A model generated the notes under the pieces. It worked only from the letters and a program-made list of their open reading frames with translations, had not been told where the DNA came from and ran no database searches. Shown here one piece after another: positions 1 through 64,000 of a DNA stretch of 64,000 nt (position 1 is the first letter of the stretch; every line of letters begins with the position of its first letter). Where the stretch lies: assembly GCA_029243025.1 (NCBI GenBank), contig JAQWSU010000030.1, positions 186,001 to 250,000 on the forward strand, in the 5' to 3' direction. The stretch comes from Pirellulaceae bacterium (lineage in GTDB: Bacteria; Planctomycetota; Planctomycetia; Pirellulales; Pirellulaceae). The translations under genes and the position numbers were made by a program.

Positions 1-790
1 CTGCGTATTCAGCTTTGGGGTTTTTTAGGAATTGTTCGTCAATCAAGTCCAATCCGGAGGGTCCCTTGAGAATGAGATAGCAGGCGATGAGAGCATCGAG
101 ACCTGCTTTATCTTTCCGTTCGTTTGACTGCATCATTGCTTTCAACAACGGTGCGTACTCTTCGGTGCCGCAGACTCCCAGCATGGTGAAATACAAGCGA
201 CGACGACTGGCGGGAACATCGGTATCCTTAATCCATTCGATGAGACGATCGACGTGCATTTTATCCTTCATGGCGATCAAATCGCTGTAGGGAGCATTTG
301 CGAATTCGTCATACGCGTCTCGCGAGAGCATTTCATCTTCGTCTTCGAGATGTTCTTGAAAGAACAGCAAGCGACTGCCGTCTTTCGCTAATGTGGGGAG
401 TGCTTGAATGTACTTTTCGGCTCGAGCGGACAATCTTAACGGTGTTGACCACATCAGTTGGGGAGGGTCAGTCCCCATCATCAAGTAGCTTTTGGTTTTG
501 TCAGGTTCTCCGAAGTAGAGAACTTTAATTTTCTGGTCCTTCTTGACCCACTTGTCACCCTTGAGAATGGTTACGACACGGAAGGTGGCTTTGGGTAACG
601 GCGCGTCGGGGTCGGTTGCCGCATCGGGAACGGGCGGCGCTTCAACTAATTGACCGATGACCACCACATCCATCGATTCGATTTCTTCGGTGAAGGTTTG
701 GGAGACCGCGGAGCAGAAGGGGCAGGCCCGCAACGGAGCCGGTATTGTCAGGGCGATGGCTGCCAGCAGTAAAAAACTGAAATAACGCAT
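1..790 (-). CDS. Secreted protein of unknown function (3' end outside window)
   Basis: The reading frame starts at the ATG complementary to 788-790 and stays open to the window edge, giving 263 residues with no stop. The N-terminus (MRYFSFLLLAAIALTIPAPLRA) is a classic signal peptide, directly followed by a CxxC pair (ACPFC) in the mature protein. A beta-rich region with basic and acidic patches follows, including KGDKW near residue 75. From about residue 165 the sequence is helical and resembles a HEAT-like helical solenoid. I do not recognise a named family. It lies 42 bp downstream of the ABC permease on the same strand and may be the last gene of that operon. The CxxC could be redox-active or bind metal; that is inference. 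Confidence 0.75.
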   Translation of the reverse strand, partial: MRYFSFLLLAAIALTIPAPLRACPFCSAVSQTFTEEIESMDVVVIGQLVEAPPVPDAATDPDAPLPKATFRVVTILKGDKWVKKDQKIKVLYFGEPDKTKSYLMMGTDPPQLMWSTPLRLSARAEKYIQALPTLAKDGSRLLFFQEHLEDEDEMLSRDAYDEFANAPYSDLIAMKDKMHVDRLIEWIKDTDVPASRRRLYFTMLGVCGTEEYAPLLKAMMQSNERKDKAGLDALIACYLILKGPSGLDLIDEQFLKNPKAEYA

Positions 791-832
791 GGTTTGACTC
801 CGAGGAAATCGGCCATTGTTGGGCAAGGCTGG

Positions 833-2353
833 TTATGGGTTTGCCGTCAGCGCATCCGCGACGTCCGTACGGTACGCGGCCATCGCCGGCAAAAAGCCCA
901 CGATTACCGCCAATATCATCAGACTGGGAATCAAAATCCACTCCGTGGAAACGTTAATCTCCCCAAGCTTAGCTCCCCCTAAATATATCGGTTCATCGGT
1001 GAGCAAGGCCAGTAAATTTACGGGAGGTGCCAGATCGAATGGGCCGATGATCACCCCCGTTTCCGCCTCAATTCTAGGAGCCGCCGCTGCGATTAAGGCG
1101 TGGCCGCCTACCCAGCCCATGAGGCCGCCGCCGAGCGACAGGATGATCGATTCAAGCAGCACAACTGCCATCACGGTTCGACGACCTGCTCCTAAGGCTC
1201 GCATGATTGCAATTTCACGCCGCCGATCGCTCATGGAATTGTAGATGCTGACCAAAATGCTGATGCCCGAAACGACGCAAATCATGGCGGTCAGAATCAA
1301 CAACACCTGCTGGAAAGGCTTCACGATGCGGTTGAACAGTGTTGTGATCTCACCGACAGGAAAAACGGCTTGAGCGACTGTACCTTCATTCACCATGTTG
1401 CTCAGCCCGCGAGTAATGATTGGGCTTGTTTTGACGAGGAGTGCGGTGACTTCACGTTGTTCGATCGGAAGTGGCGTGGTTTTCCGTTTCGCGGCGGGTA
1501 ACGAGGGATCAACATTCTTTGTCAACTCGTCACTTTCGATCATTTCGGTTGTTTCAAAATTTTCATCGCTCTCAATATCCGCTGCGTCACTTTTTTCGAG
1601 ATCGACCGCGACCACTGCTTCGGACTCTTGCTGGTCCGTGTCTTCTTCTTCAACCGGCAGCGCGTGACCGTCGAGCAGGTAGAAGCCTTCCATATTGACG
1701 AAGACGGCTCGGTCGTTGGGGGTGCCGGAGGACTTTAAAATTCCCACGATGTGAAACAAGTCCGGATGTTCTTCGCCTTCTGTTGAACCATGTGTGGCAG
1801 CGATTGTGTCACCGACTTGCAGGCCGGTGTCTCGTGCTACTTGGGCGCCCACAACGGCTTCGAAGAATCCGTGTTCGTCATTCCAGTATTCGAAGTTTCG
1901 ACCTCCGGCAAACTCATATTGTTGGCCCGTGTCCTCATCGTACACATAGTCATTAAACATCTGAGGCGTCGTGCCGACCAAACGATATTGCTTGTAGTAA
2001 TCACCCAGGCATACTGGAATCACTCGGTCAACATAGTCAGCCCATTTGCCTTGCTGACCATCGTCTCGCTGATCGGCGGGAAGAAACTCCTGGTAAAAAT
2101 CGTAGGGAATGTTTTCGACTGGCTCACTCAAATAGAAGACCGTGTTAAGAACCAATTGAAGTCGGCCGCCTTTTGCGCCCAGGATCAAGTTGTAGCCAAG
2201 GCTGGCGTTGTTCCGAAACGATTCGGCAATAATGCCATGGATCAATAAGACCGCTACGACGAGCATCACCCCCAAGGCCATCGATAAAGCCGTTAAACCA
2301 GATGCCAATGATCTTCTTTGAACGCTTCGCCAAGCAATCTTCCACAGCGGCAT
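833..2353 (-). CDS. ABC transporter permease, MacB/FtsX (LolC/E-like) family
   Basis: The protein of 506 residues has the FtsX/MacB layout. There is one N-terminal membrane helix (about residues 18-40) after a short amphipathic start (WKIAWRSVQRR), a large extracytoplasmic domain, and three C-terminal helices in the last 170 residues. The typical cytoplasmic loop DRRREIAIMRALGA follows the second helix. Families of this type couple ATP hydrolysis in the cytoplasm to movement of lipoproteins, lipids or peptides outside the membrane. An unusual acidic, low-complexity insertion (about residues 230-290, many E, D, S) sits in the periplasmic domain. It lies 92 bp downstream of the ATPase gene on the same strand, so the two form a transporter. 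The substrate cannot be inferred. Confidence 0.9.
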   Translation of the reverse strand: MPLWKIAWRSVQRRSLASGLTALSMALGVMLVVAVLLIHGIIAESFRNNASLGYNLILGAKGGRLQLVLNTVFYLSEPVENIPYDFYQEFLPADQRDDGQQGKWADYVDRVIPVCLGDYYKQYRLVGTTPQMFNDYVYDEDTGQQYEFAGGRNFEYWNDEHGFFEAVVGAQVARDTGLQVGDTIAATHGSTEGEEHPDLFHIVGILKSSGTPNDRAVFVNMEGFYLLDGHALPVEEEDTDQQESEAVVAVDLEKSDAADIESDENFETTEMIESDELTKNVDPSLPAAKRKTTPLPIEQREVTALLVKTSPIITRGLSNMVNEGTVAQAVFPVGEITTLFNRIVKPFQQVLLILTAMICVVSGISILVSIYNSMSDRRREIAIMRALGAGRRTVMAVVLLESIILSLGGGLMGWVGGHALIAAAAPRIEAETGVIIGPFDLAPPVNLLALLTDEPIYLGGAKLGEINVSTEWILIPSLMILAVIVGFLPAMAAYRTDVADALTANP

Positions 2354-2445
2354 GTCAATTCAGTCCCATGAATGTTGTAAAGTTGTGGGTCACAAGCGGC
2401 ATCAAGTAACCGTTTCAAACTGTGGCGACGTACGGATGATTACCG

Positions 2446-3126
2446 CTATCGGTCAGCAATCGTGGCCACGACTCGATTAATCTGATCGAGTTGATCGACA
2501 CGGTCGAATTGATCGGCAACCTCCATCGCGTGTGTTACTATCAGCAAGGAAACCTGCTCCGCTCGGCAACTCTCACGAATCAAATCAATCACGTGCTGTT
2601 GATTTCCCGGGTCGACGTTTGCAGTGGGCTCGTCGGCCAAAAGCAATTTGGGCCGATTGGCAAGCGAGCGGGCCACAGCCACTCGCTGTTGTTCTCCCAC
2701 CGATAAAGCGTTCGATTTGTGTTGGAGTCGATGCTCTAAACCGACTTTTTTCAGCAGTTCACGAGCTCGTTTTTGATCTTTGCGGCCACGGGAGAAGGTC
2801 ATTCCCAACATGACGTTCTCCAAGGCGGTGAAACCTGGCATGAGATTGAAGGTCTGAAAAACATAGCCAATTCGCTCTGCGCGAAATCGGTCCGATCCTG
2901 CCTCAGGCAGCCGTGTGATGTCGAGTCCGTCAATCGTCACAGATCCCGAATCGGGCCGACTGATGCCCGCGATCACATGTAACAACGTTGTCTTGCCGCC
3001 ACCGCTGCGACCAATGAGCGCTGCTTGCTCGCCTTGCTCTAGCTCGAAACTCTCAATGTCTAAAACGGGAAGCAGATCGCCGCTCGGCTCGGTATATGAT
3101 TTTTTTACATTTTTTAGTGCAAGCAT
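2446..3126 (-). CDS. ABC transporter ATP-binding protein (LolD/MacB-type)
   Basis: This 226-residue ATPase has the Walker A motif GRSGGGKT, the Q-loop (YVFQTFNLMPGFTALENV), an ABC signature read as LSVGEQQRVAVARSLA, Walker B LLLADEP and a switch histidine (IVTHAME). The order and length match the LolD/MacB/FtsE group. The signature is slightly unusual: SVGEQ replaces the usual SGGQQ. I chose the ATG complementary to 3124-3126 (MLALKNVKKSY) because it gives the usual family N-terminus; the reading frame is open 30 bp further upstream. It is the first gene of the pair with the FtsX-type permease, and drives that transporter from the cytoplasmic face. Confidence 0.92.
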   Translation of the reverse strand: MLALKNVKKSYTEPSGDLLPVLDIESFELEQGEQAALIGRSGGGKTTLLHVIAGISRPDSGSVTIDGLDITRLPEAGSDRFRAERIGYVFQTFNLMPGFTALENVMLGMTFSRGRKDQKRARELLKKVGLEHRLQHKSNALSVGEQQRVAVARSLANRPKLLLADEPTANVDPGNQQHVIDLIRESCRAEQVSLLIVTHAMEVADQFDRVDQLDQINRVVATIADR

Positions 3127-3383
3127 CGTTTCTACTCGGAATTTGCCGAAGTTCAACGCGAATCAAAGGTTTTCTGGGCGATCGCTTCCACGCTATGAAG
3201 GCTTCACTGCGGACGGCCGGTTCGAGCCGCCGGGGCGGTTTTGGATGATTGGTCGGTGCCAAGCCTTCGGCCTGCGCGATCGGAATACCCGATAAGGCTA
3301 ACCGCAGACAGCATCGACGAAAAGAGCAGCAGGTAGGGCTCGACTCCTCTACGGATCAGATCGTCGAGACGTTCACGAGATGG

Positions 3384-3881
3384 CTAGCGGCGGCGGCGCA
3401 TTGCCTGTTGGATTTGACGTTGGCTGTCGGCCTTCTTCAGGACTTCTCTTTTGTCATGGAGCTTGCGGCCGCGGCAAAGACCCAGCAGGACTTTTGCACG
3501 GCCTGATTTGAAGTACATCTTCAAGGGGACCAAAGTCAGCCCTTTTTCATGAGCTTGCATCGCGAATTTGCTGATTTCACGGCGGTGAAGCAGCAGTTTT
3601 CGTGGTCGTTTGGGCTGATGATTCAGGTGGCTGGCTTCAAAGTATTCCGGGATGTCGGCACCGACTAGCCAGACTTCGCCTTCTCGAATTCGCCCATAGG
3701 ATTCGTCGAGCGACATACGGCCATAGCGGAGGCTTTTCACTTCGCTCCCAGCTAATGCAATGCCACATTCCAGCGAATCTAACACCTGGAATTTGTGCCG
3801 TGCCTTGCGATTTTCGGATATCGACTTGATATTCGACTCTGGTTCGGCAGACTTTTTTTTCTTCTTGTCTTTCTTGGCCAT
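3384..3881 (-). CDS. smpB: SsrA-binding protein SmpB
   Basis: SmpB binds tmRNA and brings it to stalled ribosomes for trans-translation. The 165-residue product has the family core: RKARHKFQVLDSLECGIAL near the start, GSEVKSLRYGR, the GEVWLVGADIPEY strand, and the conserved RPRKLLLHRREI segment. It ends in the basic tail seen in SmpB (KREVLKKADSQRQIQQAMRRRR in part). The start chosen is the ATG complementary to 3879-3881 (MAKKDKKKKK); the longer frame from 3947 adds 22 residues unlike the family. The N-terminal lysine run is normal for SmpB. tmRNA itself was not seen in the window. The gene stands alone, divergent from lipB. Confidence 0.96.
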   Translation of the reverse strand: MAKKDKKKKKSAEPESNIKSISENRKARHKFQVLDSLECGIALAGSEVKSLRYGRMSLDESYGRIREGEVWLVGADIPEYFEASHLNHQPKRPRKLLLHRREISKFAMQAHEKGLTLVPLKMYFKSGRAKVLLGLCRGRKLHDKREVLKKADSQRQIQQAMRRRR

Positions 3882-4088
3882 TTCGAGCAATCGTTGATGT
3901 CGATTTAGAACTCCCGTTTCAATTATAATTTCTCCGCAACCTTCCAAGTAGGGTCCTAGGCTGAGGAAGCTGTGCGGTTCTTCGTCTGAACCTGGCTAGA
4001 TTCTACTGCGCCCGGGCCGTTTTTTGCCTAATTCGGCCAGCTGGTGGGAGGGGATAGGTCTTCAATTCTCTATCGAAATTATGCCTCA

Positions 4089-4799
4089 ATGAATGTTTAC
4101 CTACTTGGATCCGTCGATTTTTGCCGTTGCTTAGCGCTGCAGGAACGGTTGGTTTACGAGTCAGGCGAGCGGTCTAGCGAGCGAGTTTCGTTGCTGATTT
4201 GCGAGCATCCGGCTGTGATTTCCATTGGTCGTTGCGGGTCGCGGGGCCATGTGGGCTTCAGTGACCGGGAGTTGGAAAGTCGCCGTATTCCGATTCGTTG
4301 GGTCGGCCGTGGCGGCGGTGCAGTTCTTCACGCTCCGGGGCAATTGGCCGTTTATCCCATTGTTTCACTCGATCGGTCGATCTGGTCGGTGGGTGAATAT
4401 CTAAGACGTTTTCGGTCTGGTGTGATCGAGGCTTGTCGGATGGCCGGGCTTTCCACCCGGGTAGGCGAAAACTTGACCGTTTGGGGGCGAACGGGTGCTC
4501 TGGGCACGATCGGAGTGGCGATTCGTTACGGCGTCACGATGCACGGATTATGGCTGAATTTGAATCCTGACATGTATCTAACAAAGCGAATCGATAGTTT
4601 GGCCTATTTGCAGGCGGGTCGGGCCACGGATGCAGGAAAGCCCCATCTGAGCAGTCTCCTGTCGGAAACGGGGCGACCGGCTAAAATGGCTCGGGTGCGG
4701 GCCGCCTTCCTGGATGCCCTGCCCACCGCGTTTTCAGCTGAAAAAGTTCACGTCCACACTGGTCACCCTCTTCTGCAAACGGACTCGTCAAACAAGTGA
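4089..4799 (+). CDS. lipB: LipB-like octanoyltransferase family protein lacking the usual catalytic residues
   Basis: LipB normally moves octanoate from acyl carrier protein to lipoyl domains. The 236-residue product shows the fold signatures RGGGAVLHAPGQLAVYP (RGG and H-x-PGQ box), the GTIGVAI strand and TMHGLWLNLNPDM. However, where E. coli LipB has the catalytic lysine (KKICSLG), this protein reads GALGTIG with alanine. Where the family has the acyl-accepting cysteine (INPCG), it reads IDSLA, and no cysteine occurs after about residue 125. The frame is continuous, so a frameshift is not the cause. The start is the ATG at 4089, which gives the family N-terminus; an upstream start at 4044 is possible. 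The stop overlaps the GTG start of lipA by 4 bp, so they are translationally coupled. Activity is uncertain. Confidence 0.82.
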   Translation: MNVYLLGSVDFCRCLALQERLVYESGERSSERVSLLICEHPAVISIGRCGSRGHVGFSDRELESRRIPIRWVGRGGGAVLHAPGQLAVYPIVSLDRSIWSVGEYLRRFRSGVIEACRMAGLSTRVGENLTVWGRTGALGTIGVAIRYGVTMHGLWLNLNPDMYLTKRIDSLAYLQAGRATDAGKPHLSSLLSETGRPAKMARVRAAFLDALPTAFSAEKVHVHTGHPLLQTDSSNK

Positions 4800-5722
4800 G
4801 CGAAGCACCTGCGTTACCTGATCTTCCGATCGTTGATTCCTCGGCTTCTGGGTCCGACCCGGACACGGTGCGACGACTGCCTCGTTGGTTGAAACGCCAG
4901 ATTCCGCTGGGGAATTCAGATCATCAAACCGCGCGGTTGTTGGAGGAGTTGAATTTAGAGACGGTGTGTGACAATGCAAAATGCCCCAATCGCATGGAGT
5001 GCTACTCGCAAAAAACTGCCACCTTTATGGTTCTGGGCAATGTTTGCACGCGCGCATGCAGCTTTTGCGCCGTCTCCCGCGGTGCGCCCGACCAACCCGC
5101 AGAGGATGAGCCTGATCGTCTCGCAGAGGCTTCCGCACGTCTGGGACTCAAGCACGTCGTGATCACTTCGGTCACGCGAGATGATCTTCCTGATGGGGGT
5201 GCGGAGCATTTTCGCCGTTGCGTGCAGGCTGTTCGTGAGCGGACTGGCGCGACGGTCGAAGTACTGACTCCTGACTTTATCGATTCCCCCGAGGCGATTC
5301 AAGCGATTGTTGACGCGAAGCCCGAAGTCTTTAATCACAACACGGAAACGGTTCCTCGGTTGTATCGCAAGGTTCGCGGAGCGAAGTCAGATTATCGCTG
5401 GACACTCGAGTTGTTACGGGAGATTAAACGTCGTGATCCGGAGATCAAAACCAAGAGCGGTTTGATGCTTGGTCTCGGGGAAACACGGCAGGAAATCTAC
5501 GATGTTTTGGCCGACCTGCGAGATGCCGAATGCGATTTCTTGACGTTGGGCCAATATCTTCAGCCGCATCTCGACCGGTTATTACCGGTGGTTCGTTATT
5601 TGTCGCCGGAGGAGTTTGAAGAATTGGGCCAAGCGGCCAAAGCGATGGGCTTTGTACAGGTCGCCAGCGGGCCGTTCGTGCGAAGCAGCTACCATGCTCG
5701 CGAAATGGCCGACGCCAACTAG
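4796..5722 (+). CDS. lipA: Lipoyl synthase LipA (radical SAM)
   Basis: LipA inserts two sulfurs into protein-bound octanoyl groups to make lipoate, using two iron-sulfur clusters. The 308-residue protein has both cluster motifs: C58-x4-C63-x5-C69 for the auxiliary cluster and C84-x3-C88-x2-C91 (CTRACSFC) for the radical SAM cluster. The C-terminal RSSYHA motif, whose serine ligates the auxiliary cluster in known LipA structures, is present. NHNTETVPRLYRKVR and SGLMLGLGE are further family blocks. The start is GTG at 4796, inside the lipB stop (GTGA overlap). All required residues are intact, in contrast to its coupled partner LipB. Confidence 0.97.
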   Translation: MSEAPALPDLPIVDSSASGSDPDTVRRLPRWLKRQIPLGNSDHQTARLLEELNLETVCDNAKCPNRMECYSQKTATFMVLGNVCTRACSFCAVSRGAPDQPAEDEPDRLAEASARLGLKHVVITSVTRDDLPDGGAEHFRRCVQAVRERTGATVEVLTPDFIDSPEAIQAIVDAKPEVFNHNTETVPRLYRKVRGAKSDYRWTLELLREIKRRDPEIKTKSGLMLGLGETRQEIYDVLADLRDAECDFLTLGQYLQPHLDRLLPVVRYLSPEEFEELGQAAKAMGFVQVASGPFVRSSYHAREMADAN

Positions 5723-5732
5723 TGCCAGTTCC

Positions 5733-5750
5733 AACGACCCCTGGGTCGTT
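5733..5750 (+). other. Perfect 8-bp inverted repeat after lipA
   Basis: The arms AACGACCC and GGGTCGTT are separated by two bases, 11 bp after the lipA stop. A hairpin is likely in the transcript, but there is no U tract, so it is at best a weak terminator or a 3' end stabiliser. The rest of the 5723-6005 interval has no gene I can support. Confidence 0.4.
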
Positions 5751-6005
5751 AGCCAGCGAGTTTGCATCACCGAGGTCAACGGGCTATCCGAGCATCCTGT
5801 GGAGATAGACGTGCAAGCTGTGTTGAGGTAAGTGGTGTGAGAGTGGGACACGAACAGAGGGCGTTGCGTGCAGCGGTCTGTCAGATGCTCGATCGGGTAA
5901 CTCGAGCTGTTCCTTTCGATAAACCGTTCGCTGATCGGGACGATCAAAATCGACAAGCCAAAGCTTGTCCCGATTGGCGTGCAGATTTTTAAGGCTGATG
6001 ATTCG

Positions 6006-6647
6006 ATGGAAGATTTTCGCAAGCAATATGGATCTTTACCTCGTTTAGAACGATCAGAGCTCAACAGTGACCCAATTGGGCAATTTCGTACTTGGTTCGA
6101 TCAAGCAACCGAGTTCGTGTCAGTGGATTGGTTTGAATCCAATGCGATGACCCTTGCCACCTCATCTAAAACCGGAGAGGTGACAGCACGTATCGTGTTG
6201 CTCAAGGGGATCGATTCAGACGGCCTCGTGTTTTACACGAATTACGATTCTCAAAAGGGAATGCAGTTGGCGGAAAATCCACGCGCGGCGGCCGTGTTGT
6301 TTTGGCCTCACCTGGAACGTCAAGTTCGTGTGGAGGGAAACGTCGAACGTGTTTCACGCGAGATGTCTGAGCGGTATTTCCACTCTCGACCACGCGGAAG
6401 TCAAATTGGCGCCGCTATTTCCAAACAGTCAAAAATGATTGAAACAGCGGAGGAGTTGGAGCAACGTGTTGAGAAAATGGAGCAGCAGTACGCCGGCCAA
6501 CCGATTCCGCTGCCGGATGACTGGGGCGGTTTTCGTCTGAGGCCGAATCGATTTGAATTTTGGCAGGGTCGGGAAAACCGTTTGCATGTTCGTTTTGCTT
6601 ATGAACGAGTGGGTTCCAACTGGAGCATCAGTCGGCTTTCGCCGTGA
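6006..6647 (+). CDS. pdxH: Pyridoxamine 5'-phosphate oxidase
   Basis: PdxH oxidises pyridoxamine or pyridoxine phosphate to pyridoxal 5'-phosphate using FMN. The 213-residue protein has the family blocks ATSSKTGEVTARIVLLKGID, FYTNYDSQKGMQLAENP, the FMN-contact segment LERQVRVEGNVERVS, SRPRGSQIGA and the C-terminal WQGRENRLHVRFAYER. It ends in RLSP as is usual. I chose the ATG at 6006 (MEDFRKQYGSL), which matches the family start and has AAGG at 5991-5994; an ATG at 5979 would add nine residues. The gene stands alone with about 280 bp before it. Confidence 0.95.
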   Translation: MEDFRKQYGSLPRLERSELNSDPIGQFRTWFDQATEFVSVDWFESNAMTLATSSKTGEVTARIVLLKGIDSDGLVFYTNYDSQKGMQLAENPRAAAVLFWPHLERQVRVEGNVERVSREMSERYFHSRPRGSQIGAAISKQSKMIETAEELEQRVEKMEQQYAGQPIPLPDDWGGFRLRPNRFEFWQGRENRLHVRFAYERVGSNWSISRLSP

Positions 6648-7051
6648 CCCCCGATATGGCCGACGCGTTTGCCCAGCGACTATCTCCTTTTTTCTCGGCG
6701 GGATGAATTTTGACTGTGCCGAATACGTAAAGCAGTTGGCTGATGCCGGTTGGTGCGGTTGGGTCCTGGAACAATCATTTTTTTTCAGGGTCTCTTCTTT
6801 TTTTTGGCGCAGCACTTGCGTCTATCTCTCTGTCAACAGTCGTGGTGAACTCAAAACTCCGTATTGTTCGAGGAAACACCTGAGAAAGAAAGAAAACAAC
6901 GCATCGGTAGAGGGTGATTCGTTGTAACTTTTTCGAAATCGAGGGTGAACTTTGCAGAGTGACGCGCACCACTAGTTGAACCTTTGGGTACTGACACGAA
7001 GTCGGGCCAGGCGTTAACGAAAAGATATCCCAAGGAAGGGGAGAATGACTC
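6648..7051. other. 404-bp interval before pgsB, no gene supported
   Basis: Open frames here do not look like proteins: they cross homopolymer T runs near 6777-6786 and 6799-6807 and have no recognisable motifs. It probably holds the pgsB promoter and leader. A purine-rich ribosome binding site (AAGGAAGGGGAG, about 7031-7042) sits just before the ATG at 7052. Confidence 0.5.
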
Positions 7052-8272
7052 ATGGATGGATCAATGCTTGTTGCGGCAGGAACGGCCGTAATCGGTTCAA
7101 TGGGAATCATGGAGTCGGTCATGCATGGCCGGTTCCTGCGGAAAATTCCCATACGAATTCACGTTAATGGGACACGGGGTAAATCGGGCGTCACTCGTCT
7201 GATTGCCGCCGGATTGCGAGCTGGAGGGATTCGCACTTGCGCGAAGACGACGGGTACTCTGCCCCGGATGATTTTTCCGGATGGGAGTGAGTACCCCGTC
7301 TTTCGCTCTGCTCGGGCGAACGTGATCGAACAGCTACGTATTGTTCGTGCTGCAGCTCGAGCCGAAGCGGATGCACTCGTGATCGAATGCATGGCGTTGC
7401 AACCTGCTTTGCAATCTCTTTGCGAATTGAAAATTATTCAGGCCACGCACGGTGTTATTACAAACGCGCGAGCGGATCATCTCGATGTCATGGGACCGAC
7501 GGTCGATGATGTTGCTCGATCTCTGGCTGGGACCATACCTGTTGGCGCCAAGATGTACACGGCAGAGCAGCGCCATCTTTCCGTATTCCGCCAGGTGGCG
7601 GCAGATCGCCGATGCAAAGTGGTGGAGGTCGACGATGACGATGTGGCACAGGTCACTTGGGATGAATTAGAACAGTTTCCATACATCGAGCATCCGGACA
7701 ACGTTGCTTTGGCCTTGCGCGTTTGTCGGGACTTGGGGGTCGATCGACAGGCTGCCCTGGTGGGCATGTGGGAGGCGCAGCCTGACCCGGGCGTGATGAC
7801 CGTGTACCGAGCTCAGGACGGTGGATCTCCCATTACGTTTATTAACGGATTTGCGGCGAATGATCCCGAGTCAACGGGCAAGATCTGGGAAATGGTGTTA
7901 GCGCGGTTCGGCGGGCGGTGCCGTCACATCGCGGTCGTTAATTGCCGTTCTGATCGACCCGATCGCTCTCGTCAGTTGGCAGAAGCTTGCTTGAATTGGA
8001 CGCCAGCACATCACTATCTGGTGGTTGGATCCGCGACGGAACTGTTTGCAAAGCGAGCCGTGGAACTCGGCTTGAGTAAACAGCAGATGACTTGTGTCGA
8101 GAACACAAAGCGACCGCAATTAATCCAATCGCTTCGTCGGGTCACCGGCGCTAACGCCCTGGTGATGGGGATGGGAAATATTTCCGGGCCTGGAATGGAT
8201 CTTGTGCAACATTACCGAGCCCAGACGGTAATGACTCCCTCGAATCAACCCGTTCTGCGGAAGGTGGCCTGA
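7052..8272 (+). CDS. pgsB: Poly-gamma-glutamate synthase PgsB/CapB
   Basis: PgsB is the ATP-dependent ligase (Mur ligase-like) that polymerises glutamate with PgsC at the membrane. The 406-residue product has a short N-terminal hydrophobic stretch, then HVNGTRGKSGVTRL, the family P-loop, and the following TGTLPRMIFPDG block. ECMALQP and THGVITNARADHLDVMG are further PgsB/CapB signatures, and the C-terminal region includes NGFAANDPEST and NCRSDRPDRS. A GGGGAG ribosome binding site precedes the ATG. Its stop overlaps the pgsC start by one base (TGATG). It is the first gene of the pgsBCW operon. Confidence 0.93.
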   Translation: MDGSMLVAAGTAVIGSMGIMESVMHGRFLRKIPIRIHVNGTRGKSGVTRLIAAGLRAGGIRTCAKTTGTLPRMIFPDGSEYPVFRSARANVIEQLRIVRAAARAEADALVIECMALQPALQSLCELKIIQATHGVITNARADHLDVMGPTVDDVARSLAGTIPVGAKMYTAEQRHLSVFRQVAADRRCKVVEVDDDDVAQVTWDELEQFPYIEHPDNVALALRVCRDLGVDRQAALVGMWEAQPDPGVMTVYRAQDGGSPITFINGFAANDPESTGKIWEMVLARFGGRCRHIAVVNCRSDRPDRSRQLAEACLNWTPAHHYLVVGSATELFAKRAVELGLSKQQMTCVENTKRPQLIQSLRRVTGANALVMGMGNISGPGMDLVQHYRAQTVMTPSNQPVLRKVA

Positions 8273-8742
8273 TGGATACGCTTACTGTTTCGATTGCGAT
8301 TGGATTGATTGTTAGCCTGCTGTTTACCGAAATGTTCGGCTTGTCGGCGGGGGGCATGATTGTGCCTGGTTATCTGGCATTACAGCTTCATCAACCAATC
8401 GCCGTATTGGTGACTTTGCTGACCGCTGGTCTGACTTTTGTTGTTGTGAAATTGTTTTCACGGTACGCGATCGTCTACGGACGTCGCCGCATTGTGATGA
8501 TGATCTTGGTGGGATTTCTGATCGGATCTGCAATACGCGGACTGCCTCTGTTAGTTGTCGGATCGCTCTGCGATCAGGGTTGGATTAACGACTGCTTTTG
8601 CGTGATCGGATTTATTATTCCTGGATTGATTGCACTTTGGATGGATCGACAAGGTTGGGTTGAGACGTTGTCACCCCTGTTGACCTCTTCGGTCGTTGTT
8701 CGATTGGTACTAATTCTGATGGGAATGGAGATCATGGTATGA
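8272..8742 (+). CDS. pgsC: Poly-gamma-glutamate biosynthesis protein PgsC/CapC
   Basis: This is a 156-residue polytopic membrane protein of the PgsC/CapC family. It opens with a helix followed by LLFTEMFGLSAGGMIVPGYLAL, the best-conserved segment of the family, then about four more helices (residues about 38-60, 70-95, 97-120, 130-155). PgsC forms the membrane part of the synthase with PgsB. It is linked by overlapping codons on both sides, TGATG with pgsB and ATGA with pgsW, which strongly implies a single mRNA and fixed stoichiometry. Confidence 0.92.
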   Translation: MDTLTVSIAIGLIVSLLFTEMFGLSAGGMIVPGYLALQLHQPIAVLVTLLTAGLTFVVVKLFSRYAIVYGRRRIVMMILVGFLIGSAIRGLPLLVVGSLCDQGWINDCFCVIGFIIPGLIALWMDRQGWVETLSPLLTSSVVVRLVLILMGMEIMV

Positions 8743-9938
8743 AGAGCGTTTATTGGAAGCCGCAAAAGATCTCACGAAGCGTGTTGTTGAGCGTGGGCGT
8801 CCTGTCAATTCTGGGTTGGACTTTGGTCGAACTCTGTCCTAATCCAGATCCGCATGAAATAACGAAGCATCTGGCCGTCATTCGAGCGAAAGAGCTGATG
8901 GGAGTGATCAAGCAGGAGCGGTTGAGACGCAATATTCCAATTCACGCATCATTCGACGTGAGCCGAAGTGGGCTAGTCGGTAGCCCGATGACGATGATCA
9001 CCAGTCGTCCAGCGAACTTGCAATCCAAGCAAACTTCGGTGAATCTAAATTTTGCCGCCGTGGTGGTGGACATGTTGAGTCGAGCCGGTGTGGCAGCGGG
9101 GGATACGGTGGCCGTTGGGTGGTCCGGATCCTTTCCTGCCTTCAATCTGGCGGTTTGTGCTGCCATTGAAGCGATGGAACTACGTCCTGTGATCATTGCC
9201 AGCGGGACGTCTTCTCAGTATGGGGCAAACGATCCGGATTTTATGTGGGTCGATATGGAAACGACCCTGTTCCGTCAAGCGAATCTCGAATTTGCTTCGG
9301 CGGCCGTCTCCATCGGTGGCGGAGCTGATCGAGGTCTGGGGATGTCGGCCGAGTCGATCGCGATGGTGAAAACGGCCATCCTCCGCAACCAACTCCCCGT
9401 GTTGGAATCTGCGAATCGAAAGCAGGCGATCGATCGTAGAATGGAGCTCTATCAGCATTTGGCTGATGGGCATCGGATTGCCGCATACATTAACGTGGGA
9501 GGCGGCGTTGCTTCAAGCGGTGGTGAAAAAGGCAAGCATTTGTTTAAGGCCGGTTTGAATCGACAAGTTGCGCGACAAGCGTTGAAGGTCGATTCGGTGA
9601 TGTCTCGTTTCGCCACGAACGATTGTCCCATAATACATTTAGTTGAGGCTCGTGAGCTGGCAGCTCGGTTTGCCCTGCCTATCGGACCCACCTCGATTTC
9701 GACAGTCGGTGCGGGTCGTGCCTTCTCGAGTACAACTTACAATCGCTGGCTTGCCGCGGGTGTGCTGTGCGTAATTGTGTTTACGCTGCGCAGCTATCTG
9801 CTCTCACCGCTGGGGCATTGGGTGCATGCCTGGCTCAAGTCATTGTGGACCAGCGGTCAGCCTCGTTTGCGAGTGGTGGGTGAGAAGCTTGTCGATCAGA
9901 AGGTCGATCTTCAGACGGAACCCCAATTGATGGCCTGA
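8739..9938 (+). CDS. pgsW: Poly-gamma-glutamate system protein PgsW
   Basis: The 399-residue protein follows pgsC with a 4-bp ATGA overlap. It has an N-terminal membrane helix (about residues 14-32), a large soluble domain and a C-terminal helix (about 343-362). The domain contains VAVGWSGSFPAFNLAVCAA, IIASGTSSQYGAND and INVGGGVASSGG, and these match what I recall of the poly-gamma-glutamate system protein family that replaces the CapA-type subunit in some Gram-negative bacteria such as Leptospira. Its biochemical role is unsettled; it may anchor or export the polymer. No capA/pgsA or pgsE is seen beside it. Confidence 0.85.
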   Translation: MKSVYWKPQKISRSVLLSVGVLSILGWTLVELCPNPDPHEITKHLAVIRAKELMGVIKQERLRRNIPIHASFDVSRSGLVGSPMTMITSRPANLQSKQTSVNLNFAAVVVDMLSRAGVAAGDTVAVGWSGSFPAFNLAVCAAIEAMELRPVIIASGTSSQYGANDPDFMWVDMETTLFRQANLEFASAAVSIGGGADRGLGMSAESIAMVKTAILRNQLPVLESANRKQAIDRRMELYQHLADGHRIAAYINVGGGVASSGGEKGKHLFKAGLNRQVARQALKVDSVMSRFATNDCPIIHLVEARELAARFALPIGPTSISTVGAGRAFSSTTYNRWLAAGVLCVIVFTLRSYLLSPLGHWVHAWLKSLWTSGQPRLRVVGEKLVDQKVDLQTEPQLMA

Positions 9939-9963
9939 GAGGCTACTGTGTAGAAGATGCAGA

Positions 9964-9982
9964 CGCCTCCTTCGCAGAGGCG
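9964..9982. other. Hairpin between convergent pgsW and membrane protein gene
   Basis: The arms CGCCTC and GAGGCG enclose seven bases, in the short space between two converging genes. No T run follows on either strand, so it is only a possible weak bidirectional terminator. Confidence 0.35.
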
Positions 9983-10045
9983 ATCGTTGAACCTGTACTC
10001 ACCCTGTGGTTGCAGAGTTCGTTTTTTTGCCTACACGCAACACGC

Positions 10046-11017
10046 CTAACGGGGGTATTTCGGCCGATGGTTGTTCGAGGATTTGTGGTGATCGAGCTGT
10101 TCTTCATGCACAGAGCTTTCGTCCTGTGATTCTCGCGTCTCGTCACCGTGGTAACCGGCGTCGATCAGATTTCCCAAGTTCTGATCGCCATCGATTCGTG
10201 GTTTCGGATTTATCTCCACGCCAAACTCGTCGAATTGCGGGGCTCGCTTGCGGTGGCCATTTGTCTGCGATCTGCAGATCGTGTCGATAAGCGTTACCAA
10301 CACCTTGAGGTTGGCTACCTGCCCAACAGGAATTCGGATCCAGCCAATATTCCGGTTTAGTTCGGCGATTTTGACGTAGTTTTTTTCGTCGATCGAGATG
10401 TCCGCAACTTGGTGCCAGCTAAGGTGTCTGACGCCAATTTGAATTCCTTCTGAACTGATCACCAATCGTCGCCCAAATCGTACCATGTATCCGGCGTCAT
10501 ACGAGTCTTTAATCAGCGGCAACAGTCGTTTGGATAGTTCGTCCTCGATGCGTCGTCCAAGTCCTCGAATCCCTTCGTAGCGGTCGAGTCTTAGGCGATG
10601 TCCATTCCGGCTGACAATCCGATAGGTCCAGTGGGTGGGTTCCGCCGATGTCAGTTTTGAAAATGGGAGCCAATGCCAGCCATATACAGGGGCTTGATAC
10701 AGCTCTCGCATTTGATTCCAAACGAAAAAATTCGAATGGCCACCCGTGGTGATAAGTAGCCCTTGTTGGTGGAGATCAACTTTTCGTGGAATGCGATTGC
10801 GTTGAAGCAGAACGAGTGCCAAGGCCGAACTGCAAAAACCAACGACCAGCAGTAATCGGCTGAGTGGATTGCTGAACTGGCCGGAAAGACCAGCGACCCA
10901 TGCGAACGCACTTACGATTGCTGCCATCAACGGCCCCAGTCGTGTACGACGGATGCCATGGTAGGTTGCAATTCGTTGCCCGAATTCGAGGTTCGATTTA
11001 TCAAGCCGATCGGACAT
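10046..11017 (-). CDS. Membrane protein of unknown function (DUF6585-like)
   Basis: The 323-residue product has two adjacent membrane helices (about residues 29-46 and 53-70) after a short cytoplasmic start. A beta-rich domain follows with a repeated layout: KVDLHQQGLLITTGGHSNFFVWNQM, and later RRLVISSEGIQIGVRHLSWHQVADI. This 'strand-GI-strand, then switch to a W-x-Q/V segment' pattern resembles proteins of PH-like fold such as the DUF6585 group; that assignment is tentative. The C-terminal 60 residues are polar, rich in H, D and E, and probably disordered. It converges with pgsW and I see no operon partner. Confidence 0.75.
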   Translation of the reverse strand: MSDRLDKSNLEFGQRIATYHGIRRTRLGPLMAAIVSAFAWVAGLSGQFSNPLSRLLLVVGFCSSALALVLLQRNRIPRKVDLHQQGLLITTGGHSNFFVWNQMRELYQAPVYGWHWLPFSKLTSAEPTHWTYRIVSRNGHRLRLDRYEGIRGLGRRIEDELSKRLLPLIKDSYDAGYMVRFGRRLVISSEGIQIGVRHLSWHQVADISIDEKNYVKIAELNRNIGWIRIPVGQVANLKVLVTLIDTICRSQTNGHRKRAPQFDEFGVEINPKPRIDGDQNLGNLIDAGYHGDETRESQDESSVHEEQLDHHKSSNNHRPKYPR

Positions 11018-11180
11018 CCTGGTCCACTTTCGACGTCAGTAATTTCGTGGAAGGGAAGCGACTTCTACCGTGAAGCCATCGAGAGACGCATGCAGTATTA
11101 TGGTTTAAGTCGCTACTGCGAAGATAGATCAATGTTTGGGTATTTATACAGGTCTGTTCACGGCCTGAGAAGGATTGGAA

Positions 11181-12102
11181 ATGCCGAATTCTCGTACTTG
11201 ATTCCATCAACATGGATCTTGTTGTACGCGGTCCGCGCCTCCCGCTGCCCGGAGAAACTGTTTGGGGGGGCACTTCTTGCAGTCGTTGGGCGGCAAGGGT
11301 GCCAATCAGGCTGTAGCTGCTGCTCGACTTGGAAATCACGAAGTGTTTTTGGTCGGAGCCGTCGGCGACGACGATTTTGGACAGGCGGCCCAAAATAGGT
11401 TCCGACAGGAATCGATTCAGTTGGCCCACTTGAGCGTCGTTCCATCTGCCAGCACAGGAGTTGCTGTGATCATCGTGGACCAGGCTGGTGAAAACTGCAT
11501 TAGCGTTGCTTCGGGGGCAAATCTGGAAATATCAGCCGAAATCATTGAACGCCTCCCAGATCAACTGTTCCAGGAGGCAACGGTCTGTCTCGCGTGTTTA
11601 GAGTCTCCGCTTGAGGCTGTGGCTGCTTTTCTGAGACGTGGCCATGATTGCGGTGCTATCACCATGCTCAATCCGGCGCCCGTCCCAGTCGATGGGTCTG
11701 AACGACTGCGCTCTTGTTTACCCCTTGTCGATATGGTGACTCCCAATCAGATGGAAGCGAGGCCGCTCGTGGAGGGTGTGGCTGCTGATTCCATTCAAAG
11801 TGCGAGAGCCATTTTGGAATTGGGGTGCAAGCGGTCGTCGTTACTCAGGGTGCCGCGGGTTGTTGGCTTGCGACCAACTCGAAACAGTTTCGATTCCCGG
11901 CCATGTGGTGCCAGTGGTCGATACCACGGCCGCCGGGGATGCCTTCAACGGCGCGCTTGCGGTTTGACTGGCCAGTGGTGACTCACTGGATGCGGCTGTC
12001 GCTTGGGCGAATCGGGCCGCGGCTGTGTCGGTGATGCGTGCGAGGGCACAGTCGTCGTTGCCAACAATCACGGAAATCGCGGAAAAAATTCCTGATAGTT
12101 AA
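11181..12102 (+). pseudogene. Decayed ribokinase-family (PfkB) sugar kinase
   Basis: Pieces of one ribokinase lie in order but in different frames. DSINMDLVVRGPRLPLPGETVWGG (in part) ends at a run of seven G (11264-11270); the next frame continues HFLQSLGGKGANQAVAAARLG. That frame is lost near GGGG 11822-11825 and continues as QAVVVTQGAAGCWLA. It is lost again near 11888-11895 and continues as the PfkB signature DTTAAGDAFNGALAV, which then meets TGA (11965-11967). The same frame goes on past that stop with LASGDSLDAAVAWANRAAAVS to TAA at 12102. One added base at each of three points plus loss of the stop would restore the protein. The first residues after ATG 11181 also appear out of frame. 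An intact copy would phosphorylate ribose or a related sugar. Confidence 0.85.
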
Positions 12103-12646
12103 CGGCCCAGAGAATCTTGGGTTGCTGCCGAGGTCACAAAAGTTGTGAATCGTCGCTCTAGAATTTCCAGCTCCTTGAGCATCCAACAGTTCAAGGAGGC
12201 GACCGAATGCTGCGATAACAGCTCGTGTTCTGTCGGGATTTTGCTCGTAAGGCAGGATTGGGGAGCGTTAATTTGTTTTGGCCAGCTCTTCATTTCGCGT
12301 GTCCTCAGCGAGAAGTCTTCCAGTAGCACGAGTCCTCCTATCCGGTAGCAATTGCCATGCCAAGCGATGGTGCGATCGCCTGTAAGATGTTTTGTGAGAA
12401 CAGGTTGTGGTTTTCAGGGCCTTCCGCCTCGTCGACTGGCTTGTTGCAAAAAGGGGCGGTTGTTGCCGGTGAGGATCATCCTGCTGCCCGAACGCAACGT
12501 CGCACGCTTGAGAAGAAATAGAAAATCTTTTCGCCACTCTTCCAATAACCCGTCAACTCCCGCGAATAACAGAGTAGGGCGATCAGTTAATGCAATTTCG
12601 TTACCTGTCGAAACGTTTCAACACAGCGACATTCGGGAGTAGAACC
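12103..12646. other. About 540 bp without an intact gene, possibly gene remnants
   Basis: No open frame here has a family signature. On the minus strand a frame reads TDRPTLLFAGVDGLLEEWRKD and runs to a stop near 12430; a second minus frame nearer 12330-12100 looks protein-like but starts abruptly. This could be the remains of a second dead gene beside the ribokinase remnant, but I cannot name it. Confidence 0.35.
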
Positions 12647-13468
12647 ATGATCAAGAGAGTATTGATTGGCGGAAGCGTGGTGCTTCTGTTGATGGGATTT
12701 TTGTTTGGGCGAGATGGGGTCAGCTATGTGCGGACCAGTGTGGGTTGTGTGAAGCAGTCCGTTACGGATAGCGTGCCTGTCGAATTCCAGATTGAACGGG
12801 CACGCAAGATGATCCACGACATTGATCCGGAGGTTCGACGAAATAAACATCTCATTGTCAAAGAAGAAGTTGCTCTGGAGCAATTGACCGAACGACTTAG
12901 CAAAATGGACGCAAATCAGAAAAAGGAAAAGAGTAACCTGATGAGAATGCAGTCTTCCGTCGAGACGGGCGACAGTCACATCTATTTTGCGGGTCAGCAG
13001 TATACGTCTGGCCAAGTAAAGCGTGACATGGCGAATCGATTCGAGCGTTACAAGACGAACGATGAGACGTTGTTTAACTTGAGACGCGTGCTAAATGCTC
13101 GCCAGAAAAGTCTCACATCCGCTCGTAGCGAGTTGGAGCAGATGTTGGCATCGCGAGGGCAATTAGTTGCGGAAGTCGCCAAATTGGAAGCGCGTCAAAA
13201 AATGGTTGAGGTGGCGGAAACCTCCAGTGAATTCAATCTCGATGGAAGTGTATTGGCTCGTACGAAGCAATTAGTACGTGATATTGAAACGCGTCTGGAT
13301 GTCACGGAACGGTTGCTGACAGCAAATCTTCATTATGCCGAAGAAATCCCGCTTGATGGGCCGGAGTCCGAAGATGTTTCTCAGCAGGTGGCTGAGTATT
13401 TCTCAACGAGTGATCCTGAAGTCGAGTCCATTGCCGCAGAGGTTAACACGGATTCGACCAACTTCTAG
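12647..13468 (+). CDS. Membrane-anchored coiled-coil protein of unknown function
   Basis: The 273-residue protein has one N-terminal hydrophobic helix (MIKRVLIGGSVVLLLMGFLFG) and then an almost entirely helical body, with heptad-rich stretches at about residues 65-100 and 125-205. It carries no catalytic motif. Such proteins occur next to FHA proteins and kinases in planctomycetes, and I infer a structural or scaffold role. I chose ATG 12647, preceded by GGGAG at 12635-12639; an upstream ATG at 12590 would bury the helix behind 19 residues. It begins the signalling cluster that runs to 18609. Confidence 0.75.
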   Translation: MIKRVLIGGSVVLLLMGFLFGRDGVSYVRTSVGCVKQSVTDSVPVEFQIERARKMIHDIDPEVRRNKHLIVKEEVALEQLTERLSKMDANQKKEKSNLMRMQSSVETGDSHIYFAGQQYTSGQVKRDMANRFERYKTNDETLFNLRRVLNARQKSLTSARSELEQMLASRGQLVAEVAKLEARQKMVEVAETSSEFNLDGSVLARTKQLVRDIETRLDVTERLLTANLHYAEEIPLDGPESEDVSQQVAEYFSTSDPEVESIAAEVNTDSTNF

Positions 13469-13566
13469 TGATTCTTGAAGCCGACGGTGCAGAAGGGAAG
13501 CCGCACCGTCGAACCGTTCGCTGTTTTCTTAAATGCTCGGTAAGATATCAGAAAGGAGTCATCTTT

Positions 13567-14223
13567 GTGAGCGACACAACAGTGGCTCCAAGTCCAAAAC
13601 GCCAAGCGCAGGAAACGAGGATGACACGAAGGCAGCCAAGGCCTCGATTTATGATGTGGGTCGACGGAGTCGGCGGGTATCTCGTCTGCATGTCGGATGA
13701 GATTGTCATTGGCCAAGCGATTGATCAGCCAGGTGCTGACCTACCAATCATTGGTGATATCTCGCGTCGACACGCAGTGATCCAGCGGCAAGGTGAAAGT
13801 TATTTGATTCGAGCTGAGGCCTCCACGCGAGTGGCAGGTCGAGAAGTCACGGAGGTTCGGACGTTGACTGACGGAGACGAAATTGAATTCGGTGCCAGCT
13901 TTCGAGTTCGTTTCCGACAACCTCATCCGTTGAGTGCAACGAGTCGTTTAGATTTTCTCAGTGGACATCGAAGCCAACCGGCGTCCGATGGCATGCTATT
14001 GATGGCCAATTCGTGCATTCTCGGACCTGGTCCAAACAGTCACGTGGTCTGTCGTGCTTGGAGTGAGGATTTGGTGCTCGTTCGACAGGGGCAACAATTG
14101 CGTTGTCACGGTCGACAGATGCTTGAAATTGATGGACAGGAAGTGGGGCGAAAAGGTGAAATCACGCTCGATTCTCGCATAACCGGTGAGGATTTTTGTC
14201 TGAGTCTCGAGCGATTCGACTAG
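13567..14223 (+). CDS. FHA domain protein
   Basis: The N-terminal half holds a forkhead-associated domain, which binds phosphothreonine. The core reads VIGQAIDQPGADLPIIGDISRRHAVIQR, with the G-x(n)-S-R-R-H pattern of the binding loop, then a DGDEIEFG strand. The second half repeats a related layout (NSCILGPGPNSHVVC) without the SxxH motif, perhaps a degenerate second FHA domain. I chose GTG 13567 because AAAGGAG lies at 13552-13558, eight bases upstream; the frame is open further back to 13468. The gene sits 93 bp before the Ser/Thr kinase, so the kinase or its target is a likely phosphothreonine partner. Confidence 0.85.
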   Translation: MSDTTVAPSPKRQAQETRMTRRQPRPRFMMWVDGVGGYLVCMSDEIVIGQAIDQPGADLPIIGDISRRHAVIQRQGESYLIRAEASTRVAGREVTEVRTLTDGDEIEFGASFRVRFRQPHPLSATSRLDFLSGHRSQPASDGMLLMANSCILGPGPNSHVVCRAWSEDLVLVRQGQQLRCHGRQMLEIDGQEVGRKGEITLDSRITGEDFCLSLERFD

Positions 14224-14316
14224 AATAAATGCGAATCGAGTCGATGGAACCGGACCCAAGTTTTCGTCTCGGGTCGGTGTGGAAAAGATCGGGCGAATGG
14301 ATCCGGATACGTTCAA

Positions 14317-16398
14317 GTGCTATCAACCAGGGTCGTGATGAGAACAGGACGAGACGAGTTAGACGGGGGTAACGATCTCGTGAATCAACCGATGGAAAAT
14401 CCTGCAAGCATGCTGAAACGAGATGGCGACGGCCCTTCAATGAGGGATCGTCGACCGTTGAAGTTTGCATACGCTAGTGGGTCACAGCCGCTGGAAGGCT
14501 ACACGATAAAACGCGGTATCGGAGTTGGCGGATTCGGGGATGTGTATTACGCCACGAGTGATGCGGGCAAAGAAGTAGCCCTGAAACGGATTCAGCGTAA
14601 TTTGGATGTCGAATTGCGTGGCGTGAAGCAGTGTCTCAATTTGAAGCATTCTAATCTGGTCGCTCTATTCGATATTCGCTACGACGCTCAGGATCAAGCT
14701 TGGGTTGTAATGGAATATGTGTCGGGAGAGAGTCTTGGCGAGGTAATCGAGCGGAACCCGAACGGGATGCCTGTTGATGAAATACAGAAATGGTTTCGGG
14801 GCATTGCCGATGGCGTTGGCTATTTGCATGATCATGGGATTGTGCATCGTGATCTAAAGCCGGGAAACATTTTTATTGACCAAACGACCGTCAAGATCGG
14901 CGACTATGGTCTTTCTAAGTTTATCTCCTGCAGTCGTCGCAGTGGCCAGACGGAGAGTGTGGGTACCTTCCATTACATGGCACCAGAGATTGGACTTGGT
15001 AGATATGGTAAAGAAATCGATGTCTACGCTCTCGGAGTCTTGCTCTATGAAATGTTGACGGGTCGCGTTCCGTTTGAAGGTGAAAGCAGTCAAGAGATCA
15101 TCATGAAGCATCTTACGGCGGAGCCTAACTTGCAATGTTTGGAACCGCAGCAGCGAAAGCTCGTTGGCAAGGCGCTTTCCAAAGACCCCGCCAAACGCTA
15201 CCAATCAGTGAAGCAAATGTGCGTTGAACTCGAGAGGGGATTGGGAAAGGTGGCAGCATCGGGCGACGGGGTGCGAGCTCCGCTGCAAGATCAGCCCTGC
15301 ATCGTCGCAGAACATGTAGCCGATGATCCGTCAGCTGATCGAGCTTCGGAGTCAGCCTTTCCCGAAGAGCCCATTGGCAAGTTTGTCAGAGGACGACTGC
15401 AAGGTTGGAAACAAAAATTGCAGGAGTTCGAAAGCAATTCGCCACTTTTCATCCTGGGGGTTGTCGGGGTTGTTTTGCTTCTGGTCTTGAGCGGTGTGGT
15501 GCCCTTATTGTTCGCGTTGGCTGTGGCCTACTGCGTCTACTATTTGTTCTGGTTTCTGATGGTTTCCTTGACAAGAGGAAAACAAAAGCCGACGAGTCCG
15601 CTAATGGATCAATCAGTCGATCAAGCTCGCCAAAGCCCCACCCGTCCTGTCATCAGCCCTCAACGGCGTAGGCGTAGGCGCGTTATTACGAAACAATTCG
15701 TCGACGAACGATATCGAGATCGACTGCGGCAAAAAGGTCTTCTGGTCCGCGCCTCGGAATTGTCAGGATCCATGCTGATGGCCGTGGTTGTCTGTGTTGT
15801 GTTGAGCCTATTGATGATGGTGATTGGCAGTCGAAATATCGATGCGAGTTTTTACCGTTGGGGTCCGTTGTACGTCTGGCAGTGTCTCACCAGTATTGTT
15901 GGGGCTTGGAGTGTTTTGTTCCTTGCAAAGTTCTGGGAAAGCGGAAACGGCGATCATGCACTTCGACGATTCAGCATGCTTTCCGTCGGTTTGTTTGTCG
16001 GTTTGTTTGCAGCCGGGCTGGCTGGATTCCTGATTTTGGAGCCCCATTACCTGGGTTCTTGGGAGGGTCTGCGCGATGCGATTGGTGCTGAGTTTCCATC
16101 CCTGTATGATGCAACGGGCAGTCCCCGATTGCTCGCTTACTTAGGATACTTTGGTATCTTGTTCCTAATGCTTCGCTGGTGGGTCAACGCCGATCCATTA
16201 CGGGGATCTCGACTCAGTGTTTTTACGATCTTTTTCACGATGGTAGCTGCTTTGTTGCTTTATGCCGTCCTGCCAATCCCCAGGGGCTGCATGGTTGCGG
16301 TGACGATCGTGGTCGCCGTTCAATTTTCGGCGCCTTGGCTGAACAACCGACAAAGAAAACAGTTGCACGAGGAATTGGTCAAAAGCAGCGAGACATAG
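14317..16398 (+). CDS. Ser/Thr protein kinase with polytopic membrane domain
   Basis: Residues about 60-310 form a Hanks-type kinase: glycine loop GIGVGGFGDVYYA (from 67), the VALKR lysine, catalytic HRDLKPGN (H177, D179), the metal-binding triplet as DYG instead of DFG (KIGDYGLSK), and YMAPE. A linker follows, then six or more hydrophobic helices to the C-terminus (about 375-415, 485-505, and several up to residue 690). Most bacterial kinases of this family have one helix and an outer sensor; here the sensor is apparently the membrane block itself. The frame opens at GTG 14317, and ATG 14392 is an alternative start. It follows the FHA gene. Confidence 0.9.
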   Translation: MLSTRVVMRTGRDELDGGNDLVNQPMENPASMLKRDGDGPSMRDRRPLKFAYASGSQPLEGYTIKRGIGVGGFGDVYYATSDAGKEVALKRIQRNLDVELRGVKQCLNLKHSNLVALFDIRYDAQDQAWVVMEYVSGESLGEVIERNPNGMPVDEIQKWFRGIADGVGYLHDHGIVHRDLKPGNIFIDQTTVKIGDYGLSKFISCSRRSGQTESVGTFHYMAPEIGLGRYGKEIDVYALGVLLYEMLTGRVPFEGESSQEIIMKHLTAEPNLQCLEPQQRKLVGKALSKDPAKRYQSVKQMCVELERGLGKVAASGDGVRAPLQDQPCIVAEHVADDPSADRASESAFPEEPIGKFVRGRLQGWKQKLQEFESNSPLFILGVVGVVLLLVLSGVVPLLFALAVAYCVYYLFWFLMVSLTRGKQKPTSPLMDQSVDQARQSPTRPVISPQRRRRRRVITKQFVDERYRDRLRQKGLLVRASELSGSMLMAVVVCVVLSLLMMVIGSRNIDASFYRWGPLYVWQCLTSIVGAWSVLFLAKFWESGNGDHALRRFSMLSVGLFVGLFAAGLAGFLILEPHYLGSWEGLRDAIGAEFPSLYDATGSPRLLAYLGYFGILFLMLRWWVNADPLRGSRLSVFTIFFTMVAALLLYAVLPIPRGCMVAVTIVVAVQFSAPWLNNRQRKQLHEELVKSSET

Positions 16399-16414
16399 TT
16401 TCGCCGGCGCGAAA
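16399..16414. other. Short hairpin after the kinase gene
   Basis: TTTCGC and GCGAAA enclose CGGC directly at the kinase stop codon. A short, stable tetraloop stem without a T run; it may slow transcription or protect the 3' end. Confidence 0.3.
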
Positions 16415-16488
16415 ACTGTAGAACCGACTAACTGCTCGCTCCAGATTCATGTGGTAGACCCTGAGGGTAAGTAGAGGAGCCCCAACTG

Positions 16489-17397
16489 ATGAACCTGTCC
16501 TTCTTGTTGATCGTTCTGCTCTTCGCGGCGGCCTTGTTGCTGGCTGTCACCTTATTCGCCATCGCGTTTTTTTTGCCGAGAACACGTTTTGCTGCAATGG
16601 GTCTCCTATTGGTCATGGCGGGCGGCAGTACCGTCATCGTTCTGAGTAGCTCGTTTTTAATGCTTCGCCCCTTTTCCGATCGCGGCCTGATTCAAGACGA
16701 AATTAGATCCGCGCAGTCCCGGCCTACGGAAGTGGAATTTGAGTCGGAATTGGGGGCTGTTGTTGATTCTTCAGGAGGATCCACGAAAGCTGAAATCTCG
16801 ACGCCGGCTGACATGGATCTAGCTGTACTTCATGAGGGGGAAGATCTGACCGATGCTTCCCAACCCGCCGGCGTTGTGCAGGTTATCCATGCCCAAGTCG
16901 CAGGGGGGCAAGATACTGAAACAGTCAACTCGATTCGAGCTGAGTTGCCCACTTGGGTCAAAACTCCGCCGACAATCATTGCTGGACGTCCGGCCATCGT
17001 TGTTGTTTCCGACAAATACGAAACGGTTGGCGAATGTGAAGAGAACTTGAGAAACCTAGTAGAATCAGAGCTGCAGGAATACGTGTTGGGGCAGTTGAGA
17101 GACGCTCAGGGTTTCGTGGGTGCAGTGGCCTTAGAACCGGCCGATCTGCGGAGATTTTCGAAGGATAGGTTTGTCGAGGTAGTGGAGACGAGCGTTGGTC
17201 CTATGCAACAGATTCACCAGTTGCTGGTCTTCGATGCTGATTTTGATCGCGAGATACAGGATCGCATGCGACAAGTGATTGTTGGTGATCGGTTGTCGAA
17301 AACGGGGTTCGTGTCGGGGGCTGCTTTCGTGCTGCTTGCGGCCACATTTGGCTTCTTGAGAATCTCGAATCGTTCGAACGGTAAATCATCCTGTTGA
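16489..17397 (+). CDS. Membrane protein of unknown function
   Basis: The 302-residue product has two N-terminal membrane helices (about residues 3-27 and 36-58), a polar, acidic region (about 70-130), a compact domain with the segment LPTWVKTPPTIIAGRPAIVVVSDKYETVGECEENL, and a final helix near residues 264-283. The topology places the central domain outside the cytoplasm if the first helix is cleaved or inserted inward; I cannot decide. I do not recognise the family. It lies between the kinase and the ECF sigma factor on the same strand, so it could be a transducer between them, which is inference from position only. Confidence 0.8.
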   Translation: MNLSFLLIVLLFAAALLLAVTLFAIAFFLPRTRFAAMGLLLVMAGGSTVIVLSSSFLMLRPFSDRGLIQDEIRSAQSRPTEVEFESELGAVVDSSGGSTKAEISTPADMDLAVLHEGEDLTDASQPAGVVQVIHAQVAGGQDTETVNSIRAELPTWVKTPPTIIAGRPAIVVVSDKYETVGECEENLRNLVESELQEYVLGQLRDAQGFVGAVALEPADLRRFSKDRFVEVVETSVGPMQQIHQLLVFDADFDREIQDRMRQVIVGDRLSKTGFVSGAAFVLLAATFGFLRISNRSNGKSSC

Positions 17398-17493
17398 AGA
17401 ATGTTCCTGCGGTTGCCATACTTGATGAACAAACGTGACAGGACATCAAGGTGAGAAGTTTTTTTTCGCTTCGTCTGACTGAGACAAAAAACT

Positions 17494-18135
17494 ATGTCTG
17501 ATGCGAATCAAGCCGACGCGATGCTGGTAGAACGGATTCGTGCCGGTGACACGGAAGCTTGGGGCGAACTGATCAATCGTTACGAAGGGCGTCTGTTGGC
17601 TTTTTCGGAAAGTCGCTTGAGGAAAAGGGACGTCAGCGAAGACATTGTTCAGGAGGCCTTTATCGGTTTTCTTAACAGTTTGCCGAACTACGATGGCAAA
17701 CGGCCACTGGAGAGTTATCTCTTCACGATCTGTGCTTACAAGCTGACGGATCATCTCCGGCGAGAAGGTCGTCGGCCAACAGTCTCCTTGTCAAGCACGG
17801 CGAGTGCGAGTGGTGGTGACTGGCAGATTCCCGGCCGATCTCGCCCCGCCAGTAGTATCGCGCGCAGTGGCGAGCGACAACGGATCGAAGAGAACTCCTT
17901 GATGGAAGCATTGACCGAGCAAATTGAGCATTGGTGTCGACGCGACGATTGGACGAAGATCAAGTGCATGGAGCTGTTATTCGTTCGTGGTCGTGGTAAC
18001 AAAGAGGTTGCAACGTCACTTCAGATTACCGAGCAGCAAGTCGCGAATTACAAGTTTGATTTTTTGGCCCGTCTGCGAAATCGGTTGCGAACGCAAGGCT
18101 TGCCTCAAGAGATCTTTCCGGAACTCTATGAGTGA
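17494..18135 (+). CDS. ECF-type RNA polymerase sigma factor
   Basis: The 213-residue protein has sigma region 2 (INRYEGRLLAFSESRLRKR, then DIVQEAFIGFLNSL with the -10 recognition helix and LESYLFTICAYKLTDHLRR) and a C-terminal region 4 helix-turn-helix (RGRGNKEVATSLQITEQQVANYKFDFLARLR). The linker between regions is long (about residues 90-130, rich in S and R). It is followed 63 bp downstream by a ZAS-like protein, the usual arrangement of sigma and anti-sigma. The promoter set it reads is unknown. Kinase-linked ECF factors are common in planctomycetes, where phosphorylation can replace a membrane anti-sigma factor; whether that applies here is inference. Confidence 0.92.
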   Translation: MSDANQADAMLVERIRAGDTEAWGELINRYEGRLLAFSESRLRKRDVSEDIVQEAFIGFLNSLPNYDGKRPLESYLFTICAYKLTDHLRREGRRPTVSLSSTASASGGDWQIPGRSRPASSIARSGERQRIEENSLMEALTEQIEHWCRRDDWTKIKCMELLFVRGRGNKEVATSLQITEQQVANYKFDFLARLRNRLRTQGLPQEIFPELYE

Positions 18136-18172
18136 TCCGATTCGTCGTTCTAATAAATCCTTGACGCAGACG

Positions 18173-18200
18173 CGTGGAATAACAATCGTGGAATAACAAT
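18173..18200 (+). repeat. 14-bp tandem duplication over the ZAS gene start
   Basis: cgtggaataacaat occurs twice in direct succession; the second copy ends on the first two bases of the start codon at 18199. It supplies the whole upstream context of the start, and no good Shine-Dalgarno sequence is seen, so it may affect translation of this gene. Confidence 0.7.
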
Positions 18201-18609
18201 GGCACGCGAATTCACTGAAGCCGAGCTTGAATCTTATCTCGATGAAGCGTTAACGGCGGCCGAAATGTCCGATATCGAAGCGGCACTTCGCGAAAGCGAA
18301 GAAATTGCCGTTCGCCTCCGTTCCATTCACGGCAGGCGAGATGCGGGGGTTCATTCTTTAGGTGAAATCTGGCGCCGTCATCGCGTCAGTTGCCCAGATC
18401 GAGAGCAATTGGGAAGCTACTTACTACAGGTGTTGGATGCGAATCAGCAGGAATTTGTTCGCTTTCATCTGGAGGAAATTGGCTGTCGTTATTGCAATGC
18501 CAACCTCGAAGATCTACAAGCTCGTCAGCAAGAAATCGAATCCGCCACGCAAAATCGTCGTCGTCGCTACTTCCAATCGACCGCCGGTTATTTTGAAAAA
18601 GAGCAGTAG
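18199..18609 (+). CDS. ZAS-like zinc-binding protein, probable anti-sigma factor
   Basis: The 136-residue soluble protein carries FHLEEIGCRYC, the His-x(n)-Cys-x2-Cys arrangement of zinc-binding anti-sigma (ZAS) domains, preceded by CPDREQLGSYLLQVLD. No membrane helix is present, unlike typical anti-sigma factors, so any signal must come from inside the cell or through a partner such as the kinase. The first 40 residues are acidic and helical (ESYLDEALTAAEMSDIEAAL) with similarity in style to domains that bind sigma region 4. It directly follows the ECF sigma gene. The function is inferred from the motif and position. Confidence 0.75.
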   Translation: MAREFTEAELESYLDEALTAAEMSDIEAALRESEEIAVRLRSIHGRRDAGVHSLGEIWRRHRVSCPDREQLGSYLLQVLDANQQEFVRFHLEEIGCRYCNANLEDLQARQQEIESATQNRRRRYFQSTAGYFEKEQ

Positions 18610-18650
18610 CGCTCGTTCATTGACCGGCTATTTTCGAGGGATGCCTTGTC

Positions 18651-19625
18651 ATGATTCGTTCGTTGCTGCTGGTTAGTTTGCTCGTCGTATGCAGATTGTC
18701 CCAGGTCGTTGCTGAGGAGCCGGTGTCGATTAATGCTCCCAAAGGTTATTCGTCTCGGGCGGCTGTTATGGCTGCTGTTGCAATCGGTTCACTCAAATTG
18801 GTTAAGAATGATGAGCCATTGCCGGAGGGAGTGCAGGAGCAAACGGATATCGAGTATGGAAATGTCGACGGACATTCATTGCTTTTGGATCTGTATCGAC
18901 CTCAGGAATCCAGTCAACCGACTCCTGGACTGATTTTCATCCATGGCGGAGCCTGGTCAGGGGGCGAACGGACGGTGTACCGCTACTACACCACCCGGTT
19001 TGCTGAGCGCGGTTTTGCAGCGGCGACGATCACCTACCGATTGTCAGGTCAAGCCAACTTTCCAGCGGCCGTACATGATGCAAAATGTGCCGTGCGATGG
19101 ATGAGAGCCCATGCTGAGAAATACAACATTGATCCGGACCGTATTGCCGTGATCGGCGGTTCGGCGGGCGGGCATCTTGCCATGATGGTTGGCTATACCG
19201 AAAACGGAGAAATGGAGGGCAATGGAGGTCATCAAGGAGTGAGCAGTCGCGTTGGAGCGGTCGTTAATTTCTATGGCCCGGTCGATCTGACAACCGAAGA
19301 GGGGAAAGGTGCCGGAGCAGTGCGCGATTTCTTGGGTGGACCGTTTGATGAGATGCCGCTTCAGTACAAGGCCGCTTCACCCATCTCTCATTTGGACAAG
19401 GATGATCCGCCCACTCTCATTGTGCATGGTACGCTGGATCAAACCGTTTCTATTCAGCAGGCTGATTTGCTAGCCGATAAGCTCAAGCAAGTGTCGGTTG
19501 ATCATTCGTATGAGCGACTGGAAGGTTGGCCCCATACGCTTGACGCAGCTGAATCGGTCAATAACTATTGCCAGCAGGTGATGTTGGCCTTCTTTCAGAA
19601 ACAGTTGAAAGCGGCTGCCGAATAG
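18651..19625 (+). CDS. Secreted alpha/beta-hydrolase (BD-FAE-like esterase)
   Basis: The 324-residue protein starts with a signal peptide (MIRSLLLVSLLVVCRLSQVVAEE). The oxyanion motif HGGAWSGG begins at H98 and the nucleophile lies in GGSAGGH (S171). A conserved acid (HGTLDQTVS, D of that segment) and the histidine in GWPHT complete the catalytic triad. Such enzymes remove acyl or feruloyl groups from plant or algal polysaccharides, or hydrolyse small esters. The neighbour on the opposite strand is a sialate O-acetylesterase, which fits a shared role in glycan side-chain removal in the periplasm. The exact substrate is unknown. Confidence 0.9.
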   Translation: MIRSLLLVSLLVVCRLSQVVAEEPVSINAPKGYSSRAAVMAAVAIGSLKLVKNDEPLPEGVQEQTDIEYGNVDGHSLLLDLYRPQESSQPTPGLIFIHGGAWSGGERTVYRYYTTRFAERGFAAATITYRLSGQANFPAAVHDAKCAVRWMRAHAEKYNIDPDRIAVIGGSAGGHLAMMVGYTENGEMEGNGGHQGVSSRVGAVVNFYGPVDLTTEEGKGAGAVRDFLGGPFDEMPLQYKAASPISHLDKDDPPTLIVHGTLDQTVSIQQADLLADKLKQVSVDHSYERLEGWPHTLDAAESVNNYCQQVMLAFFQKQLKAAAE

Positions 19626-19639
19626 CAAGCATCGTCCCT

Positions 19640-21211
19640 TTATCGATTGTCCGCGGTGATGCCTTTCCAGTCGTCCGTGCGGAATGGTGTGAGTGGTAAA
19701 CCGTCTTGACTGTAGACGTTACAAATTGGGTTGTCTGACCATGCGTATCGAACGGCAACCGGCTCTTTGATTTCATCGTTCCAGACCGCGATCTTGTCTT
19801 TCCCTTCGATCTTGGCCTTAGCCCAGTGCCAATGTCCTGGGCTATCGGAAATCGCAAATCCGATGGCGTCACGTTTGTCGACAGTTCGCAAGCCTTTGCC
19901 AACTCGGTCGAATGTCAATTCAATTTTTCCGTCTTTGGCTTGCATCGACTTGTAACGCGGGCTGTCGCTGGCAAACTTCATTCCGTAATCATTGACGAGA
20001 GCCAGTCGTGCTAGTCGCCTCGCAACTTCCAGCTTGTTCCGTGGATGAATGTCGGATCCTTCGCCGATGTCGATAATCACGGCTTGGCCAGTATTGGGAA
20101 GTTTGTCTTCCGTCATCGTCTGGGCTTCGCGTAGCTCTGCCCAATCGCTATTGGATGGCGTTTGTTTTTCATCCTTGTAGTCCGCCAATTGAACCCAATA
20201 GAACGGAAAATCTCCCTGTCCCCAATCGCTTCGCCAATTGTGAATCATCAGAGGAAACAGCTCTCGATATTGGTAAGCCCGAGACGCATTCGCTTCGCCC
20301 TGATACCAAATTGCCCCTCGAATCGCGAATGGCATGACAGGTTTCAAGCGGCCGTTAAAAAGGTTGCCGGGACGATGATTTGTGACCATTTGGTTGTTAG
20401 GTCTTGCCGGTTGTGGCGGCGCTAACTGGCCTGATTTTTTGGCTGCGATAGCCTGGTCTCGCCATGCCAATCGGGCTGCTTCATAGTTTTGATACGACTC
20501 TCGGAGTTCTGGTTGGGCCTCTGTTTTTTTCCAGCGACTCAATAGGGGTGCATAGACTTCATTGTCCTTCAATAGCTCTCGTCGTACCCAGGCTTCACAC
20601 GAAGATCCGCCCCAGGCATTGTCGATCAAGCCGATCGGTACGTTGAGCACATCCTGCAGTTGTCGGCCAAAGAAATAGCCGACCGCCGAGAAGTTGGCGA
20701 CAGTTTGGGGAGTGCACAATTGCCACTTTCCAGCAAATTCCTGCAGGGGAACTTGCATTCCAGGTGTGCCAACGGTGATCAATCGGATTTCAGGCCGATT
20801 GGCTGATGCGGTTTCTAGATCGGCATTCCAGGATTGGTTTACCGACCATTGCATATTCGATTGGCCCGAACAGACCCAGACTTCGCCGACGAGAATGTCT
20901 TTCACCTCGATCCTGTTTTTTCCCGCAACCGTCATGGTCAGAGGATCCCCCACCTTGAGAGGATCGAGTTTGACCATCCAATGTCCATCCGCGTTTGCAG
21001 TTGTTGAATGCGTTTGATCACCAATGGTGACAACGATCGATTCTTGGGGGTCGGCCCATCCCCAAATGGGGGCTTTCATGTCGCGCTGCAACACCATGTG
21101 GTCGCCGATAATCGTTGGCAGGGCCACTTCCGCGGATATTGATTGAAACGGGATTATCCCGAGTAATACTGTCAGAATTGTGGTCCGAATATGAAGCAGA
21201 CAGGTGTTCAT
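19640..21211 (-). CDS. Secreted sialate O-acetylesterase family protein
   Basis: The 523-residue product has a signal peptide (ending near SISAEVALP) and an immunoglobulin-like N-terminal domain (HMVLQRDMKAPIWGWADP). The SGNH/GDSL-type catalytic domain follows, with the serine in CSGQSNMQW and the Asp/His pair in DIGEGSDIHPRNK; the family's WYQGEANA block is also present. Enzymes of this family remove acetyl esters from sialic acids or plant polysaccharides. Planctomycetes carry many copies, used on algal or animal glycans. It converges with the esterase gene, ending 14 bp from it. Confidence 0.92.
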   Translation of the reverse strand: MNTCLLHIRTTILTVLLGIIPFQSISAEVALPTIIGDHMVLQRDMKAPIWGWADPQESIVVTIGDQTHSTTANADGHWMVKLDPLKVGDPLTMTVAGKNRIEVKDILVGEVWVCSGQSNMQWSVNQSWNADLETASANRPEIRLITVGTPGMQVPLQEFAGKWQLCTPQTVANFSAVGYFFGRQLQDVLNVPIGLIDNAWGGSSCEAWVRRELLKDNEVYAPLLSRWKKTEAQPELRESYQNYEAARLAWRDQAIAAKKSGQLAPPQPARPNNQMVTNHRPGNLFNGRLKPVMPFAIRGAIWYQGEANASRAYQYRELFPLMIHNWRSDWGQGDFPFYWVQLADYKDEKQTPSNSDWAELREAQTMTEDKLPNTGQAVIIDIGEGSDIHPRNKLEVARRLARLALVNDYGMKFASDSPRYKSMQAKDGKIELTFDRVGKGLRTVDKRDAIGFAISDSPGHWHWAKAKIEGKDKIAVWNDEIKEPVAVRYAWSDNPICNVYSQDGLPLTPFRTDDWKGITADNR

Positions 21212-21406
21212 TCCATGCTCCCATTGTCAATCAAACTGCTGATAGATTAGTAACCCGTGATGCGATTCGATGCTTTGAAGAAAATCCAATATAGCAGTTT
21301 TTCCGTCCGTTTATCTGCGGATCCTCAGTTCGTGCATTTCGAAAGGCCGACGATCAAAGCATAATGTTGGAGTTTGTGTTTTTCCTGATCTTCGGATTTG
21401 TCGACT

Positions 21407-24400
21407 ATGGCCCAACAAAAATTCCAACGCTTCCGCACTTGCGTCTGTTTGTCGATCTTGGCGACCGTTGTTGGTCAGACTCAGCAGGCTAGTTCGCAGG
21501 ACAGCGCGCAGGACGGCGAAACAATCCGAGGAACTTATGCTGCCGGACTAATTGTTCGAATTGCCGATCAAGAAGGTCGTTTTGTTGAGCAGATCGACGA
21601 TACGCTGGGCGGTTGGCTCGATTCGAATACGAAATGGAGTGCGACGAAGGCTGACACGTCTTGGAAGATAAAGTGGAATGGATTCTTACTGGCCAAGCCT
21701 GAGGGACGTTTCCGCTTTCATGGTTACGCGCGCGGCACGGTCCGAATTACAGTCGACGGAACGCAGTGTTTTTACTCGGATACGGATACGCCATCATGGG
21801 TTGAATCCGAACCGGTCGAATTGGAATATGGTTGGCGAACGCTTCAGGTTGATTATCAACCCAAGGGTCAGCAACCGCTATTGAAGATTGCTTGGTCTGG
21901 GCCCGGATTCGAACGGGAGTTGATTCCGAGTCGTGCTTTATTTTACAACCCGTCACGTTCAATCGGCACTCCCGAGCAGCGTGGCGGCAAGTTAGTACGG
22001 GATATGGGCTGCAAGGCTTGTCATCGCCTGGATCGCGTGCCAGATCTCGATCCAGCTCCGTCACTTGCGAATCTCTCAACCCACATGTCTCGACATTGGC
22101 TAATCGATTGGTTGACGAAGCCGAATTCGCATTCAGGGATGTTGCCAAACTTTGAATTTACACCAAAACAGGTGAACGCGATCGCGGATCATCTGTTAGC
22201 TGATCCGCCGGATGTGAAAGCGAAGGCGCCAGAGCCTGGAAATACGCAGCTTGGACAAAAGCTGTTTCGCACGATTGGTTGTCTGGCCTGTCATCGAGCG
22301 GACGACGTGGGACCCGTTTCAAGTAGGCGGGACCTGTCTCGCGTCGCTGATAAGCGATCTGCTGGTTTTCTATCGACTTATCTGCGGAATCCGCAATATC
22401 TTAACTCGGACCATCGCATGCCGGTTTTTGATTTGAGCGAAGAAGAGCAGAGAGATTTGGTTAGCTATCTCCTGACGTTGCGGTCGGACGGGAGTAAGCC
22501 AAGCTTTTCTGCCACTTCGCCATCGGTCGCAGGAAAGGCGCTCGTGAACGTTGTTCGCTGTGGAAGTTGCCATCAGCTGCCAGGCGACCCGATTGTTGTG
22601 GAAAAAATTCCGCTGCCCCGTCAGGTCGAGACGGATCGTGGCTGTTTGGCAGACTTGAATTCATCAGGTTCTCGTCCAAGTTACGAATTGTCCGACGCAG
22701 ATCGCGACTTAGTGCAAGCGTTTTTGGCATCCAAGCCAGGGGGACTTTCGCGCATTGCCCCGGCCGAACCTTTGCAACGATTCGGGTGTGTGGCTTGTCA
22801 TCCGCGTGAAGCGGAAGCCGGCATTGGACCCGTTGCTCTACAAGTGGCTGCTGTGGATCCATCTCTCGCTCCTCAAGTGCCTGCGTTGATCCCTCCCTCC
22901 TTGAATCAGATTGGAGATAAGTTAAACGAAAAAACATTGTCTCAAGTCATTGTGGGGAACGGATCCGATCGGCGGCCTTGGTTGTTGGTCCGCATGCCTC
23001 GCTTTCGATTTGAGCCGAATGAAGCCAAGTCGCTTGTTCGTAACTTGATCGCTGCAGATCGTTTGCCAGTTGAATCACGAAAGGTTGCTGGGGAGAATCT
23101 CAACGCGTCGCAGCTTGCTCATGGAGGTACCCGACTTGTCACGTCGGCGGGATTTGGATGTACGAGTTGTCACGCGATTGGCGAGTCGCAGCCACCAAAC
23201 GGACCCTTGAACGCCCGTGGCCCCGATCTGGCTTCTGTGGGAGAACGCATTCGGCGGTCCTGGTTTGATCGTTGGCTTCGTAATCCGACACGCATCGTAC
23301 CTCGAGTTGAAATGCCAGCAATCACTCATCCGGTAATAGGTGTCTTCGAACAGCAACTTGATCAGCAAGTGAACGCGGTTTGGCACGTGCTCAACCAATC
23401 CGATTTTCGTCCACCTGAGTCGGATGCGTTGAGAGTTGTGCGTCGTACGGGTAATTCGGATCAGCGGAGCATCGTGTTGACGGATGTGCTTTATTCACGC
23501 GGCGAACTGTTTGTGAAACCGTTTCTTGTTGCCTTACCAAATCGGCACAATGTTTTGTTTGATTTCAAGACGGGGCGGCTCGCAGAGTGGACAATCGGTG
23601 ATGCAGCGCGGCAGCGGACGAAAGGTAAAACATGGTTTTGGGATTTGGCCGGAACGCGAATGCTCCTGGATAATAGTCCCGATTCGGATGTCGCAATTCT
23701 CGCAGCGGGCAAGCGGTACTTTGCGGAAACCCAGGGGCAGTTTGTGACGCAGGCCGATCGTTGGAGCCATGATGACGGGGGTGTTGAGTTTCAGACTCGT
23801 TTGGAGTTTGCTGGGCCGAGTCCAACAAGGTTGTGGCTGACCCAACGGATACAGCCATCGAGCAATTCTCCCGCAACCGCTTGGCAACGCAAGCTTTCAT
23901 TCGATGGAGACGTTGCTCGCAGCGATTTGTCGGTGCGTGTGATTCCTGACGGTCAACTGGATCAAATGAATTTGTCGTCCGATGCGAGGGTTGCCGAATT
24001 ACCGGATGGGCGTCGTGTTCGCATTCTTAGTGATGGGAATGCCAAGTTTCATGCAGACGGCTTTGTCGTTATGGGGGCGGCCGCCGGTTCCGCCGAAATC
24101 TTACTCGAATATGAATCGTCAATTCGCTCCGATCAGTTTCCAGAAATTGTTGCGAAAGATACCTCTCAGTCGCCGGCAAAAATACGTGTCGTACCGGGTT
24201 TCGAAGCTTACCGTTTACCAATTGGTAACTCGATGATGCCGACTGGCTTAAGTTGGCGACCGGATGGAAATCTCTACGTTACTTCGTTGAAAGGGCGTGT
24301 CTGGCGAATTTTTGATACGGACGGAGATGGATTCGAAGATGCGACGAATCCATTTAGTGATGAATTAGCCGCCCCCTATGGTTTGTGGGCACAGGCGGAA

Positions 24401-25561
24401 TACGTGGATGTAATCAACAAGTACGGTTTGTTGCGACTGTTCGATGAGGACAACGACCAACGAGCGGATCGAGTCGTAACGCTTGCGTCAGGTTGGGGGC
24501 ACACGGCCGATTACCATGACTGGGCCGTGGGTTTGTCACGCGACCAACAGGGACGGTATTTAATGGCGCTTCCGTGCCAACAAGATGATCGCAACTCGGC
24601 GGCAGGCCGATACAGAGGACAGGTGCTGCGGCTGACACCTCGTCAAATCGATAACGATATGCCCATGTCCTATCATATCGAATCCATTTCAGCCGGTCAT
24701 CGATTTCCCATGGGAATCGCGTTGTCAGAGGAGCAGAAACTTTTCGTGACCGACAATCAAGGAAATTACAATCCCTACAACGAATTGAATTACGTTACGC
24801 CTCGGGCGCACTTTGGATTCGTTAATCGATTGGACTCTTTGGCGGATCGTCCCGCGGTAACGGCTCCAGCGATCAAGATTCCACATCCCTGGACGCGCAG
24901 CGTGAATGGGATTTGTTTTCTGGAGACGCCGAGGCAATTGACAGCAGCCCGATTTGGTCCCTTTGAAGGTCATCTGATTGGTTGTGAATACGACACACGT
25001 CGACTGATTCGATTCAGTTTGCAGACGATCGGCGATACGGTGCAAGGTGCTGCCTATCCCTTTAGTCTTGCAGAAGAAACAGATGGAGAAGGGCTGATGG
25101 GGCCAATTGTTTGTGCTATTTCGCCTCGGGCAGAGATCTACATTGGTGAGATACGCGATAGTGGTTGGGGCGGTGGTCAAAATGTTGGGGCTTTGGTGCG
25201 TCTGTCACCTGATCTGCAACACTTGCCCAATGGAATCGCTGAAGTCTCGGCGATTTCAAACGGATTTCGTCTCACCTTCGTTTGCCCTGTTGATCCGCAA
25301 CGGGCTGTTAACCCCAAGAACTATGCCGTGGAATCGGTGACACGTACAGCGACGCCGGCCTATGGAGGAGCAGATCACGACCGACGACAAGAGACCATCC
25401 GCGAATTGCGCATGGTGGATGAGAAAACCGTGGAGATATTCTTCGAGCAATTACGGACCGGCTTTGTCTACGAGTTTCGCTTGAGGAATCTCAGCAAAGA
25501 TCAACAAATGTTCTACCCTGCCGAAGCCTATTACACGCTCAATCAAATCCCTCGTGAATAG
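21407..25561 (+). CDS. Secreted PA14 / multi-haem cytochrome c / beta-propeller protein
   Basis: This 1384-residue protein has a signal peptide, then a PA14-type carbohydrate-binding domain (about residues 40-180, ending FERELIPSRALFY). Five c-type haem motifs follow: CKACH (about 202), CLACH (about 292), CGSCH (about 384), CVACH (about 462) and CTSCH (about 584). Methionine-containing segments such as HRMPVFDL (about 340) and VRMPRF (about 530) could supply axial ligands. From about 925 to 1290 the sequence is an NHL/sorbosone-dehydrogenase-like propeller (MMPTGLSWRPDGNLYVTSLKG, DNQGNYNPYNELNYV). The enzyme probably oxidises a sugar or polyol in the periplasm and passes electrons to the haems; that is inference. 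I chose ATG 21407 over the TTG nine bases upstream. Confidence 0.88.
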   Translation: MAQQKFQRFRTCVCLSILATVVGQTQQASSQDSAQDGETIRGTYAAGLIVRIADQEGRFVEQIDDTLGGWLDSNTKWSATKADTSWKIKWNGFLLAKPEGRFRFHGYARGTVRITVDGTQCFYSDTDTPSWVESEPVELEYGWRTLQVDYQPKGQQPLLKIAWSGPGFERELIPSRALFYNPSRSIGTPEQRGGKLVRDMGCKACHRLDRVPDLDPAPSLANLSTHMSRHWLIDWLTKPNSHSGMLPNFEFTPKQVNAIADHLLADPPDVKAKAPEPGNTQLGQKLFRTIGCLACHRADDVGPVSSRRDLSRVADKRSAGFLSTYLRNPQYLNSDHRMPVFDLSEEEQRDLVSYLLTLRSDGSKPSFSATSPSVAGKALVNVVRCGSCHQLPGDPIVVEKIPLPRQVETDRGCLADLNSSGSRPSYELSDADRDLVQAFLASKPGGLSRIAPAEPLQRFGCVACHPREAEAGIGPVALQVAAVDPSLAPQVPALIPPSLNQIGDKLNEKTLSQVIVGNGSDRRPWLLVRMPRFRFEPNEAKSLVRNLIAADRLPVESRKVAGENLNASQLAHGGTRLVTSAGFGCTSCHAIGESQPPNGPLNARGPDLASVGERIRRSWFDRWLRNPTRIVPRVEMPAITHPVIGVFEQQLDQQVNAVWHVLNQSDFRPPESDALRVVRRTGNSDQRSIVLTDVLYSRGELFVKPFLVALPNRHNVLFDFKTGRLAEWTIGDAARQRTKGKTWFWDLAGTRMLLDNSPDSDVAILAAGKRYFAETQGQFVTQADRWSHDDGGVEFQTRLEFAGPSPTRLWLTQRIQPSSNSPATAWQRKLSFDGDVARSDLSVRVIPDGQLDQMNLSSDARVAELPDGRRVRILSDGNAKFHADGFVVMGAAAGSAEILLEYESSIRSDQFPEIVAKDTSQSPAKIRVVPGFEAYRLPIGNSMMPTGLSWRPDGNLYVTSLKGRVWRIFDTDGDGFEDATNPFSDELAAPYGLWAQAEYVDVINKYGLLRLFDEDNDQRADRVVTLASGWGHTADYHDWAVGLSRDQQGRYLMALPCQQDDRNSAAGRYRGQVLRLTPRQIDNDMPMSYHIESISAGHRFPMGIALSEEQKLFVTDNQGNYNPYNELNYVTPRAHFGFVNRLDSLADRPAVTAPAIKIPHPWTRSVNGICFLETPRQLTAARFGPFEGHLIGCEYDTRRLIRFSLQTIGDTVQGAAYPFSLAEETDGEGLMGPIVCAISPRAEIYIGEIRDSGWGGGQNVGALVRLSPDLQHLPNGIAEVSAISNGFRLTFVCPVDPQRAVNPKNYAVESVTRTATPAYGGADHDRRQETIRELRMVDEKTVEIFFEQLRTGFVYEFRLRNLSKDQQMFYPAEAYYTLNQIPRE

Positions 25562-25615
25562 GAGCTAGTCAAACATCGAACCGTCGTTTCAAAGTTGAAC
25601 GCCCGGTTTCATTGG

Positions 25616-28600
25616 TTACAGGTCGAAATCGGCGATCGCGATATCGTTTGCCAGCTGATCATCCAGTTCGAATTCCCGATCGAAGAGGGAGTCAGCGTTT
25701 GCGAAAGCAGCGCTGACCTCGTTCGCCCTGGGTGTGGTCGTGGCTCGCAAGACGGTCGGTTTTAGCTTCTCGGTGCGTTCCAATTGAGCTTCGACCGCGG
25801 GGCTGAATAAATTGGCGGCGACTGCATTTGTTGATAAAACTGGCTGGATGACTGCTTCGACAGAGTAATTGCCTTCCTGGAATGCCAGTACGACATCGCT
25901 TGAGTCGAATTCACCGTCACAATTCCAATCGCCTTCCGCCCAGGTCGAGTTGCCATCCACGGCGTCTTCGTACTCGCCGGCGACAAAAACAACGACCAAA
26001 TCGGAAGAATTAAAAGTGCGATCCAAGTTGGCATCACCAACGGTGGTTCCCAGGATGTCGTTAATCAAGACATTTCGATCAGCATCGTTCACGAGTTGAT
26101 CGTCATTCAAGTCAAACTGTAGGTCACTTGCCTGAAGTCCTGCGCAGAATAGTTGAATGTCGACGAATTCGACGAATCCATCTCCATTGAAATCGCCCGG
26201 CATCGACATGCCCGGTACTTCGCCCGGGGTGGGAGCCGCCGCCGTCCAGCTGGCTGCCAGTCGACCGAGTTCGGCTGGCAATTGACGTTGAAGAGAATCG
26301 CTGCCGCCGTCCGCTGATTCTGGCCAGGGGCTTGCATCGTCAAAGCTGACTTCATCTTCAATCAATCGAGGGATGAAGTTGGGTTCGCCCAGCGGCGCTT
26401 CATCGGGCCGTTGCAATTGCACTGTGTCGCCGCCATTATCCAGCTTGCCAGCGTATCCACCCACAATCGGCCTTGAATCGGGTAATCCATAGTGCATTCT
26501 GAAAGCCGCAAGTCGATTAGTATTCGCAGGGTTACTTGGGTCGAAAGAAACGACCACGAGAGCTTGTCGCGGTCGGATGAGGGTGTCGTCGGCGAAATCA
26601 AAATCAATGCCTTTTCGAATGCGCCAATTGGTCAGGTCAAGCGTTTGGTCGGTCGGGTTGAGGATTTCGACGAATTCCAGGTCATCATCTTCGAGTAACG
26701 GGTCAATTTGCAGTGCAGCTTCCGATGGGTCTTGTGGATGGTAATTCACTTCGCTAATGACGATGGGGCCGACTCGGGCGGCTCCATTTGTGTCACCCAA
26801 GGAAAGGTCGAGTAGGGGAGACCATTCGCCATCACCGTTCGGGACTCTGCCCAGTGATTCAGCATTAGCCGTTGCTCCAAATTCAACCGTATCAATGACG
26901 CGATGGAGGTTTCCGTCGGAGTCTGCTTTCCAAAGCCAGATGGAGTCTCCATGAGCGGCGTCGAGTGAAAAGTCATTTGAACCCGTGCCCTGGGTGGGAT
27001 TAAAGTTCGTTTCGTCCAGGACCAGGTATCCGCCAGCTGGTAGCTCAGAGCCTTCTGGCAGTTGGTATTTAAATAGGTTTTTTTGGCTGTCGCTAAGGTA
27101 CCAACCGCTCAGATCAACGTTGGTATCCGATCGATTGAAAAGCTCAATGCTATCGAAAAGGGGGAGGTCTGTATGAGAGAGTATTTCATTGATGACGACA
27201 TTGTCACTGTGGGGTGTGGGACCCGTTGCGAAGCCAGGTGTGCCACCCATCTCAACACTCGCTTGCCAGTTGGTTTTCTCGCCCCAATCGCTGAAGGAAG
27301 CGGTCGGATCGACGACTTCCAAGCTGCGGCCCATACCATTGGTCGATGATTCCCAACGAGAGTCGTATTCAAACCGGAGTATGCCCGCGTCGAAGGGGTT
27401 GGCCAGTCGGAGAATTAGTTCCTCGCTGCTGTTGCTCAGTTGTCCTGAGTACTGTCCGACGAGGTTGATGCCGCTGCCATAGCGTTGCAGCATTGCGGCG
27501 GAGTCATTAGCAATGATCACTCGTTCGCCGACGGGAAGGCTGACCGCTGGGAATTCGAAATCAACGGCTCCTGCGATACGCACACCCTGGAGATTGATTT
27601 CGCTGTCGCTCAGATTCTGGAGTTCAATGAATTCGTAAGATTGGCTGTCTGCTGGGTTGTACATGACTTCTGTGATTCGTAGTCCGTCAACGATTGCCTG
27701 TTGGTTCTCGATCGTCGGATTGTTGGAAATCACACTGGCCGCCAAATCCATTCCGAACACCAAATCGGAACTGTTTTGTCGGACTTGATGAACTTCAACA
27801 GCAATTACGTTTTCACCACGTTCCCAAACTTCTGCCGGGATAACGAACGGTCCCTCAAGTTGCGCTTCATTCACGTTGCCATTGGCCGTTCGTTCGAAAT
27901 CGATTTCGCCGTCGGGCATTCGTAGTCGCAGCACTTCTTGCCCATTGATGTAAACGATGGCACCATCATCGATGATCGTGCTGAATTCAGAGATAAGGTC
28001 GGCTGGGTCTTCGTCGATGTCTACCCGTTTGCGAAAATAGTAGGTGATGTCGCCGAGCGAAAACTCTGTTTCGAGTTGCTCGGGAAGTCTTTCGTTTTCA
28101 TTGCCGAGTAATCCGATACCGGATTCCCACTCCGAGTCGTCGAAGTCGGGTTCGCGCCAAGCGGTTCCCAGATCGCCACCAGAAGGCTCGTATCGCCACG
28201 TGGCATCCCAGCTGAACTGAAGCACCGAAGTTTCGGTTGAATTGGGCTGGTTGTTGGTGATTTCACGAGTTGGAACAGGAAAGAAACCGTACTCGTTGCC
28301 CCCGTCAGGAATTCGTCCCTGAGAGACATCGGTTGTTTGAGGGTAGTAGAAAACCTGGTCGATGAATTGCAAGTCAGGCGTCAAGAGGGCGAGGTGCTCA
28401 TGAGTTGACGATAGCTTGAAATTGGTGTGGTCGGCTCCATCTTGGACGTCGTTGTCAGCAATGAATTTCACATAGCCAGATCCATCAATGAAACTCAGCT
28501 CTGGAATCTGGTATTGGTTGGGAGCTGTAGACGCCTCATCAGTCAGCCACAAGCCGCCCAAGCCTACAGCTTCAGTTTGTGGATTGTAGAGTTCGACAAA

Positions 28601-31600
28601 GTCGTTTTTGAATCGAATATTTGAAGCTGCGAACCATTCGTTGATCTTTAATTCGCTTGTCGAAGCCAGCGGAGCCGCTTGATTAGGAGCTCCAATCGTG
28701 GGGAGATTTAGATTCCAGCTGCCTTGATCGTCGATGATGCCGATTGAACGATCGTTGAGTTGTTGTCCAAACACAATCGAATCGACGACTTGTCCGCTGG
28801 CGTCGAATAAGTAGACGGCTTCCCCAATGGCATCCAGATCAAACGAAAGCGAAAGATTTTCTGCTTCAGCGGTGTTGGTAAGTATCAGGTATTCGTCCGC
28901 TGCGATTACCGATCCTGCGGGGAAAATGAATTTGTCATTTACGTCGAGTCGGTCTGACAAGCGATATCCACTCAGATCGAAGTCGGCACCTCCATCGTTG
29001 TAAAGTTCAATCACGTCTGGGAATTCATTGCCTGCCTGATAGGCTGCTGTGTTGCTGGTCAGGACTTCATTCAACCGTACACTGCCAGGCAGTGTGGGAT
29101 CGACTTGCCAAGTGTGAGAAGTGGCGTCCGTTTCGTCTTGCCAATGACCAAGCGAGTCACGGCCGATGACGGAGATTGTATAACTTCCGGGCTCCAGACC
29201 GGAAAATTCGATTTCGGAGCTGATCGGCCGTTCGGGACTCCAGGGGAAATCGTTCAACCGAAAACGGTACTGAGTGATGCCCGCACCTCCCACCCGGATC
29301 GTCGCAGTGGTGTCCGCCGTTGGTGTCTTAGGCACGTCTGTGAGGATTGGGCCGCCGTTAATTTGCGCTCCCATGTTGACTCCATTCGGTCCACTCCCGA
29401 TTGCAGGTGATCCCGTAAGCAGCGCGTAGTTCTCTGCGGCGGTGCCAAGATGAGGATTGCCGTATCGATTACCCGTACCGAGCTCAAATTCAGAGTTCGG
29501 GAGGAAGGAATGGTCAACTTGCAGGTCGATTTCGTCAGTTACAGCTCCAAACGTTGTCGCATCTGTGACAAATATGCTGCCTTGGACGTTCGCTCCTCGA
29601 CCGGGTCCACTGGTTTGTCCGGGAAGATCAAAGTAGAGGGGTGAAAAACTGGCTGAAGCGACCGTGTTATGGAAGAAGTGCATGTACGCTTCTTCCTTGA
29701 CAAGTGATGCGTGTTGTACGTTGTCGAAAACGTTGCGTAGCACCCAAAAGTCTCCATCGGATGCGGAGATGGTGTTCGACTCACCGGGGTCGGTGTTGAA
29801 TTCATCTTTGATGAAATTCTGGAACAGATTCCCTTCAATGTAGACATCCCCGGTCATGTCTAATGCGTCATCGCCGCCGCCTCGGAAGGTGTTGTTACGG
29901 ATGATCGGTATCGGGTCGGGTCGTTTGGGGGCGTCAAAGTCGACGGAGTCGTTGTGGCCAGTGATGTGTCCAAAATCATTTCCATCCAGAATCCAATGAC
30001 CGCCTTCGGGGATTCCACGTCCCCAGACGTGTTCGCTGCGATTGTCGGTGGGGGGCGCTTCACCTGGGTCGGTAATGTTGGTGAACACCGAATTGCGAAC
30101 GATCAAGGAAGAGTTGATCGAGCGGATACGGCGTCGGGACGCATGGTCCAACGTACTTTGCTCGATCGTTAGTTGTGAATTTTCCAAGCCGATCAGGCCG
30201 TCGTCAGTAACACCATATTCGAGGATCGCATGTTGGATGAGGTTGTTTGCTTGCGAGTTCCTGAATTGGATGCCGTCCCAGGAACTTCCACCTGGTTCTC
30301 GCGTAAAGCGAATCTCTTGATGGGGAGCACCTATCGCCATGAGCTGGCCGCGTACGGTGAGTTTTGCGTCATCTGCAAAGAAGACGGTGGTACCAGGTTC
30401 AATCGCCAAGAGGACTCCCTGGTCGATGACCACATTACCGGAAATCCGATAGGGGCCATCGGCTGCCTTCCACGTTTGCGACGTGTTGATCGAGTCGCTT
30501 ACCTCTTGCATGGAGCCGTTGTCGTACCAGATATCAATGAATTCACTGGCAACCTTGTTGCCACTACCATCTGGGCCATCATAGGCGTCGGCTACGACGC
30601 GATTGACGCCAGGCATCACTTGCAAGCCCTCCGAGGCCGTTATATCCATCAACGCCGTCAGCTTTGCATCCATTGACGTATCAGAGCTGCTTGGACTGGC
30701 TTGGTGAACCTCGATGGCAATTATATTGGTACCAGGCTGTAGAGCTTCCAATGCGGTGTTTGGCAGCGTCGTTCGGACAAACTCGGTTTCCTGTGGACGG
30801 CCACGGAAGTCGAGAGCGATTGTATCGAAGGTTGCATCGTCAGCCAGATTCAATCGAGCCACTTCCTGACCGTTGATGTAAACGGCAGCTCCGTCGTCGA
30901 AGAGTAAATCCAGCGATAATGATTCAATTTCGGTAGGATCGTCGACTTCGAAGTTTTTTCGGAAGTAGGAAGTGATGTAGCGATTTTCCTCGTCGTCGCC
31001 AAAGCCAATGGTTGTTGTCTCGTCACCATCTCCGTAGCCAAGCTGGGCGGCGCCTTCGGCCCAACTGGAATCATCGAAATTCGATTCGCGCCATGTATTG
31101 CCCTGGTCAGATCCATCGTCAAGATATTGCCAGGTCGCTCCAGTTTCGAGCAGCGTATCCGATTCTGCTTCCGACGCTGAGATTGACCAGCTGCCATCAC
31201 CCCGCAGAATATTGGTGGATTCTCCATTGATCAGGACGGATTTTGTCGTCACCACGGGCGCATTGCCCGTGAGATTGAGAATGGGAGACTGGATCCGCGG
31301 CAATCCATTCTGGGTGGGCAGGTCGTCGGTGAAGGTGAGGCGTTCGTTGATGCGGGCTCGTACCGAATTCGCTCGATTAATCAGGAATTCTTCGATGTCG
31401 TTGATGCGCTGTTGACTCGTGATGTCGCCCAACGCTTCCATCAATGTTGGTTTTAAGTGATCCGTGAGGATCACGTTGTCGATGAGATCGATGTACTGTC
31501 CATAGTACCGCGGTAAGAATTCTGGATGGTTGATCAACTTGTCCAGCGCCGGCACGGCCGTTGGCCGGAAAATGCCGCGATTCACATTGTTGTATAAAGA

Positions 31601-33892
31601 GTCCCAATCGTAGGGGATCATCTGGAAACGCGTGTCATTGCTGCCGCGGTACATCGCATAGTCGTCCCCCGCTCGGTCGCCGGTGAACAGGCCATTTTCG
31701 TTATTGTCGATCAATGAGTTCATCGCAAACGCTCGAAACCACTGGTCCACATCGGCGACAATTTGCACATCTTGGACATAAGTTTCGGCGGGCGATTCAT
31801 TCAAACGATTTGTCAGATCGATTACATCCGACCAATTGGCTTCGCTGGAATTCGTGCTTTTCGAATAGCTGACGTAGGGCGCAGGATCAAAACCAAAGAA
31901 TTGCAGGCCGGCTCCACCACCACCGGGTGGTGATTCATTCGGGCGACGACCGCGATAGATATTTCCGCCGTCATCTGCCGGGAAGTGATTTTCGGCAAAT
32001 TGACCATCCAAGGCTTCTGCATGGACATAAAATCCGCCTTCTTTAATGTCGACACCATTGCTGTACATGCGAACCGCATGGACGTCGCTGGCCGGCAGGC
32101 CAGCCAATCGGAAGAGCGTACTCCCCGAGACTTGATTGATTGGCGCACGTGCGTTGAGATTGATTCGTGTTAGACCTTTCCATGGATTATCGGATGGGAT
32201 TCGGATTCGATTGTTGGGCACCCGGTCGTCTCGGCTAGCACTGCCGCGAATTCGCACGCCTGTGTTATAACGCACGTCGGTTCCTGTACCGGTGACTGCA
32301 ATAAACGTTGCATTAAATTGAGCGTTGCTGGATCGATTCACATTGCTGAATTCTTGCCGTTCGCTCGTGGTCATCACCTGATGATAAATCGGCGGATCAC
32401 CCGGCTTGAGAGCGGGAATGTTATCAAGAACCTGATAGAGGGCATTCGTTTTTTGATTGCCATTCGCTGTGGCTGCTGGCCAAGTTCTCGTTTGAGCACT
32501 CGCGTCGCTGGCCTGAACATAGAACTCCATTACGGTGCGGTGCGGTTGCGGCTCCAAAATGACGCCAAATTGGCCATCGTTCGGCTCCTCGTCGCCGTGC
32601 AGACCGTCGTCAAACATCGGGGTTGTTTGGAATTCGGATTCGCCATCAATGCGCCACCGAAGTGTCGCCACGATGCCATTCGACAGTTCGTCCTGAAGCG
32701 AAGCTGTGACGGTTACGGGCTCTGCTGACGTTGGTACGGGCGGGGAGTGAGATACGTCCCAAATTAACGGGGCAATGTTGTCTTGCGCGGTCGAGTTCCT
32801 GGCACCCGGCGTTCCGCCATCGGGCGTACTCGAGGTCCAGTTTTGCGCGGCCGAATTGATCTGATTGAGATTGATCAATTCCAAGGATTTATTGCCTCCG
32901 CTATGGCCTGCCTGCCAGATCCAGCCCGTGTGCCCGCGGTCTTCGGAACCTTTGCGCCGCACCGACCAGTCGCCCTCATCCGCATAGCTGATGCTGTCGA
33001 CGCGATTGCCAAGCTGATCAGTGAGTTCAAGCTTTTCACCATTGTTGCTGAGCGTGCCGGTCCATCCGCCAACGACCGTTTGCACATCGGGGTACTTCGT
33101 TTGGAACGATTCAACATTCGCAGCTACGACGAGGTAACCTCCTGATTCGATCGACACCTCGGGTAATGTGAATTGCACACCGCGCGTAAATTGCCAGCCA
33201 CCTACGTTGACGCTTTCGAATCCGCGATTGTGTAATTCGATGAATTCTTCTGCTGTATTCTCTGCGTCCAGTAGGTCAGTACGTGGCAAATCGTACATGA
33301 TCTCGCTGATCACGACGGCGCGAGAAGGATCCGAAATCGGTGGGACTGAATTCACGAGTCCCGGTGTGGGGCTAGTGAAAAAACCTTGTTGACTCAAGTC
33401 CTCTGACAGACCAAAAGAGATGTCGTCACTTTGAGCTGTATAGGATGCCCCATAGTCGAACTCGACGGTCACACCATCCGGTTGGACTAAGGCCAAATAT
33501 TCACCGCTAGAGCTCAACTTAAAATTTGTGTGAAGTCTATCCTGGCTCGCGGTCTGATCTTCCCCAGATGCAAACACAACCAGATGATCATCTGGCGCTA
33601 GGGACACCACGGGAAATTGCCATTTGTCGAGGTTGTCCGCTGTGTCCGTCAGGTACCAGTTTGTTAAGTCGGCCGTTTGCGAACCCGTGTTCCGAAGCTC
33701 GATCCAGTCCGAATAGTTGCCCTGGTTGTCGGGCACTGTCGATTCGTTTGCCGCCATGAACTCACTGATGACAACGGCCAATAATTGGCGCGCTTCAAGG
33801 TTTTCCAGCGAGAGCTTGGACTGACGGTGACGTTTTTTTCTTTTTATGGCGCCTGAACCATAGGCGCTTAGCGAACCTCTAGATCGACTCAT
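25616..33892 (-). CDS. Giant exported protein: LEPR-XLL motif, lamin-tail repeats, CotH kinase and dockerin-like end
   Basis: The 2758-residue protein begins with a basic stretch and LENLEARQLLA, the LEPR-XLL motif typical of very large planctomycete exported proteins. I count seven lamin-tail domains by their 'ISEFMAAN ... WIELRN' type openings, for example VVISEIMYD, VRLNEVLTSN, LKINEWFAAS, LRITEVMYNP, VVINEILSHT and IVISEVNYHP. Near residues 510-860 is a CotH-type kinase domain (VRIRGSASRDDR, IPYDWDSLYNN). Two galactose-binding-like domains share FDDGAAVYINGQEV and IDDGAIVYINGQEV. A beta-helix segment begins near GVLLAIEPGTTVFF. The C-terminus has dockerin/EF-hand repeats (GDFNGDGFVEFVDI, GDWNCDGEFDSSDV). 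I used ATG 33892; TTG at 33904 is the only earlier start. It is likely a cell-surface protein. Its target is unknown. Confidence 0.93.
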   Translation of the reverse strand: MSRSRGSLSAYGSGAIKRKKRHRQSKLSLENLEARQLLAVVISEFMAANESTVPDNQGNYSDWIELRNTGSQTADLTNWYLTDTADNLDKWQFPVVSLAPDDHLVVFASGEDQTASQDRLHTNFKLSSSGEYLALVQPDGVTVEFDYGASYTAQSDDISFGLSEDLSQQGFFTSPTPGLVNSVPPISDPSRAVVISEIMYDLPRTDLLDAENTAEEFIELHNRGFESVNVGGWQFTRGVQFTLPEVSIESGGYLVVAANVESFQTKYPDVQTVVGGWTGTLSNNGEKLELTDQLGNRVDSISYADEGDWSVRRKGSEDRGHTGWIWQAGHSGGNKSLELINLNQINSAAQNWTSSTPDGGTPGARNSTAQDNIAPLIWDVSHSPPVPTSAEPVTVTASLQDELSNGIVATLRWRIDGESEFQTTPMFDDGLHGDEEPNDGQFGVILEPQPHRTVMEFYVQASDASAQTRTWPAATANGNQKTNALYQVLDNIPALKPGDPPIYHQVMTTSERQEFSNVNRSSNAQFNATFIAVTGTGTDVRYNTGVRIRGSASRDDRVPNNRIRIPSDNPWKGLTRINLNARAPINQVSGSTLFRLAGLPASDVHAVRMYSNGVDIKEGGFYVHAEALDGQFAENHFPADDGGNIYRGRRPNESPPGGGGAGLQFFGFDPAPYVSYSKSTNSSEANWSDVIDLTNRLNESPAETYVQDVQIVADVDQWFRAFAMNSLIDNNENGLFTGDRAGDDYAMYRGSNDTRFQMIPYDWDSLYNNVNRGIFRPTAVPALDKLINHPEFLPRYYGQYIDLIDNVILTDHLKPTLMEALGDITSQQRINDIEEFLINRANSVRARINERLTFTDDLPTQNGLPRIQSPILNLTGNAPVVTTKSVLINGESTNILRGDGSWSISASEAESDTLLETGATWQYLDDGSDQGNTWRESNFDDSSWAEGAAQLGYGDGDETTTIGFGDDEENRYITSYFRKNFEVDDPTEIESLSLDLLFDDGAAVYINGQEVARLNLADDATFDTIALDFRGRPQETEFVRTTLPNTALEALQPGTNIIAIEVHQASPSSSDTSMDAKLTALMDITASEGLQVMPGVNRVVADAYDGPDGSGNKVASEFIDIWYDNGSMQEVSDSINTSQTWKAADGPYRISGNVVIDQGVLLAIEPGTTVFFADDAKLTVRGQLMAIGAPHQEIRFTREPGGSSWDGIQFRNSQANNLIQHAILEYGVTDDGLIGLENSQLTIEQSTLDHASRRRIRSINSSLIVRNSVFTNITDPGEAPPTDNRSEHVWGRGIPEGGHWILDGNDFGHITGHNDSVDFDAPKRPDPIPIIRNNTFRGGGDDALDMTGDVYIEGNLFQNFIKDEFNTDPGESNTISASDGDFWVLRNVFDNVQHASLVKEEAYMHFFHNTVASASFSPLYFDLPGQTSGPGRGANVQGSIFVTDATTFGAVTDEIDLQVDHSFLPNSEFELGTGNRYGNPHLGTAAENYALLTGSPAIGSGPNGVNMGAQINGGPILTDVPKTPTADTTATIRVGGAGITQYRFRLNDFPWSPERPISSEIEFSGLEPGSYTISVIGRDSLGHWQDETDATSHTWQVDPTLPGSVRLNEVLTSNTAAYQAGNEFPDVIELYNDGGADFDLSGYRLSDRLDVNDKFIFPAGSVIAADEYLILTNTAEAENLSLSFDLDAIGEAVYLFDASGQVVDSIVFGQQLNDRSIGIIDDQGSWNLNLPTIGAPNQAAPLASTSELKINEWFAASNIRFKNDFVELYNPQTEAVGLGGLWLTDEASTAPNQYQIPELSFIDGSGYVKFIADNDVQDGADHTNFKLSSTHEHLALLTPDLQFIDQVFYYPQTTDVSQGRIPDGGNEYGFFPVPTREITNNQPNSTETSVLQFSWDATWRYEPSGGDLGTAWREPDFDDSEWESGIGLLGNENERLPEQLETEFSLGDITYYFRKRVDIDEDPADLISEFSTIIDDGAIVYINGQEVLRLRMPDGEIDFERTANGNVNEAQLEGPFVIPAEVWERGENVIAVEVHQVRQNSSDLVFGMDLAASVISNNPTIENQQAIVDGLRITEVMYNPADSQSYEFIELQNLSDSEINLQGVRIAGAVDFEFPAVSLPVGERVIIANDSAAMLQRYGSGINLVGQYSGQLSNSSEELILRLANPFDAGILRFEYDSRWESSTNGMGRSLEVVDPTASFSDWGEKTNWQASVEMGGTPGFATGPTPHSDNVVINEILSHTDLPLFDSIELFNRSDTNVDLSGWYLSDSQKNLFKYQLPEGSELPAGGYLVLDETNFNPTQGTGSNDFSLDAAHGDSIWLWKADSDGNLHRVIDTVEFGATANAESLGRVPNGDGEWSPLLDLSLGDTNGAARVGPIVISEVNYHPQDPSEAALQIDPLLEDDDLEFVEILNPTDQTLDLTNWRIRKGIDFDFADDTLIRPRQALVVVSFDPSNPANTNRLAAFRMHYGLPDSRPIVGGYAGKLDNGGDTVQLQRPDEAPLGEPNFIPRLIEDEVSFDDASPWPESADGGSDSLQRQLPAELGRLAASWTAAAPTPGEVPGMSMPGDFNGDGFVEFVDIQLFCAGLQASDLQFDLNDDQLVNDADRNVLINDILGTTVGDANLDRTFNSSDLVVVFVAGEYEDAVDGNSTWAEGDWNCDGEFDSSDVVLAFQEGNYSVEAVIQPVLSTNAVAANLFSPAVEAQLERTEKLKPTVLRATTTPRANEVSAAFANADSLFDREFELDDQLANDIAIADFDL

Positions 33893-34144
33893 CCGATACC
33901 CCAATCGCCTCTAAAACTAAGGGTGATCTTTCGCCTATCGGGGGCGCGACAAAGCGTCGCTGCGTTTCACTTTTGAAGAGCGCACTATCTGCATCGTCGC
34001 CTCTGTTCCCTACGTTCCGATAGTTCCCATTTTACGGCATTCGAGCATAGAAGCGGGAAAAGATGTGGAAAGTACTCAAATTGGTTGCGCCGGAATCGGT
34101 CTGGCTAGTCGGTATGGGGGGCAGGTAAAGCGTTGGCTACTGTA

Positions 34145-35869
34145 TCAGCGTAATGATAACAGAGCTTGTCGCGCTTGAGCGACCTGCGTTTCCGCCCAAC
34201 TTTCGCCCGCATACAGGTTGATGATTCCCTGATAGATGTCTCTTGCAAAATCTGAATTGGTTTTTTGAATTTGCTTGGCGTGCTGCATTTGCCTTGTGAT
34301 TAAGGCGAGTTGGGCTTCACGTTGTTGTTTGAGTTCACGTTCTTGAATTGCTGATCTGCGTTTAATGAGATTTAAGCAAGCTTGTTCTTCTGGACTTAGT
34401 TTCTCCTTACCTTGGTAAAGCATCAGAATCGACTGCAAGTCACGGGTTGAACCGGCAAGATCGGTTTCTGCCCGTCGGACGGCCGCAACATACAACTGCT
34501 GAACGGCTGATTGGGAGGATTTACCGCGTCTCGCTTGCAATTCCAGACGGCGCTGTAGTCGGTCGACTTCGATCATCTCCTTGATTTCATCAACGTTGCT
34601 CGAGCGCGAGTCGTTTGGATAGAGTTCGAGAAACTGTTTGACCTCCCGTTCAACGGCCAAGAACCAGCGTTTGTCGTCAAAATCTTCCTGTTCCATGATT
34701 TTTTGATAAAGACTGTTGGCGGTCGGTGGTTGCCGCCATTGTTCCACCGCGAAATAGATGGTGGTAGCGACAAATGCGAGTGCGACGAGCATTCCGAGTG
34801 TTTGCCAGAAAACAACGGACTGGCCACTTTCCTTAGATGCTTCAACTCGCGTGAAGTGAGTGTCGCCTCCGCTCGAAGGCCGATCGGTCGTTACGTGAGT
34901 CCGTTCGGATTCCGCCTTGAGATCGTTGGGGAGTTGAATGGTGGGACGATCGGAAATCTGAGCTTCGTGTTCTTCTTCGAGTTGCTCAATTTGAAAGACA
35001 TCTGTGTCGGCGGAGGCGCTTGCGTCTTCGTCGCTGTGTACCGAGAGAGCATGTTCCATTGCTTTCAGGCGATGGGACACCGCCAGCGCTGTGGGAATTC
35101 GACCTTCCGGCCGTTTTTCCAACAGTTGTTCGATCAAATGTTCCATTTCGACGGGAACGTCGTTGATTAAGCGACAGACAGGCGTGGGCGCATCAAAGCG
35201 AACTTTGTGGACGACTTCGGCAATCGATTGTCCGGAGAAGGGCGGCTTGCCGACCAAGAGGGCATACATCACGGAGCCTAGGCTATACAGATCGGTACGC
35301 GGGCCGACCGGCTTGCCTTCGCCTTGTTCGGGAGCCATATAATCGGCGGTGCCCATCACGCTCCCAGTTGTCAATTGATTCGATCCAAAAAGCTTCGCGA
35401 TCCCAAAATCAAACAGTTTGATTTGGTCGTCTGTGGTCAAGAGGAGATTAGCTGGTTTGAGATCTCGATGGATGATGCCGTGGTCATGGGCGTGTTTCAG
35501 GGCAGCACAGATCTCGATTGCAATTCGGCTTACTTCACGCCAAGTGAATCGACGTCCTCGTCGCAGTTCTTCTTGAAGGCTGTTCCCCTCCACCAGCTCC
35601 ATGACGTAGAACAAATGTCCATCTTGCTCGCCAAAACCGGTGAGTCGAACAATGTTTGGATGCTGAAGCTTTTTCAGCGATTCAATTTCGGCGGCGAACC
35701 GTTCGCGAAAACTCTCATCGCCGGCCAAGGCGGGGGACAACACCTTGATCGCCGCGAGTTCTCCGGTCGTTTGCTCCTGGGCTGCATAGACCGTTCCCAT
35801 TCCCCCACGACCGACAATGCGTTGAAGCCGATAGGGTCCAAGTTTTCGGTTGAGGTTGGGATCTTCCAT
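34145..35869 (-). CDS. Ser/Thr protein kinase with one membrane helix
   Basis: The 574-residue protein starts directly with a Hanks-type kinase domain (about residues 10-275): glycine loop GRGGMGTVYAA, the AAIKVL lysine, HRDLKPANLLL and DFGIAKLFG, with the APE-like YMAPEQG. The activation segment holds TTGSVMGTADY, suited to autophosphorylation. After an acidic linker there is one membrane helix (about 348-368), then a helical, probably coiled-coil extracytoplasmic or C-terminal region of 200 residues with many R, Q and E. All catalytic residues are normal, unlike the DYG variant of the first kinase. The gene is single and 240 bp from the giant exported protein; both are on the minus strand. 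Confidence 0.93.
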   Translation of the reverse strand: MEDPNLNRKLGPYRLQRIVGRGGMGTVYAAQEQTTGELAAIKVLSPALAGDESFRERFAAEIESLKKLQHPNIVRLTGFGEQDGHLFYVMELVEGNSLQEELRRGRRFTWREVSRIAIEICAALKHAHDHGIIHRDLKPANLLLTTDDQIKLFDFGIAKLFGSNQLTTGSVMGTADYMAPEQGEGKPVGPRTDLYSLGSVMYALLVGKPPFSGQSIAEVVHKVRFDAPTPVCRLINDVPVEMEHLIEQLLEKRPEGRIPTALAVSHRLKAMEHALSVHSDEDASASADTDVFQIEQLEEEHEAQISDRPTIQLPNDLKAESERTHVTTDRPSSGGDTHFTRVEASKESGQSVVFWQTLGMLVALAFVATTIYFAVEQWRQPPTANSLYQKIMEQEDFDDKRWFLAVEREVKQFLELYPNDSRSSNVDEIKEMIEVDRLQRRLELQARRGKSSQSAVQQLYVAAVRRAETDLAGSTRDLQSILMLYQGKEKLSPEEQACLNLIKRRSAIQERELKQQREAQLALITRQMQHAKQIQKTNSDFARDIYQGIINLYAGESWAETQVAQARQALLSLR

Positions 35870-36615
35870 TCGTCAGATATTCAATCAATTGCATGCGGGG
35901 CTTAAATGATAACAAACGTTGTCATGATGAAGACAGCTGTCAGCCATCACAGCGAGCTAATTGTACTCGCCAAGTGCGAATGAGTTGAATTTCAGCTGGT
36001 TTTTTGGACCGTCTTTTCGCGATCTGGATCGATCTGCTGGTACGAGAGCTCGGATGTGCCGCTTGGATTGATATGATTTGCTGCTTGGTTGGCATGGGAG
36101 CTGCGTTCCTCAGACACGTCAAGTTGTGATCAAGGGAGTGGTTGTGATCAAGGGAGTGTTGGTTTAGCAGCGAAGCGAAGGCGACAGTTGGGTTCGTCGT
36201 CGAGCAATTGGTAAAATAGTGCGGGGCCAAATTCCCATGGGTGTCTAATGAGTTACGATGATCCAAGCCGTTTTGAAATCGGAATTCCAGCTGTTCCGGT
36301 TGTGCGTGTTTTACTCGCTTAAATGGGATTGAATGGGTTTCGCCCCTTGCAGTGGGCAAGGCAGGGTGGAAGTCGTGGTCGATTCGCTCAAATCCGTTTT
36401 GTTTGTTAAGACCGTTGTTTTGCCGGGGCAATTTGCACTTATCCTGCCGAACAGGTTTGTTTACGCATTGACCAAGGTTCATTTTATCAGATATGCAGAA
36501 TACGTCCGCATCCGTCGGATGACGTCGTGATCGTGTTACTTGATTTGTGCCGGATGTATCAGCAAATTTAATCGCCCAGGGGCTCGTTGGAGTCTGGGGT
36601 GCGGAGACGAGAACT
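35870..36615. other. 746-bp interval, no gene supported
   Basis: A minus-strand frame of 247 codons at 35940-36683 has no recognisable domain, has repeats caused by the tandem duplication at 36123, and overlaps the start of the next gene; I do not accept it. The interval separates a minus-strand kinase from a plus-strand DUF1571 gene, so it must hold two divergent promoters. I see no RNA gene signature. Confidence 0.5.
36123..36158. repeat. 18-bp exact tandem duplication
   Basis: gttgtgatcaagggagtg occurs twice without a gap in the middle of a gene-free interval. It looks like a recent slippage or duplication event. Two copies only, so no indication of a larger array. Confidence 0.85.
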
Positions 36616-37497
36616 ATGGCGAAATTCCGTGGGCAAGCAATCGCATCGAGTCTTTTTGCTATTTGTGCGCTCAGCAGCGTCACGGGCGCTCAGACTGAGG
36701 AGCCCAACGTTGGGAGGGTGAAATCTCGAACGACTTTTAAGCTGCCTACGGACGATCCGACCACCGCGAGCGAGCATCCCCTCAAAACTTTGGTGCGTCA
36801 GGCTGAAATTGCTTATCGCGACATGCGTCGTGAAGTGCGTGACTATTCGTGCATTATGGTTCGTCGTGAGCGAGTGGATGGGCGGCTTGGTAAGCATGAG
36901 TTCATCTATGCGAAGGTTCGCAACAGGCAAATCGCTGATGGAAAGGTAGAGGTTCCCTTTGGCGTGTACTTAAAGTTCCTCAAACCTAAGTCGATTGCGG
37001 GTCGCGAGGTGCTCTACGTCGAAGGTCAGAACGACGGGAAGATGTTTGTCCGGCGTGGAGGAACTCGATTTGCCTTTGTGACAACTCGGCTTGATCCGAA
37101 TAGCGAGTTGGCGATGAGGGAAAATCGATATCCGATAACGGAATTTGGCATTGAGAATCTGCTCCTTCGTCTTATTCAAAGAGCACGCACTCAGTTGGCG
37201 GCCGGGGCAGATTGCGAGGTTCGGTATTTGGATGATGTCACAGTGAATGGTCGTACCGCAACCGGCATCGTCATTAAGCCGAATTCATCCCATGATGAGA
37301 TGGGTTTTTACGAAGCTCGTGTATTCGTCGACAATGACTGGAACATTCCAGTTCATTACGAAGCGTATGCTCCGCCAGCGGAGGGTTCTGATCGACCTCG
37401 CTTGCTAGAACAGTACACCTACACGAAGCTGCGGCTCAATGTTGGCTATACCGATGCCGACTTTGCCGAAGATAATCCCAACTACCAAGTCAAATAA
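36616..37497 (+). CDS. Secreted DUF1571 protein
   Basis: The 293-residue protein has a signal peptide (MAKFRGQAIASSLFAICALSSVTGAQ), a polar linker, and a domain with YSCIMVRRERVDG followed by VYLKFLKPKSIAGREVLYVEGQNDGKM (shown in parts). LARCE basic and aromatic blocks follow, such as DNDWNIPVHYEAY. This matches the DUF1571 family, common in planctomycetes, whose fold resembles outer-membrane lipoprotein carriers (LolA/LolB); the role is not established. I chose ATG 36616; the frame from 36547 would add 23 residues ahead of the signal peptide. It converges with the glycosyltransferase gene, 81 bp apart. Confidence 0.85.
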   Translation: MAKFRGQAIASSLFAICALSSVTGAQTEEPNVGRVKSRTTFKLPTDDPTTASEHPLKTLVRQAEIAYRDMRREVRDYSCIMVRRERVDGRLGKHEFIYAKVRNRQIADGKVEVPFGVYLKFLKPKSIAGREVLYVEGQNDGKMFVRRGGTRFAFVTTRLDPNSELAMRENRYPITEFGIENLLLRLIQRARTQLAAGADCEVRYLDDVTVNGRTATGIVIKPNSSHDEMGFYEARVFVDNDWNIPVHYEAYAPPAEGSDRPRLLEQYTYTKLRLNVGYTDADFAEDNPNYQVK

Positions 37498-37578
37498 GCA
37501 GCCGCTCGGACCCCCGTTGCCGCTCGATCACCAATCAGTTTTGAAGCTGATCGTCGCCATTCCGAATTCTGCGTGCGT

Positions 37579-38544
37579 TCAAGCAACTTTCCGCAGTTGA
37601 TCTTGAAAACCGACCTTGCGTGAAATTGCAAAGGGCCGATTGCCCTGACGGTTATAGTAAATTCGGGCGCTGACTTCTCCCAGTAATCCCAGACTGATGA
37701 GTTGTACGCTTGCCAGCCACAAGAAGACACCCATCAACAGGAGTGGGTTGCCCGTCATGTCAACCTGTTGGAAAAACTTCATGCCAACCACGCTGGCCAG
37801 CGCGGCGCTCCCCAACAGCATGCAGCCGACCGCGAATCGACCAAAAAGTTTCATTGGATTCGAGAAATAATCCTGCATGTAACGTACGGTGCACAGATCC
37901 AAGAGAACTTGCAGTGTGCGAGAGATGCCGTATTTGCTCTTGCCATGTTTTCGGGCTCGATGGTTCGTTACCATTTCCAGGCAGCGAGCTCCTCGCTCAG
38001 CGGCCAGAATCGGAATGAAGCGATGCATCTGTCCATAGAGTTCTAGTTCGTCGGCGATCTCGCGCCGAATCGCTTTGAGCGTGCAGCCCAGGTCATGGAT
38101 CTGTTGTCCGGTCGACCAAGAAATTAATCGGTTTGCCAGTTTCGATGGAAGCTTGCGACTGAGCCATGCATCTTGCCGATTCTTTCGCCAGCCGTGGATC
38201 AAATCAAATCCGTCGTCGATTTTTTCGAGCATGGCGGGAATATCGCGAGGATCATTCTGGAGGTCACCATCGAGTGTGACAATGACATCTCCACACGCAG
38301 ACTCCATGCCGGCTTGCATAGCAGCCGTTTGCCCATAATTGCGTCGAAATCGAACGACCCGAATGTGAGGATCCATATTCGCGATCTCAATCAGTCGATC
38401 TTGGCTGCCGTCCGTCGAACCATCGTCCACATAAATGACCTCATACGATTGTTTCGTCCGCTGCATGACCGCACGGATTTCTGCCTGTAAAAGGTCGAGG
38501 TTTTCGAGTTCATTATAAATGGGGATCACGAGTGAGACGTTCAT
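37579..38544 (-). CDS. Family 2 glycosyltransferase (undecaprenyl/dolichyl-phosphate type)
   Basis: The 321-residue protein starts with the GT2 fold (SLVIPIYNELENLDLL), has VDDGSTDGS and the metal-binding DGDLQNDP (DxD), then the GWRKNRQDAWLSRKLPSKLANRL segment typical of the GtrB/ArnC/DPM1 group. Two C-terminal membrane helices (about residues 222-245 and 256-280) fit that group, which transfers a sugar to a polyprenyl phosphate carrier at the membrane. I chose ATG 38544, which lies 4 bp into the end of the upstream gene (ATGA overlap). So the glycosyltransferase is translationally coupled to a degenerate receiver protein, hinting at regulated glycan synthesis. Confidence 0.92.
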   Translation of the reverse strand: MNVSLVIPIYNELENLDLLQAEIRAVMQRTKQSYEVIYVDDGSTDGSQDRLIEIANMDPHIRVVRFRRNYGQTAAMQAGMESACGDVIVTLDGDLQNDPRDIPAMLEKIDDGFDLIHGWRKNRQDAWLSRKLPSKLANRLISWSTGQQIHDLGCTLKAIRREIADELELYGQMHRFIPILAAERGARCLEMVTNHRARKHGKSKYGISRTLQVLLDLCTVRYMQDYFSNPMKLFGRFAVGCMLLGSAALASVVGMKFFQQVDMTGNPLLLMGVFLWLASVQLISLGLLGEVSARIYYNRQGNRPFAISRKVGFQDQLRKVA

Positions 38545-39485
38545 GCACATTCCTTTGGTCCCGTATGGTTGTTGGGACAACGCGTCTTGATTGAGTGAGG
38601 GAGGCTCTTTTGTATCACCGCAGGGGGCATCGGTAATTTCAACATTAAATCCAGCAGCAAGAGATTGCCGCGATTGTAGACATGGCGAGAACTGCGGCTG
38701 CCTAAATCTTCTAACACACTTCGAAGTACTGTTGGATACTTGGTGATTACGGAGTGTCGAGTTAATCGAGACTGATGGATCTGGTCAAGAAACCTCGCCA
38801 TCTCCTGACTCAAATTGCCAGAACCCATAATCACATAGGCTTGAATGAGTTCTCGTAATTCGTCTTCCAGCCATTGATCGTCCGCCGTTGAAGCGTCATT
38901 CGGTTCGGTGAGCGGGGCCGATTCGGTGAGCGGGGCAGCGAGCCTGATGATTGATTCCAGTTCGGTTGTCAGCTTCAAAATCTCATCTGACTCGATCGTT
39001 TTCTGCCTTTGTTGTCGCTGTCTCAAATGCCAGTTCTCGGCCCGCAAGCGACCGTGTTCTGCAGCGCGCGCGATCTGCCAAATTAACTCACGTGGAATTG
39101 ATGTTTGCACGGCGACAAACCCATCGGCACCGGACTCGTAACAGTGAGTTGCCACGGTGCTGTCCGTTTCCTCACCAAGGAGAATGACGGCCTGATGGTC
39201 ATGAGAGCCGGCACGAATGGCATCGATCAGTGATTGGCAATCACGCGAATCGGCGTCCGTATCCAGCAGGACGGCGTCGAAAGTTTCTTCGCGAAGTTTT
39301 TCCAGGGCGAGTGTCAGGCTGGGGGTTTCGGTGAGAATCACATCGCAAATTTGCTCGGTCGCAAGGGCCTCATTGAGCCAGTTGCGCGGGCTCTGCGGAC
39401 CCGGAACATACAAGACCTGAAGTCGCGTTGGGAGCGAACCGATCCGTGCGAGCGAGGCTGTTGAGCCAGAAACGAGATTGACCAT
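38541..39485 (-). CDS. Degenerate response-regulator receiver protein
   Basis: The 314-residue product has a receiver-like fold (residues about 20-145): LQVLYVPGPQ, then FDAVLLDTDADSRD and AVILLGEE. The acidic pocket is lost (PGPQ instead of DD) and the conserved lysine is replaced (VAVQTS), so it probably cannot be phosphorylated in the usual way even though an aspartate remains at LLDTDAD. The rest is helical, with a short duplicated LTESAP/LTEP segment near residue 208 and a compact C-terminal helical domain. No DNA-binding motif is seen. I chose ATG 39485 (MVNLVSGS). Its stop overlaps the glycosyltransferase start, so it may act as a protein-protein switch for that enzyme. Confidence 0.75.
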   Translation of the reverse strand: MVNLVSGSTASLARIGSLPTRLQVLYVPGPQSPRNWLNEALATEQICDVILTETPSLTLALEKLREETFDAVLLDTDADSRDCQSLIDAIRAGSHDHQAVILLGEETDSTVATHCYESGADGFVAVQTSIPRELIWQIARAAEHGRLRAENWHLRQRQQRQKTIESDEILKLTTELESIIRLAAPLTESAPLTEPNDASTADDQWLEDELRELIQAYVIMGSGNLSQEMARFLDQIHQSRLTRHSVITKYPTVLRSVLEDLGSRSSRHVYNRGNLLLLDLMLKLPMPPAVIQKSLPHSIKTRCPNNHTGPKECA

Positions 39486-39761
39486 AAAAGCGCCTTGTTC
39501 GCAAAAAAACTGTCTGCCGAGCGTTTTGCCTGCTAGCTCCCTCCCCATTTTTTCTGATCGCGCCCACTTTTATCGTGACCCTGGTTTTGCGTCAACGCAA
39601 ATCTCCACACCCTCGCATACTTACTGTTCTCGCTCGGGTCGCGTACGATGTGGGCGTTGGCCTTGGCAGTAAGATTCAAATTCAACGGGCTTTCGGCAAA
39701 CCGCGAACCGATCCGAGCATGCAAGCAAGGCTGGCACTGACCATCTCGAAAGGGAATTGAA

Positions 39762-40925
39762 ATGAAGATCATCTACCTCGATTGTGCTAGCGGAATTAGT
39801 GGGGATATGATGCTGGGCGCGTTGGTCGATGCGGGAGTCGATCTGGCTGCGATACAAGCGGGAGTGGATTCCTTGGGGTTGCCCAGTTGTCAATTACAGC
39901 GCGAGGAAGTCAAACGGCATGCGTTCCGAGCGTCCCACATCCAAGTCGTTCACGAACCGGAACACGCCCATCGGCATCTGCATCACATCACGGAAATGAT
40001 CGACGGGAGTTCGCTGAGTGATGCTGCACGAGAGTTAGCAACACGAATCTTCACTCGCCTAGGGGAAGCAGAAGCGAAGGTTCATGGCAGCACGCTCGAG
40101 AAAGTGCATTTTCACGAAGTCGGAGCGGTTGATTCGATCGCGGATATCGTGGGTGCTGCGATCGGTCTTTCTATGATTGGGGCGGATAGGATCGTTTGTT
40201 CACCGATTCCTACGGGAACCGGCTTTATCGAGATTGCTCATGGGCGCTGCAGTTTGCCAGCGCCTGCAACGGCTGAACTACTCCGGGGTATCCCGTTGGT
40301 CGAGTTGGATCTGCCGTTCGAATTAACGACTCCAACTGGTGCTGCGATTGTCGCCAGCACGGCGACTTCATTCGGGGGTTTACCCGAGATGTCAATTGAA
40401 TCGATCGGCTACGGTGCAGGCAGTCGTGACCTGAAGTCTCAAGCGAATCTGTTGCGAATGATTGTTGGGCAGCCATCGACTCTTACCCCTCGCGACCGTA
40501 TCGTTGTGTTAGAAACCAATTTGGATGATGTCACTGGTGAGACCCTTGGATATTGCACGCAACGGCTGATGGAAGCCGGTGCACTTGATGTGTTTACGAC
40601 AGCGATTCAGATGAAAAAGAATCGGCCAGGCACGCAGCTTTCCGTGCTCTGTGCTGCCGAGCAGGTTGTCGAATTGGAAGCGATTGTTTTTCGAGAGACC
40701 AGGACGCTTGGGATTCGACGTTGGCAGGCTGATCGCCATTTATTGGAGCGTGAACGGTATGACCTGCAGACGCCATTTGGACCGATTCGAGGCAAGAAAA
40801 TCACCTTCCCAGACGGATCTGTTTGTTTTTCACCCGAATTTGACGACTGCCAGCGAATTGCCCGCGAAAAGCAGATTCCGCTTCAGCAAGTATTGGACGT
40901 CGCCAAGCAGGCACAGATGGGGTAA
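39762..40925 (+). CDS. larC: Nickel-pincer cofactor biosynthesis protein LarC
   Basis: LarC inserts nickel into the pyridinium-dithiocarboxylic acid mononucleotide to give the pincer cofactor of lactate racemase. The 387-residue protein has the family start YLDCASGISGDMMLGALVDAG, a histidine-rich loop (HVVHEPEHAHRHLHHITEMI region, many His for metal handling), EKVHFHEVGAVDSIADI, and RIVVLETNLDDVTGETLGY. It is a single unbroken frame; in Lactiplantibacillus larC is split by a programmed frameshift. A LarA homologue lies at 57790 in this window, a plausible user of the cofactor, but larB and larE are not seen here. An RBS-like AAAGGGA precedes ATG 39762. Confidence 0.93.
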   Translation: MKIIYLDCASGISGDMMLGALVDAGVDLAAIQAGVDSLGLPSCQLQREEVKRHAFRASHIQVVHEPEHAHRHLHHITEMIDGSSLSDAARELATRIFTRLGEAEAKVHGSTLEKVHFHEVGAVDSIADIVGAAIGLSMIGADRIVCSPIPTGTGFIEIAHGRCSLPAPATAELLRGIPLVELDLPFELTTPTGAAIVASTATSFGGLPEMSIESIGYGAGSRDLKSQANLLRMIVGQPSTLTPRDRIVVLETNLDDVTGETLGYCTQRLMEAGALDVFTTAIQMKKNRPGTQLSVLCAAEQVVELEAIVFRETRTLGIRRWQADRHLLERERYDLQTPFGPIRGKKITFPDGSVCFSPEFDDCQRIAREKQIPLQQVLDVAKQAQMG

Positions 40926-40992
40926 CCTATAGGCCTAAATTATTCGCCGATTCTTCCGGAATCGCACGGTGTAGTTTGGCGATGCACATCTC

Positions 40993-41034
40993 TTGCCACA
41001 AAACTTTATTGCCACAAAACTTTATTGCCACAAA
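40993..41034. repeat. 16-bp tandem repeat, 2.6 copies
   Basis: ttgccacaaaacttta occurs twice exactly, then a third partial copy (ttgccacaaa), in the 257-bp interval between larC and the thioredoxin gene. It looks like a replication-slippage repeat. It may lie in the promoter region of the following gene. Confidence 0.85.
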
Positions 41035-41182
41035 GCGAGCCAGGATGGCAAAGTTGATGACCCACCGAATTAATGTCGATCGATGACGCGGCTAAGTGTC
41101 GCGTCTGTCTGAATAAAACAAGTGTCTTCCAATCTTGGACGGGTTTGCCGTCTGGTCTGAAGCAAAAGAAAGTGAGAAAACG

Positions 41183-42469
41183 ATGTACAGATATTGGACC
41201 GCTGTCGCTCTCGTTGTTGCGCTAGTCGCGGGCTGTGAGAAGAAGCCGGTTGACGAGGGTTCGAGTAACCAGACGACTGCCAAAACCAAATCAACCGAAT
41301 CCGCTCAGCCGGCCGAAGTTGGTTCAAGTAGCGAGGCGACAGCCCAAGTCAAATCGTCAGACGCCGCTCCGTCGGCGGTCGAAGAGCAAGACACGGCGGA
41401 ACCTACTGGGCTTGCTAATGCCGATAACAATCTGACCACCTCGACAGCAGTCGCGGCGAAGGAAGACACGACGGTTGACGCGGGGACCGATGATCAGCAA
41501 TTGACCCCTGATCAAATCAAAAGCCAAATCAATGAAAAACTTAAGGCGGCGATGGCGGCTCGCGATGTCGATCAGGCGATTGCTGTGTTGGAAGAAGGAC
41601 GTACGCAGCTCCCTGACGACAAAGATATTTCAATGGCGTTGTTGCGATTCCAACTGCAAAACGATTTACAAAAAAAGGCGAATGGGCCGGATCAGGAAGC
41701 AGTCGCAGCCGATTTTCTCAAGACGCACGCATTGGCGAATGAAATCTTAGGTGATGACGAAATCACGGATCCGCAGTTGGCCCAGATTCGACAATTGGTA
41801 GACTTTAATCGTATCCGTGCAATTGCATTGTCGGGAGACGTAGCTGAGACCGCGGCGGCTCTGGCGGCTGCCTATGATTCCGGGTTTGAGCAATATCGTG
41901 GTCTCGACAAGGATCCATTCTTCGCAGCGATCGCGGATCAACCTGAATTTCAAAAGGTGATTGATGACAATACGAATCGCCTGCAAGCCAAATATCGCGA
42001 GGCAGCTCGCGAAGAATTTGCGAATGCGGAAGATATCGATTTCGATTTTGATTTGCCTGACTTAGAAGGAAATTCCGTCAAGTTGTCTGACTTTGCGGGC
42101 AAAGTCGTGATCGTTGACCTGTGGGGGACCTGGTGTCCGCCATGCCGAATGGAAATTCCTCATTTCATCGAGCTCCAGGATAAGTTCAAAGACGACCTCG
42201 AAGTCGTTGGGATCACTTATGAGCAGGTTCAGGATGAGCAAGCCGCAATCAAGCAGATTAGTGAATTTGTAAAGGCTGAGGGGGTGAATTATCCCTGCGT
42301 GATTGGCGACGAGGCCACGCAACAATCCTTAGAAGTTCGCGGATTTCCCACGACGTTGTTTATTGATCGCGAAGGAAAAGTTCGACTCAAGATTGTCGGT
42401 TATCATCCCTATGAGAAGCTGGAGGGATATGTTGCCGAATTAATTGGGGATGGCAAACCATCCTCCTAA
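41183..42469 (+). CDS. TlpA-like thioredoxin-fold lipoprotein
   Basis: The 428-residue product begins with a lipoprotein signal (MYRYWTAVALVVALVAGC, lipobox LVAGC), so it is anchored at the outer face of a membrane. A low-complexity region rich in T, S, A, E and Q follows (about residues 20-115), then a helical tetratricopeptide-like segment (about 115-270). A thioredoxin domain of the TlpA/ResA type ends it: SDFAGKVVIVDLWGTWCPPCRMEIP with the active-site CPPC, and RGFPTTLFIDREGKVRLKI with the cis-proline. It probably reduces or forms disulfides in the periplasm. I chose ATG 41183 to place the signal at the N-terminus. A clear terminator follows at 42497. Confidence 0.9.
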   Translation: MYRYWTAVALVVALVAGCEKKPVDEGSSNQTTAKTKSTESAQPAEVGSSSEATAQVKSSDAAPSAVEEQDTAEPTGLANADNNLTTSTAVAAKEDTTVDAGTDDQQLTPDQIKSQINEKLKAAMAARDVDQAIAVLEEGRTQLPDDKDISMALLRFQLQNDLQKKANGPDQEAVAADFLKTHALANEILGDDEITDPQLAQIRQLVDFNRIRAIALSGDVAETAAALAAAYDSGFEQYRGLDKDPFFAAIADQPEFQKVIDDNTNRLQAKYREAAREEFANAEDIDFDFDLPDLEGNSVKLSDFAGKVVIVDLWGTWCPPCRMEIPHFIELQDKFKDDLEVVGITYEQVQDEQAAIKQISEFVKAEGVNYPCVIGDEATQQSLEVRGFPTTLFIDREGKVRLKIVGYHPYEKLEGYVAELIGDGKPSS

Positions 42470-42769
42470 TTCCTCTCCCGATCGCGGATTGAATTCTGGG
42501 CCGATTCCAAGAATCGGCCCATTTTTATTGCTATGCCAACTTAGCTTGCCAATCATGTCGTCTTGACGCTTGTTTGACGACTCTCTGCACGCCGGTTAGA
42601 TTCGATTGGTCTCAGGGGCGGACGTTGCCTGCGTTGTTGAACAGCGTTTCGCTGGCATGGCGTTAGAAACCGAAGGACGACTGCAGCGGCGAAAATGATT
42701 GACCAAGCCGAAGTACGCAAGTAACGCTTTTGGGGGGCGATTTACTCAAGGCTCTTTTGGGTTCCAGCG
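42470..42769. other. 300-bp interval with terminator and promoter space
   Basis: After the terminator at 42497-42527 there is no gene that I can support until 42770. The remainder is probably the promoter region of the following coiled-coil and PspA-like genes. Confidence 0.5.
42497..42527 (+). terminator. Intrinsic terminator after the thioredoxin gene
   Basis: TGGGCCGATTC and GAATCGGCCCA form a perfect 11-bp GC-rich stem with a CAA loop, followed by TTTTTATT. It begins 27 bp after the stop at 42469 and separates the thioredoxin gene from the PspA/AAA cluster. Confidence 0.92.
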
Positions 42770-43435
42770 ATGTGGGGGACGGCTATCGGATTGCTGGCGA
42801 AATCACCTTGGTCATGGGTTGGTTGGATTGCCGTAGCACTTGGGTTCGGCTCGGTTGTCTGGCGCATGACGGTCGGAGGGCGGGAGTTGGCTGAGCGGGC
42901 CATCATCCGTGTCAAACGGAAGGCAAGTCGCGAGCATCGTGCTTATTTGCGTCAGTTGCAACGCAAGTTGCGTCGTGATCGGGACGCACGCACGGGGGGG
43001 ATGTTGCGAAGTTTGCAGGATCTGTACGGTCGCTTGGATGACATGGAGTTTGATCCCAGCAACCAGCAAAGCTGGCAAATCGAGGTTTTCGGCGAGATTC
43101 GCAATCTCTATCAAGCCAGTTTGGCGGCCTTGGAGCGTTCGTATGAAATGTGGGATCGGGCCAACGAAATGGCCACGGATGAAGCTCGACAGGAGTTGCT
43201 AAACTGGCGTGATGGTGTGCTGCAAGAAGTGAGTCAGAGCGTCACGCAGCTCTCAAAAACGGTTGATGATGTCCAAGCTTCTGTGATGAAAAGCGAACTA
43301 CCGGATAAAGATCTGGCTCAAATGCGTGGGGAACTCGAGCAGGGTTGGGAGGTTGCCCGCGGAATTGAGCATCAGATCGAGCAACTTGAGAGGGAACTCA
43401 AGGGTGTGCGGATAACGTTGCCGGAGCCTTCGTAA
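42770..43435 (+). CDS. Membrane-anchored coiled-coil protein beside the PspA-like gene
   Basis: The 221-residue protein has one N-terminal hydrophobic helix (about residues 13-32, SWVGWIAVALGFGSVVW), then a basic helical stretch (RVKRKASREHRAYLRQLQRKLRRD) and a long helical body with heptad character to the C-terminus. No catalytic motif is present. The basic stretch next to a membrane helix suggests contact with phospholipid head groups. It precedes the PspA-like gene by 182 bp on the same strand and may be the membrane receptor of that protein. I do not recognise a named family, so the function is inferred from its context only. Confidence 0.78.
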   Translation: MWGTAIGLLAKSPWSWVGWIAVALGFGSVVWRMTVGGRELAERAIIRVKRKASREHRAYLRQLQRKLRRDRDARTGGMLRSLQDLYGRLDDMEFDPSNQQSWQIEVFGEIRNLYQASLAALERSYEMWDRANEMATDEARQELLNWRDGVLQEVSQSVTQLSKTVDDVQASVMKSELPDKDLAQMRGELEQGWEVARGIEHQIEQLERELKGVRITLPEPS

Positions 43436-43617
43436 CGCCCCTAGTTTGACCCGTTTATCGATCGCTGCATTGTGTCGAAATTGTTTTTTTTTTAGCATTC
43501 AGGCACTGGGGTTGGTGTATACCAGTTCCCTTGAGTGACCCGTTTGCGATCTAAGCGGTATGATTTCGCCCTCGAGAATGCGGCTGAGACGGCAGTTCGA
43601 AAGCAAAGGAACGAAAT

Positions 43618-44433
43618 ATGTTTAAAGCACTTGGCAAGTATCTTCGTGCGATCGGATACCTATTTACGGGGCGTATTGACGATGCCCGACGAACACTTAG
43701 CACCAATCCAGCCGTTGTAAAGGCGACTTACGATCGAGTCATTGAAGAGAAGACCAAGCGAATCCACCAATACAAAGACGCGGTCGGTGCGATGATTGCT
43801 CAAGAGGAAAAAAAGAAAGCTGCTTTGAAACGATTGACCGAAGAAGTCGCGAAACTCCGCAACCTTCGTGATGGTGCTGCAGCGATGGCACGAAAGACTG
43901 TTGAAAAGTACAACGGTGATATTGAAGCGGTCAAGAACGATCCTGAGTACCTCAAATGTCAGTCGGCCTTCAAAGATTTCAGCTCGAGCCTGAACGAGAA
44001 GGAAACGCATTGTGCGGAACTTGAGGACGACATCAAAGAGTTCGAAACCAACATCACAGGACACAAAACACAGCTACAGTCCTTGCTACGTGAGATCGAC
44101 AAGATTCGCCAAGAGAAGCATGAGACGGTCGCCGACATGTTGACCGCAAAGGAAGAGAAAGAGATCTCTGATATGCTCACCGGCATCAGCCAGGATCGTA
44201 CTCATGAGGAGCTGCAGGAATTACGGGATTTGCGCGATCAGGCGACGGCCACAGCACGCATTTCACGAGAAATGGCGGGCGTTGATACCAAGCGTTCTGA
44301 GGACGAGTTCTTAGAGTACGCCACGCGGGAAACGGCCGATTCGGAATTCGACACGCTGATTGGATTGACGCAGAAAGATTCCGACTCCGGTTCACAGGAA
44401 ACGGCTGATAAAACACAAATCCCAGAATCGTAA
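43618..44433 (+). CDS. PspA/Vipp1-like (ESCRT-III superfamily) coiled-coil protein
   Basis: The 271-residue product is almost entirely alpha-helical. The first 15 residues (MFKALGKYLRAIGYL) form an amphipathic helix of the sort that binds stressed membranes in PspA and Vipp1. A short loop follows (TGRIDDARRTLSTNP), then long coiled-coil helices with the RKTVEKYNGDIEAVK type pattern up to about residue 215. A polar tail with acidic residues ends the protein, comparable to the MIM-like tails that recruit Vps4 in ESCRT-III proteins. AAGGA at 43606-43610 precedes ATG 43618. The next gene, 22 bp downstream, encodes a Vps4-like AAA ATPase. The PspA assignment rests on topology and the N-terminal helix, not on a full match. 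Confidence 0.7.
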   Translation: MFKALGKYLRAIGYLFTGRIDDARRTLSTNPAVVKATYDRVIEEKTKRIHQYKDAVGAMIAQEEKKKAALKRLTEEVAKLRNLRDGAAAMARKTVEKYNGDIEAVKNDPEYLKCQSAFKDFSSSLNEKETHCAELEDDIKEFETNITGHKTQLQSLLREIDKIRQEKHETVADMLTAKEEKEISDMLTGISQDRTHEELQELRDLRDQATATARISREMAGVDTKRSEDEFLEYATRETADSEFDTLIGLTQKDSDSGSQETADKTQIPES

Positions 44434-44454
44434 ACGAACGATACGAAATCTGAA

Positions 44455-46206
44455 ATGACCTACCCATTTTTTTCGCGTTTGGCCGAAATTCTAAATTCGA
44501 ACCAATCTCGAAGCATTATTTTGAGCGGCAACATCTACGATCTGTTTTTTAATGGACAAGGTTATGTGCCGCTGATTCCATTTGTGGCTGAGAAATCGAA
44601 GACCAAAGGATTGATCCGGCTCGTTTACGAGTTGAACGGTCCGATTCGAGCACTCGAAGGCCGTGAGAAGCTGAAGAATGCTTGGATCGCTTGGAAGGCT
44701 GGCGTCGATACCGATACGCTTCTGATCCGTGGGATGAAGAGTCGCGGCGAAAGCGAGCTAGAGATTCTCTCACAGCAGTTCGATCGGCTCGTGCTTGACG
44801 CGATCGGCAATCCGACGCTTGCGCTCGAAGCGCTCCGACAGTTCACGATCTGTTCACGATCGCATCTGTCGGGTGATTTGATGATCTTGATCGAAGCGTC
44901 GGACATGATGATGCCAGCTGGAAGTGGGGACGTCTCGTCACTCAATGACAAACAATTGCATCGGATTGGGATTGTCCAGGATTGGCTATCCGATCCGGCT
45001 TTCATGGACGGCGGAGACTCCGTTATTCTGTTTGCTGAGTCCAAGAGTTTGGTTCATCCTCGGGTCTCAAGACTTCCGCAGGTGCTGAATGTCGAAGTCT
45101 CGTCGCCGACCGCTGAACATCGATTGCACTACATTCAGCATTATTCTCAGCAGGCTCAGTATCCGCCCAAATTTTGGAGCAGCGCGTCCGATTTGGCGGG
45201 ATTTACTGCCGGTTTGTCAATCCACGCCTTGCGACAACTCCTGTTGCGAGCTTCTTACACCCGCGAGCGACTGACGCCCGCTGATGTGGTGGTCAAGGTT
45301 CAGGAGTTCATCCAATCTCAACTTGGCGAGGAGGTCGTCGAGTTCAAAAAACCGACCCATCGTCTCGCGGACGTGAAAGGTAATAATCGTCTTAAAGCTT
45401 TTCTGCAAAGGGAGTTACTGCCCAGGTTTCGAGCTCCCGGGGAGAAAGCATTGGCTGGAGCTGCTGTGGCTGGTCCAATTGGTGGCGGGAAAACGTTCAT
45501 TTTCGAGGCCGTTGCCAGCGAAATGGATGTCCCGGTGCTGGTTCTAAAGAGCATCCGAAGTCAGTGGTACGGCCAAACGGACGTTATCTTTGAGCGATTG
45601 CGTCGGGTTTTGGAAGCGCTGGAAAAAGTTGTTATATTTGTGGACGAAGCGGATACCCAATTTGGCGGTGTAGGAGCTGAAACCCACTCGACGGAACGTC
45701 GACTGACGGGAAAGATTCAAGCCATGATGTCCGATCCGCAGTTGCGGGGGCGAGTCGTTTGGCTGTTGATGACCGCACGAATTCATCTCCTGTCGCCGGA
45801 TATCCGTCGTCCGGGTCGCGTCGGAGATTTGATTATTCCGGTGCTTGACCCGGAGGGAGAGGATCGTAAGGAGTTCGTAACTTGGGTTGCGGAAAGTGTG
45901 TTGGACCAGCCGTCACAGGATGATCTCCGAAGAATTGATGAGTTGACGCCTGGCTATTCGGCTGCCGCTTTCGCTTCCTTGAGATCGCAATTGAAAGGCT
46001 GCGAAGCCCAGAACATTGACGACGTGGTCGGTATTGTCAACGACTTGATGCTACCGTCCATCGAATCAACTCGCCGATATCAGACATTGCAGGCTTTGGT
46101 TAATTGCACTCGCAGGTCACTCCTGCCAGTGCCAGATGCTAACGACCAGGATCGAGAAGGCTGGCACCAGGAAATTCTAGCGCTGGAGGCGCGTGGAATT
46201 CATTGA
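44455..46206 (+). CDS. Vps4-like AAA ATPase with degenerate N-terminal AAA domain
   Basis: The 583-residue protein appears to hold two AAA modules. The first (about residues 15-290) keeps the fold (SGNIYDLFF, LMILIEASDM, SVILFAESK) but has no Walker A. The second is complete: Walker A GPIGGGKT (340-347), pore loop SQWYGQTD (W371-Y372-G373) comparable with the KWMGESE pore loop of Vps4, Walker B VVIFVDEAD (D397-E398), and arginine finger segment RRPGR (451-455). Enzymes of this class pull substrate proteins through a central pore, and Vps4 disassembles ESCRT-III filaments. The gene lies 22 bp after the PspA-like gene and 72 bp before the receiver-ATPase-FHA gene. The degenerate first module may bind cofactors rather than ATP. 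Confidence 0.85.
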   Translation: MTYPFFSRLAEILNSNQSRSIILSGNIYDLFFNGQGYVPLIPFVAEKSKTKGLIRLVYELNGPIRALEGREKLKNAWIAWKAGVDTDTLLIRGMKSRGESELEILSQQFDRLVLDAIGNPTLALEALRQFTICSRSHLSGDLMILIEASDMMMPAGSGDVSSLNDKQLHRIGIVQDWLSDPAFMDGGDSVILFAESKSLVHPRVSRLPQVLNVEVSSPTAEHRLHYIQHYSQQAQYPPKFWSSASDLAGFTAGLSIHALRQLLLRASYTRERLTPADVVVKVQEFIQSQLGEEVVEFKKPTHRLADVKGNNRLKAFLQRELLPRFRAPGEKALAGAAVAGPIGGGKTFIFEAVASEMDVPVLVLKSIRSQWYGQTDVIFERLRRVLEALEKVVIFVDEADTQFGGVGAETHSTERRLTGKIQAMMSDPQLRGRVVWLLMTARIHLLSPDIRRPGRVGDLIIPVLDPEGEDRKEFVTWVAESVLDQPSQDDLRRIDELTPGYSAAAFASLRSQLKGCEAQNIDDVVGIVNDLMLPSIESTRRYQTLQALVNCTRRSLLPVPDANDQDREGWHQEILALEARGIH

Positions 46207-46277
46207 ACAATGTGTCTCGTGTATCTACTGATGCATCGGTTTATGCATTGGTTGCAGGAGGCTGAGGGGTCCTATCC

Positions 46278-47594
46278 ATGCCAACAATTCTTCTCGTGGA
46301 TGATTCCGCCACCGACCGCCGTATGATTGGGGGTGTGTTGGAGCGAAATGGGTTTGCAGTTCGATACGCGGAAAATGGTAGCGGGGCTCTGAAGCAACTT
46401 TCCCGCACACAACCGCAAGCCGTGCTGACCGACATGCAAATGCCTGAAATGGATGGCCTCGACTTGGTCAAGGCGATTCGTTCTCGGTTTCCGGAAGTTC
46501 CCGTGATCTTGATGACGGGGCACGGCAGCGAAACTTTGGCCGCGCAGGCGCTCCAGCACGGAGCAGCCAGCTATGTTCCCAAGTCGCAATTCAACAAGGT
46601 GCTCGTCGATTCCGTCAAGCACGTTTTGGAACTCGCGCGAGGCGATGCAAACTATCGTCGCTTGATTGATCATACTCTGATCAGCGACTTTCAGTTCGAA
46701 TTGCCAAATGACGAAAGCCTGGTTGAACCACTTGTCGCTTTGGTGCAGCAGATGATCAGTGGTTTGCAGACCTGTGATGCTGCGGGACGACTGCAGGCTG
46801 GGGTAGCACTGGAACAAGCTGTGCTCAATGCAATGCACCATGGCAATCTGGAACTAACGTCGCAACAACTCAAGGAAGATTTGACTCGCGAGGAAGGTGA
46901 GCAGTCCATCATTGATCAACGACGTGCAGAGGAGCCGTATCAATCGCGAAAGGTTTTTGTGCGTGTTTTGATCAATCGCGACGAAGCGAGATTTGTGGTT
47001 CGCGATCAAGGCCCCGGTTTTGACGTGCAAAGCAAGCTCGACGTGTCGTTGGGGGACGACGAGAGTGCCGGGCGGGGGCTCGTGCTGATGTGGGGACTCA
47101 TGGACAAGGTGGTTTACAACAACGTGGGCAATGAGGTTGTTTTGGCCAAACGAGGTGATCATCTTGCGCCCGTCGCAACTTCAGATGCCTCCCTTGACGA
47201 AGAGGAAGATGCTGAAAGCAAGGGCGGTCAAATCGAGCCATCCGATGCGGCAGAAATAGGTCAAAAGTTGGGGGAATTGGTTCCCTTGGACGGTAGCAAG
47301 TCGATTGTCTTGACCCAGCCCCGGCTGAGTGTTGGTCGTGACCCTTCCTGCGATATCGTATTGTCGCATTCGGACGTTTCGCACCAACATTGCTTGCTCT
47401 ACATGTACGGGGGATGGTGGTATGTAAAGGATCTTAGAAGTGCCAACGGGACAAGGCTGAACAAGGTGGCCATTGATCAGAAGCGAATCGCACCTGGTGC
47501 GATCTTGATGATCGCCACGCATCAATTCGAAGCTCGCTACAGTCCCTGGGATTTGGGCGCCGTGGGAATTACGCCGCCGGTGGATCCGTTTTGA
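46278..47594 (+). CDS. Receiver - anti-sigma-type ATPase - FHA fusion protein
   Basis: The 438-residue protein joins three signalling domains. Residues 1-120 are a response-regulator receiver (TILLVDDSATD, phosphate acceptor in VLTDMQMPEMDG, VPKS lysine). Residues about 150-290 are a GHKL ATPase of the RsbW anti-sigma type, with the N box EQAVLNAMHHGNLEL, DQGPGF and the G2 box GRGLVLMWG. Residues about 340-430 are an FHA domain (LSVGRDPSCDIVLSHSDVSHQH), which binds phosphothreonine. So one protein could receive a phosphorelay signal, hold ATP or phosphorylate a partner, and read Ser/Thr phosphorylation. It follows the AAA gene and converges, one base apart, with a hybrid histidine kinase, its likely phosphodonor. 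Confidence 0.92.
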   Translation: MPTILLVDDSATDRRMIGGVLERNGFAVRYAENGSGALKQLSRTQPQAVLTDMQMPEMDGLDLVKAIRSRFPEVPVILMTGHGSETLAAQALQHGAASYVPKSQFNKVLVDSVKHVLELARGDANYRRLIDHTLISDFQFELPNDESLVEPLVALVQQMISGLQTCDAAGRLQAGVALEQAVLNAMHHGNLELTSQQLKEDLTREEGEQSIIDQRRAEEPYQSRKVFVRVLINRDEARFVVRDQGPGFDVQSKLDVSLGDDESAGRGLVLMWGLMDKVVYNNVGNEVVLAKRGDHLAPVATSDASLDEEEDAESKGGQIEPSDAAEIGQKLGELVPLDGSKSIVLTQPRLSVGRDPSCDIVLSHSDVSHQHCLLYMYGGWWYVKDLRSANGTRLNKVAIDQKRIAPGAILMIATHQFEARYSPWDLGAVGITPPVDPF

Positions 47595-47595
47595 G

Positions 47596-50355
47596 CTAGC
47601 TGGCAACCAGCTTTAACTCTTGCAGTAGATGTCGTGCGATCAAGTCCAGTCGCTGATAATCTTCCTGACAATCATCAAGCGATTCATCTCGTCCTCGTTC
47701 CTCCATTGTCCGCGCTGCCGCGATGATGGCCACGTTTCCAAAGATTCTGGAGGATCCTTTGATGGTGTGAGCTGCTCGTTGCGCTCCTTTGAAATCTTTG
47801 GCCTCGATCGCATCGTGCAGTTGCTCCAGCAGTCGCGGGCACTCGTCCAAGTACACTTGGATCACCTCCACCAACAGTTCTTTATCGCCATCAACGGATT
47901 CGAGTGCGATTTCCATGTCAAACGAACCGACATCGATCGACTGTGATTTTGACCGATCCGTGTTTGGGCTGGCTTCTGGATCATTCGAGGTCATATTCTT
48001 CAACGCCTCGTACATCTGTCTTTTTCGTATCGGCTTGGCCAAGTAACCGTTCATGCCGGCTTCGAAGCAAAGTACGTCGTCGCCTTTCTTGACATGCGCG
48101 GTCATTGCAATGATCGGAACCTCGTAGCCCATTTTTCGAATCTGACGCGTTGACTCCAAGCCATCCATCACCGGCATTTGAACATCCATTAGCACGATGT
48201 CGAAATCGTATTGAGTTGATTTGATCAGGTCGATCGCTTCCAGGCCCGTGTTGGCAATTGTGACACAGTGTCCCCAACGCGTGAGCAGGCCAGACGCCAG
48301 CTTTTGATTTGCCCAGCCATCTTCGACCAGCAGGATTTGAAGTGGTGGGATGGAGGGTGTTGTTTCTTCGTCCGCTTGCATTCCGCTGGGCAGCGGTGAC
48401 TGAAGCCCCAGCGAGCGAAGGATCGCTCCGCGAAGCTCGGTCTGTTTGGTTGGCTTCAACAATCGTTCACTGATCTTCAGTTTGTTTAACTGCGTTGTAT
48501 CAAAAACACGTGTGCCGGAAGTCAGCATAATGACGGCCGTATCTTGCAGGCCGTCCATTTCGCGTACTCGTTCGATAAAGCCAAAGCCGTCCATTTCAGG
48601 CATTTGGTGATCAGTGAGAATCAAGTCGGGGAGTGTATTTGTCTTAGACATTACGGCCAGTTGGTGGAGAGCCACTGGGCCACTTTCGACAGCTTCCGCT
48701 TGCATTTTCCAGCCGTCGAGGGTGCTTTTGAGGATTTTGCGATTCGTATTGTTGTCATCGACAATCATTACCCGTAGGCCGGAGAGCGCGGCCAATTCTT
48801 CAGGCGAGTACGACTGTTTTTCAGGGTGCAGCGAAAATCTTACGGCCACATGAAACGTACTGCCTCTTCCTAAGTCGCTTTCGACCCAAATTCGACCATT
48901 CAAAAGGCTGGCCAACCGCGAGGAAATGGAAAGCCCCAGTCCGGTCCCCCCAAACTCTCGCGTCGTGGATGAATCGGCTTGTTGAAAGGCCGAGAAAATA
49001 TTTTCCTGCTTGTTCCGCGGAATCCCGATGCCCGTGTCGGCGACGGTGATGTGGAGTCCTACATTTTTATCGTCCTGTTTTTCTTTCGAAACATTCAGTA
49101 CGACTTCGCCTTCATGGGTGAACTTGATCGCATTTCCCACCAGGTTCACGATGATTTGATTCAGACGTGTTGGATCACCCTCCAATGAATCAGGCACATC
49201 ATTTTCAACATGCCAAGCCAGTTCGAGTCCTTTGGCATGCGCGCGAAATGCCAGCGCCCTGAGGGTATCTCCTAGCACATCACGTAAGCGAAAAGAAACG
49301 TTTTCCAGCTCAACATGATCCGCTTCGATTTTCGAAAAATCGAGGATCTGATTGATGATCGCCAGTAACGACTCACCGGACGACAAAACCGTTTCGAGAT
49401 AATCGCGTTGTGTTGGTGTGAGCGGCGAATCAAGTACTAATTCGGTCATGCCAATCACGGCGTTCATCGGGGTGCGGATTTCATGGCTCATGTTGGCCAG
49501 AAAATCACTCTTGGCACGATTTGCGGCCTCGGCTGCGTTGACGGCTTCACGTTGCGCTTCTTCGGCACGTTTGCGGTTGGTGATATCTCGCGAGATTCCA
49601 AAGGTGCCAACAATGTCACCCCGATAGTTTCGCAAAGGCGCTTTCGTCGTGGACACCCACGCACGGTGTTCACCTTTAGCGTTGATTAGTTCCTCTTCTT
49701 TTCCGACAAGCGATCGTCCTGTACGCATTACCTCCCGCTCGTCCTGGAAAGCGAGTTCGGCATGGTCCTCTGGAAAAAAATCATGATCGGTTTGTCCGAC
49801 AGCATCTGCGGGATCATTTAGTCCAAGGAATTGTGCCTGGGCACGACTGATCCGGATGAATCGACCTCCCATGTCCTTGAAATAGATGTTGTCGGGTGTG
49901 TTGGCGAGCAACGCATTGAGCAACTGACGTTCTCGGTCCAATTCTGCGACGGCCTGTTTGTAAGCCGATACGTCCCAGAACATGACTTGGGTTCCGACGA
50001 TCGTGCCGTCTATCGAGCGGATTGGCGTCTTGCGGACTTCGAAATGACGCGTTTCGCCACCGCTGTAATTGGCCTCGACACCAGAAAACATTTCCCCAGT
50101 GCGTTCGACCAACATGTCATCATGCCGATATTTTTCCGCCAATTCTTTGGGGAAGAAATCGTAATCTGTCTTTCCTAGCACTTCTTCGCGGCCCAAACCT
50201 ACCAGCCGACAGTAGGCATGGTTGGCGAAGGTGATTTTTCCAGAGAGGTCTTTGCGGGCGACATGTACCGGAAGGTTGTCAACGAGCGCGAGGTAAAGGG
50301 ATTCCATGTCCTTTACCGCTTCGACGTCAGGCTTGCTGTTGGATGGTTCGTCCAT
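47596..50355 (-). CDS. Cytosolic hybrid histidine kinase with PAS, receiver and Hpt domains
   Basis: The 919-residue protein has two PAS domains (about 20-140 and 145-265; LDNLPVHVARKDLSGK and TPDNIYFKDMGGRF), a HisKA domain with the phosphoacceptor in NMSHEIRTPMNAVIGM, an ATPase domain (VNLVGNAIKFTHEG, DTGIGIP, FGGTGLGLSI), two receiver domains (MIVDDNNTNRKIL, LTDHQMPEMDG; LVEDGWANQK, LMDVQMPVMDG) and a C-terminal Hpt domain (AAHTIKGSSRIFG). It has no membrane helix, so it senses something inside the cell. The second receiver reads EDGWANQ where EDNxxNQ is usual. I chose ATG 50355 (MDEPSNSK). It converges with the receiver-ATPase-FHA gene, a candidate output. Confidence 0.95.
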   Translation of the reverse strand: MDEPSNSKPDVEAVKDMESLYLALVDNLPVHVARKDLSGKITFANHAYCRLVGLGREEVLGKTDYDFFPKELAEKYRHDDMLVERTGEMFSGVEANYSGGETRHFEVRKTPIRSIDGTIVGTQVMFWDVSAYKQAVAELDRERQLLNALLANTPDNIYFKDMGGRFIRISRAQAQFLGLNDPADAVGQTDHDFFPEDHAELAFQDEREVMRTGRSLVGKEEELINAKGEHRAWVSTTKAPLRNYRGDIVGTFGISRDITNRKRAEEAQREAVNAAEAANRAKSDFLANMSHEIRTPMNAVIGMTELVLDSPLTPTQRDYLETVLSSGESLLAIINQILDFSKIEADHVELENVSFRLRDVLGDTLRALAFRAHAKGLELAWHVENDVPDSLEGDPTRLNQIIVNLVGNAIKFTHEGEVVLNVSKEKQDDKNVGLHITVADTGIGIPRNKQENIFSAFQQADSSTTREFGGTGLGLSISSRLASLLNGRIWVESDLGRGSTFHVAVRFSLHPEKQSYSPEELAALSGLRVMIVDDNNTNRKILKSTLDGWKMQAEAVESGPVALHQLAVMSKTNTLPDLILTDHQMPEMDGFGFIERVREMDGLQDTAVIMLTSGTRVFDTTQLNKLKISERLLKPTKQTELRGAILRSLGLQSPLPSGMQADEETTPSIPPLQILLVEDGWANQKLASGLLTRWGHCVTIANTGLEAIDLIKSTQYDFDIVLMDVQMPVMDGLESTRQIRKMGYEVPIIAMTAHVKKGDDVLCFEAGMNGYLAKPIRKRQMYEALKNMTSNDPEASPNTDRSKSQSIDVGSFDMEIALESVDGDKELLVEVIQVYLDECPRLLEQLHDAIEAKDFKGAQRAAHTIKGSSRIFGNVAIIAAARTMEERGRDESLDDCQEDYQRLDLIARHLLQELKLVAS

Positions 50356-50543
50356 GACGTATGACTCGAGTGATGTAAAACGCGACCAGCCGCATCGCAA
50401 TGAAATGGAACGCGAAGGTGACCCCCAGAGCTTCACAATACCGACTGAAGCTAGGAAAGACAATGATCTGGCGGGCGAATGGATTGGGAAGGCTGAGGCT
50501 GAAGAGCTTGTTGTGAGTGTCTCGGGAGACGGTTGTGCCGGTG

Positions 50544-51011
50544 ATGTCTGCGATTTGGTATGCTGGACACAGCTGGTTTGTTGCTCACTCGCCTGGCCAC
50601 GGGAGCCCTGATTCGGTGCAGTTTTCGCTCAAAACGATGATGATCGCAATCTGCCTTGTTGCCGTCATCTGTGCCGTTAACCTGACGTTGCCTTTGGCAC
50701 TCGTGAGTTTCGTCGTGCTAACGTTGAAGGTGCTGGTGCCGTCGGCTTTGGTTACCGGTATTCTTTATGGGGATTCGGATCAGCGTGCTTTTTCGATTGG
50801 AGCATCGGCTTCGTTCCTGACCGTCGTATTAACCGAGCACGGTGGGACATTCGTCTTGCCTTCCGAGCTCGTCGTCATTCCTGTGGCCGTTTGTCTGGGC
50901 GGCTGGTCCGCTTTGAAAACACGCGTCTGGCTTGCTCGTCGTGCGACGTCGACAGTCGAGGCGCCTCCCGTTGCGCGGACCGGGGCAGGCGATCACCCGA
51001 TCGATCTTTAG
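50544..51011 (+). CDS. Small membrane protein of unknown function
   Basis: The product of about 155 residues contains SLKTMMIAICLVAVICAV, a segment common at the start of planctomycete membrane proteins, followed by three or four hydrophobic helices (about residues 32-50, 55-80, 85-105 and 108-125) and a polar tail. There is no catalytic motif. The start is uncertain: GTG 50517, ATG 50544 or the ATG 50634 just before the helix are all possible. It is divergent from the histidine kinase and overlaps the end of the acyl-CoA ligase gene by 4 bp on the opposite strand. Confidence 0.6.
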   Translation: MSAIWYAGHSWFVAHSPGHGSPDSVQFSLKTMMIAICLVAVICAVNLTLPLALVSFVVLTLKVLVPSALVTGILYGDSDQRAFSIGASASFLTVVLTEHGGTFVLPSELVVIPVAVCLGGWSALKTRVWLARRATSTVEAPPVARTGAGDHPIDL

Positions 51012-52681
51012 GCTTCGCGTTTTCGGTTGTACATGGCTTTGATTCGATCGGCGAAATTCGCTTCGATGATCGGTCGTCGGAGGCTGAGCTTTGCCGTCAT
51101 TTCCCCGTTTTCGATGGAAAACGCTCGTTCGATGAGAGAAAAACGCCGGACTTGCTCGTGGTACGAAACTGGTTTGAGTTGTTTTTCGATTTGCTGAGCG
51201 AACAAGTCCTGCACCCGCTGATCGCTCAGAGCCACGGCAATGTCGCTGGTATCGAGGTCAGCCAGTTGATGTTTGAGCTGTTCGAGATTCGGAACAATTA
51301 GGGCCGTCAGGTAATTACGTCCGTCACCGATGACCAACGCTTGGTCGATCAAGGGGGCCTCGGTAAGCAATGACTCAAGCAGGACTGGGGCGATATTCTT
51401 GCCCGCTGCGGTGACGATCAATTCTTTTTTTCGTCCAGTAATCCAAACAAAACCGTCCTCATCAACGTGGCCCAAATCTCCTGTGTGAAACCACTCGTTA
51501 ACGATTACCTCACGGGTTGCCTGATCGTTTTTCCAGTATCCCTTCATGACGAGCGGACCCCGTGTTAGGATTTCTCCCTCGTCGGAAATGCACACTTCCA
51601 CACCTGGAATCGCTTGGCCAGAAGCACCTCGTTTGAATTGTCGAGGGGTACTCATCGAAATCACGGGTGATGTTTCCGTCAGCCCATAACCTTGGAGAAT
51701 CGGGACCTCTTGCGTTTGAAAGAAATCGAATAGGTGGTCGGGCAGGGCGGCTCCGCCGGAGCAGCAGTACTTAATGTTGCCACCAAGTAAGTGTCTTAAT
51801 GCACCGGGTGTTTCTGCTTGCCCATGTTGTTGGAGTCCTCGTAACAGTCGATCAAAGAAGTAGGGAACACCATTCATGATGGTTGGTTTGATCTCCGCGC
51901 AATCTTGCAACACGGTGTCGCGCGATTGGGCCAGGGCGAGCAAGCAACCGGTGCCGATCCAGGTGTATAAGTCACAGGTTCGCGCGAAGATGTGACTCAA
52001 TGGAAGAAAGGACAATCGAGTATCGTTGTCGGCCATTTCAAAGGTTTCAATGGTTCCGATCGCATTGCTGACCAAATTTCTTTGTGTCAGCATCACTCCC
52101 TTCGGTTCACCTGTCGTACCTGACGTGTAGAGGATAGTGGCCAAGTTGTCTGCCGTACAGTCGGCAATCGCTGCTCGTTCGATTTCCGCTGCGGCTGGCG
52201 ATTCGCCCGCCCACCATTCGGAAAGTGGAATTTGTTTCTGCGGCAGATCGTGAGTGCTCGCATCATAATGAACCACGATCAGATCTTGAGGAAGTTTGTC
52301 GGCAACGGCCGCGATCTTCTCCAGTTGTTCGGAGCCCGATACAAAGATCAGTTTTGATTCGCTATGATTGATTTGGAATTCAACCTGGGAAGCTGCTAAC
52401 GGCGCATGGATTGGGACGTGAATCGCTTGAGCCAATTGGATGGCCAGATCAGCAAGGATCCATTCATAACGGTTCTCTGATAATTGCGCGACGTGGTCGC
52501 CGGGGCGAATTCCGGCGGCAATGAGTCCGGCTGCCAACCGATGAACATCTCCAGCCAATTCTGACCAGCTCTTGGATTCGAAAGATTCTCTGCTTTTAAA
52601 CCGAATCGCTGTTTGATCGTGACTTTCCGAAACACGACGAATGAACAGCTGAATGATGGTTTCGCCCTTCAATGGATCCAT
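51008..52681 (-). CDS. Long-chain acyl-CoA synthetase (AMP-forming)
   Basis: The 557-residue enzyme activates fatty acids to acyl-CoA through an acyl-AMP intermediate. The AMP-binding motif YTSGTTGEPKGVMLTQ, the substrate motif YGLTETSPV, and TGDLGHVDEDGFVWITGRKKELI with the adenylation lysine region are all present. The order and length match FadD15-like synthetases (AMP-forming, with the long insertion-free N-terminus). I chose the ATG complementary to 52679-52681 (MDPLKGETI). It diverges from ppk1 across 293 bp, and I see no operon partner. It could feed fatty acids into degradation or membrane lipid remodelling; the window does not say which. Confidence 0.94.
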   Translation of the reverse strand: MDPLKGETIIQLFIRRVSESHDQTAIRFKSRESFESKSWSELAGDVHRLAAGLIAAGIRPGDHVAQLSENRYEWILADLAIQLAQAIHVPIHAPLAASQVEFQINHSESKLIFVSGSEQLEKIAAVADKLPQDLIVVHYDASTHDLPQKQIPLSEWWAGESPAAAEIERAAIADCTADNLATILYTSGTTGEPKGVMLTQRNLVSNAIGTIETFEMADNDTRLSFLPLSHIFARTCDLYTWIGTGCLLALAQSRDTVLQDCAEIKPTIMNGVPYFFDRLLRGLQQHGQAETPGALRHLLGGNIKYCCSGGAALPDHLFDFFQTQEVPILQGYGLTETSPVISMSTPRQFKRGASGQAIPGVEVCISDEGEILTRGPLVMKGYWKNDQATREVIVNEWFHTGDLGHVDEDGFVWITGRKKELIVTAAGKNIAPVLLESLLTEAPLIDQALVIGDGRNYLTALIVPNLEQLKHQLADLDTSDIAVALSDQRVQDLFAQQIEKQLKPVSYHEQVRRFSLIERAFSIENGEMTAKLSLRRPIIEANFADRIKAMYNRKREA

Positions 52682-52974
52682 CGATGGTCGCCCCTTAGAT
52701 CGTTGCGAGTAGGAAGAATACCTAGGATATCGATTTCACATTCTAATGGTCTCGGTGGCTCCGGAACACGGCAGAGTCGCGCAAACTAACGGTAATTCGC
52801 GGGTGATTTGTCGAACGAGTGCACGCGCCGGTTGTCGCGACAATTATGAAGATTCGCCCGGATGACTGCTATTCGGCCGTGTCACGAGTACCATAGTTGG
52901 CTTGCAAGCTAAACTTAGTGGAGCCAAATTACGAGGCGATCACGAAGGAAAGATAGGCAGGATCCAGCCGCAAT

Positions 52975-55179
52975 ATGTCGATGTCCCAGAAAAAATCTGC
53001 ATTCAACGAACAAGCGTTTCAACCGGATCATTATATAAATCGCGAGTTGAGCTGGCTCGAGTTCAACGCTCGAGTTCTTGAGGAAGCAAAAGATCCCTCG
53101 ACGCCTCTGTTGGAAAGAGTCAAATTTCTCTCGATTTTCAGTTCGAATCTGGATGAGTTTTTCATGGTGCGCGTTGCCGGCCTGCGGGAACAGGCTTTCG
53201 CATCAGAGGCACCACAGGACTATAACCCGGACGGGATGAAGGCGATCGCCCAACTGCGGAAAATCGCGTCCCGAACGAAGGAGCTGGTTCTGGATCAATA
53301 TGATTGCTGGACGAACGGCGTGCTGCCGGCCTTGTCCGCCGAAGGGATTCACATCCGACCGTTGATGGAGGTTAAGGATACGAGCCAATTGGATCGGTTC
53401 TTTCGAGAGACTGTCTTTCCGATTATCACTCCCATGGCAATCGATCCGAGTCATCCTCGTCCCCGCTACCATAATCGTAGTCTTTACATCAGCGTTGCCT
53501 TGCGACGTCGGAGTGGTATTGGACCCAAGAGATTGTTCGCCGTCGTCCAGATTCCTCAGGTGTTGCCTCGGCTGATTCCGATCAAAGAGGGTGAGACTTC
53601 GTTCGTTTATTTAGAAGATTTGATCGCTTCTCGCTTGCCCGAGTTGTTTGGAGGGTATGAGATTCTGACTTATGCTCCGTTTCGACTGACCCGCGATAGT
53701 GACTTAGATCTGATCGAGCAAGAGTCGGATGACATGTTGCGATTGATTGAAGAGCGGCTGAAGGCACGACGGCGTGCGGATGCGGTCAGGTTGGAAATCG
53801 CGGCGGATGCCGACGAGGATTTGATTGAGGCGATTGAACATCAGGAAGAGTTGCGAGCGACCTCCGTTCGCGGCGATGAAATGTACGAGGAGGTTTATCG
53901 CATCCCTGGTCCCCTGGACCTCACTGGACTCGGCGCTCTCTATGAGTTATCGGAGTATGAGCATCTGAAGGATCCTTCGTTTTCACCGCGAATCGCGACA
54001 GGCTTGCGTCGGCGTGGGGAGGATATTTTTGCTGCGATTGGCCGCCGTGATATTTTGCTGCATCATCCGTATGATGACTTTTCTCCGGTTGTCGACTTTG
54101 TCGTAAGAGCGGCTCAAGATTCCAATGTACTGGCGATCAAGCAAACGCTTTATCGTACCAGCGGAGACTCCCCTATCGTTCAGGCCTTGATGGACGCTGC
54201 GGAGGCAGGGAAACAAGTGACGGCGCTGATTGAATTGCAGGCTCGTTTTGATGAAGAAGCCAACGTGGGGTGGGCCCGGAAATTAGAACAGTATGGTGTG
54301 CATGTTGTCTATGGATTCCTTGACCTGAAGACGCACTGCAAGGTTTCACTGGTGGTTCGTCAAGAAGCTGACCTTGTTAAACGATATGTTCATCTCGGTA
54401 CTGGAAACTACAATCCGTCCACTGCACGACTCTATACGGATCTTGGTTTGTTTACCTCCGATGAGGATATTGGTGCGGATGTGTCGGCATTATTTAATTT
54501 GTTGACGGGTTATTCGCAGGGATACAAATGGCGAAAACTCGTGGTCGCGCCCACTCACTTACATCAGCGGACTATTGAACTCATCAATGAACAAACCGAA
54601 TTGGCCCGTGCGGGCAAGCCATCGCGGATTTTTGCAAAGCTGAATTCGCTGGTGGACCACCGCGTGATCGATGCCCTCTATTGTGCCAGCCAGGCGGGCG
54701 TGCCGATCCAGCTGATAGTGCGAGGAATCTGCTGCCTGCGGCCCGACATCGATGGAGTATCGGACAATATTCACGTGACCAGCATCGTTGATCGATTCCT
54801 AGAGCACAGTCGGATTTGTGTCTTTGGACCGGACGATACGGCGAAAGTCTTTCTCAGTAGTGCCGATTGGATGCCTCGCAACTTTTATCGCCGGGTCGAA
54901 GTAATGTTTCCCGTGGAAGCACCCGTCCTGAAGCGGCAGATCTTGACAGAACTGTTGCCGGCTTATCTTCGTGATAATACACGGGCTCGACGATTGAAAG
55001 CTGATGGGAGTTACTCGCGATTGAAATCTGGTCGAGGGCAGCGGTCATTCCGTTCTCAAACCGAATTGTTATCATCGGATGCACTGATTGCACCCCGCCC
55101 CATGGTAGTCAACGAGTCGCAGGATACGCAAAATGATAGCTCTCGTGCGTCAACCAAGAAACGTACACGAGCGAAATAA
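52975..55179 (+). CDS. ppk1: Polyphosphate kinase 1
   Basis: Ppk1 polymerises the gamma phosphate of ATP into inorganic polyphosphate. The 734-residue protein starts with the family N-terminal block NRELSWLEFNARVLEEA and FSSNLDEFFMVRVAGL. It has HHPYDDFSPVVDFV, IKQTLYRTSGDSPIV, and the catalytic histidine in YVHLGTGNYN (H473), aligned with H435 of the E. coli enzyme. The C-terminal block RGICCLRPDI and RIFG-like segments are intact. The final 50 residues are basic and low complexity (ending KKRTRAK). The start is ATG 52975. It is followed 30 bp downstream by sixA on the same strand, a common pairing around phosphate metabolism. Confidence 0.96.
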   Translation: MSMSQKKSAFNEQAFQPDHYINRELSWLEFNARVLEEAKDPSTPLLERVKFLSIFSSNLDEFFMVRVAGLREQAFASEAPQDYNPDGMKAIAQLRKIASRTKELVLDQYDCWTNGVLPALSAEGIHIRPLMEVKDTSQLDRFFRETVFPIITPMAIDPSHPRPRYHNRSLYISVALRRRSGIGPKRLFAVVQIPQVLPRLIPIKEGETSFVYLEDLIASRLPELFGGYEILTYAPFRLTRDSDLDLIEQESDDMLRLIEERLKARRRADAVRLEIAADADEDLIEAIEHQEELRATSVRGDEMYEEVYRIPGPLDLTGLGALYELSEYEHLKDPSFSPRIATGLRRRGEDIFAAIGRRDILLHHPYDDFSPVVDFVVRAAQDSNVLAIKQTLYRTSGDSPIVQALMDAAEAGKQVTALIELQARFDEEANVGWARKLEQYGVHVVYGFLDLKTHCKVSLVVRQEADLVKRYVHLGTGNYNPSTARLYTDLGLFTSDEDIGADVSALFNLLTGYSQGYKWRKLVVAPTHLHQRTIELINEQTELARAGKPSRIFAKLNSLVDHRVIDALYCASQAGVPIQLIVRGICCLRPDIDGVSDNIHVTSIVDRFLEHSRICVFGPDDTAKVFLSSADWMPRNFYRRVEVMFPVEAPVLKRQILTELLPAYLRDNTRARRLKADGSYSRLKSGRGQRSFRSQTELLSSDALIAPRPMVVNESQDTQNDSSRASTKKRTRAK

Positions 55180-55209
55180 TGACTCCAGATCAGGCAGAGG
55201 AATCAGGAA

Positions 55210-55713
55210 ATGTCCGTACTACGACGACTGGTTGTACTCCGACATGCGAAGAGTTCGTGGGCCAGTGGTGCGACCACTGACCATCAACGTCCCTTAAATG
55301 CACGCGGACAAAGCGATGCGCCCCGCGTTGGGAGGGCATTAATTGAGGCCGGTTGGTTACCCCAGATGATTCTCAGTAGCGACTCACAACGCACTCGTGA
55401 GACCTACCAACGGATGGTCTCCGAGTTTCCGACGGAGATTCCTGTCCAATTTCACGCTACTTTGTACCATGCCGGACTGTCCGAAATTCTCGCCGAAGCG
55501 CCTGCCGTTTCCGAGGAGGTGACAACACTGTTGGTGCTTGGACACAATCCAGGTTGGCAAGAGGCCGTTCGCCAACTGTCAGGGGAAGAGATCGCGATGA
55601 AGACCGCAAATGCTGCCTTGCTCGAAGGCGAGGGTCTCGATTGGATAGACGCTCTGCAGAAAAGAGGCGGCTGGCGTCTTGTGGATACAATCTGCGCCCG
55701 AGATCTTTCCTGA
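55210..55713 (+). CDS. sixA: SixA-type phosphohistidine phosphatase
   Basis: The 167-residue protein belongs to the histidine phosphatase (phosphoglycerate mutase-like) superfamily. The catalytic motif VVLRHAKSSW (H12) is near the start, SSDSQRTRETYQ gives the second arginine, and LVLGHNPGWQE gives the second histidine. SixA removes phosphate from histidine in Hpt domains or phosphotransfer proteins. A hybrid kinase with an Hpt domain is encoded 5 kb upstream, so it is a possible, unproven target. The position after ppk1 also allows a role in polyphosphate regulation. AGGAATCAGGAA just before ATG 55210 supplies a purine-rich start context. Confidence 0.94.
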   Translation: MSVLRRLVVLRHAKSSWASGATTDHQRPLNARGQSDAPRVGRALIEAGWLPQMILSSDSQRTRETYQRMVSEFPTEIPVQFHATLYHAGLSEILAEAPAVSEEVTTLLVLGHNPGWQEAVRQLSGEEIAMKTANAALLEGEGLDWIDALQKRGGWRLVDTICARDLS

Positions 55714-55789
55714 CGCGTCAGGCCCGTTTTCTGGCGGTCGTGTCCGATCGTATTGAGGAGCGGTCGATTGACTGGTCTCTCAACGCAAT

Positions 55790-55828
55790 GACATTTCGTT
55801 GCAGCTGACCAACCGTCAACGAAATGTC
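55790..55828. repeat. 12-bp perfect inverted repeat after sixA
   Basis: GACATTTCGTTG (55790-55801) and CAACGAAATGTC (55817-55828) are perfectly complementary with a 15-base loop, about 80 bp after the sixA stop and 70 bp before the DUF1080 remnant. There is no T run, so an operator site or a Rho-linked RNA structure fits better than an intrinsic terminator. Confidence 0.75.
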
Positions 55829-55898
55829 GGGTCGAATTTGACTCCCAAATCGCTGCTGATCGAACGGATATTATAGGAGTGTCTTGGATCGACGCCGT

Positions 55899-56430
55899 TC
55901 AGTCAGTGAGAGGTTTCACCTGAAGATTCTTGTAAAGAACCTTGCTCTTGGGATCGTGGGCTTGTAACGCCATTCGATCGCTCGAGAGTTGACGTTCTGG
56001 TCGATCCAAATTGGCCGGTTCGGTGTAGTCAGTGATGGTTTCGCCATTGATCTTCACGACGATGTGCTTGCCCTTAACGATAATCTCGTAGGTAAACCAC
56101 TCGTTGTCCTTGGCCGGTGACTTGAAATTGTCTTTGACATTGTACAAGCCGGGCGTCTTCTTGGGGTCCGTGTGCGTCGCATTCACTTGCGCCTCGTAAC
56201 CACGATTGGGCCAGCCGGCATCAACGTATTTGGTGTGGAAGTAGATTACGGAGTTTGAGCCAGGAGTCGTCATGACATCTACTTTGAAGTGAAAGTCTTT
56301 GAAGGTAGTTTTTCTGTCCTCGCCGACAAAAAAACATGAGCTCGTGGGCCATTCACGACCAATAATCCGTCTTCGACTCGGAAAGCTTTTGGATCTTCAT
56401 TGATCTTTCAACCGCTGAGATCCTTTCCTC
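55899..56430 (-). pseudogene. Broken DUF1080 (3-keto-disaccharide hydrolase-like) gene
   Basis: The last 124 codons are intact and clearly DUF1080: MTTPGSNSVIYFHTKYVDAGWPNRGYE (in part), HTDPKKTPGLYNVKDN and NEWFTYEIIVKGKHIVVKINGE (in part). Upstream the protein continues in another frame: DPKAFRVEDGLLVVNGPRAHVF, then, after a run of seven A on the plus strand (56328-56334), GEDRKTTFKDFHFKVDV in the first frame. One extra T on the coding strand would join them. Further upstream the family tryptophan of DLSGWK is a TGA stop (plus-strand tca, 56408-56410). No signal peptide remains. So two lesions plus a lost N-terminus make this a pseudogene; ordinary members are secreted sugar hydrolases. Confidence 0.85.
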
Positions 56431-57047
56431 GACTGCGACAGATCTCGAATAAATTGTCGACGATTGAGAATGAAGTCGCTTCCGCTTCGAGTCCGATCGG
56501 GGACAGATGCTGCCGTGACCATGCCGCCTGTCGATTTCCGGCGTGAAGATCAATGCTTCATACCACGGTCATGATAGTCATAACTGGATTGCAACAAGAC
56601 CGTTGACTTACCGGCATTCATCGCAGAGTAATAAAAGTAAACCTTCGCCATCGCACCTTCTGACCGTTGCACTGACCAAAGGCGAACCTCCGTATTGTAG
56701 CGTAGGCGTTCGTCTGGCGTGATGGGCAATGATCGCTAAGCAAAAAAAGCCAGCGACAGTTGGAGGAGAACCGTCGCTGGCTTTACCGCTTCGTCTGGGG
56801 CATGAAGGGCTGCATCAGATGGCGGCCCGGTGGGATTCATGTCAGTGTTGGAGAGAATAGCTGTCGTCTCACAAATCAAAGCAATCAGTGTGCCAATTTC
56901 AAAATGATGATCGGCTGTTGGCCAGATCCTCGCACAACAATGCGGATTTGTTGTTGCCGCGATGATTACCTTCGTTCTTTGCGTTTGATTTTTGCAGCAT
57001 GATGATGGATTTTGACCACCCGGGATGAGTTGTGGAAACGATCCGAT
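56431..57047. other. About 600 bp without a gene, containing one terminator
   Basis: The minus-strand stretch at 56431-56560 may be more decayed sequence ahead of the DUF1080 remnant. The rest, apart from the terminator at 56742-56781, has no frame with a family signature and no RNA gene pattern that I recognise. Confidence 0.45.
56742..56781 (-). terminator. Intrinsic terminator, minus strand
   Basis: On the minus strand GCCAGCGAC and GTCGCTGGC form a perfect 9-bp stem followed by seven T (the A run at 56742-56748). It ends transcription from the NUDIX side about 265 bp after that gene's stop, and shields the DUF1080 remnant from it. Confidence 0.88.
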
Positions 57048-57593
57048 TTAGGACTGATGTTCCAGGTTTAAAAAATAGAGGCCGGCGTAAACCTTGAAAT
57101 CCACTTGCACGCCTCGCTCACGTTCTGTTTGCAGCCAGCTGGGTACTTCTGTCAGTGGGATGGTATGAACAGTAATCGATTCGTTTTCGACGCCGCCCCC
57201 CGCATGGCGTCGCTGCAGCTGAGAGGCACGCATCAAGTGAACGCCCTCGTCAGTTAGTCCAGCCGAGGATACGCCATCCACGAGCAGTTGCAGTCGGCCG
57301 GCTTCGTAGCCGGTTTCCTCGAGGAGTTCGCGACCGGCCGCTTCCTCCCAAGATTCTTTGCGGTGCGCCGGATCGTCGCCAACGAGTCCTGCCGGGAGTT
57401 CGATCACTGGCCCGGCGACCGGAATGCGATACTGTTCAATGAGCACCAGATGCCGGTCGTCTGTGACAGCGACGACTCCGACGGCGCCGATCGAATTTGG
57501 GCGACGTGCATAGGTCCAGTGTCCGTGTTGCACCAGTTGTAAATAATTCGTTTCGGCCAGGATTTCCGGCTTTGATTCGTTCGTTGGTTTCAT
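57048..57593 (-). CDS. NUDIX hydrolase, ADP-ribose pyrophosphatase type
   Basis: The 181-residue protein has the Nudix box in GLVGDDPAHRKESWEEAAGRELLEETGY (shown in part), with the extra residues between G and the REL-EE core that are typical of the ADP-ribose pyrophosphatase group, and the preceding LIEQYRIPVAGPVIELPAG. It hydrolyses ADP-ribose or related nucleoside diphosphates linked to another group. The start is the ATG complementary to 57591-57593 (MKPTNESK). It is divergent from the LarA-like gene, with 196 bp between. A terminator at 56742-56781 on the same strand probably ends its transcript. Confidence 0.92.
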   Translation of the reverse strand: MKPTNESKPEILAETNYLQLVQHGHWTYARRPNSIGAVGVVAVTDDRHLVLIEQYRIPVAGPVIELPAGLVGDDPAHRKESWEEAAGRELLEETGYEAGRLQLLVDGVSSAGLTDEGVHLMRASQLQRRHAGGGVENESITVHTIPLTEVPSWLQTERERGVQVDFKVYAGLYFLNLEHQS

Positions 57594-57789
57594 CAGGAAA
57601 GGGTCTTATTCGAATGGTTTTTGGCCGATCAAGGTTCAATGCGAGAACTCCCGACTTCGCTCTGGTAGCCTGACCAAATCAGATCGATAGTGTAGGATGC
57701 TGTGCGAGGAACGCTAGGCCGCTGGTTTGGAAAGGTCGGCTGAAAATTGCGTTCGTTTCATCAACTCAGACTTGTCCAAGTGAGTCATC

Positions 57790-59067
57790 ATGAGTTTGTA
57801 TTTTGCCGCCGGTTCGCCCACGACCGTGCTGACCGACGAGGATTTACAGCAAGCGCTTGCCGGCTGTTTTCAGCAATTAGGGTTGCGCGAGCGAGTGCTG
57901 ATTATTCCGCCAGATTTTACCCGATTTCACAGTCAGGCTGGCAAGATCACTTGCATGATCCATGAACAGCTCGGGAATCATGTCGTCGATGTGATGCCCG
58001 CGCTGGGAACCCACGATGCGATGGAAAGCTGGCAGTTGGAGCGGATGTATCCCTCGATCCCGCCAGGCTTGATTCGTGTGCATGACTGGCGAAAAGATGT
58101 CGTGACGATTGGGCAAGTGCCCGCCGAGTTCGTTGCGGATGTGACCGATGGTTTATGGACACGGCCGTGGCCAGCGCAATTGAATCGGCTGCTTTGGGAA
58201 GGGCAACACGATCTGATCATGTCGATCGGGCAAGTCGTTCCCCACGAGGTCATTGGCATGGCCAACTACAATAAAAATATTTTCGTTGGGACCGGTGGCA
58301 GTACGGGTATTAATGAGAGTCATTTCATCGGAGCTGCGTACGGAATGGAGCGAATGATGGGACGAGCCGATACACCGCTTCGTCGCATCCTAAATCAAGC
58401 CGAGTCGCTTTTCTGTCAGCATTTGCCGCTGTTGTATGTGTTGACCGTTGTGGGGGAGGATGAAAGAGGTCAGCTTGTGATCCGCGGACTTTTTATCGGC
58501 GATGATCCAGAGTGTTTCGAGCGAGCCAGTGAATTGTCTCTGCAAGTGAATTTTACCTTGATGGATCAGCAGCCTGATACGGTGGTGGCTTATCTCGACC
58601 CCGAAGAATTCCATAGTACGTGGCTGGGTAACAAGGCTGTCTATCGGACTCGACTGTTAATTGCCGATGAGGGCGAATTGATTGTGCTGGCGCCCGGAGT
58701 GAAAACATTCGGAGAGGACAAACAAATCGATCTGCTGATTCGTAAATATGGCTACAGAAAGACGGAAGAAGTCATGAAGTTCGTCGACGAGCAGGATGAC
58801 CTGCGGCAGAATCTATCGGCAGCAGCTCATCTGATTCACGGCTCGTCGGAAGGGCGATTTCGAATCACCTACTGCCCAGGTCATCTGACAGAAGCCGAAG
58901 TCCGAGGCGTGGGTTATCAGTATGGAGATTTGACGGAGATGATTGAGACTTACAATCCAGAACGACTTTCTGATGGCTGGAATGACGTTGAGGGGAAACG
59001 GATTTTCTTCGTCCGAAATCCCGCACTCGGTCTCTGGGCGTCGAAAGCGAGGTTGACCAACGGATGA
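57790..59067 (+). CDS. LarA-like nickel-pincer-dependent racemase/epimerase
   Basis: LarA uses a nickel-pincer nucleotide cofactor to racemise lactate; homologues act on other 2-hydroxy acids. This 425-residue protein keeps the key residues with the spacing of the Lactiplantibacillus enzyme: H152 (VPHEV), K162 (NYNKNIF, which holds the cofactor) and H178 (GINESHF), matching H174, K184 and H200. H75 in LGTHDAM is a candidate for the other catalytic histidine (H108), though its spacing differs. The sequence between is divergent (GMANYNKN instead of GFSGGAK), so a substrate other than lactate is likely. Its stop overlaps the next gene by 4 bp. larC is in this window at 39762. Confidence 0.88.
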   Translation: MSLYFAAGSPTTVLTDEDLQQALAGCFQQLGLRERVLIIPPDFTRFHSQAGKITCMIHEQLGNHVVDVMPALGTHDAMESWQLERMYPSIPPGLIRVHDWRKDVVTIGQVPAEFVADVTDGLWTRPWPAQLNRLLWEGQHDLIMSIGQVVPHEVIGMANYNKNIFVGTGGSTGINESHFIGAAYGMERMMGRADTPLRRILNQAESLFCQHLPLLYVLTVVGEDERGQLVIRGLFIGDDPECFERASELSLQVNFTLMDQQPDTVVAYLDPEEFHSTWLGNKAVYRTRLLIADEGELIVLAPGVKTFGEDKQIDLLIRKYGYRKTEEVMKFVDEQDDLRQNLSAAAHLIHGSSEGRFRITYCPGHLTEAEVRGVGYQYGDLTEMIETYNPERLSDGWNDVEGKRIFFVRNPALGLWASKARLTNG

Positions 59068-59693
59068 CAAAAGAAATTGAACGTCGGCCCTGGCAACGTG
59101 TGATTGATGGAGTTGCTCGAGCAGTGCGGCTGGGCCGAATGCCAGAGGGGATTGAAGAGCATCGAGGACAAATTGTATTTCCCGGTGCCTTCAACCCGAT
59201 GCACGCGGGCCATCAACGGATGGCCGAACTGGCGGCCGATTGGTTTGATCGGCCGGTCGAGTTCGAGTTGTCGATCCACAATGTCGATAAGCCGACGCTG
59301 GAATCCGATGAAATTGCCCGTCGAATGGCACAATTCCAATCCCAGCACATTGTTTGGATTACTCGAACTCCCACTTTTAAGGAAAAGGCGCGCCAGTTCC
59401 CGGGAGCAACTTTTGTGATCGGATTTGATACGCTGCAGCGTATGATCGACCCGACCTATTACAATCGGGGGCCCCAGGGACGAGATGCGGCGTTGACAAA
59501 AATTTACCAGCAAGATTGTCGATTTGTCGTTTTCGGGCGGGAAAGTGGCGGCCAATTCGGAACGGCAGCCGAGCTTGATCTGCCATCCGAATTGGGCGAA
59601 CGGTGTCGCACGGTGACCTCCGATGAATTCCGGCTAGATATCTCTTCCACACAACTGCGGCGAGCGAGTGAAGGTCTGGCTGATGTTCCCTGA
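59064..59693 (+). CDS. HIGH-superfamily nucleotidyltransferase (NMN/NaMN adenylyltransferase-like)
   Basis: The 209-residue protein has the nucleotidyltransferase alpha/beta motif FPGAFNPMHAGH (H47 and H50 of the HxGH signature), a Rossmann-like core with FVIGFDTLQRMIDP, and the C-terminal ISSTQLRR motif that binds ATP phosphates in NadD/NadM/CoaD type enzymes. It transfers a nucleotide, most likely adenylate, to a phosphorylated small molecule. It is longer at the N-terminus than NadD (about 30 extra residues, ending RMPEGIEEHRG). Its ATG lies within the LarA-like gene (ATGA overlap), so it may be coupled to racemase or cofactor metabolism: the pincer cofactor is made from nicotinic acid adenine dinucleotide, the product of NadD-type enzymes. 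Confidence 0.85.
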   Translation: MTKEIERRPWQRVIDGVARAVRLGRMPEGIEEHRGQIVFPGAFNPMHAGHQRMAELAADWFDRPVEFELSIHNVDKPTLESDEIARRMAQFQSQHIVWITRTPTFKEKARQFPGATFVIGFDTLQRMIDPTYYNRGPQGRDAALTKIYQQDCRFVVFGRESGGQFGTAAELDLPSELGERCRTVTSDEFRLDISSTQLRRASEGLADVP

Positions 59694-59828
59694 TCGCCAA
59701 TCAGTCCAGAGCTTGGGAGTTTCCAATTGCCCTCCAGAGGGGTAGGCTCTATACTTGCGGTTCCCCCCACCAATGCTCGCGGTCGACGCCGACGTTGGTT
59801 TCTCTAGAAGTTCACAAATACCGTTCGC

Positions 59829-60869
59829 ATGTCAGATTCTGGATCGAGAGCTTCGCATCAAATGGAACGGCCGCTTTTCGCTGGCGTTGACGTTGGCGGT
59901 ACCAATATCAAATTAGGGATCGTTGACAATCAAGGTCAAACGATCCTGAAGCGGTCGATTGCCACCGATGAGGAGCAGGGACCGGCCGCTGCGATGGAGC
60001 GGGTTGCTGACCAAATCAAGAAGATGATGGGCGAGCTGAATCTGTCGGCGGACGGTATCGCTGCTGTCGGATTGGCCACTCCTGGCACGATGGATCTCAA
60101 GGCCGGTTTACTGTTGCACCCGCATAATCTGCCACATTGGTGGGAGTTCCCGATCCGAGATTGCCTGCGGGAGTGTTGTCATTTACCCGTCTGGTTTGGA
60201 AACGATGCCAATGTGGCCGCTTTGGGTGAATTCTGGGTCGGTATCGGAAGCAATCATTCGAGCATTGCTTTCTTGACACTGGGAACAGGAGTCGGTGGGG
60301 GAATTATCATCGATTCTCAGGTCATTGACGGTGAGAATAGCGCTGGTAGTGAGTTAGGTCACACGATCATTGACTTTACCGGGTCAGGACGCATGTGCGG
60401 CTGTGGTCAGCGAGGTCATTTAGAGGCGTATGCGAGTGGTAAAGCGGTCGTACAGCGTACTCTCGAACAATTGTCTCAGGGGATCAAAAGTGGATTGTCG
60501 GATCGACTTGCTGAAGCTGGTGAATTAACGCCACTGATGGTTGCCGAAGAAGCGGAACGCGGAGATTCTCTGGCGCGAGAAATCGTACTCGATACGGCCA
60601 AGTATCTGGGGGTTGGAGCAGTCAATGTGATGCACACGGTTGACCCCAGCGCGGTGATTTTTGGTGGAGCGATGAATTTCGGGGGCTCCGACAGTGAATT
60701 AGGAATGGAGTTTCTCAACCGTATTCGACAGGAGGTTCGCGACAGGGCCTTTCCTGTGTTGGTGGAACGCACCCGCATCGATTTTGCGACGCTAGGCGGT
60801 GATGCCGGCTATATTGGTGCGGCGGGTATGGCGCGAAATGGGCAGCAAAGTTCTTCGATCAATGAATGA
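59829..60869 (+). CDS. ROK-family sugar kinase (glucokinase-like)
   Basis: The 346-residue protein has the ATP-binding DVGGTNIKLG motif near the start, the sugar-binding block with WFGNDANVAALGE, LGTGVGGGIIID, and the ROK zinc signature GRMCGCGQRGHLE. In that signature the fourth ligand position is histidine (CGCGQRGH) rather than the more common cysteine, a known variant among glucokinases. It phosphorylates glucose or a similar hexose. I chose ATG 59829; a later ATG (MERPLFAGVD, 59862) would leave the same domain. A hairpin overlapping its stop codon, 60864-60893, probably terminates transcription. Confidence 0.93.
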   Translation: MSDSGSRASHQMERPLFAGVDVGGTNIKLGIVDNQGQTILKRSIATDEEQGPAAAMERVADQIKKMMGELNLSADGIAAVGLATPGTMDLKAGLLLHPHNLPHWWEFPIRDCLRECCHLPVWFGNDANVAALGEFWVGIGSNHSSIAFLTLGTGVGGGIIIDSQVIDGENSAGSELGHTIIDFTGSGRMCGCGQRGHLEAYASGKAVVQRTLEQLSQGIKSGLSDRLAEAGELTPLMVAEEAERGDSLAREIVLDTAKYLGVGAVNVMHTVDPSAVIFGGAMNFGGSDSELGMEFLNRIRQEVRDRAFPVLVERTRIDFATLGGDAGYIGAAGMARNGQQSSSINE

Positions 60870-60893
60870 CCGTCGGTTGTCGGTCGGTCATTC
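60864..60893 (+). terminator. Hairpin overlapping the ROK stop codon, probable terminator
   Basis: GAATGACCG (60864-60872) and CGGTCATTC (60885-60893) pair perfectly with a 12-base loop, followed by TTGTT. The stop codon at 60867-60869 is within the left arm. The T run is short, so termination strength is uncertain. Confidence 0.6.
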
Positions 60894-60950
60894 TTGTTCA
60901 ATGTCGATTTGATTGTAGGTTTCCAAAACGTTTGAAGCCCTCGGTGTCGC

Positions 60951-62780
60951 GTGTCAAAAATAATCCACCCGAATTGCCAGAATATTCGCAACTTTTGCAT
61001 CGTTGCTCACATTGACCATGGGAAGAGCACGCTTGCCGATCGATTGCTCGAATCTACCGGAACGGTCGAGCATCGTGAGATGAAGGAACAGTTGCTCGAT
61101 GATATGGAACTGGAACGTGCTCGGGGAATTACGATCAAAGCGCGAGCCGTGTGCATGAAGTTTCGCCGAGATGATGGGGAAACGTTTGAGCTGAATTTGA
61201 TCGACACTCCAGGGCACGTCGATTTCCATTACGAGGTTTCCCGATCTCTCACTTGTTGCGAAGGTGCCTTGCTGCTTGTGGATGCCTTTCAGGGCGTTGA
61301 AGCTCAAACCGTTGCCAACGCCTATGCGGCCATGGAACATGATTTGACGATTATTCCCGTCGTCAACAAGATCGATCTTTCGCATGCCCGTACAGACCAA
61401 GTTATTGAGGAAATGGAGCAGTCGCTGGGTGTGGAGTCGGATGACGTTTTGCGGGTGAGTGCAAAAAGTGGAATTGGAATTAGCGACTTGCTGGATTCGA
61501 TTCTCGAACGTGTACCGGCTCCCGAAGGCGATCCTGATGGGGGGCTTCAAGCGATGGTCTTCGACTCGAACTATGATCGTTTTCGTGGTGCCATCACCTA
61601 TGTTCGAATCATGAATGGAACAATTTGCAAAGGTGAAAAGCTGCGATTCATGCGCGCCGGCACCACGCACGAAGTCATCGAAGTCGGACAGTTTACGCCC
61701 CAACGAGAAGCTTGTGATGCCTTGCATGCGGGGCAGGTGGGGTATTTGATCTGTAACATCAAATCAATAGATGCCGTCCATATCGGAGACACGATTTGCC
61801 ATGCGGCGGATGAGTCGATTGAAGCACTGATCGGATATCAGGAACCGAAGCGGATGGTCTACTGCGGTTTGTTCCCATCCGATGGGCAAGATTTTGAAGA
61901 ACTGCGCGACGCGCTCAATCGACTCTCGATTAATGACCCCAGCTTTGAGTTCGAACCCGAGACGAGCGAGGCTTTAGGTTTTGGCTTTCGTTGCGGATTC
62001 CTGGGTTTGCTGCACATGGAAATCGTACAACAACGCCTGGAGCAGGAATCGGATATCGACTTGGTGCAAACCGCACCCAATGTGACCTATGAGGTTGTCA
62101 AAAGTAGGACGGGTGAAACGGTCGAGATTCATCGTCCCCAAGAGGTACCCGATTCGGGCGATATTGACGAATTTCGTCAACCAATCGTGCGCGTCAATCT
62201 GGTGCAACCCACCGAGTTCATCGGCCCTGTGATGCAACTCTGTCAGGATCGTCGAGGAATCCTGATTCGGACGGAGTACCTGTCACCCACTCGAGCCATG
62301 TTGACCTACGACTTGCCCCTGGCGGAAGTCATCTACGATCTGCACGATAAATTGAAAAGTGTCACACGCGGCTATGGTACGATGGATTATGAGTTCCTCG
62401 GCTATCAGCCGGCCGAACTGGTGCGACTTGATATTCTCGTTAACGGCAACCGCGTCGATGCACTCTCCGTCATCTGCGATCGTCGTGATGCGGATCGTCG
62501 AGGTCGTGCCGTTGTTAAAAAATTGAAGAATGAGATAGATCGACACATGTTCGAAGTGGCTGTGCAAGCTGCGATCGGATCTCGCGTGATTGCTCGTGAA
62601 ACGGTGCCTGCCATGCGAAAGAATGTTACCGCCAAATGCTACGGTGGTGATATCTCGCGAAAACGTAAGTTGTGGGCCAAGCAACGCGAGGGAAAAAAAC
62701 GGATGAAGTCGATTGGGCAGGTCGACATCCCACAGAAAGCCTTTATGGCCGTGCTCGATACGGGTGAGGCCAAAAAGTAA
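60951..62780 (+). CDS. lepA: Elongation factor 4 (LepA)
   Basis: LepA is the ribosome-associated GTPase that helps ribosomes under stress and during 30S maturation. The 609-residue protein has the P-loop AHIDHGKST, the switch DTPGHVDF, the base-recognition NKIDLSHA, and the LepA-specific C-terminus with GRAVVKKLKNEIDRHMFEVAVQAAIG (in part), CYGGDISRKRKLWAKQREGKKRMKSIG and QKAFMAVL. The start is GTG 60951 (MSKIIHPNCQNIRNFCIVAHID), which gives the usual short N-terminus; no better ATG lies nearby. The gene is followed 12 bp downstream by signal peptidase I, the gene order also seen in E. coli (lepA-lepB). Confidence 0.97.
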   Translation: MSKIIHPNCQNIRNFCIVAHIDHGKSTLADRLLESTGTVEHREMKEQLLDDMELERARGITIKARAVCMKFRRDDGETFELNLIDTPGHVDFHYEVSRSLTCCEGALLLVDAFQGVEAQTVANAYAAMEHDLTIIPVVNKIDLSHARTDQVIEEMEQSLGVESDDVLRVSAKSGIGISDLLDSILERVPAPEGDPDGGLQAMVFDSNYDRFRGAITYVRIMNGTICKGEKLRFMRAGTTHEVIEVGQFTPQREACDALHAGQVGYLICNIKSIDAVHIGDTICHAADESIEALIGYQEPKRMVYCGLFPSDGQDFEELRDALNRLSINDPSFEFEPETSEALGFGFRCGFLGLLHMEIVQQRLEQESDIDLVQTAPNVTYEVVKSRTGETVEIHRPQEVPDSGDIDEFRQPIVRVNLVQPTEFIGPVMQLCQDRRGILIRTEYLSPTRAMLTYDLPLAEVIYDLHDKLKSVTRGYGTMDYEFLGYQPAELVRLDILVNGNRVDALSVICDRRDADRRGRAVVKKLKNEIDRHMFEVAVQAAIGSRVIARETVPAMRKNVTAKCYGGDISRKRKLWAKQREGKKRMKSIGQVDIPQKAFMAVLDTGEAKK

Positions 62781-62792
62781 GGTCCGTTTCGA

Positions 62793-64000
62793 ATGGCCCA
62801 CGCCGCTTCCCATCCGGAAGAGTCTGCAGGACGGCAGCAACGATTTTCCATCGCTCATCGCTGGGCCTTTCTGGCTGTCTGCCTGCTGCTCGTCAGCGGT
62901 TGGGCCTGTTCACGTCTTGTCGTTCGTGGCCTTGTGTTTCCGATTCGCGTTGTCGAAGGTTCGATGGCGCCCAACTTGTGCGGCGACCATTATCAGATTC
63001 ATTGTCCCCAGTGTGGATCGTTTTTTCGGGTAGATGCGCTCCTGCCCCATGACTTTATCCTAACCTGTCCTCAATGCGGGCATCGATTTGAATATGAACC
63101 CGGCACTCGAATCCCCGGCGATCGTGTTATTCTCAATCGTTGGGATGGTCTCACCGCGAACATTCAAAGATGGGATCTGGTTGCGGCGACCGACCCATTG
63201 CATGCTAGGCGATTAGTGGTCAAGCGAGTGGTTGCCTTGCCGGGTGAGCGAGTGTCCATTGAGCATGGAAATGTACTCATCAATGGAAAGCTGGTGAGGA
63301 AATCCTTGCCCCAATTGCGGGCGATGGCGATTCTGGTCTCAGATGAACCAGCCCCTCAGAAACGATCCATTCCGTCGTCTTGGCTTCCACTGAAACCTGA
63401 GAAGGGATGGTCTCAGCAGCATGGGATTTGGTCTTACTCGAGAAATACCGCGGTCACAGCAGCTTACAGCTGGCTCGTGTTTTCGCCGAGGGAACGGCTT
63501 GGCAGGCAACCCACTGCCGTATTCGATGATTATCCCTACAACCAATCGACGTCGCGGCAACTGCAGGTCGTGAATGATCTGTTGCTGACCGTTGAGCCGG
63601 AAACAGAAAATTGCGATGAGCTGAAATTTCGGCTGCAGCAGTCCGATCAAGTTTGGGAAGTCGTACTCGATTTCGATCGCCGGGAAATTCAATGGGTCTC
63701 CCAGAATGAGACTCTCATTTCGCCCCGGCTGCCGTCGCAGATCTCCATGGTCGAACTGGCTATTTGTGATGGTCAACTGCTACTTGGAATTAATGGCAAG
63801 CCCGTTCTGATGGAAGCCGCTGTGGCAATCTGGGGTGTCCGGTCGCCAGTGATCTCAATCGGGGCAAGATCTGGAAATCTAAAGCTCAAACGATTGTCGG
63901 TGGCAAGAGATGTCTTTTATCTGCCTCCAAGGCGGACCCTCTTAGAAAATGATTTTTCCTGGCAATTATCGAAAGAGGAATTTTTCTTGCTCGGCGACAA
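62793..64000 (+). CDS. lepB: Signal peptidase I with inserted zinc ribbon (3' end outside window)
   Basis: The frame starts at ATG 62793 and is open to the edge (402 codons). After one membrane helix (about residues 27-43) comes the catalytic serine in EGSMAPN (S57), and later the catalytic lysine in VVKRVVALPGERV (K144). The GDN box (FFLLGDN) is at the window edge, so the last conserved box lies outside. Between serine and lysine is a zinc ribbon: C71-x2-C74 (HCPQCG) and C92-x2-C95 (TCPQCGHRF). Long insertions (about residues 170-380) separate the lysine region from the GDN box. It removes signal peptides from exported proteins, many of which are encoded in this window. It follows lepA as in many bacteria. 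Confidence 0.94.
   Translation, partial: MAHAASHPEESAGRQQRFSIAHRWAFLAVCLLLVSGWACSRLVVRGLVFPIRVVEGSMAPNLCGDHYQIHCPQCGSFFRVDALLPHDFILTCPQCGHRFEYEPGTRIPGDRVILNRWDGLTANIQRWDLVAATDPLHARRLVVKRVVALPGERVSIEHGNVLINGKLVRKSLPQLRAMAILVSDEPAPQKRSIPSSWLPLKPEKGWSQQHGIWSYSRNTAVTAAYSWLVFSPRERLGRQPTAVFDDYPYNQSTSRQLQVVNDLLLTVEPETENCDELKFRLQQSDQVWEVVLDFDRREIQWVSQNETLISPRLPSQISMVELAICDGQLLLGINGKPVLMEAAVAIWGVRSPVISIGARSGNLKLKRLSVARDVFYLPPRRTLLENDFSWQLSKEEFFLLGD

Follow-up and report, generated by a model that had tools for sequence, protein, structure and literature searches.

A PspA/Vipp1-type protein encoded and inherited with a two-module AAA ATPase in a Pirellulaceae bacterium: a possible polymer-plus-motor system

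Some bacterial PspA proteins occur with a protein of two AAA domains, the N-terminal copy of which is inactive, and such pairs can stand in a longer operon with a transmembrane (TM)-bearing Snf7 homologue, an ABC ATPase, a permease and a PBPB/OmpA protein. In one short passage, Ravi et al. (mSystems 2024, PMC11237479) propose for these systems an ATP-dependent membrane remodelling comparable to that of Snf7/VPS4. An archaeal 'adaptin' ESCRT type is described, in the relevant section of a 2024 mBio paper (PMC10936438), with a Vps4-like ATPase that lacks MIT, carries a Cdc48/VAT-like N domain and has a 5' gene weakly similar to PspA. For bacterial Vipp1/PspA polymers, the part of Liu et al. (Cell 2021, PMC8281802) that deals with the question states remodelling by an external ATPase as uncertain.

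We analysed a window of 64,000 nt from a Pirellulaceae bacterium (GCA_029243025.1, contig JAQWSU010000030.1, positions 186,001-250,000 of the forward strand); all positions given are those of the window. The original prediction, made from the DNA letters, had placed four open reading frames here, and all four were recovered: CC1 (42770-43435, 221 aa), PSP (43618-44433, 271 aa), the ATPase (44455-46206, 583 aa) and a regulator (46278-47594, 438 aa). The PSP gene lies directly 5' of the ATPase gene as predicted; the gap between them is 21 bp, not the 22 bp first given. The features are collected in Table 1, where the boundary between the two ATPase modules (45354/45355) was set by eye. Overall, the scan for terminator hairpins found 5 compared with 6.0 expected from shuffles, that is, no excess.

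Table 1. Positions of the genes, domains and motifs of the locus.
Feature	Position	Strand	Evidence or remark
Terminator-like hairpin ahead of the locus	42497..42521	+	11-pair stem, then T run; suggestive only
CC1, helical protein with N-terminal membrane segment; divergent, shortened copy	42770..43435	+	Family comparison, AF2
PSP, divergent PspA/Vipp1-type (ESCRT-III superfamily) protein	43618..44433	+	Profile and structure comparison
PSP alpha-0, amphipathic helix, residues 2-16	43621..43665	+	AF2 and hydrophobic moment
PSP C-terminal tail motif IPE, residues 268-270	44419..44427	+	Conserved; preceded by variable linker
ATPase N-terminal degenerate AAA-like module, no Walker A	44455..45354	+	Family alignment, half-versus-half hhalign, motifs
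ATPase C-terminal AAA module: Walker A and B, pore loop, arginine-finger region	45355..46206	+	PF00004 E 4.6e-15
ATPase second region of homology TARIHLLSPDIRRPGR	45772..45819	+	Ala at sensor-1 position
Receiver - HATPase_c_2 - FHA regulator	46278..47594	+	71 bp 3' of ATPase gene; linkage in this genus only

The pair resembles the systems of Ravi et al. in its partner types, its inactive first AAA copy and the kind of longer operon to which it belongs, since the ATPase has two AAA modules, the first without Walker A, and is encoded with a PspA-type protein. The likeness to their examples AEY64321.1 and OGG56892.1 is drawn from the published description. As a point of difference, the window PSP falls under the Pfam PspA cut-off. 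Both the pairing and the longer operon are thus already known, having been noted briefly in that work (PMC11237479), the passages of which on these systems are silent on the sensor-1 change, the split over two loci, the conserved end of PSP and the figures for co-inheritance reported below. As in the ESCRT-III and Vps4/CdvC systems as described in the mBio paper (PMC10936438), a gene of the ESCRT-III superfamily lies just 5' of one for a classical AAA ATPase, and PSP ends, behind a flexible linker, in a short motif that is conserved; unlike those systems, this one is bacterial, has two AAA modules and a PspA-type partner, and lacks MIT and Vps4_C. By the description in the same source, the 'adaptin' type is similar in its ATPase without MIT and its weakly PspA-like 5' gene, and differs in being archaeal and in having winged-helix partners. 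PSP is of the same protein family as canonical PspA and Vipp1 (PMC8281802; NSMB 2024, PMC11746142), and the ATPase differs from PspF, which is a transcription activator and is not known as a remodelling motor. The reading that we favour, with a probability of roughly 0.6, is that of a bacterial membrane polymer with its motor, in which a PSP coat, gripped by the PSP tail, is turned over by ATP.

The order of the PSP and ATPase genes, which the original prediction had marked for comparison, is conserved far outside this genome. Strong matches to PSP and to the ATPase occurred in the identical 9 of 40 relatives and in the identical 10 of 294 genomes of the phylum; as two genomes belong to both samples, this makes 17 of 332 genomes, identical for both proteins, and PSP has its own AAA ATPase in 17/17. 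PSP is included in 56 of 80 ATPase loci, on the same strand in all 56. Most of the 24 loci without PSP are cut by contig ends, and 12 of the 13 such genomes that were searched have PSP elsewhere, the exception, with no PSP anywhere, being a MAG labelled Nealsonbacteria. Linkage is not universal, since five loci with at least 6 kb on each side, and a sixth with 5.3 and 8.0 kb, contain no PSP. One near-miss genome has a weaker PSP and a weaker ATPase (2.8e-27 and 2.4e-107) that are not linked, and PSP matches in two others (4e-4 and 7e-5) were judged to be chance. Six genomes without PSP hold ATPase relatives at E 7e-62 to 8e-110; a PspA gene adjoins the relative in three of them, and in a fourth the contig stops 193 bases 5' of the ATPase frame. 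The PspA genes beside this more distant ATPase form (229-237 bits, profile A3) score 52.4, 38.1 and 33.2 bits on PF04012 (cut-off 33.9). These results support the original reading of a PspA/ESCRT-III-type protein served by an AAA ATPase of its own, and the two are conserved as a pair. The patchy occurrence (9/40 relatives, 10/294 in the phylum) makes a role of the pair in cell division unlikely.

In several phyla the pair is part of a longer operon with transporter, VWA and OmpA-domain genes. In this organism the transporter/OmpA-type part forms a second locus about 87 kb away, which also holds a fuller copy of CC1. Genomes with strong PBP-OmpA (E < 1e-150) all have the pair (7/7 among the 40 relatives, 5/5 among the 294 phylum genomes). 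This arrangement could also be explained if the ATPase were an assembly chaperone for an envelope complex (ABC transporter, PBP-OmpA, VWA and others). PSP would then recruit the ATPase as a static membrane scaffold or as an adaptor, and would not be a polymer undergoing disassembly. The union of both genes with the transporter, VWA and OmpA-domain genes, the retention of transporter and OmpA genes in the second locus and the invariable presence of the pair in genomes with strong PBP-OmpA all fit such a chaperone. However, strong PBP-OmpA is absent from 7 of the 17 pair genomes, so that the pair forms the core, to which the transporter is an optional addition, and the more distant ATPase form is likewise paired with PspA; we consider the chaperone explanation unlikely, if the best of the alternatives.

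The CC1 family is often encoded 5' of PSP, and the window copy is 20-32% identical to 21 relatives, lacks part of the family's membrane region and gives just a 69-residue match by tblastn in the sister species; its AF2 model (pLDDT 82.4) has no clear PDB fold. With a copy so divergent and incomplete, the idea that this membrane-anchored coiled-coil protein is a receptor is weak. CC1 was also rejected as a second ESCRT-III protein (hhalign probability 0.5 against PspA and 0.9 against PSP; Foldseek top match IncA, E 0.022, with CdvB2 at E 0.26). The TM-bearing gene of such operons is a Snf7 homologue according to the passage of Ravi et al. (PMC11237479), for which the CC1 comparisons here give no support. 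The 438-aa regulator is the receiver-ATPase-FHA fusion that had been predicted (receiver 1.1e-26, HATPase_c_2 3.1e-14, FHA 1.9e-16). As a control unit for the pair it is a weak candidate, as, of 80 other loci, some of them too short downstream to tell, a single one, of the same genus, has an end-to-end match next to the pair.

To place PSP, we compared it with known families by profile and by structure. PF04012 (PspA_IM30) was its best Pfam family (E 0.0031), at 17.6 bits and thus under the curated cut-off of 33.9; no Snf7 family was among its 19 Pfam matches (E <= 1), and its own genome gave no PF04012 match at E <= 0.001. Across the PSP family, 18 of 36 members matched PF04012 at E <= 0.01 (best 2.5e-8), compared with 5 of 36 for the runner-up Pfam family. 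An hhalign comparison with canonical PspA was collinear over 210 columns (E 7e-5, probability 63), for which the CC1 values given above serve as controls. Against the PDB, the PSP profile reached Vipp1 at E 0.011, a short coiled coil from a kinase scored equally well (0.010), and phmmer with the window PSP alone found no PspA chain at E <= 5. The AF2 model (pLDDT 79.8, pTM 0.53) has helices at residues 2-16, 19-29, 31-97, 109-192 and 196-247, a predicted layout of alpha-0, long hairpin and C-terminal helices that fits PspA/IM30. The amphipathic N-terminal helix that had been proposed was found at residues 2-17, with a moment of 0.59 that was matched by 0.4% of 5000 shuffles. Foldseek ranked Vipp1 first to seventh (best E 1.5e-3, with no match at E 0.001 or better), and Smc arms followed closely (ranks 8 and 9, E 0.025). 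In VIA-align, E. coli PspA came 46th (Z 11.7), amid many unrelated long hairpins with equal or higher Z. It could be argued that PSP is no homologue of PspA/ESCRT-III and is a coiled-coil protein that serves a CDC48-like unfoldase as adaptor or substrate, given that it scores under the Pfam cut-off, that coiled coils yield chance matches and that VIA-align does not separate it from generic long hairpins. The full-length collinear profile alignment, the top Foldseek ranks and the family-wide Pfam matches speak against this, as do the partners of the distant ATPase form, which reach or almost reach the PspA cut-off, and we regard it as improbable. Collectively, these results support PSP as a divergent PspA/Vipp1 relative, as originally proposed, which belongs to the ESCRT-III superfamily only via PspA.

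The ATPase has two modules, as predicted: its N half aligned with its own C half over 80 columns (hhalign probability 73.5, E 3e-5) and is degenerate, lacking Walker A, and the active-looking second half carries Walker A (340-347), W371-Y372-G373, Walker B (393-400) and RRPGR (451-455). These motifs had been taken as Vps4 hallmarks. A Sphingomonas CDC48 also has W-x-G (in its second module) and RRPGR (in its first), and MIT and Vps4_C are absent from the 22 Pfam families matched at E <= 1 by any of 34 members, in a scan where HMMER filters discard most matches above 0.1. On NCBIfam the window ATPase scored 58.6 bits for CDC48, 40.5 for CdvC, 37.9 for PAN and 30.0 for FtsH; CDC48 matched 34/34 members and CdvC, the second-best family, 33/34. 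The assignment to a Vps4 type was thus not upheld. That it is a true Vps4-family enzyme, gained from archaea along with an ESCRT-III protein, is very improbable: the classical AAA module with its aromatic pore loop, the second place of CdvC and the similar PDB scores of a katanin (mei-1) chain (53.2 bits) and a 438-aa p97 chain (49.7 bits) would fit, but CDC48 scores above CdvC (34/34 members matched), there are two modules without MIT or Vps4_C, and the best family of the partner is PF04012, not Snf7. In an AAA tree of 12 of the 34 family rows, with long branches and no Vps4, the family was separate from CDC48 and FtsH; one degenerate row fell inside the family, and the tree was used for this separation only. 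The second-module profile agreed, with 131-141 bits for the PspA-linked distant forms, 73-78 for Bacillales plasmid forms, 22-46 for CDC48 and 27 for FtsH, so that the family stands apart from both CDC48 and FtsH. The Bacillales plasmid ATPases align across both halves of the window ATPase, and the gene tables, which are incomplete, list no PspA up to 5 kb from them, suggesting that two-module motors of this sort are not restricted to PspA partners. All 34 aligned members have Ala in the second region of homology where CDC48 and FtsH carry Asn, a position that we take to be sensor 1. ATP hydrolysis may thus be slow or altered.

PSP ends in (L/I/V)P(E/L) in 22/22 non-redundant sequences, and the tail, more broadly (L/I/V)P(E/L/V), is present in 61/62 full-length sequences, whereas shuffled tails carried the motif in a mean of 0.3 of 22 and 0.6 of 62. 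The linker ahead of it is variable, and residues 249-271 have pLDDT < 50 in the AF2 model. The C-terminal MIM motif of ESCRT-III resembles such a short tail. The tail is a candidate motor-recruitment signal; it could instead have a role in polymer assembly. In the polymer-plus-motor reading, PSP, a PspA/ESCRT-III-type hairpin of helices headed by an amphipathic one, would assemble at the inner membrane, on its cytoplasmic side, as the PSP family suggests. By analogy with classical AAA proteins, the first module of the ATPase ring would form a layer without catalysis, for docking or assembly, and the second would thread protein via its aromatic pore loop. The ATPase would grip PSP by its tail and remove or remodel subunits, leading to ATP-driven turnover of the coat. 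Gene order suggests that in many lineages, and here through the second locus, the polymer would serve an envelope complex of OmpA-domain and VWA proteins, an ABC transporter and a periplasmic-binding protein. More tentatively, the pair might be a bacterial functional equivalent of ESCRT-III/Vps4 that arose from a PspA together with a double ATPase resembling CDC48, with the tail as an independently evolved counterpart of MIM read by the inactive first module; its fuller form would then remodel the membrane under an ABC transporter tethered to the cell wall by OmpA.

Because PSP has its own ATPase in all 17 genomes, and its short, conserved tail could be deleted in a single experiment, the question of an external motor for Vipp1/PspA becomes directly testable. 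The pair is tied to a set of transporter and OmpA-domain envelope genes and may have an origin independent of Vps4, with which it can be compared. By analogy, it appears to parallel, in a bacterium, the eukaryotic polymer-plus-motor machine that reshapes membranes.

The gene for a 271-aa PspA-like protein (PSP) and that for a 583-aa two-module ATPase (AAA) form a genuine PspA-motor pair that is conserved and inherited together. The original prediction placed them between genes for a helical membrane-segment protein (CC1) and a receiver-HATPase_c_2-FHA protein (RHF), and the coordinates of all four reading frames were borne out by an ORF check. The intergenic gaps were 182 bp (CC1-PSP), 21 bp (PSP-AAA) and 71 bp (AAA-RHF). 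The source genome is 8.35 Mb, the window covering 186001-250000 of its contig 30.

Features of the window locus (window positions) and of the second locus in the same genome
Feature	Coordinates	Strand	Content
CC1	42770-43435	+	reading frame in window
PSP	43618-44433	+	reading frame in window
AAA	44455-46206	+	reading frame in window
RHF	46278-47594	+	reading frame in window
Second locus	contig 30 ~133.9-142.3 kb = L167 3886-12269		OmpA-like, VWA, PBP-OmpA, CC1, binding-protein-like, permease, ABC ATPase

Strong matches (E < 1e-200) to PSP and AAA were held by an identical set of genomes, 9/40 among relatives and 10/294 in the phylum, the source genome counted in each. As far as is listed, the two draws share the source genome (G000) and G018, giving a union of 17/332 genomes, and no case of one strong match without the other occurred among the 332. 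These counts, and those for linkage below, are given without a probability, the genomes being kin to each other. We compared 80 AAA loci, mostly from MAGs and by record title from Planctomycetes, Verrucomicrobia, Poribacteria, Sumerlaeota, Hydrogenedentota, Acidobacteria and others; the closest to the window was from a Planctomycetaceae MAG (AAA 84% identical). PSP was present at 56 of them, always on the same strand (56/56), and lay within 500 bp upstream of AAA at 28 of the 56. For the 24 loci without PSP, 13 genomes were searched and PSP was found elsewhere in 12. The pairing expected in other genomes was found, and in several phyla. At L086, a 600-aa protein (5447-7249; best Pfam match no better than E 0.03) is encoded between the PSP genes and AAA, and L078, L083 and L089 have genes of about that size in the corresponding position.

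PSP had been called PspA/Vipp1-like. The window PSP alone fell below the PF04012 cut-off (17.6 bits against 33.9), and the family as a whole supported the claim. In an alignment of the window PSP with 35 relatives, 18/36 members matched PF04012 at E <= 0.01, the best of them at 2.5e-8, against 5/36 for the runner-up family, which firms up the case for a divergent PspA over the single sequence. When hhalign was run against a set of eight canonical PspA sequences that includes E. coli PspA, 210 columns aligned from the first to the last helix (E 7e-5, probability 63); CC1 as control gave a probability of 0.5. The AF2 model (mean pLDDT 79.8) had the PspA helix layout, and Vipp1 took Foldseek ranks 1-7, none as good as E 0.001, followed by Smc arms at 0.025. 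A PDB search with the family profile placed Vipp1 chains (0.011) level with a short kinase coiled coil (0.010), and VIA-align did not discriminate the relationship. The strongest argument is that PspA genes directly adjoin, on the same strand, a more distant form of AAA (229-237 bits on the family profile) in three genomes; their products scored 52.4, 38.1 and 33.2 bits on PF04012, so that two pass the cut-off and one falls narrowly short. A profile search of the window's genome found no PF04012 match at E <= 0.001; PspA exceeded the Pfam cut-off in 41/149 phylum genomes.

At the C-terminus of the PSP proteins, a linker of variable sequence and length, modelled with low confidence, leads into (L/I/V)P(E/L/V). 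This motif was within the last six residues of 61/62 distinct full-length PSPs (255 aa or more) and of 22/22 in a set non-redundant at 70%, compared with means of 0.6 and 0.3, respectively, in shuffled tails. The sole exception, at L039, has LPE and then four further residues. The tail is a candidate recruitment motif for the AAA motor; its likeness to the MIM motifs of ESCRT-III serves as a lead. At five poribacterial loci (L078, L083, L086, L088, L089), a full-length PSP is accompanied by between one and three additional, shortened paralogues, and the motif was absent from eight such paralogues (153-246 aa).

The second half of AAA matched PF00004 (4.6e-15). In it, GPIGGGKT forms Walker A and VIFVDEAD Walker B; the aromatic pore loop is WYG, and RRPGR is present as well. 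A motif scan found no Walker A in the first half, 80 columns of which could be aligned, at probability 73.5, to the lid end of its partner half, and on this alignment we take it to be a degenerate AAA module. The motifs cited as Vps4 hallmarks are present, but KWYG and RRPGR also occur in a Sphingomonas CDC48 (second and first module, respectively). CDC48 was matched by 34/34 aligned AAA members and scored above CdvC for the window AAA, while neither MIT nor Vps4_C was among the Pfam families matched at E <= 1 in any of the 34. The top PDB matches were CDC48/VCP-type two-domain chains, with a katanin chain (53.2 bits) and a 438-aa p97 chain (49.7 bits) about equal. On these motif and profile comparisons the Vps4 label does not stand. 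All 34 members have T-A-R where CDC48 and FtsH carry T-N-R; the Asn is the sensor-1 residue, and its replacement by Ala is a point against ordinary fast hydrolysis. A second paralogue in G133 (L144 3979-5655), recognised by profile and PF00004, lacks Walker A/B in a pattern scan and is probably a catalytically dead relative. On large Paenibacillaceae plasmids (L158-L161), ATPases are 23-24% identical to the window AAA across 57-72% of its length, with no PspA annotated within 5 kb.

At six loci (L037, L040, L047, L050, L051, L054) the pair belongs to a longer operon, complete in the order OmpA-like, VWA, periplasmic-binding/OmpA-domain protein (PBP-OmpA), CC1, PSP, substrate-binding-like, permease, ABC ATPase, AAA. 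Pfam matches were firm for VWA (4.4e-13), permease (1.3e-11), ABC ATPase (1.1e-33) and the OmpA domain of PBP-OmpA (4.5e-15), whose NMT1 match (0.0014) was narrowly under the cut-off. The first gene had a weak OmpA match (0.011); no Pfam match was found for the second binding-protein-like gene, named from its similarity to PBP-OmpA. In the window's genome the transporter/OmpA genes, without PSP and AAA, form a second locus on the same contig as the window locus (228.8-233.6 kb), so that the window holds one half of a split system. Strong PBP-OmpA matches (E < 1e-150) occurred in 7/9 pair-bearing relatives and 5/10 pair-bearing phylum genomes, and in no genome of either draw without the pair; two weaker matches (G120, 5e-82; G198, 4e-25) were in genomes lacking it. 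PSP and AAA are thus the core, and the transporter is accessory.

The roles proposed for the neighbours fared less well. The family of CC1, the suggested receptor, is conserved, but the copy in the window is a shortened one; the copy at the second locus is fuller, and the sister species gave a tblastn match of only 69 residues (38%) at the matching place. RHF, the suggested control unit, with an RsbW-like HATPase_c_2 domain, adjoins the pair end to end at only one other of the 80 loci, in the same genus. For the system in general, neither gene product qualifies as receptor or as control unit.

Ravi et al. 2024 (PMC11237479) describe bacterial PspA with a two-AAA-domain protein whose first domain is inactive. 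Their longer operons also encode a Snf7 homologue bearing a TM segment, an ABC ATPase, a permease and a PBPB/OmpA protein, and they suggest ATP-dependent remodelling; in outline this is the system of the window. Elsewhere, PMC8281802 leaves open the remodelling of Vipp1 by an external ATPase, and PMC11746142 presents PspA itself as a slow ATPase. Among the matches listed, no title or abstract opening announced an experimental study of the pair. PSP-AAA is analogous in plan to ESCRT-III/Vps4, although AAA does not qualify as a Vps4-family member, and its mechanism is one we infer. The pair was already sketched in print; to this the present analysis adds the tail motif, the co-inheritance numbers and the split locus.
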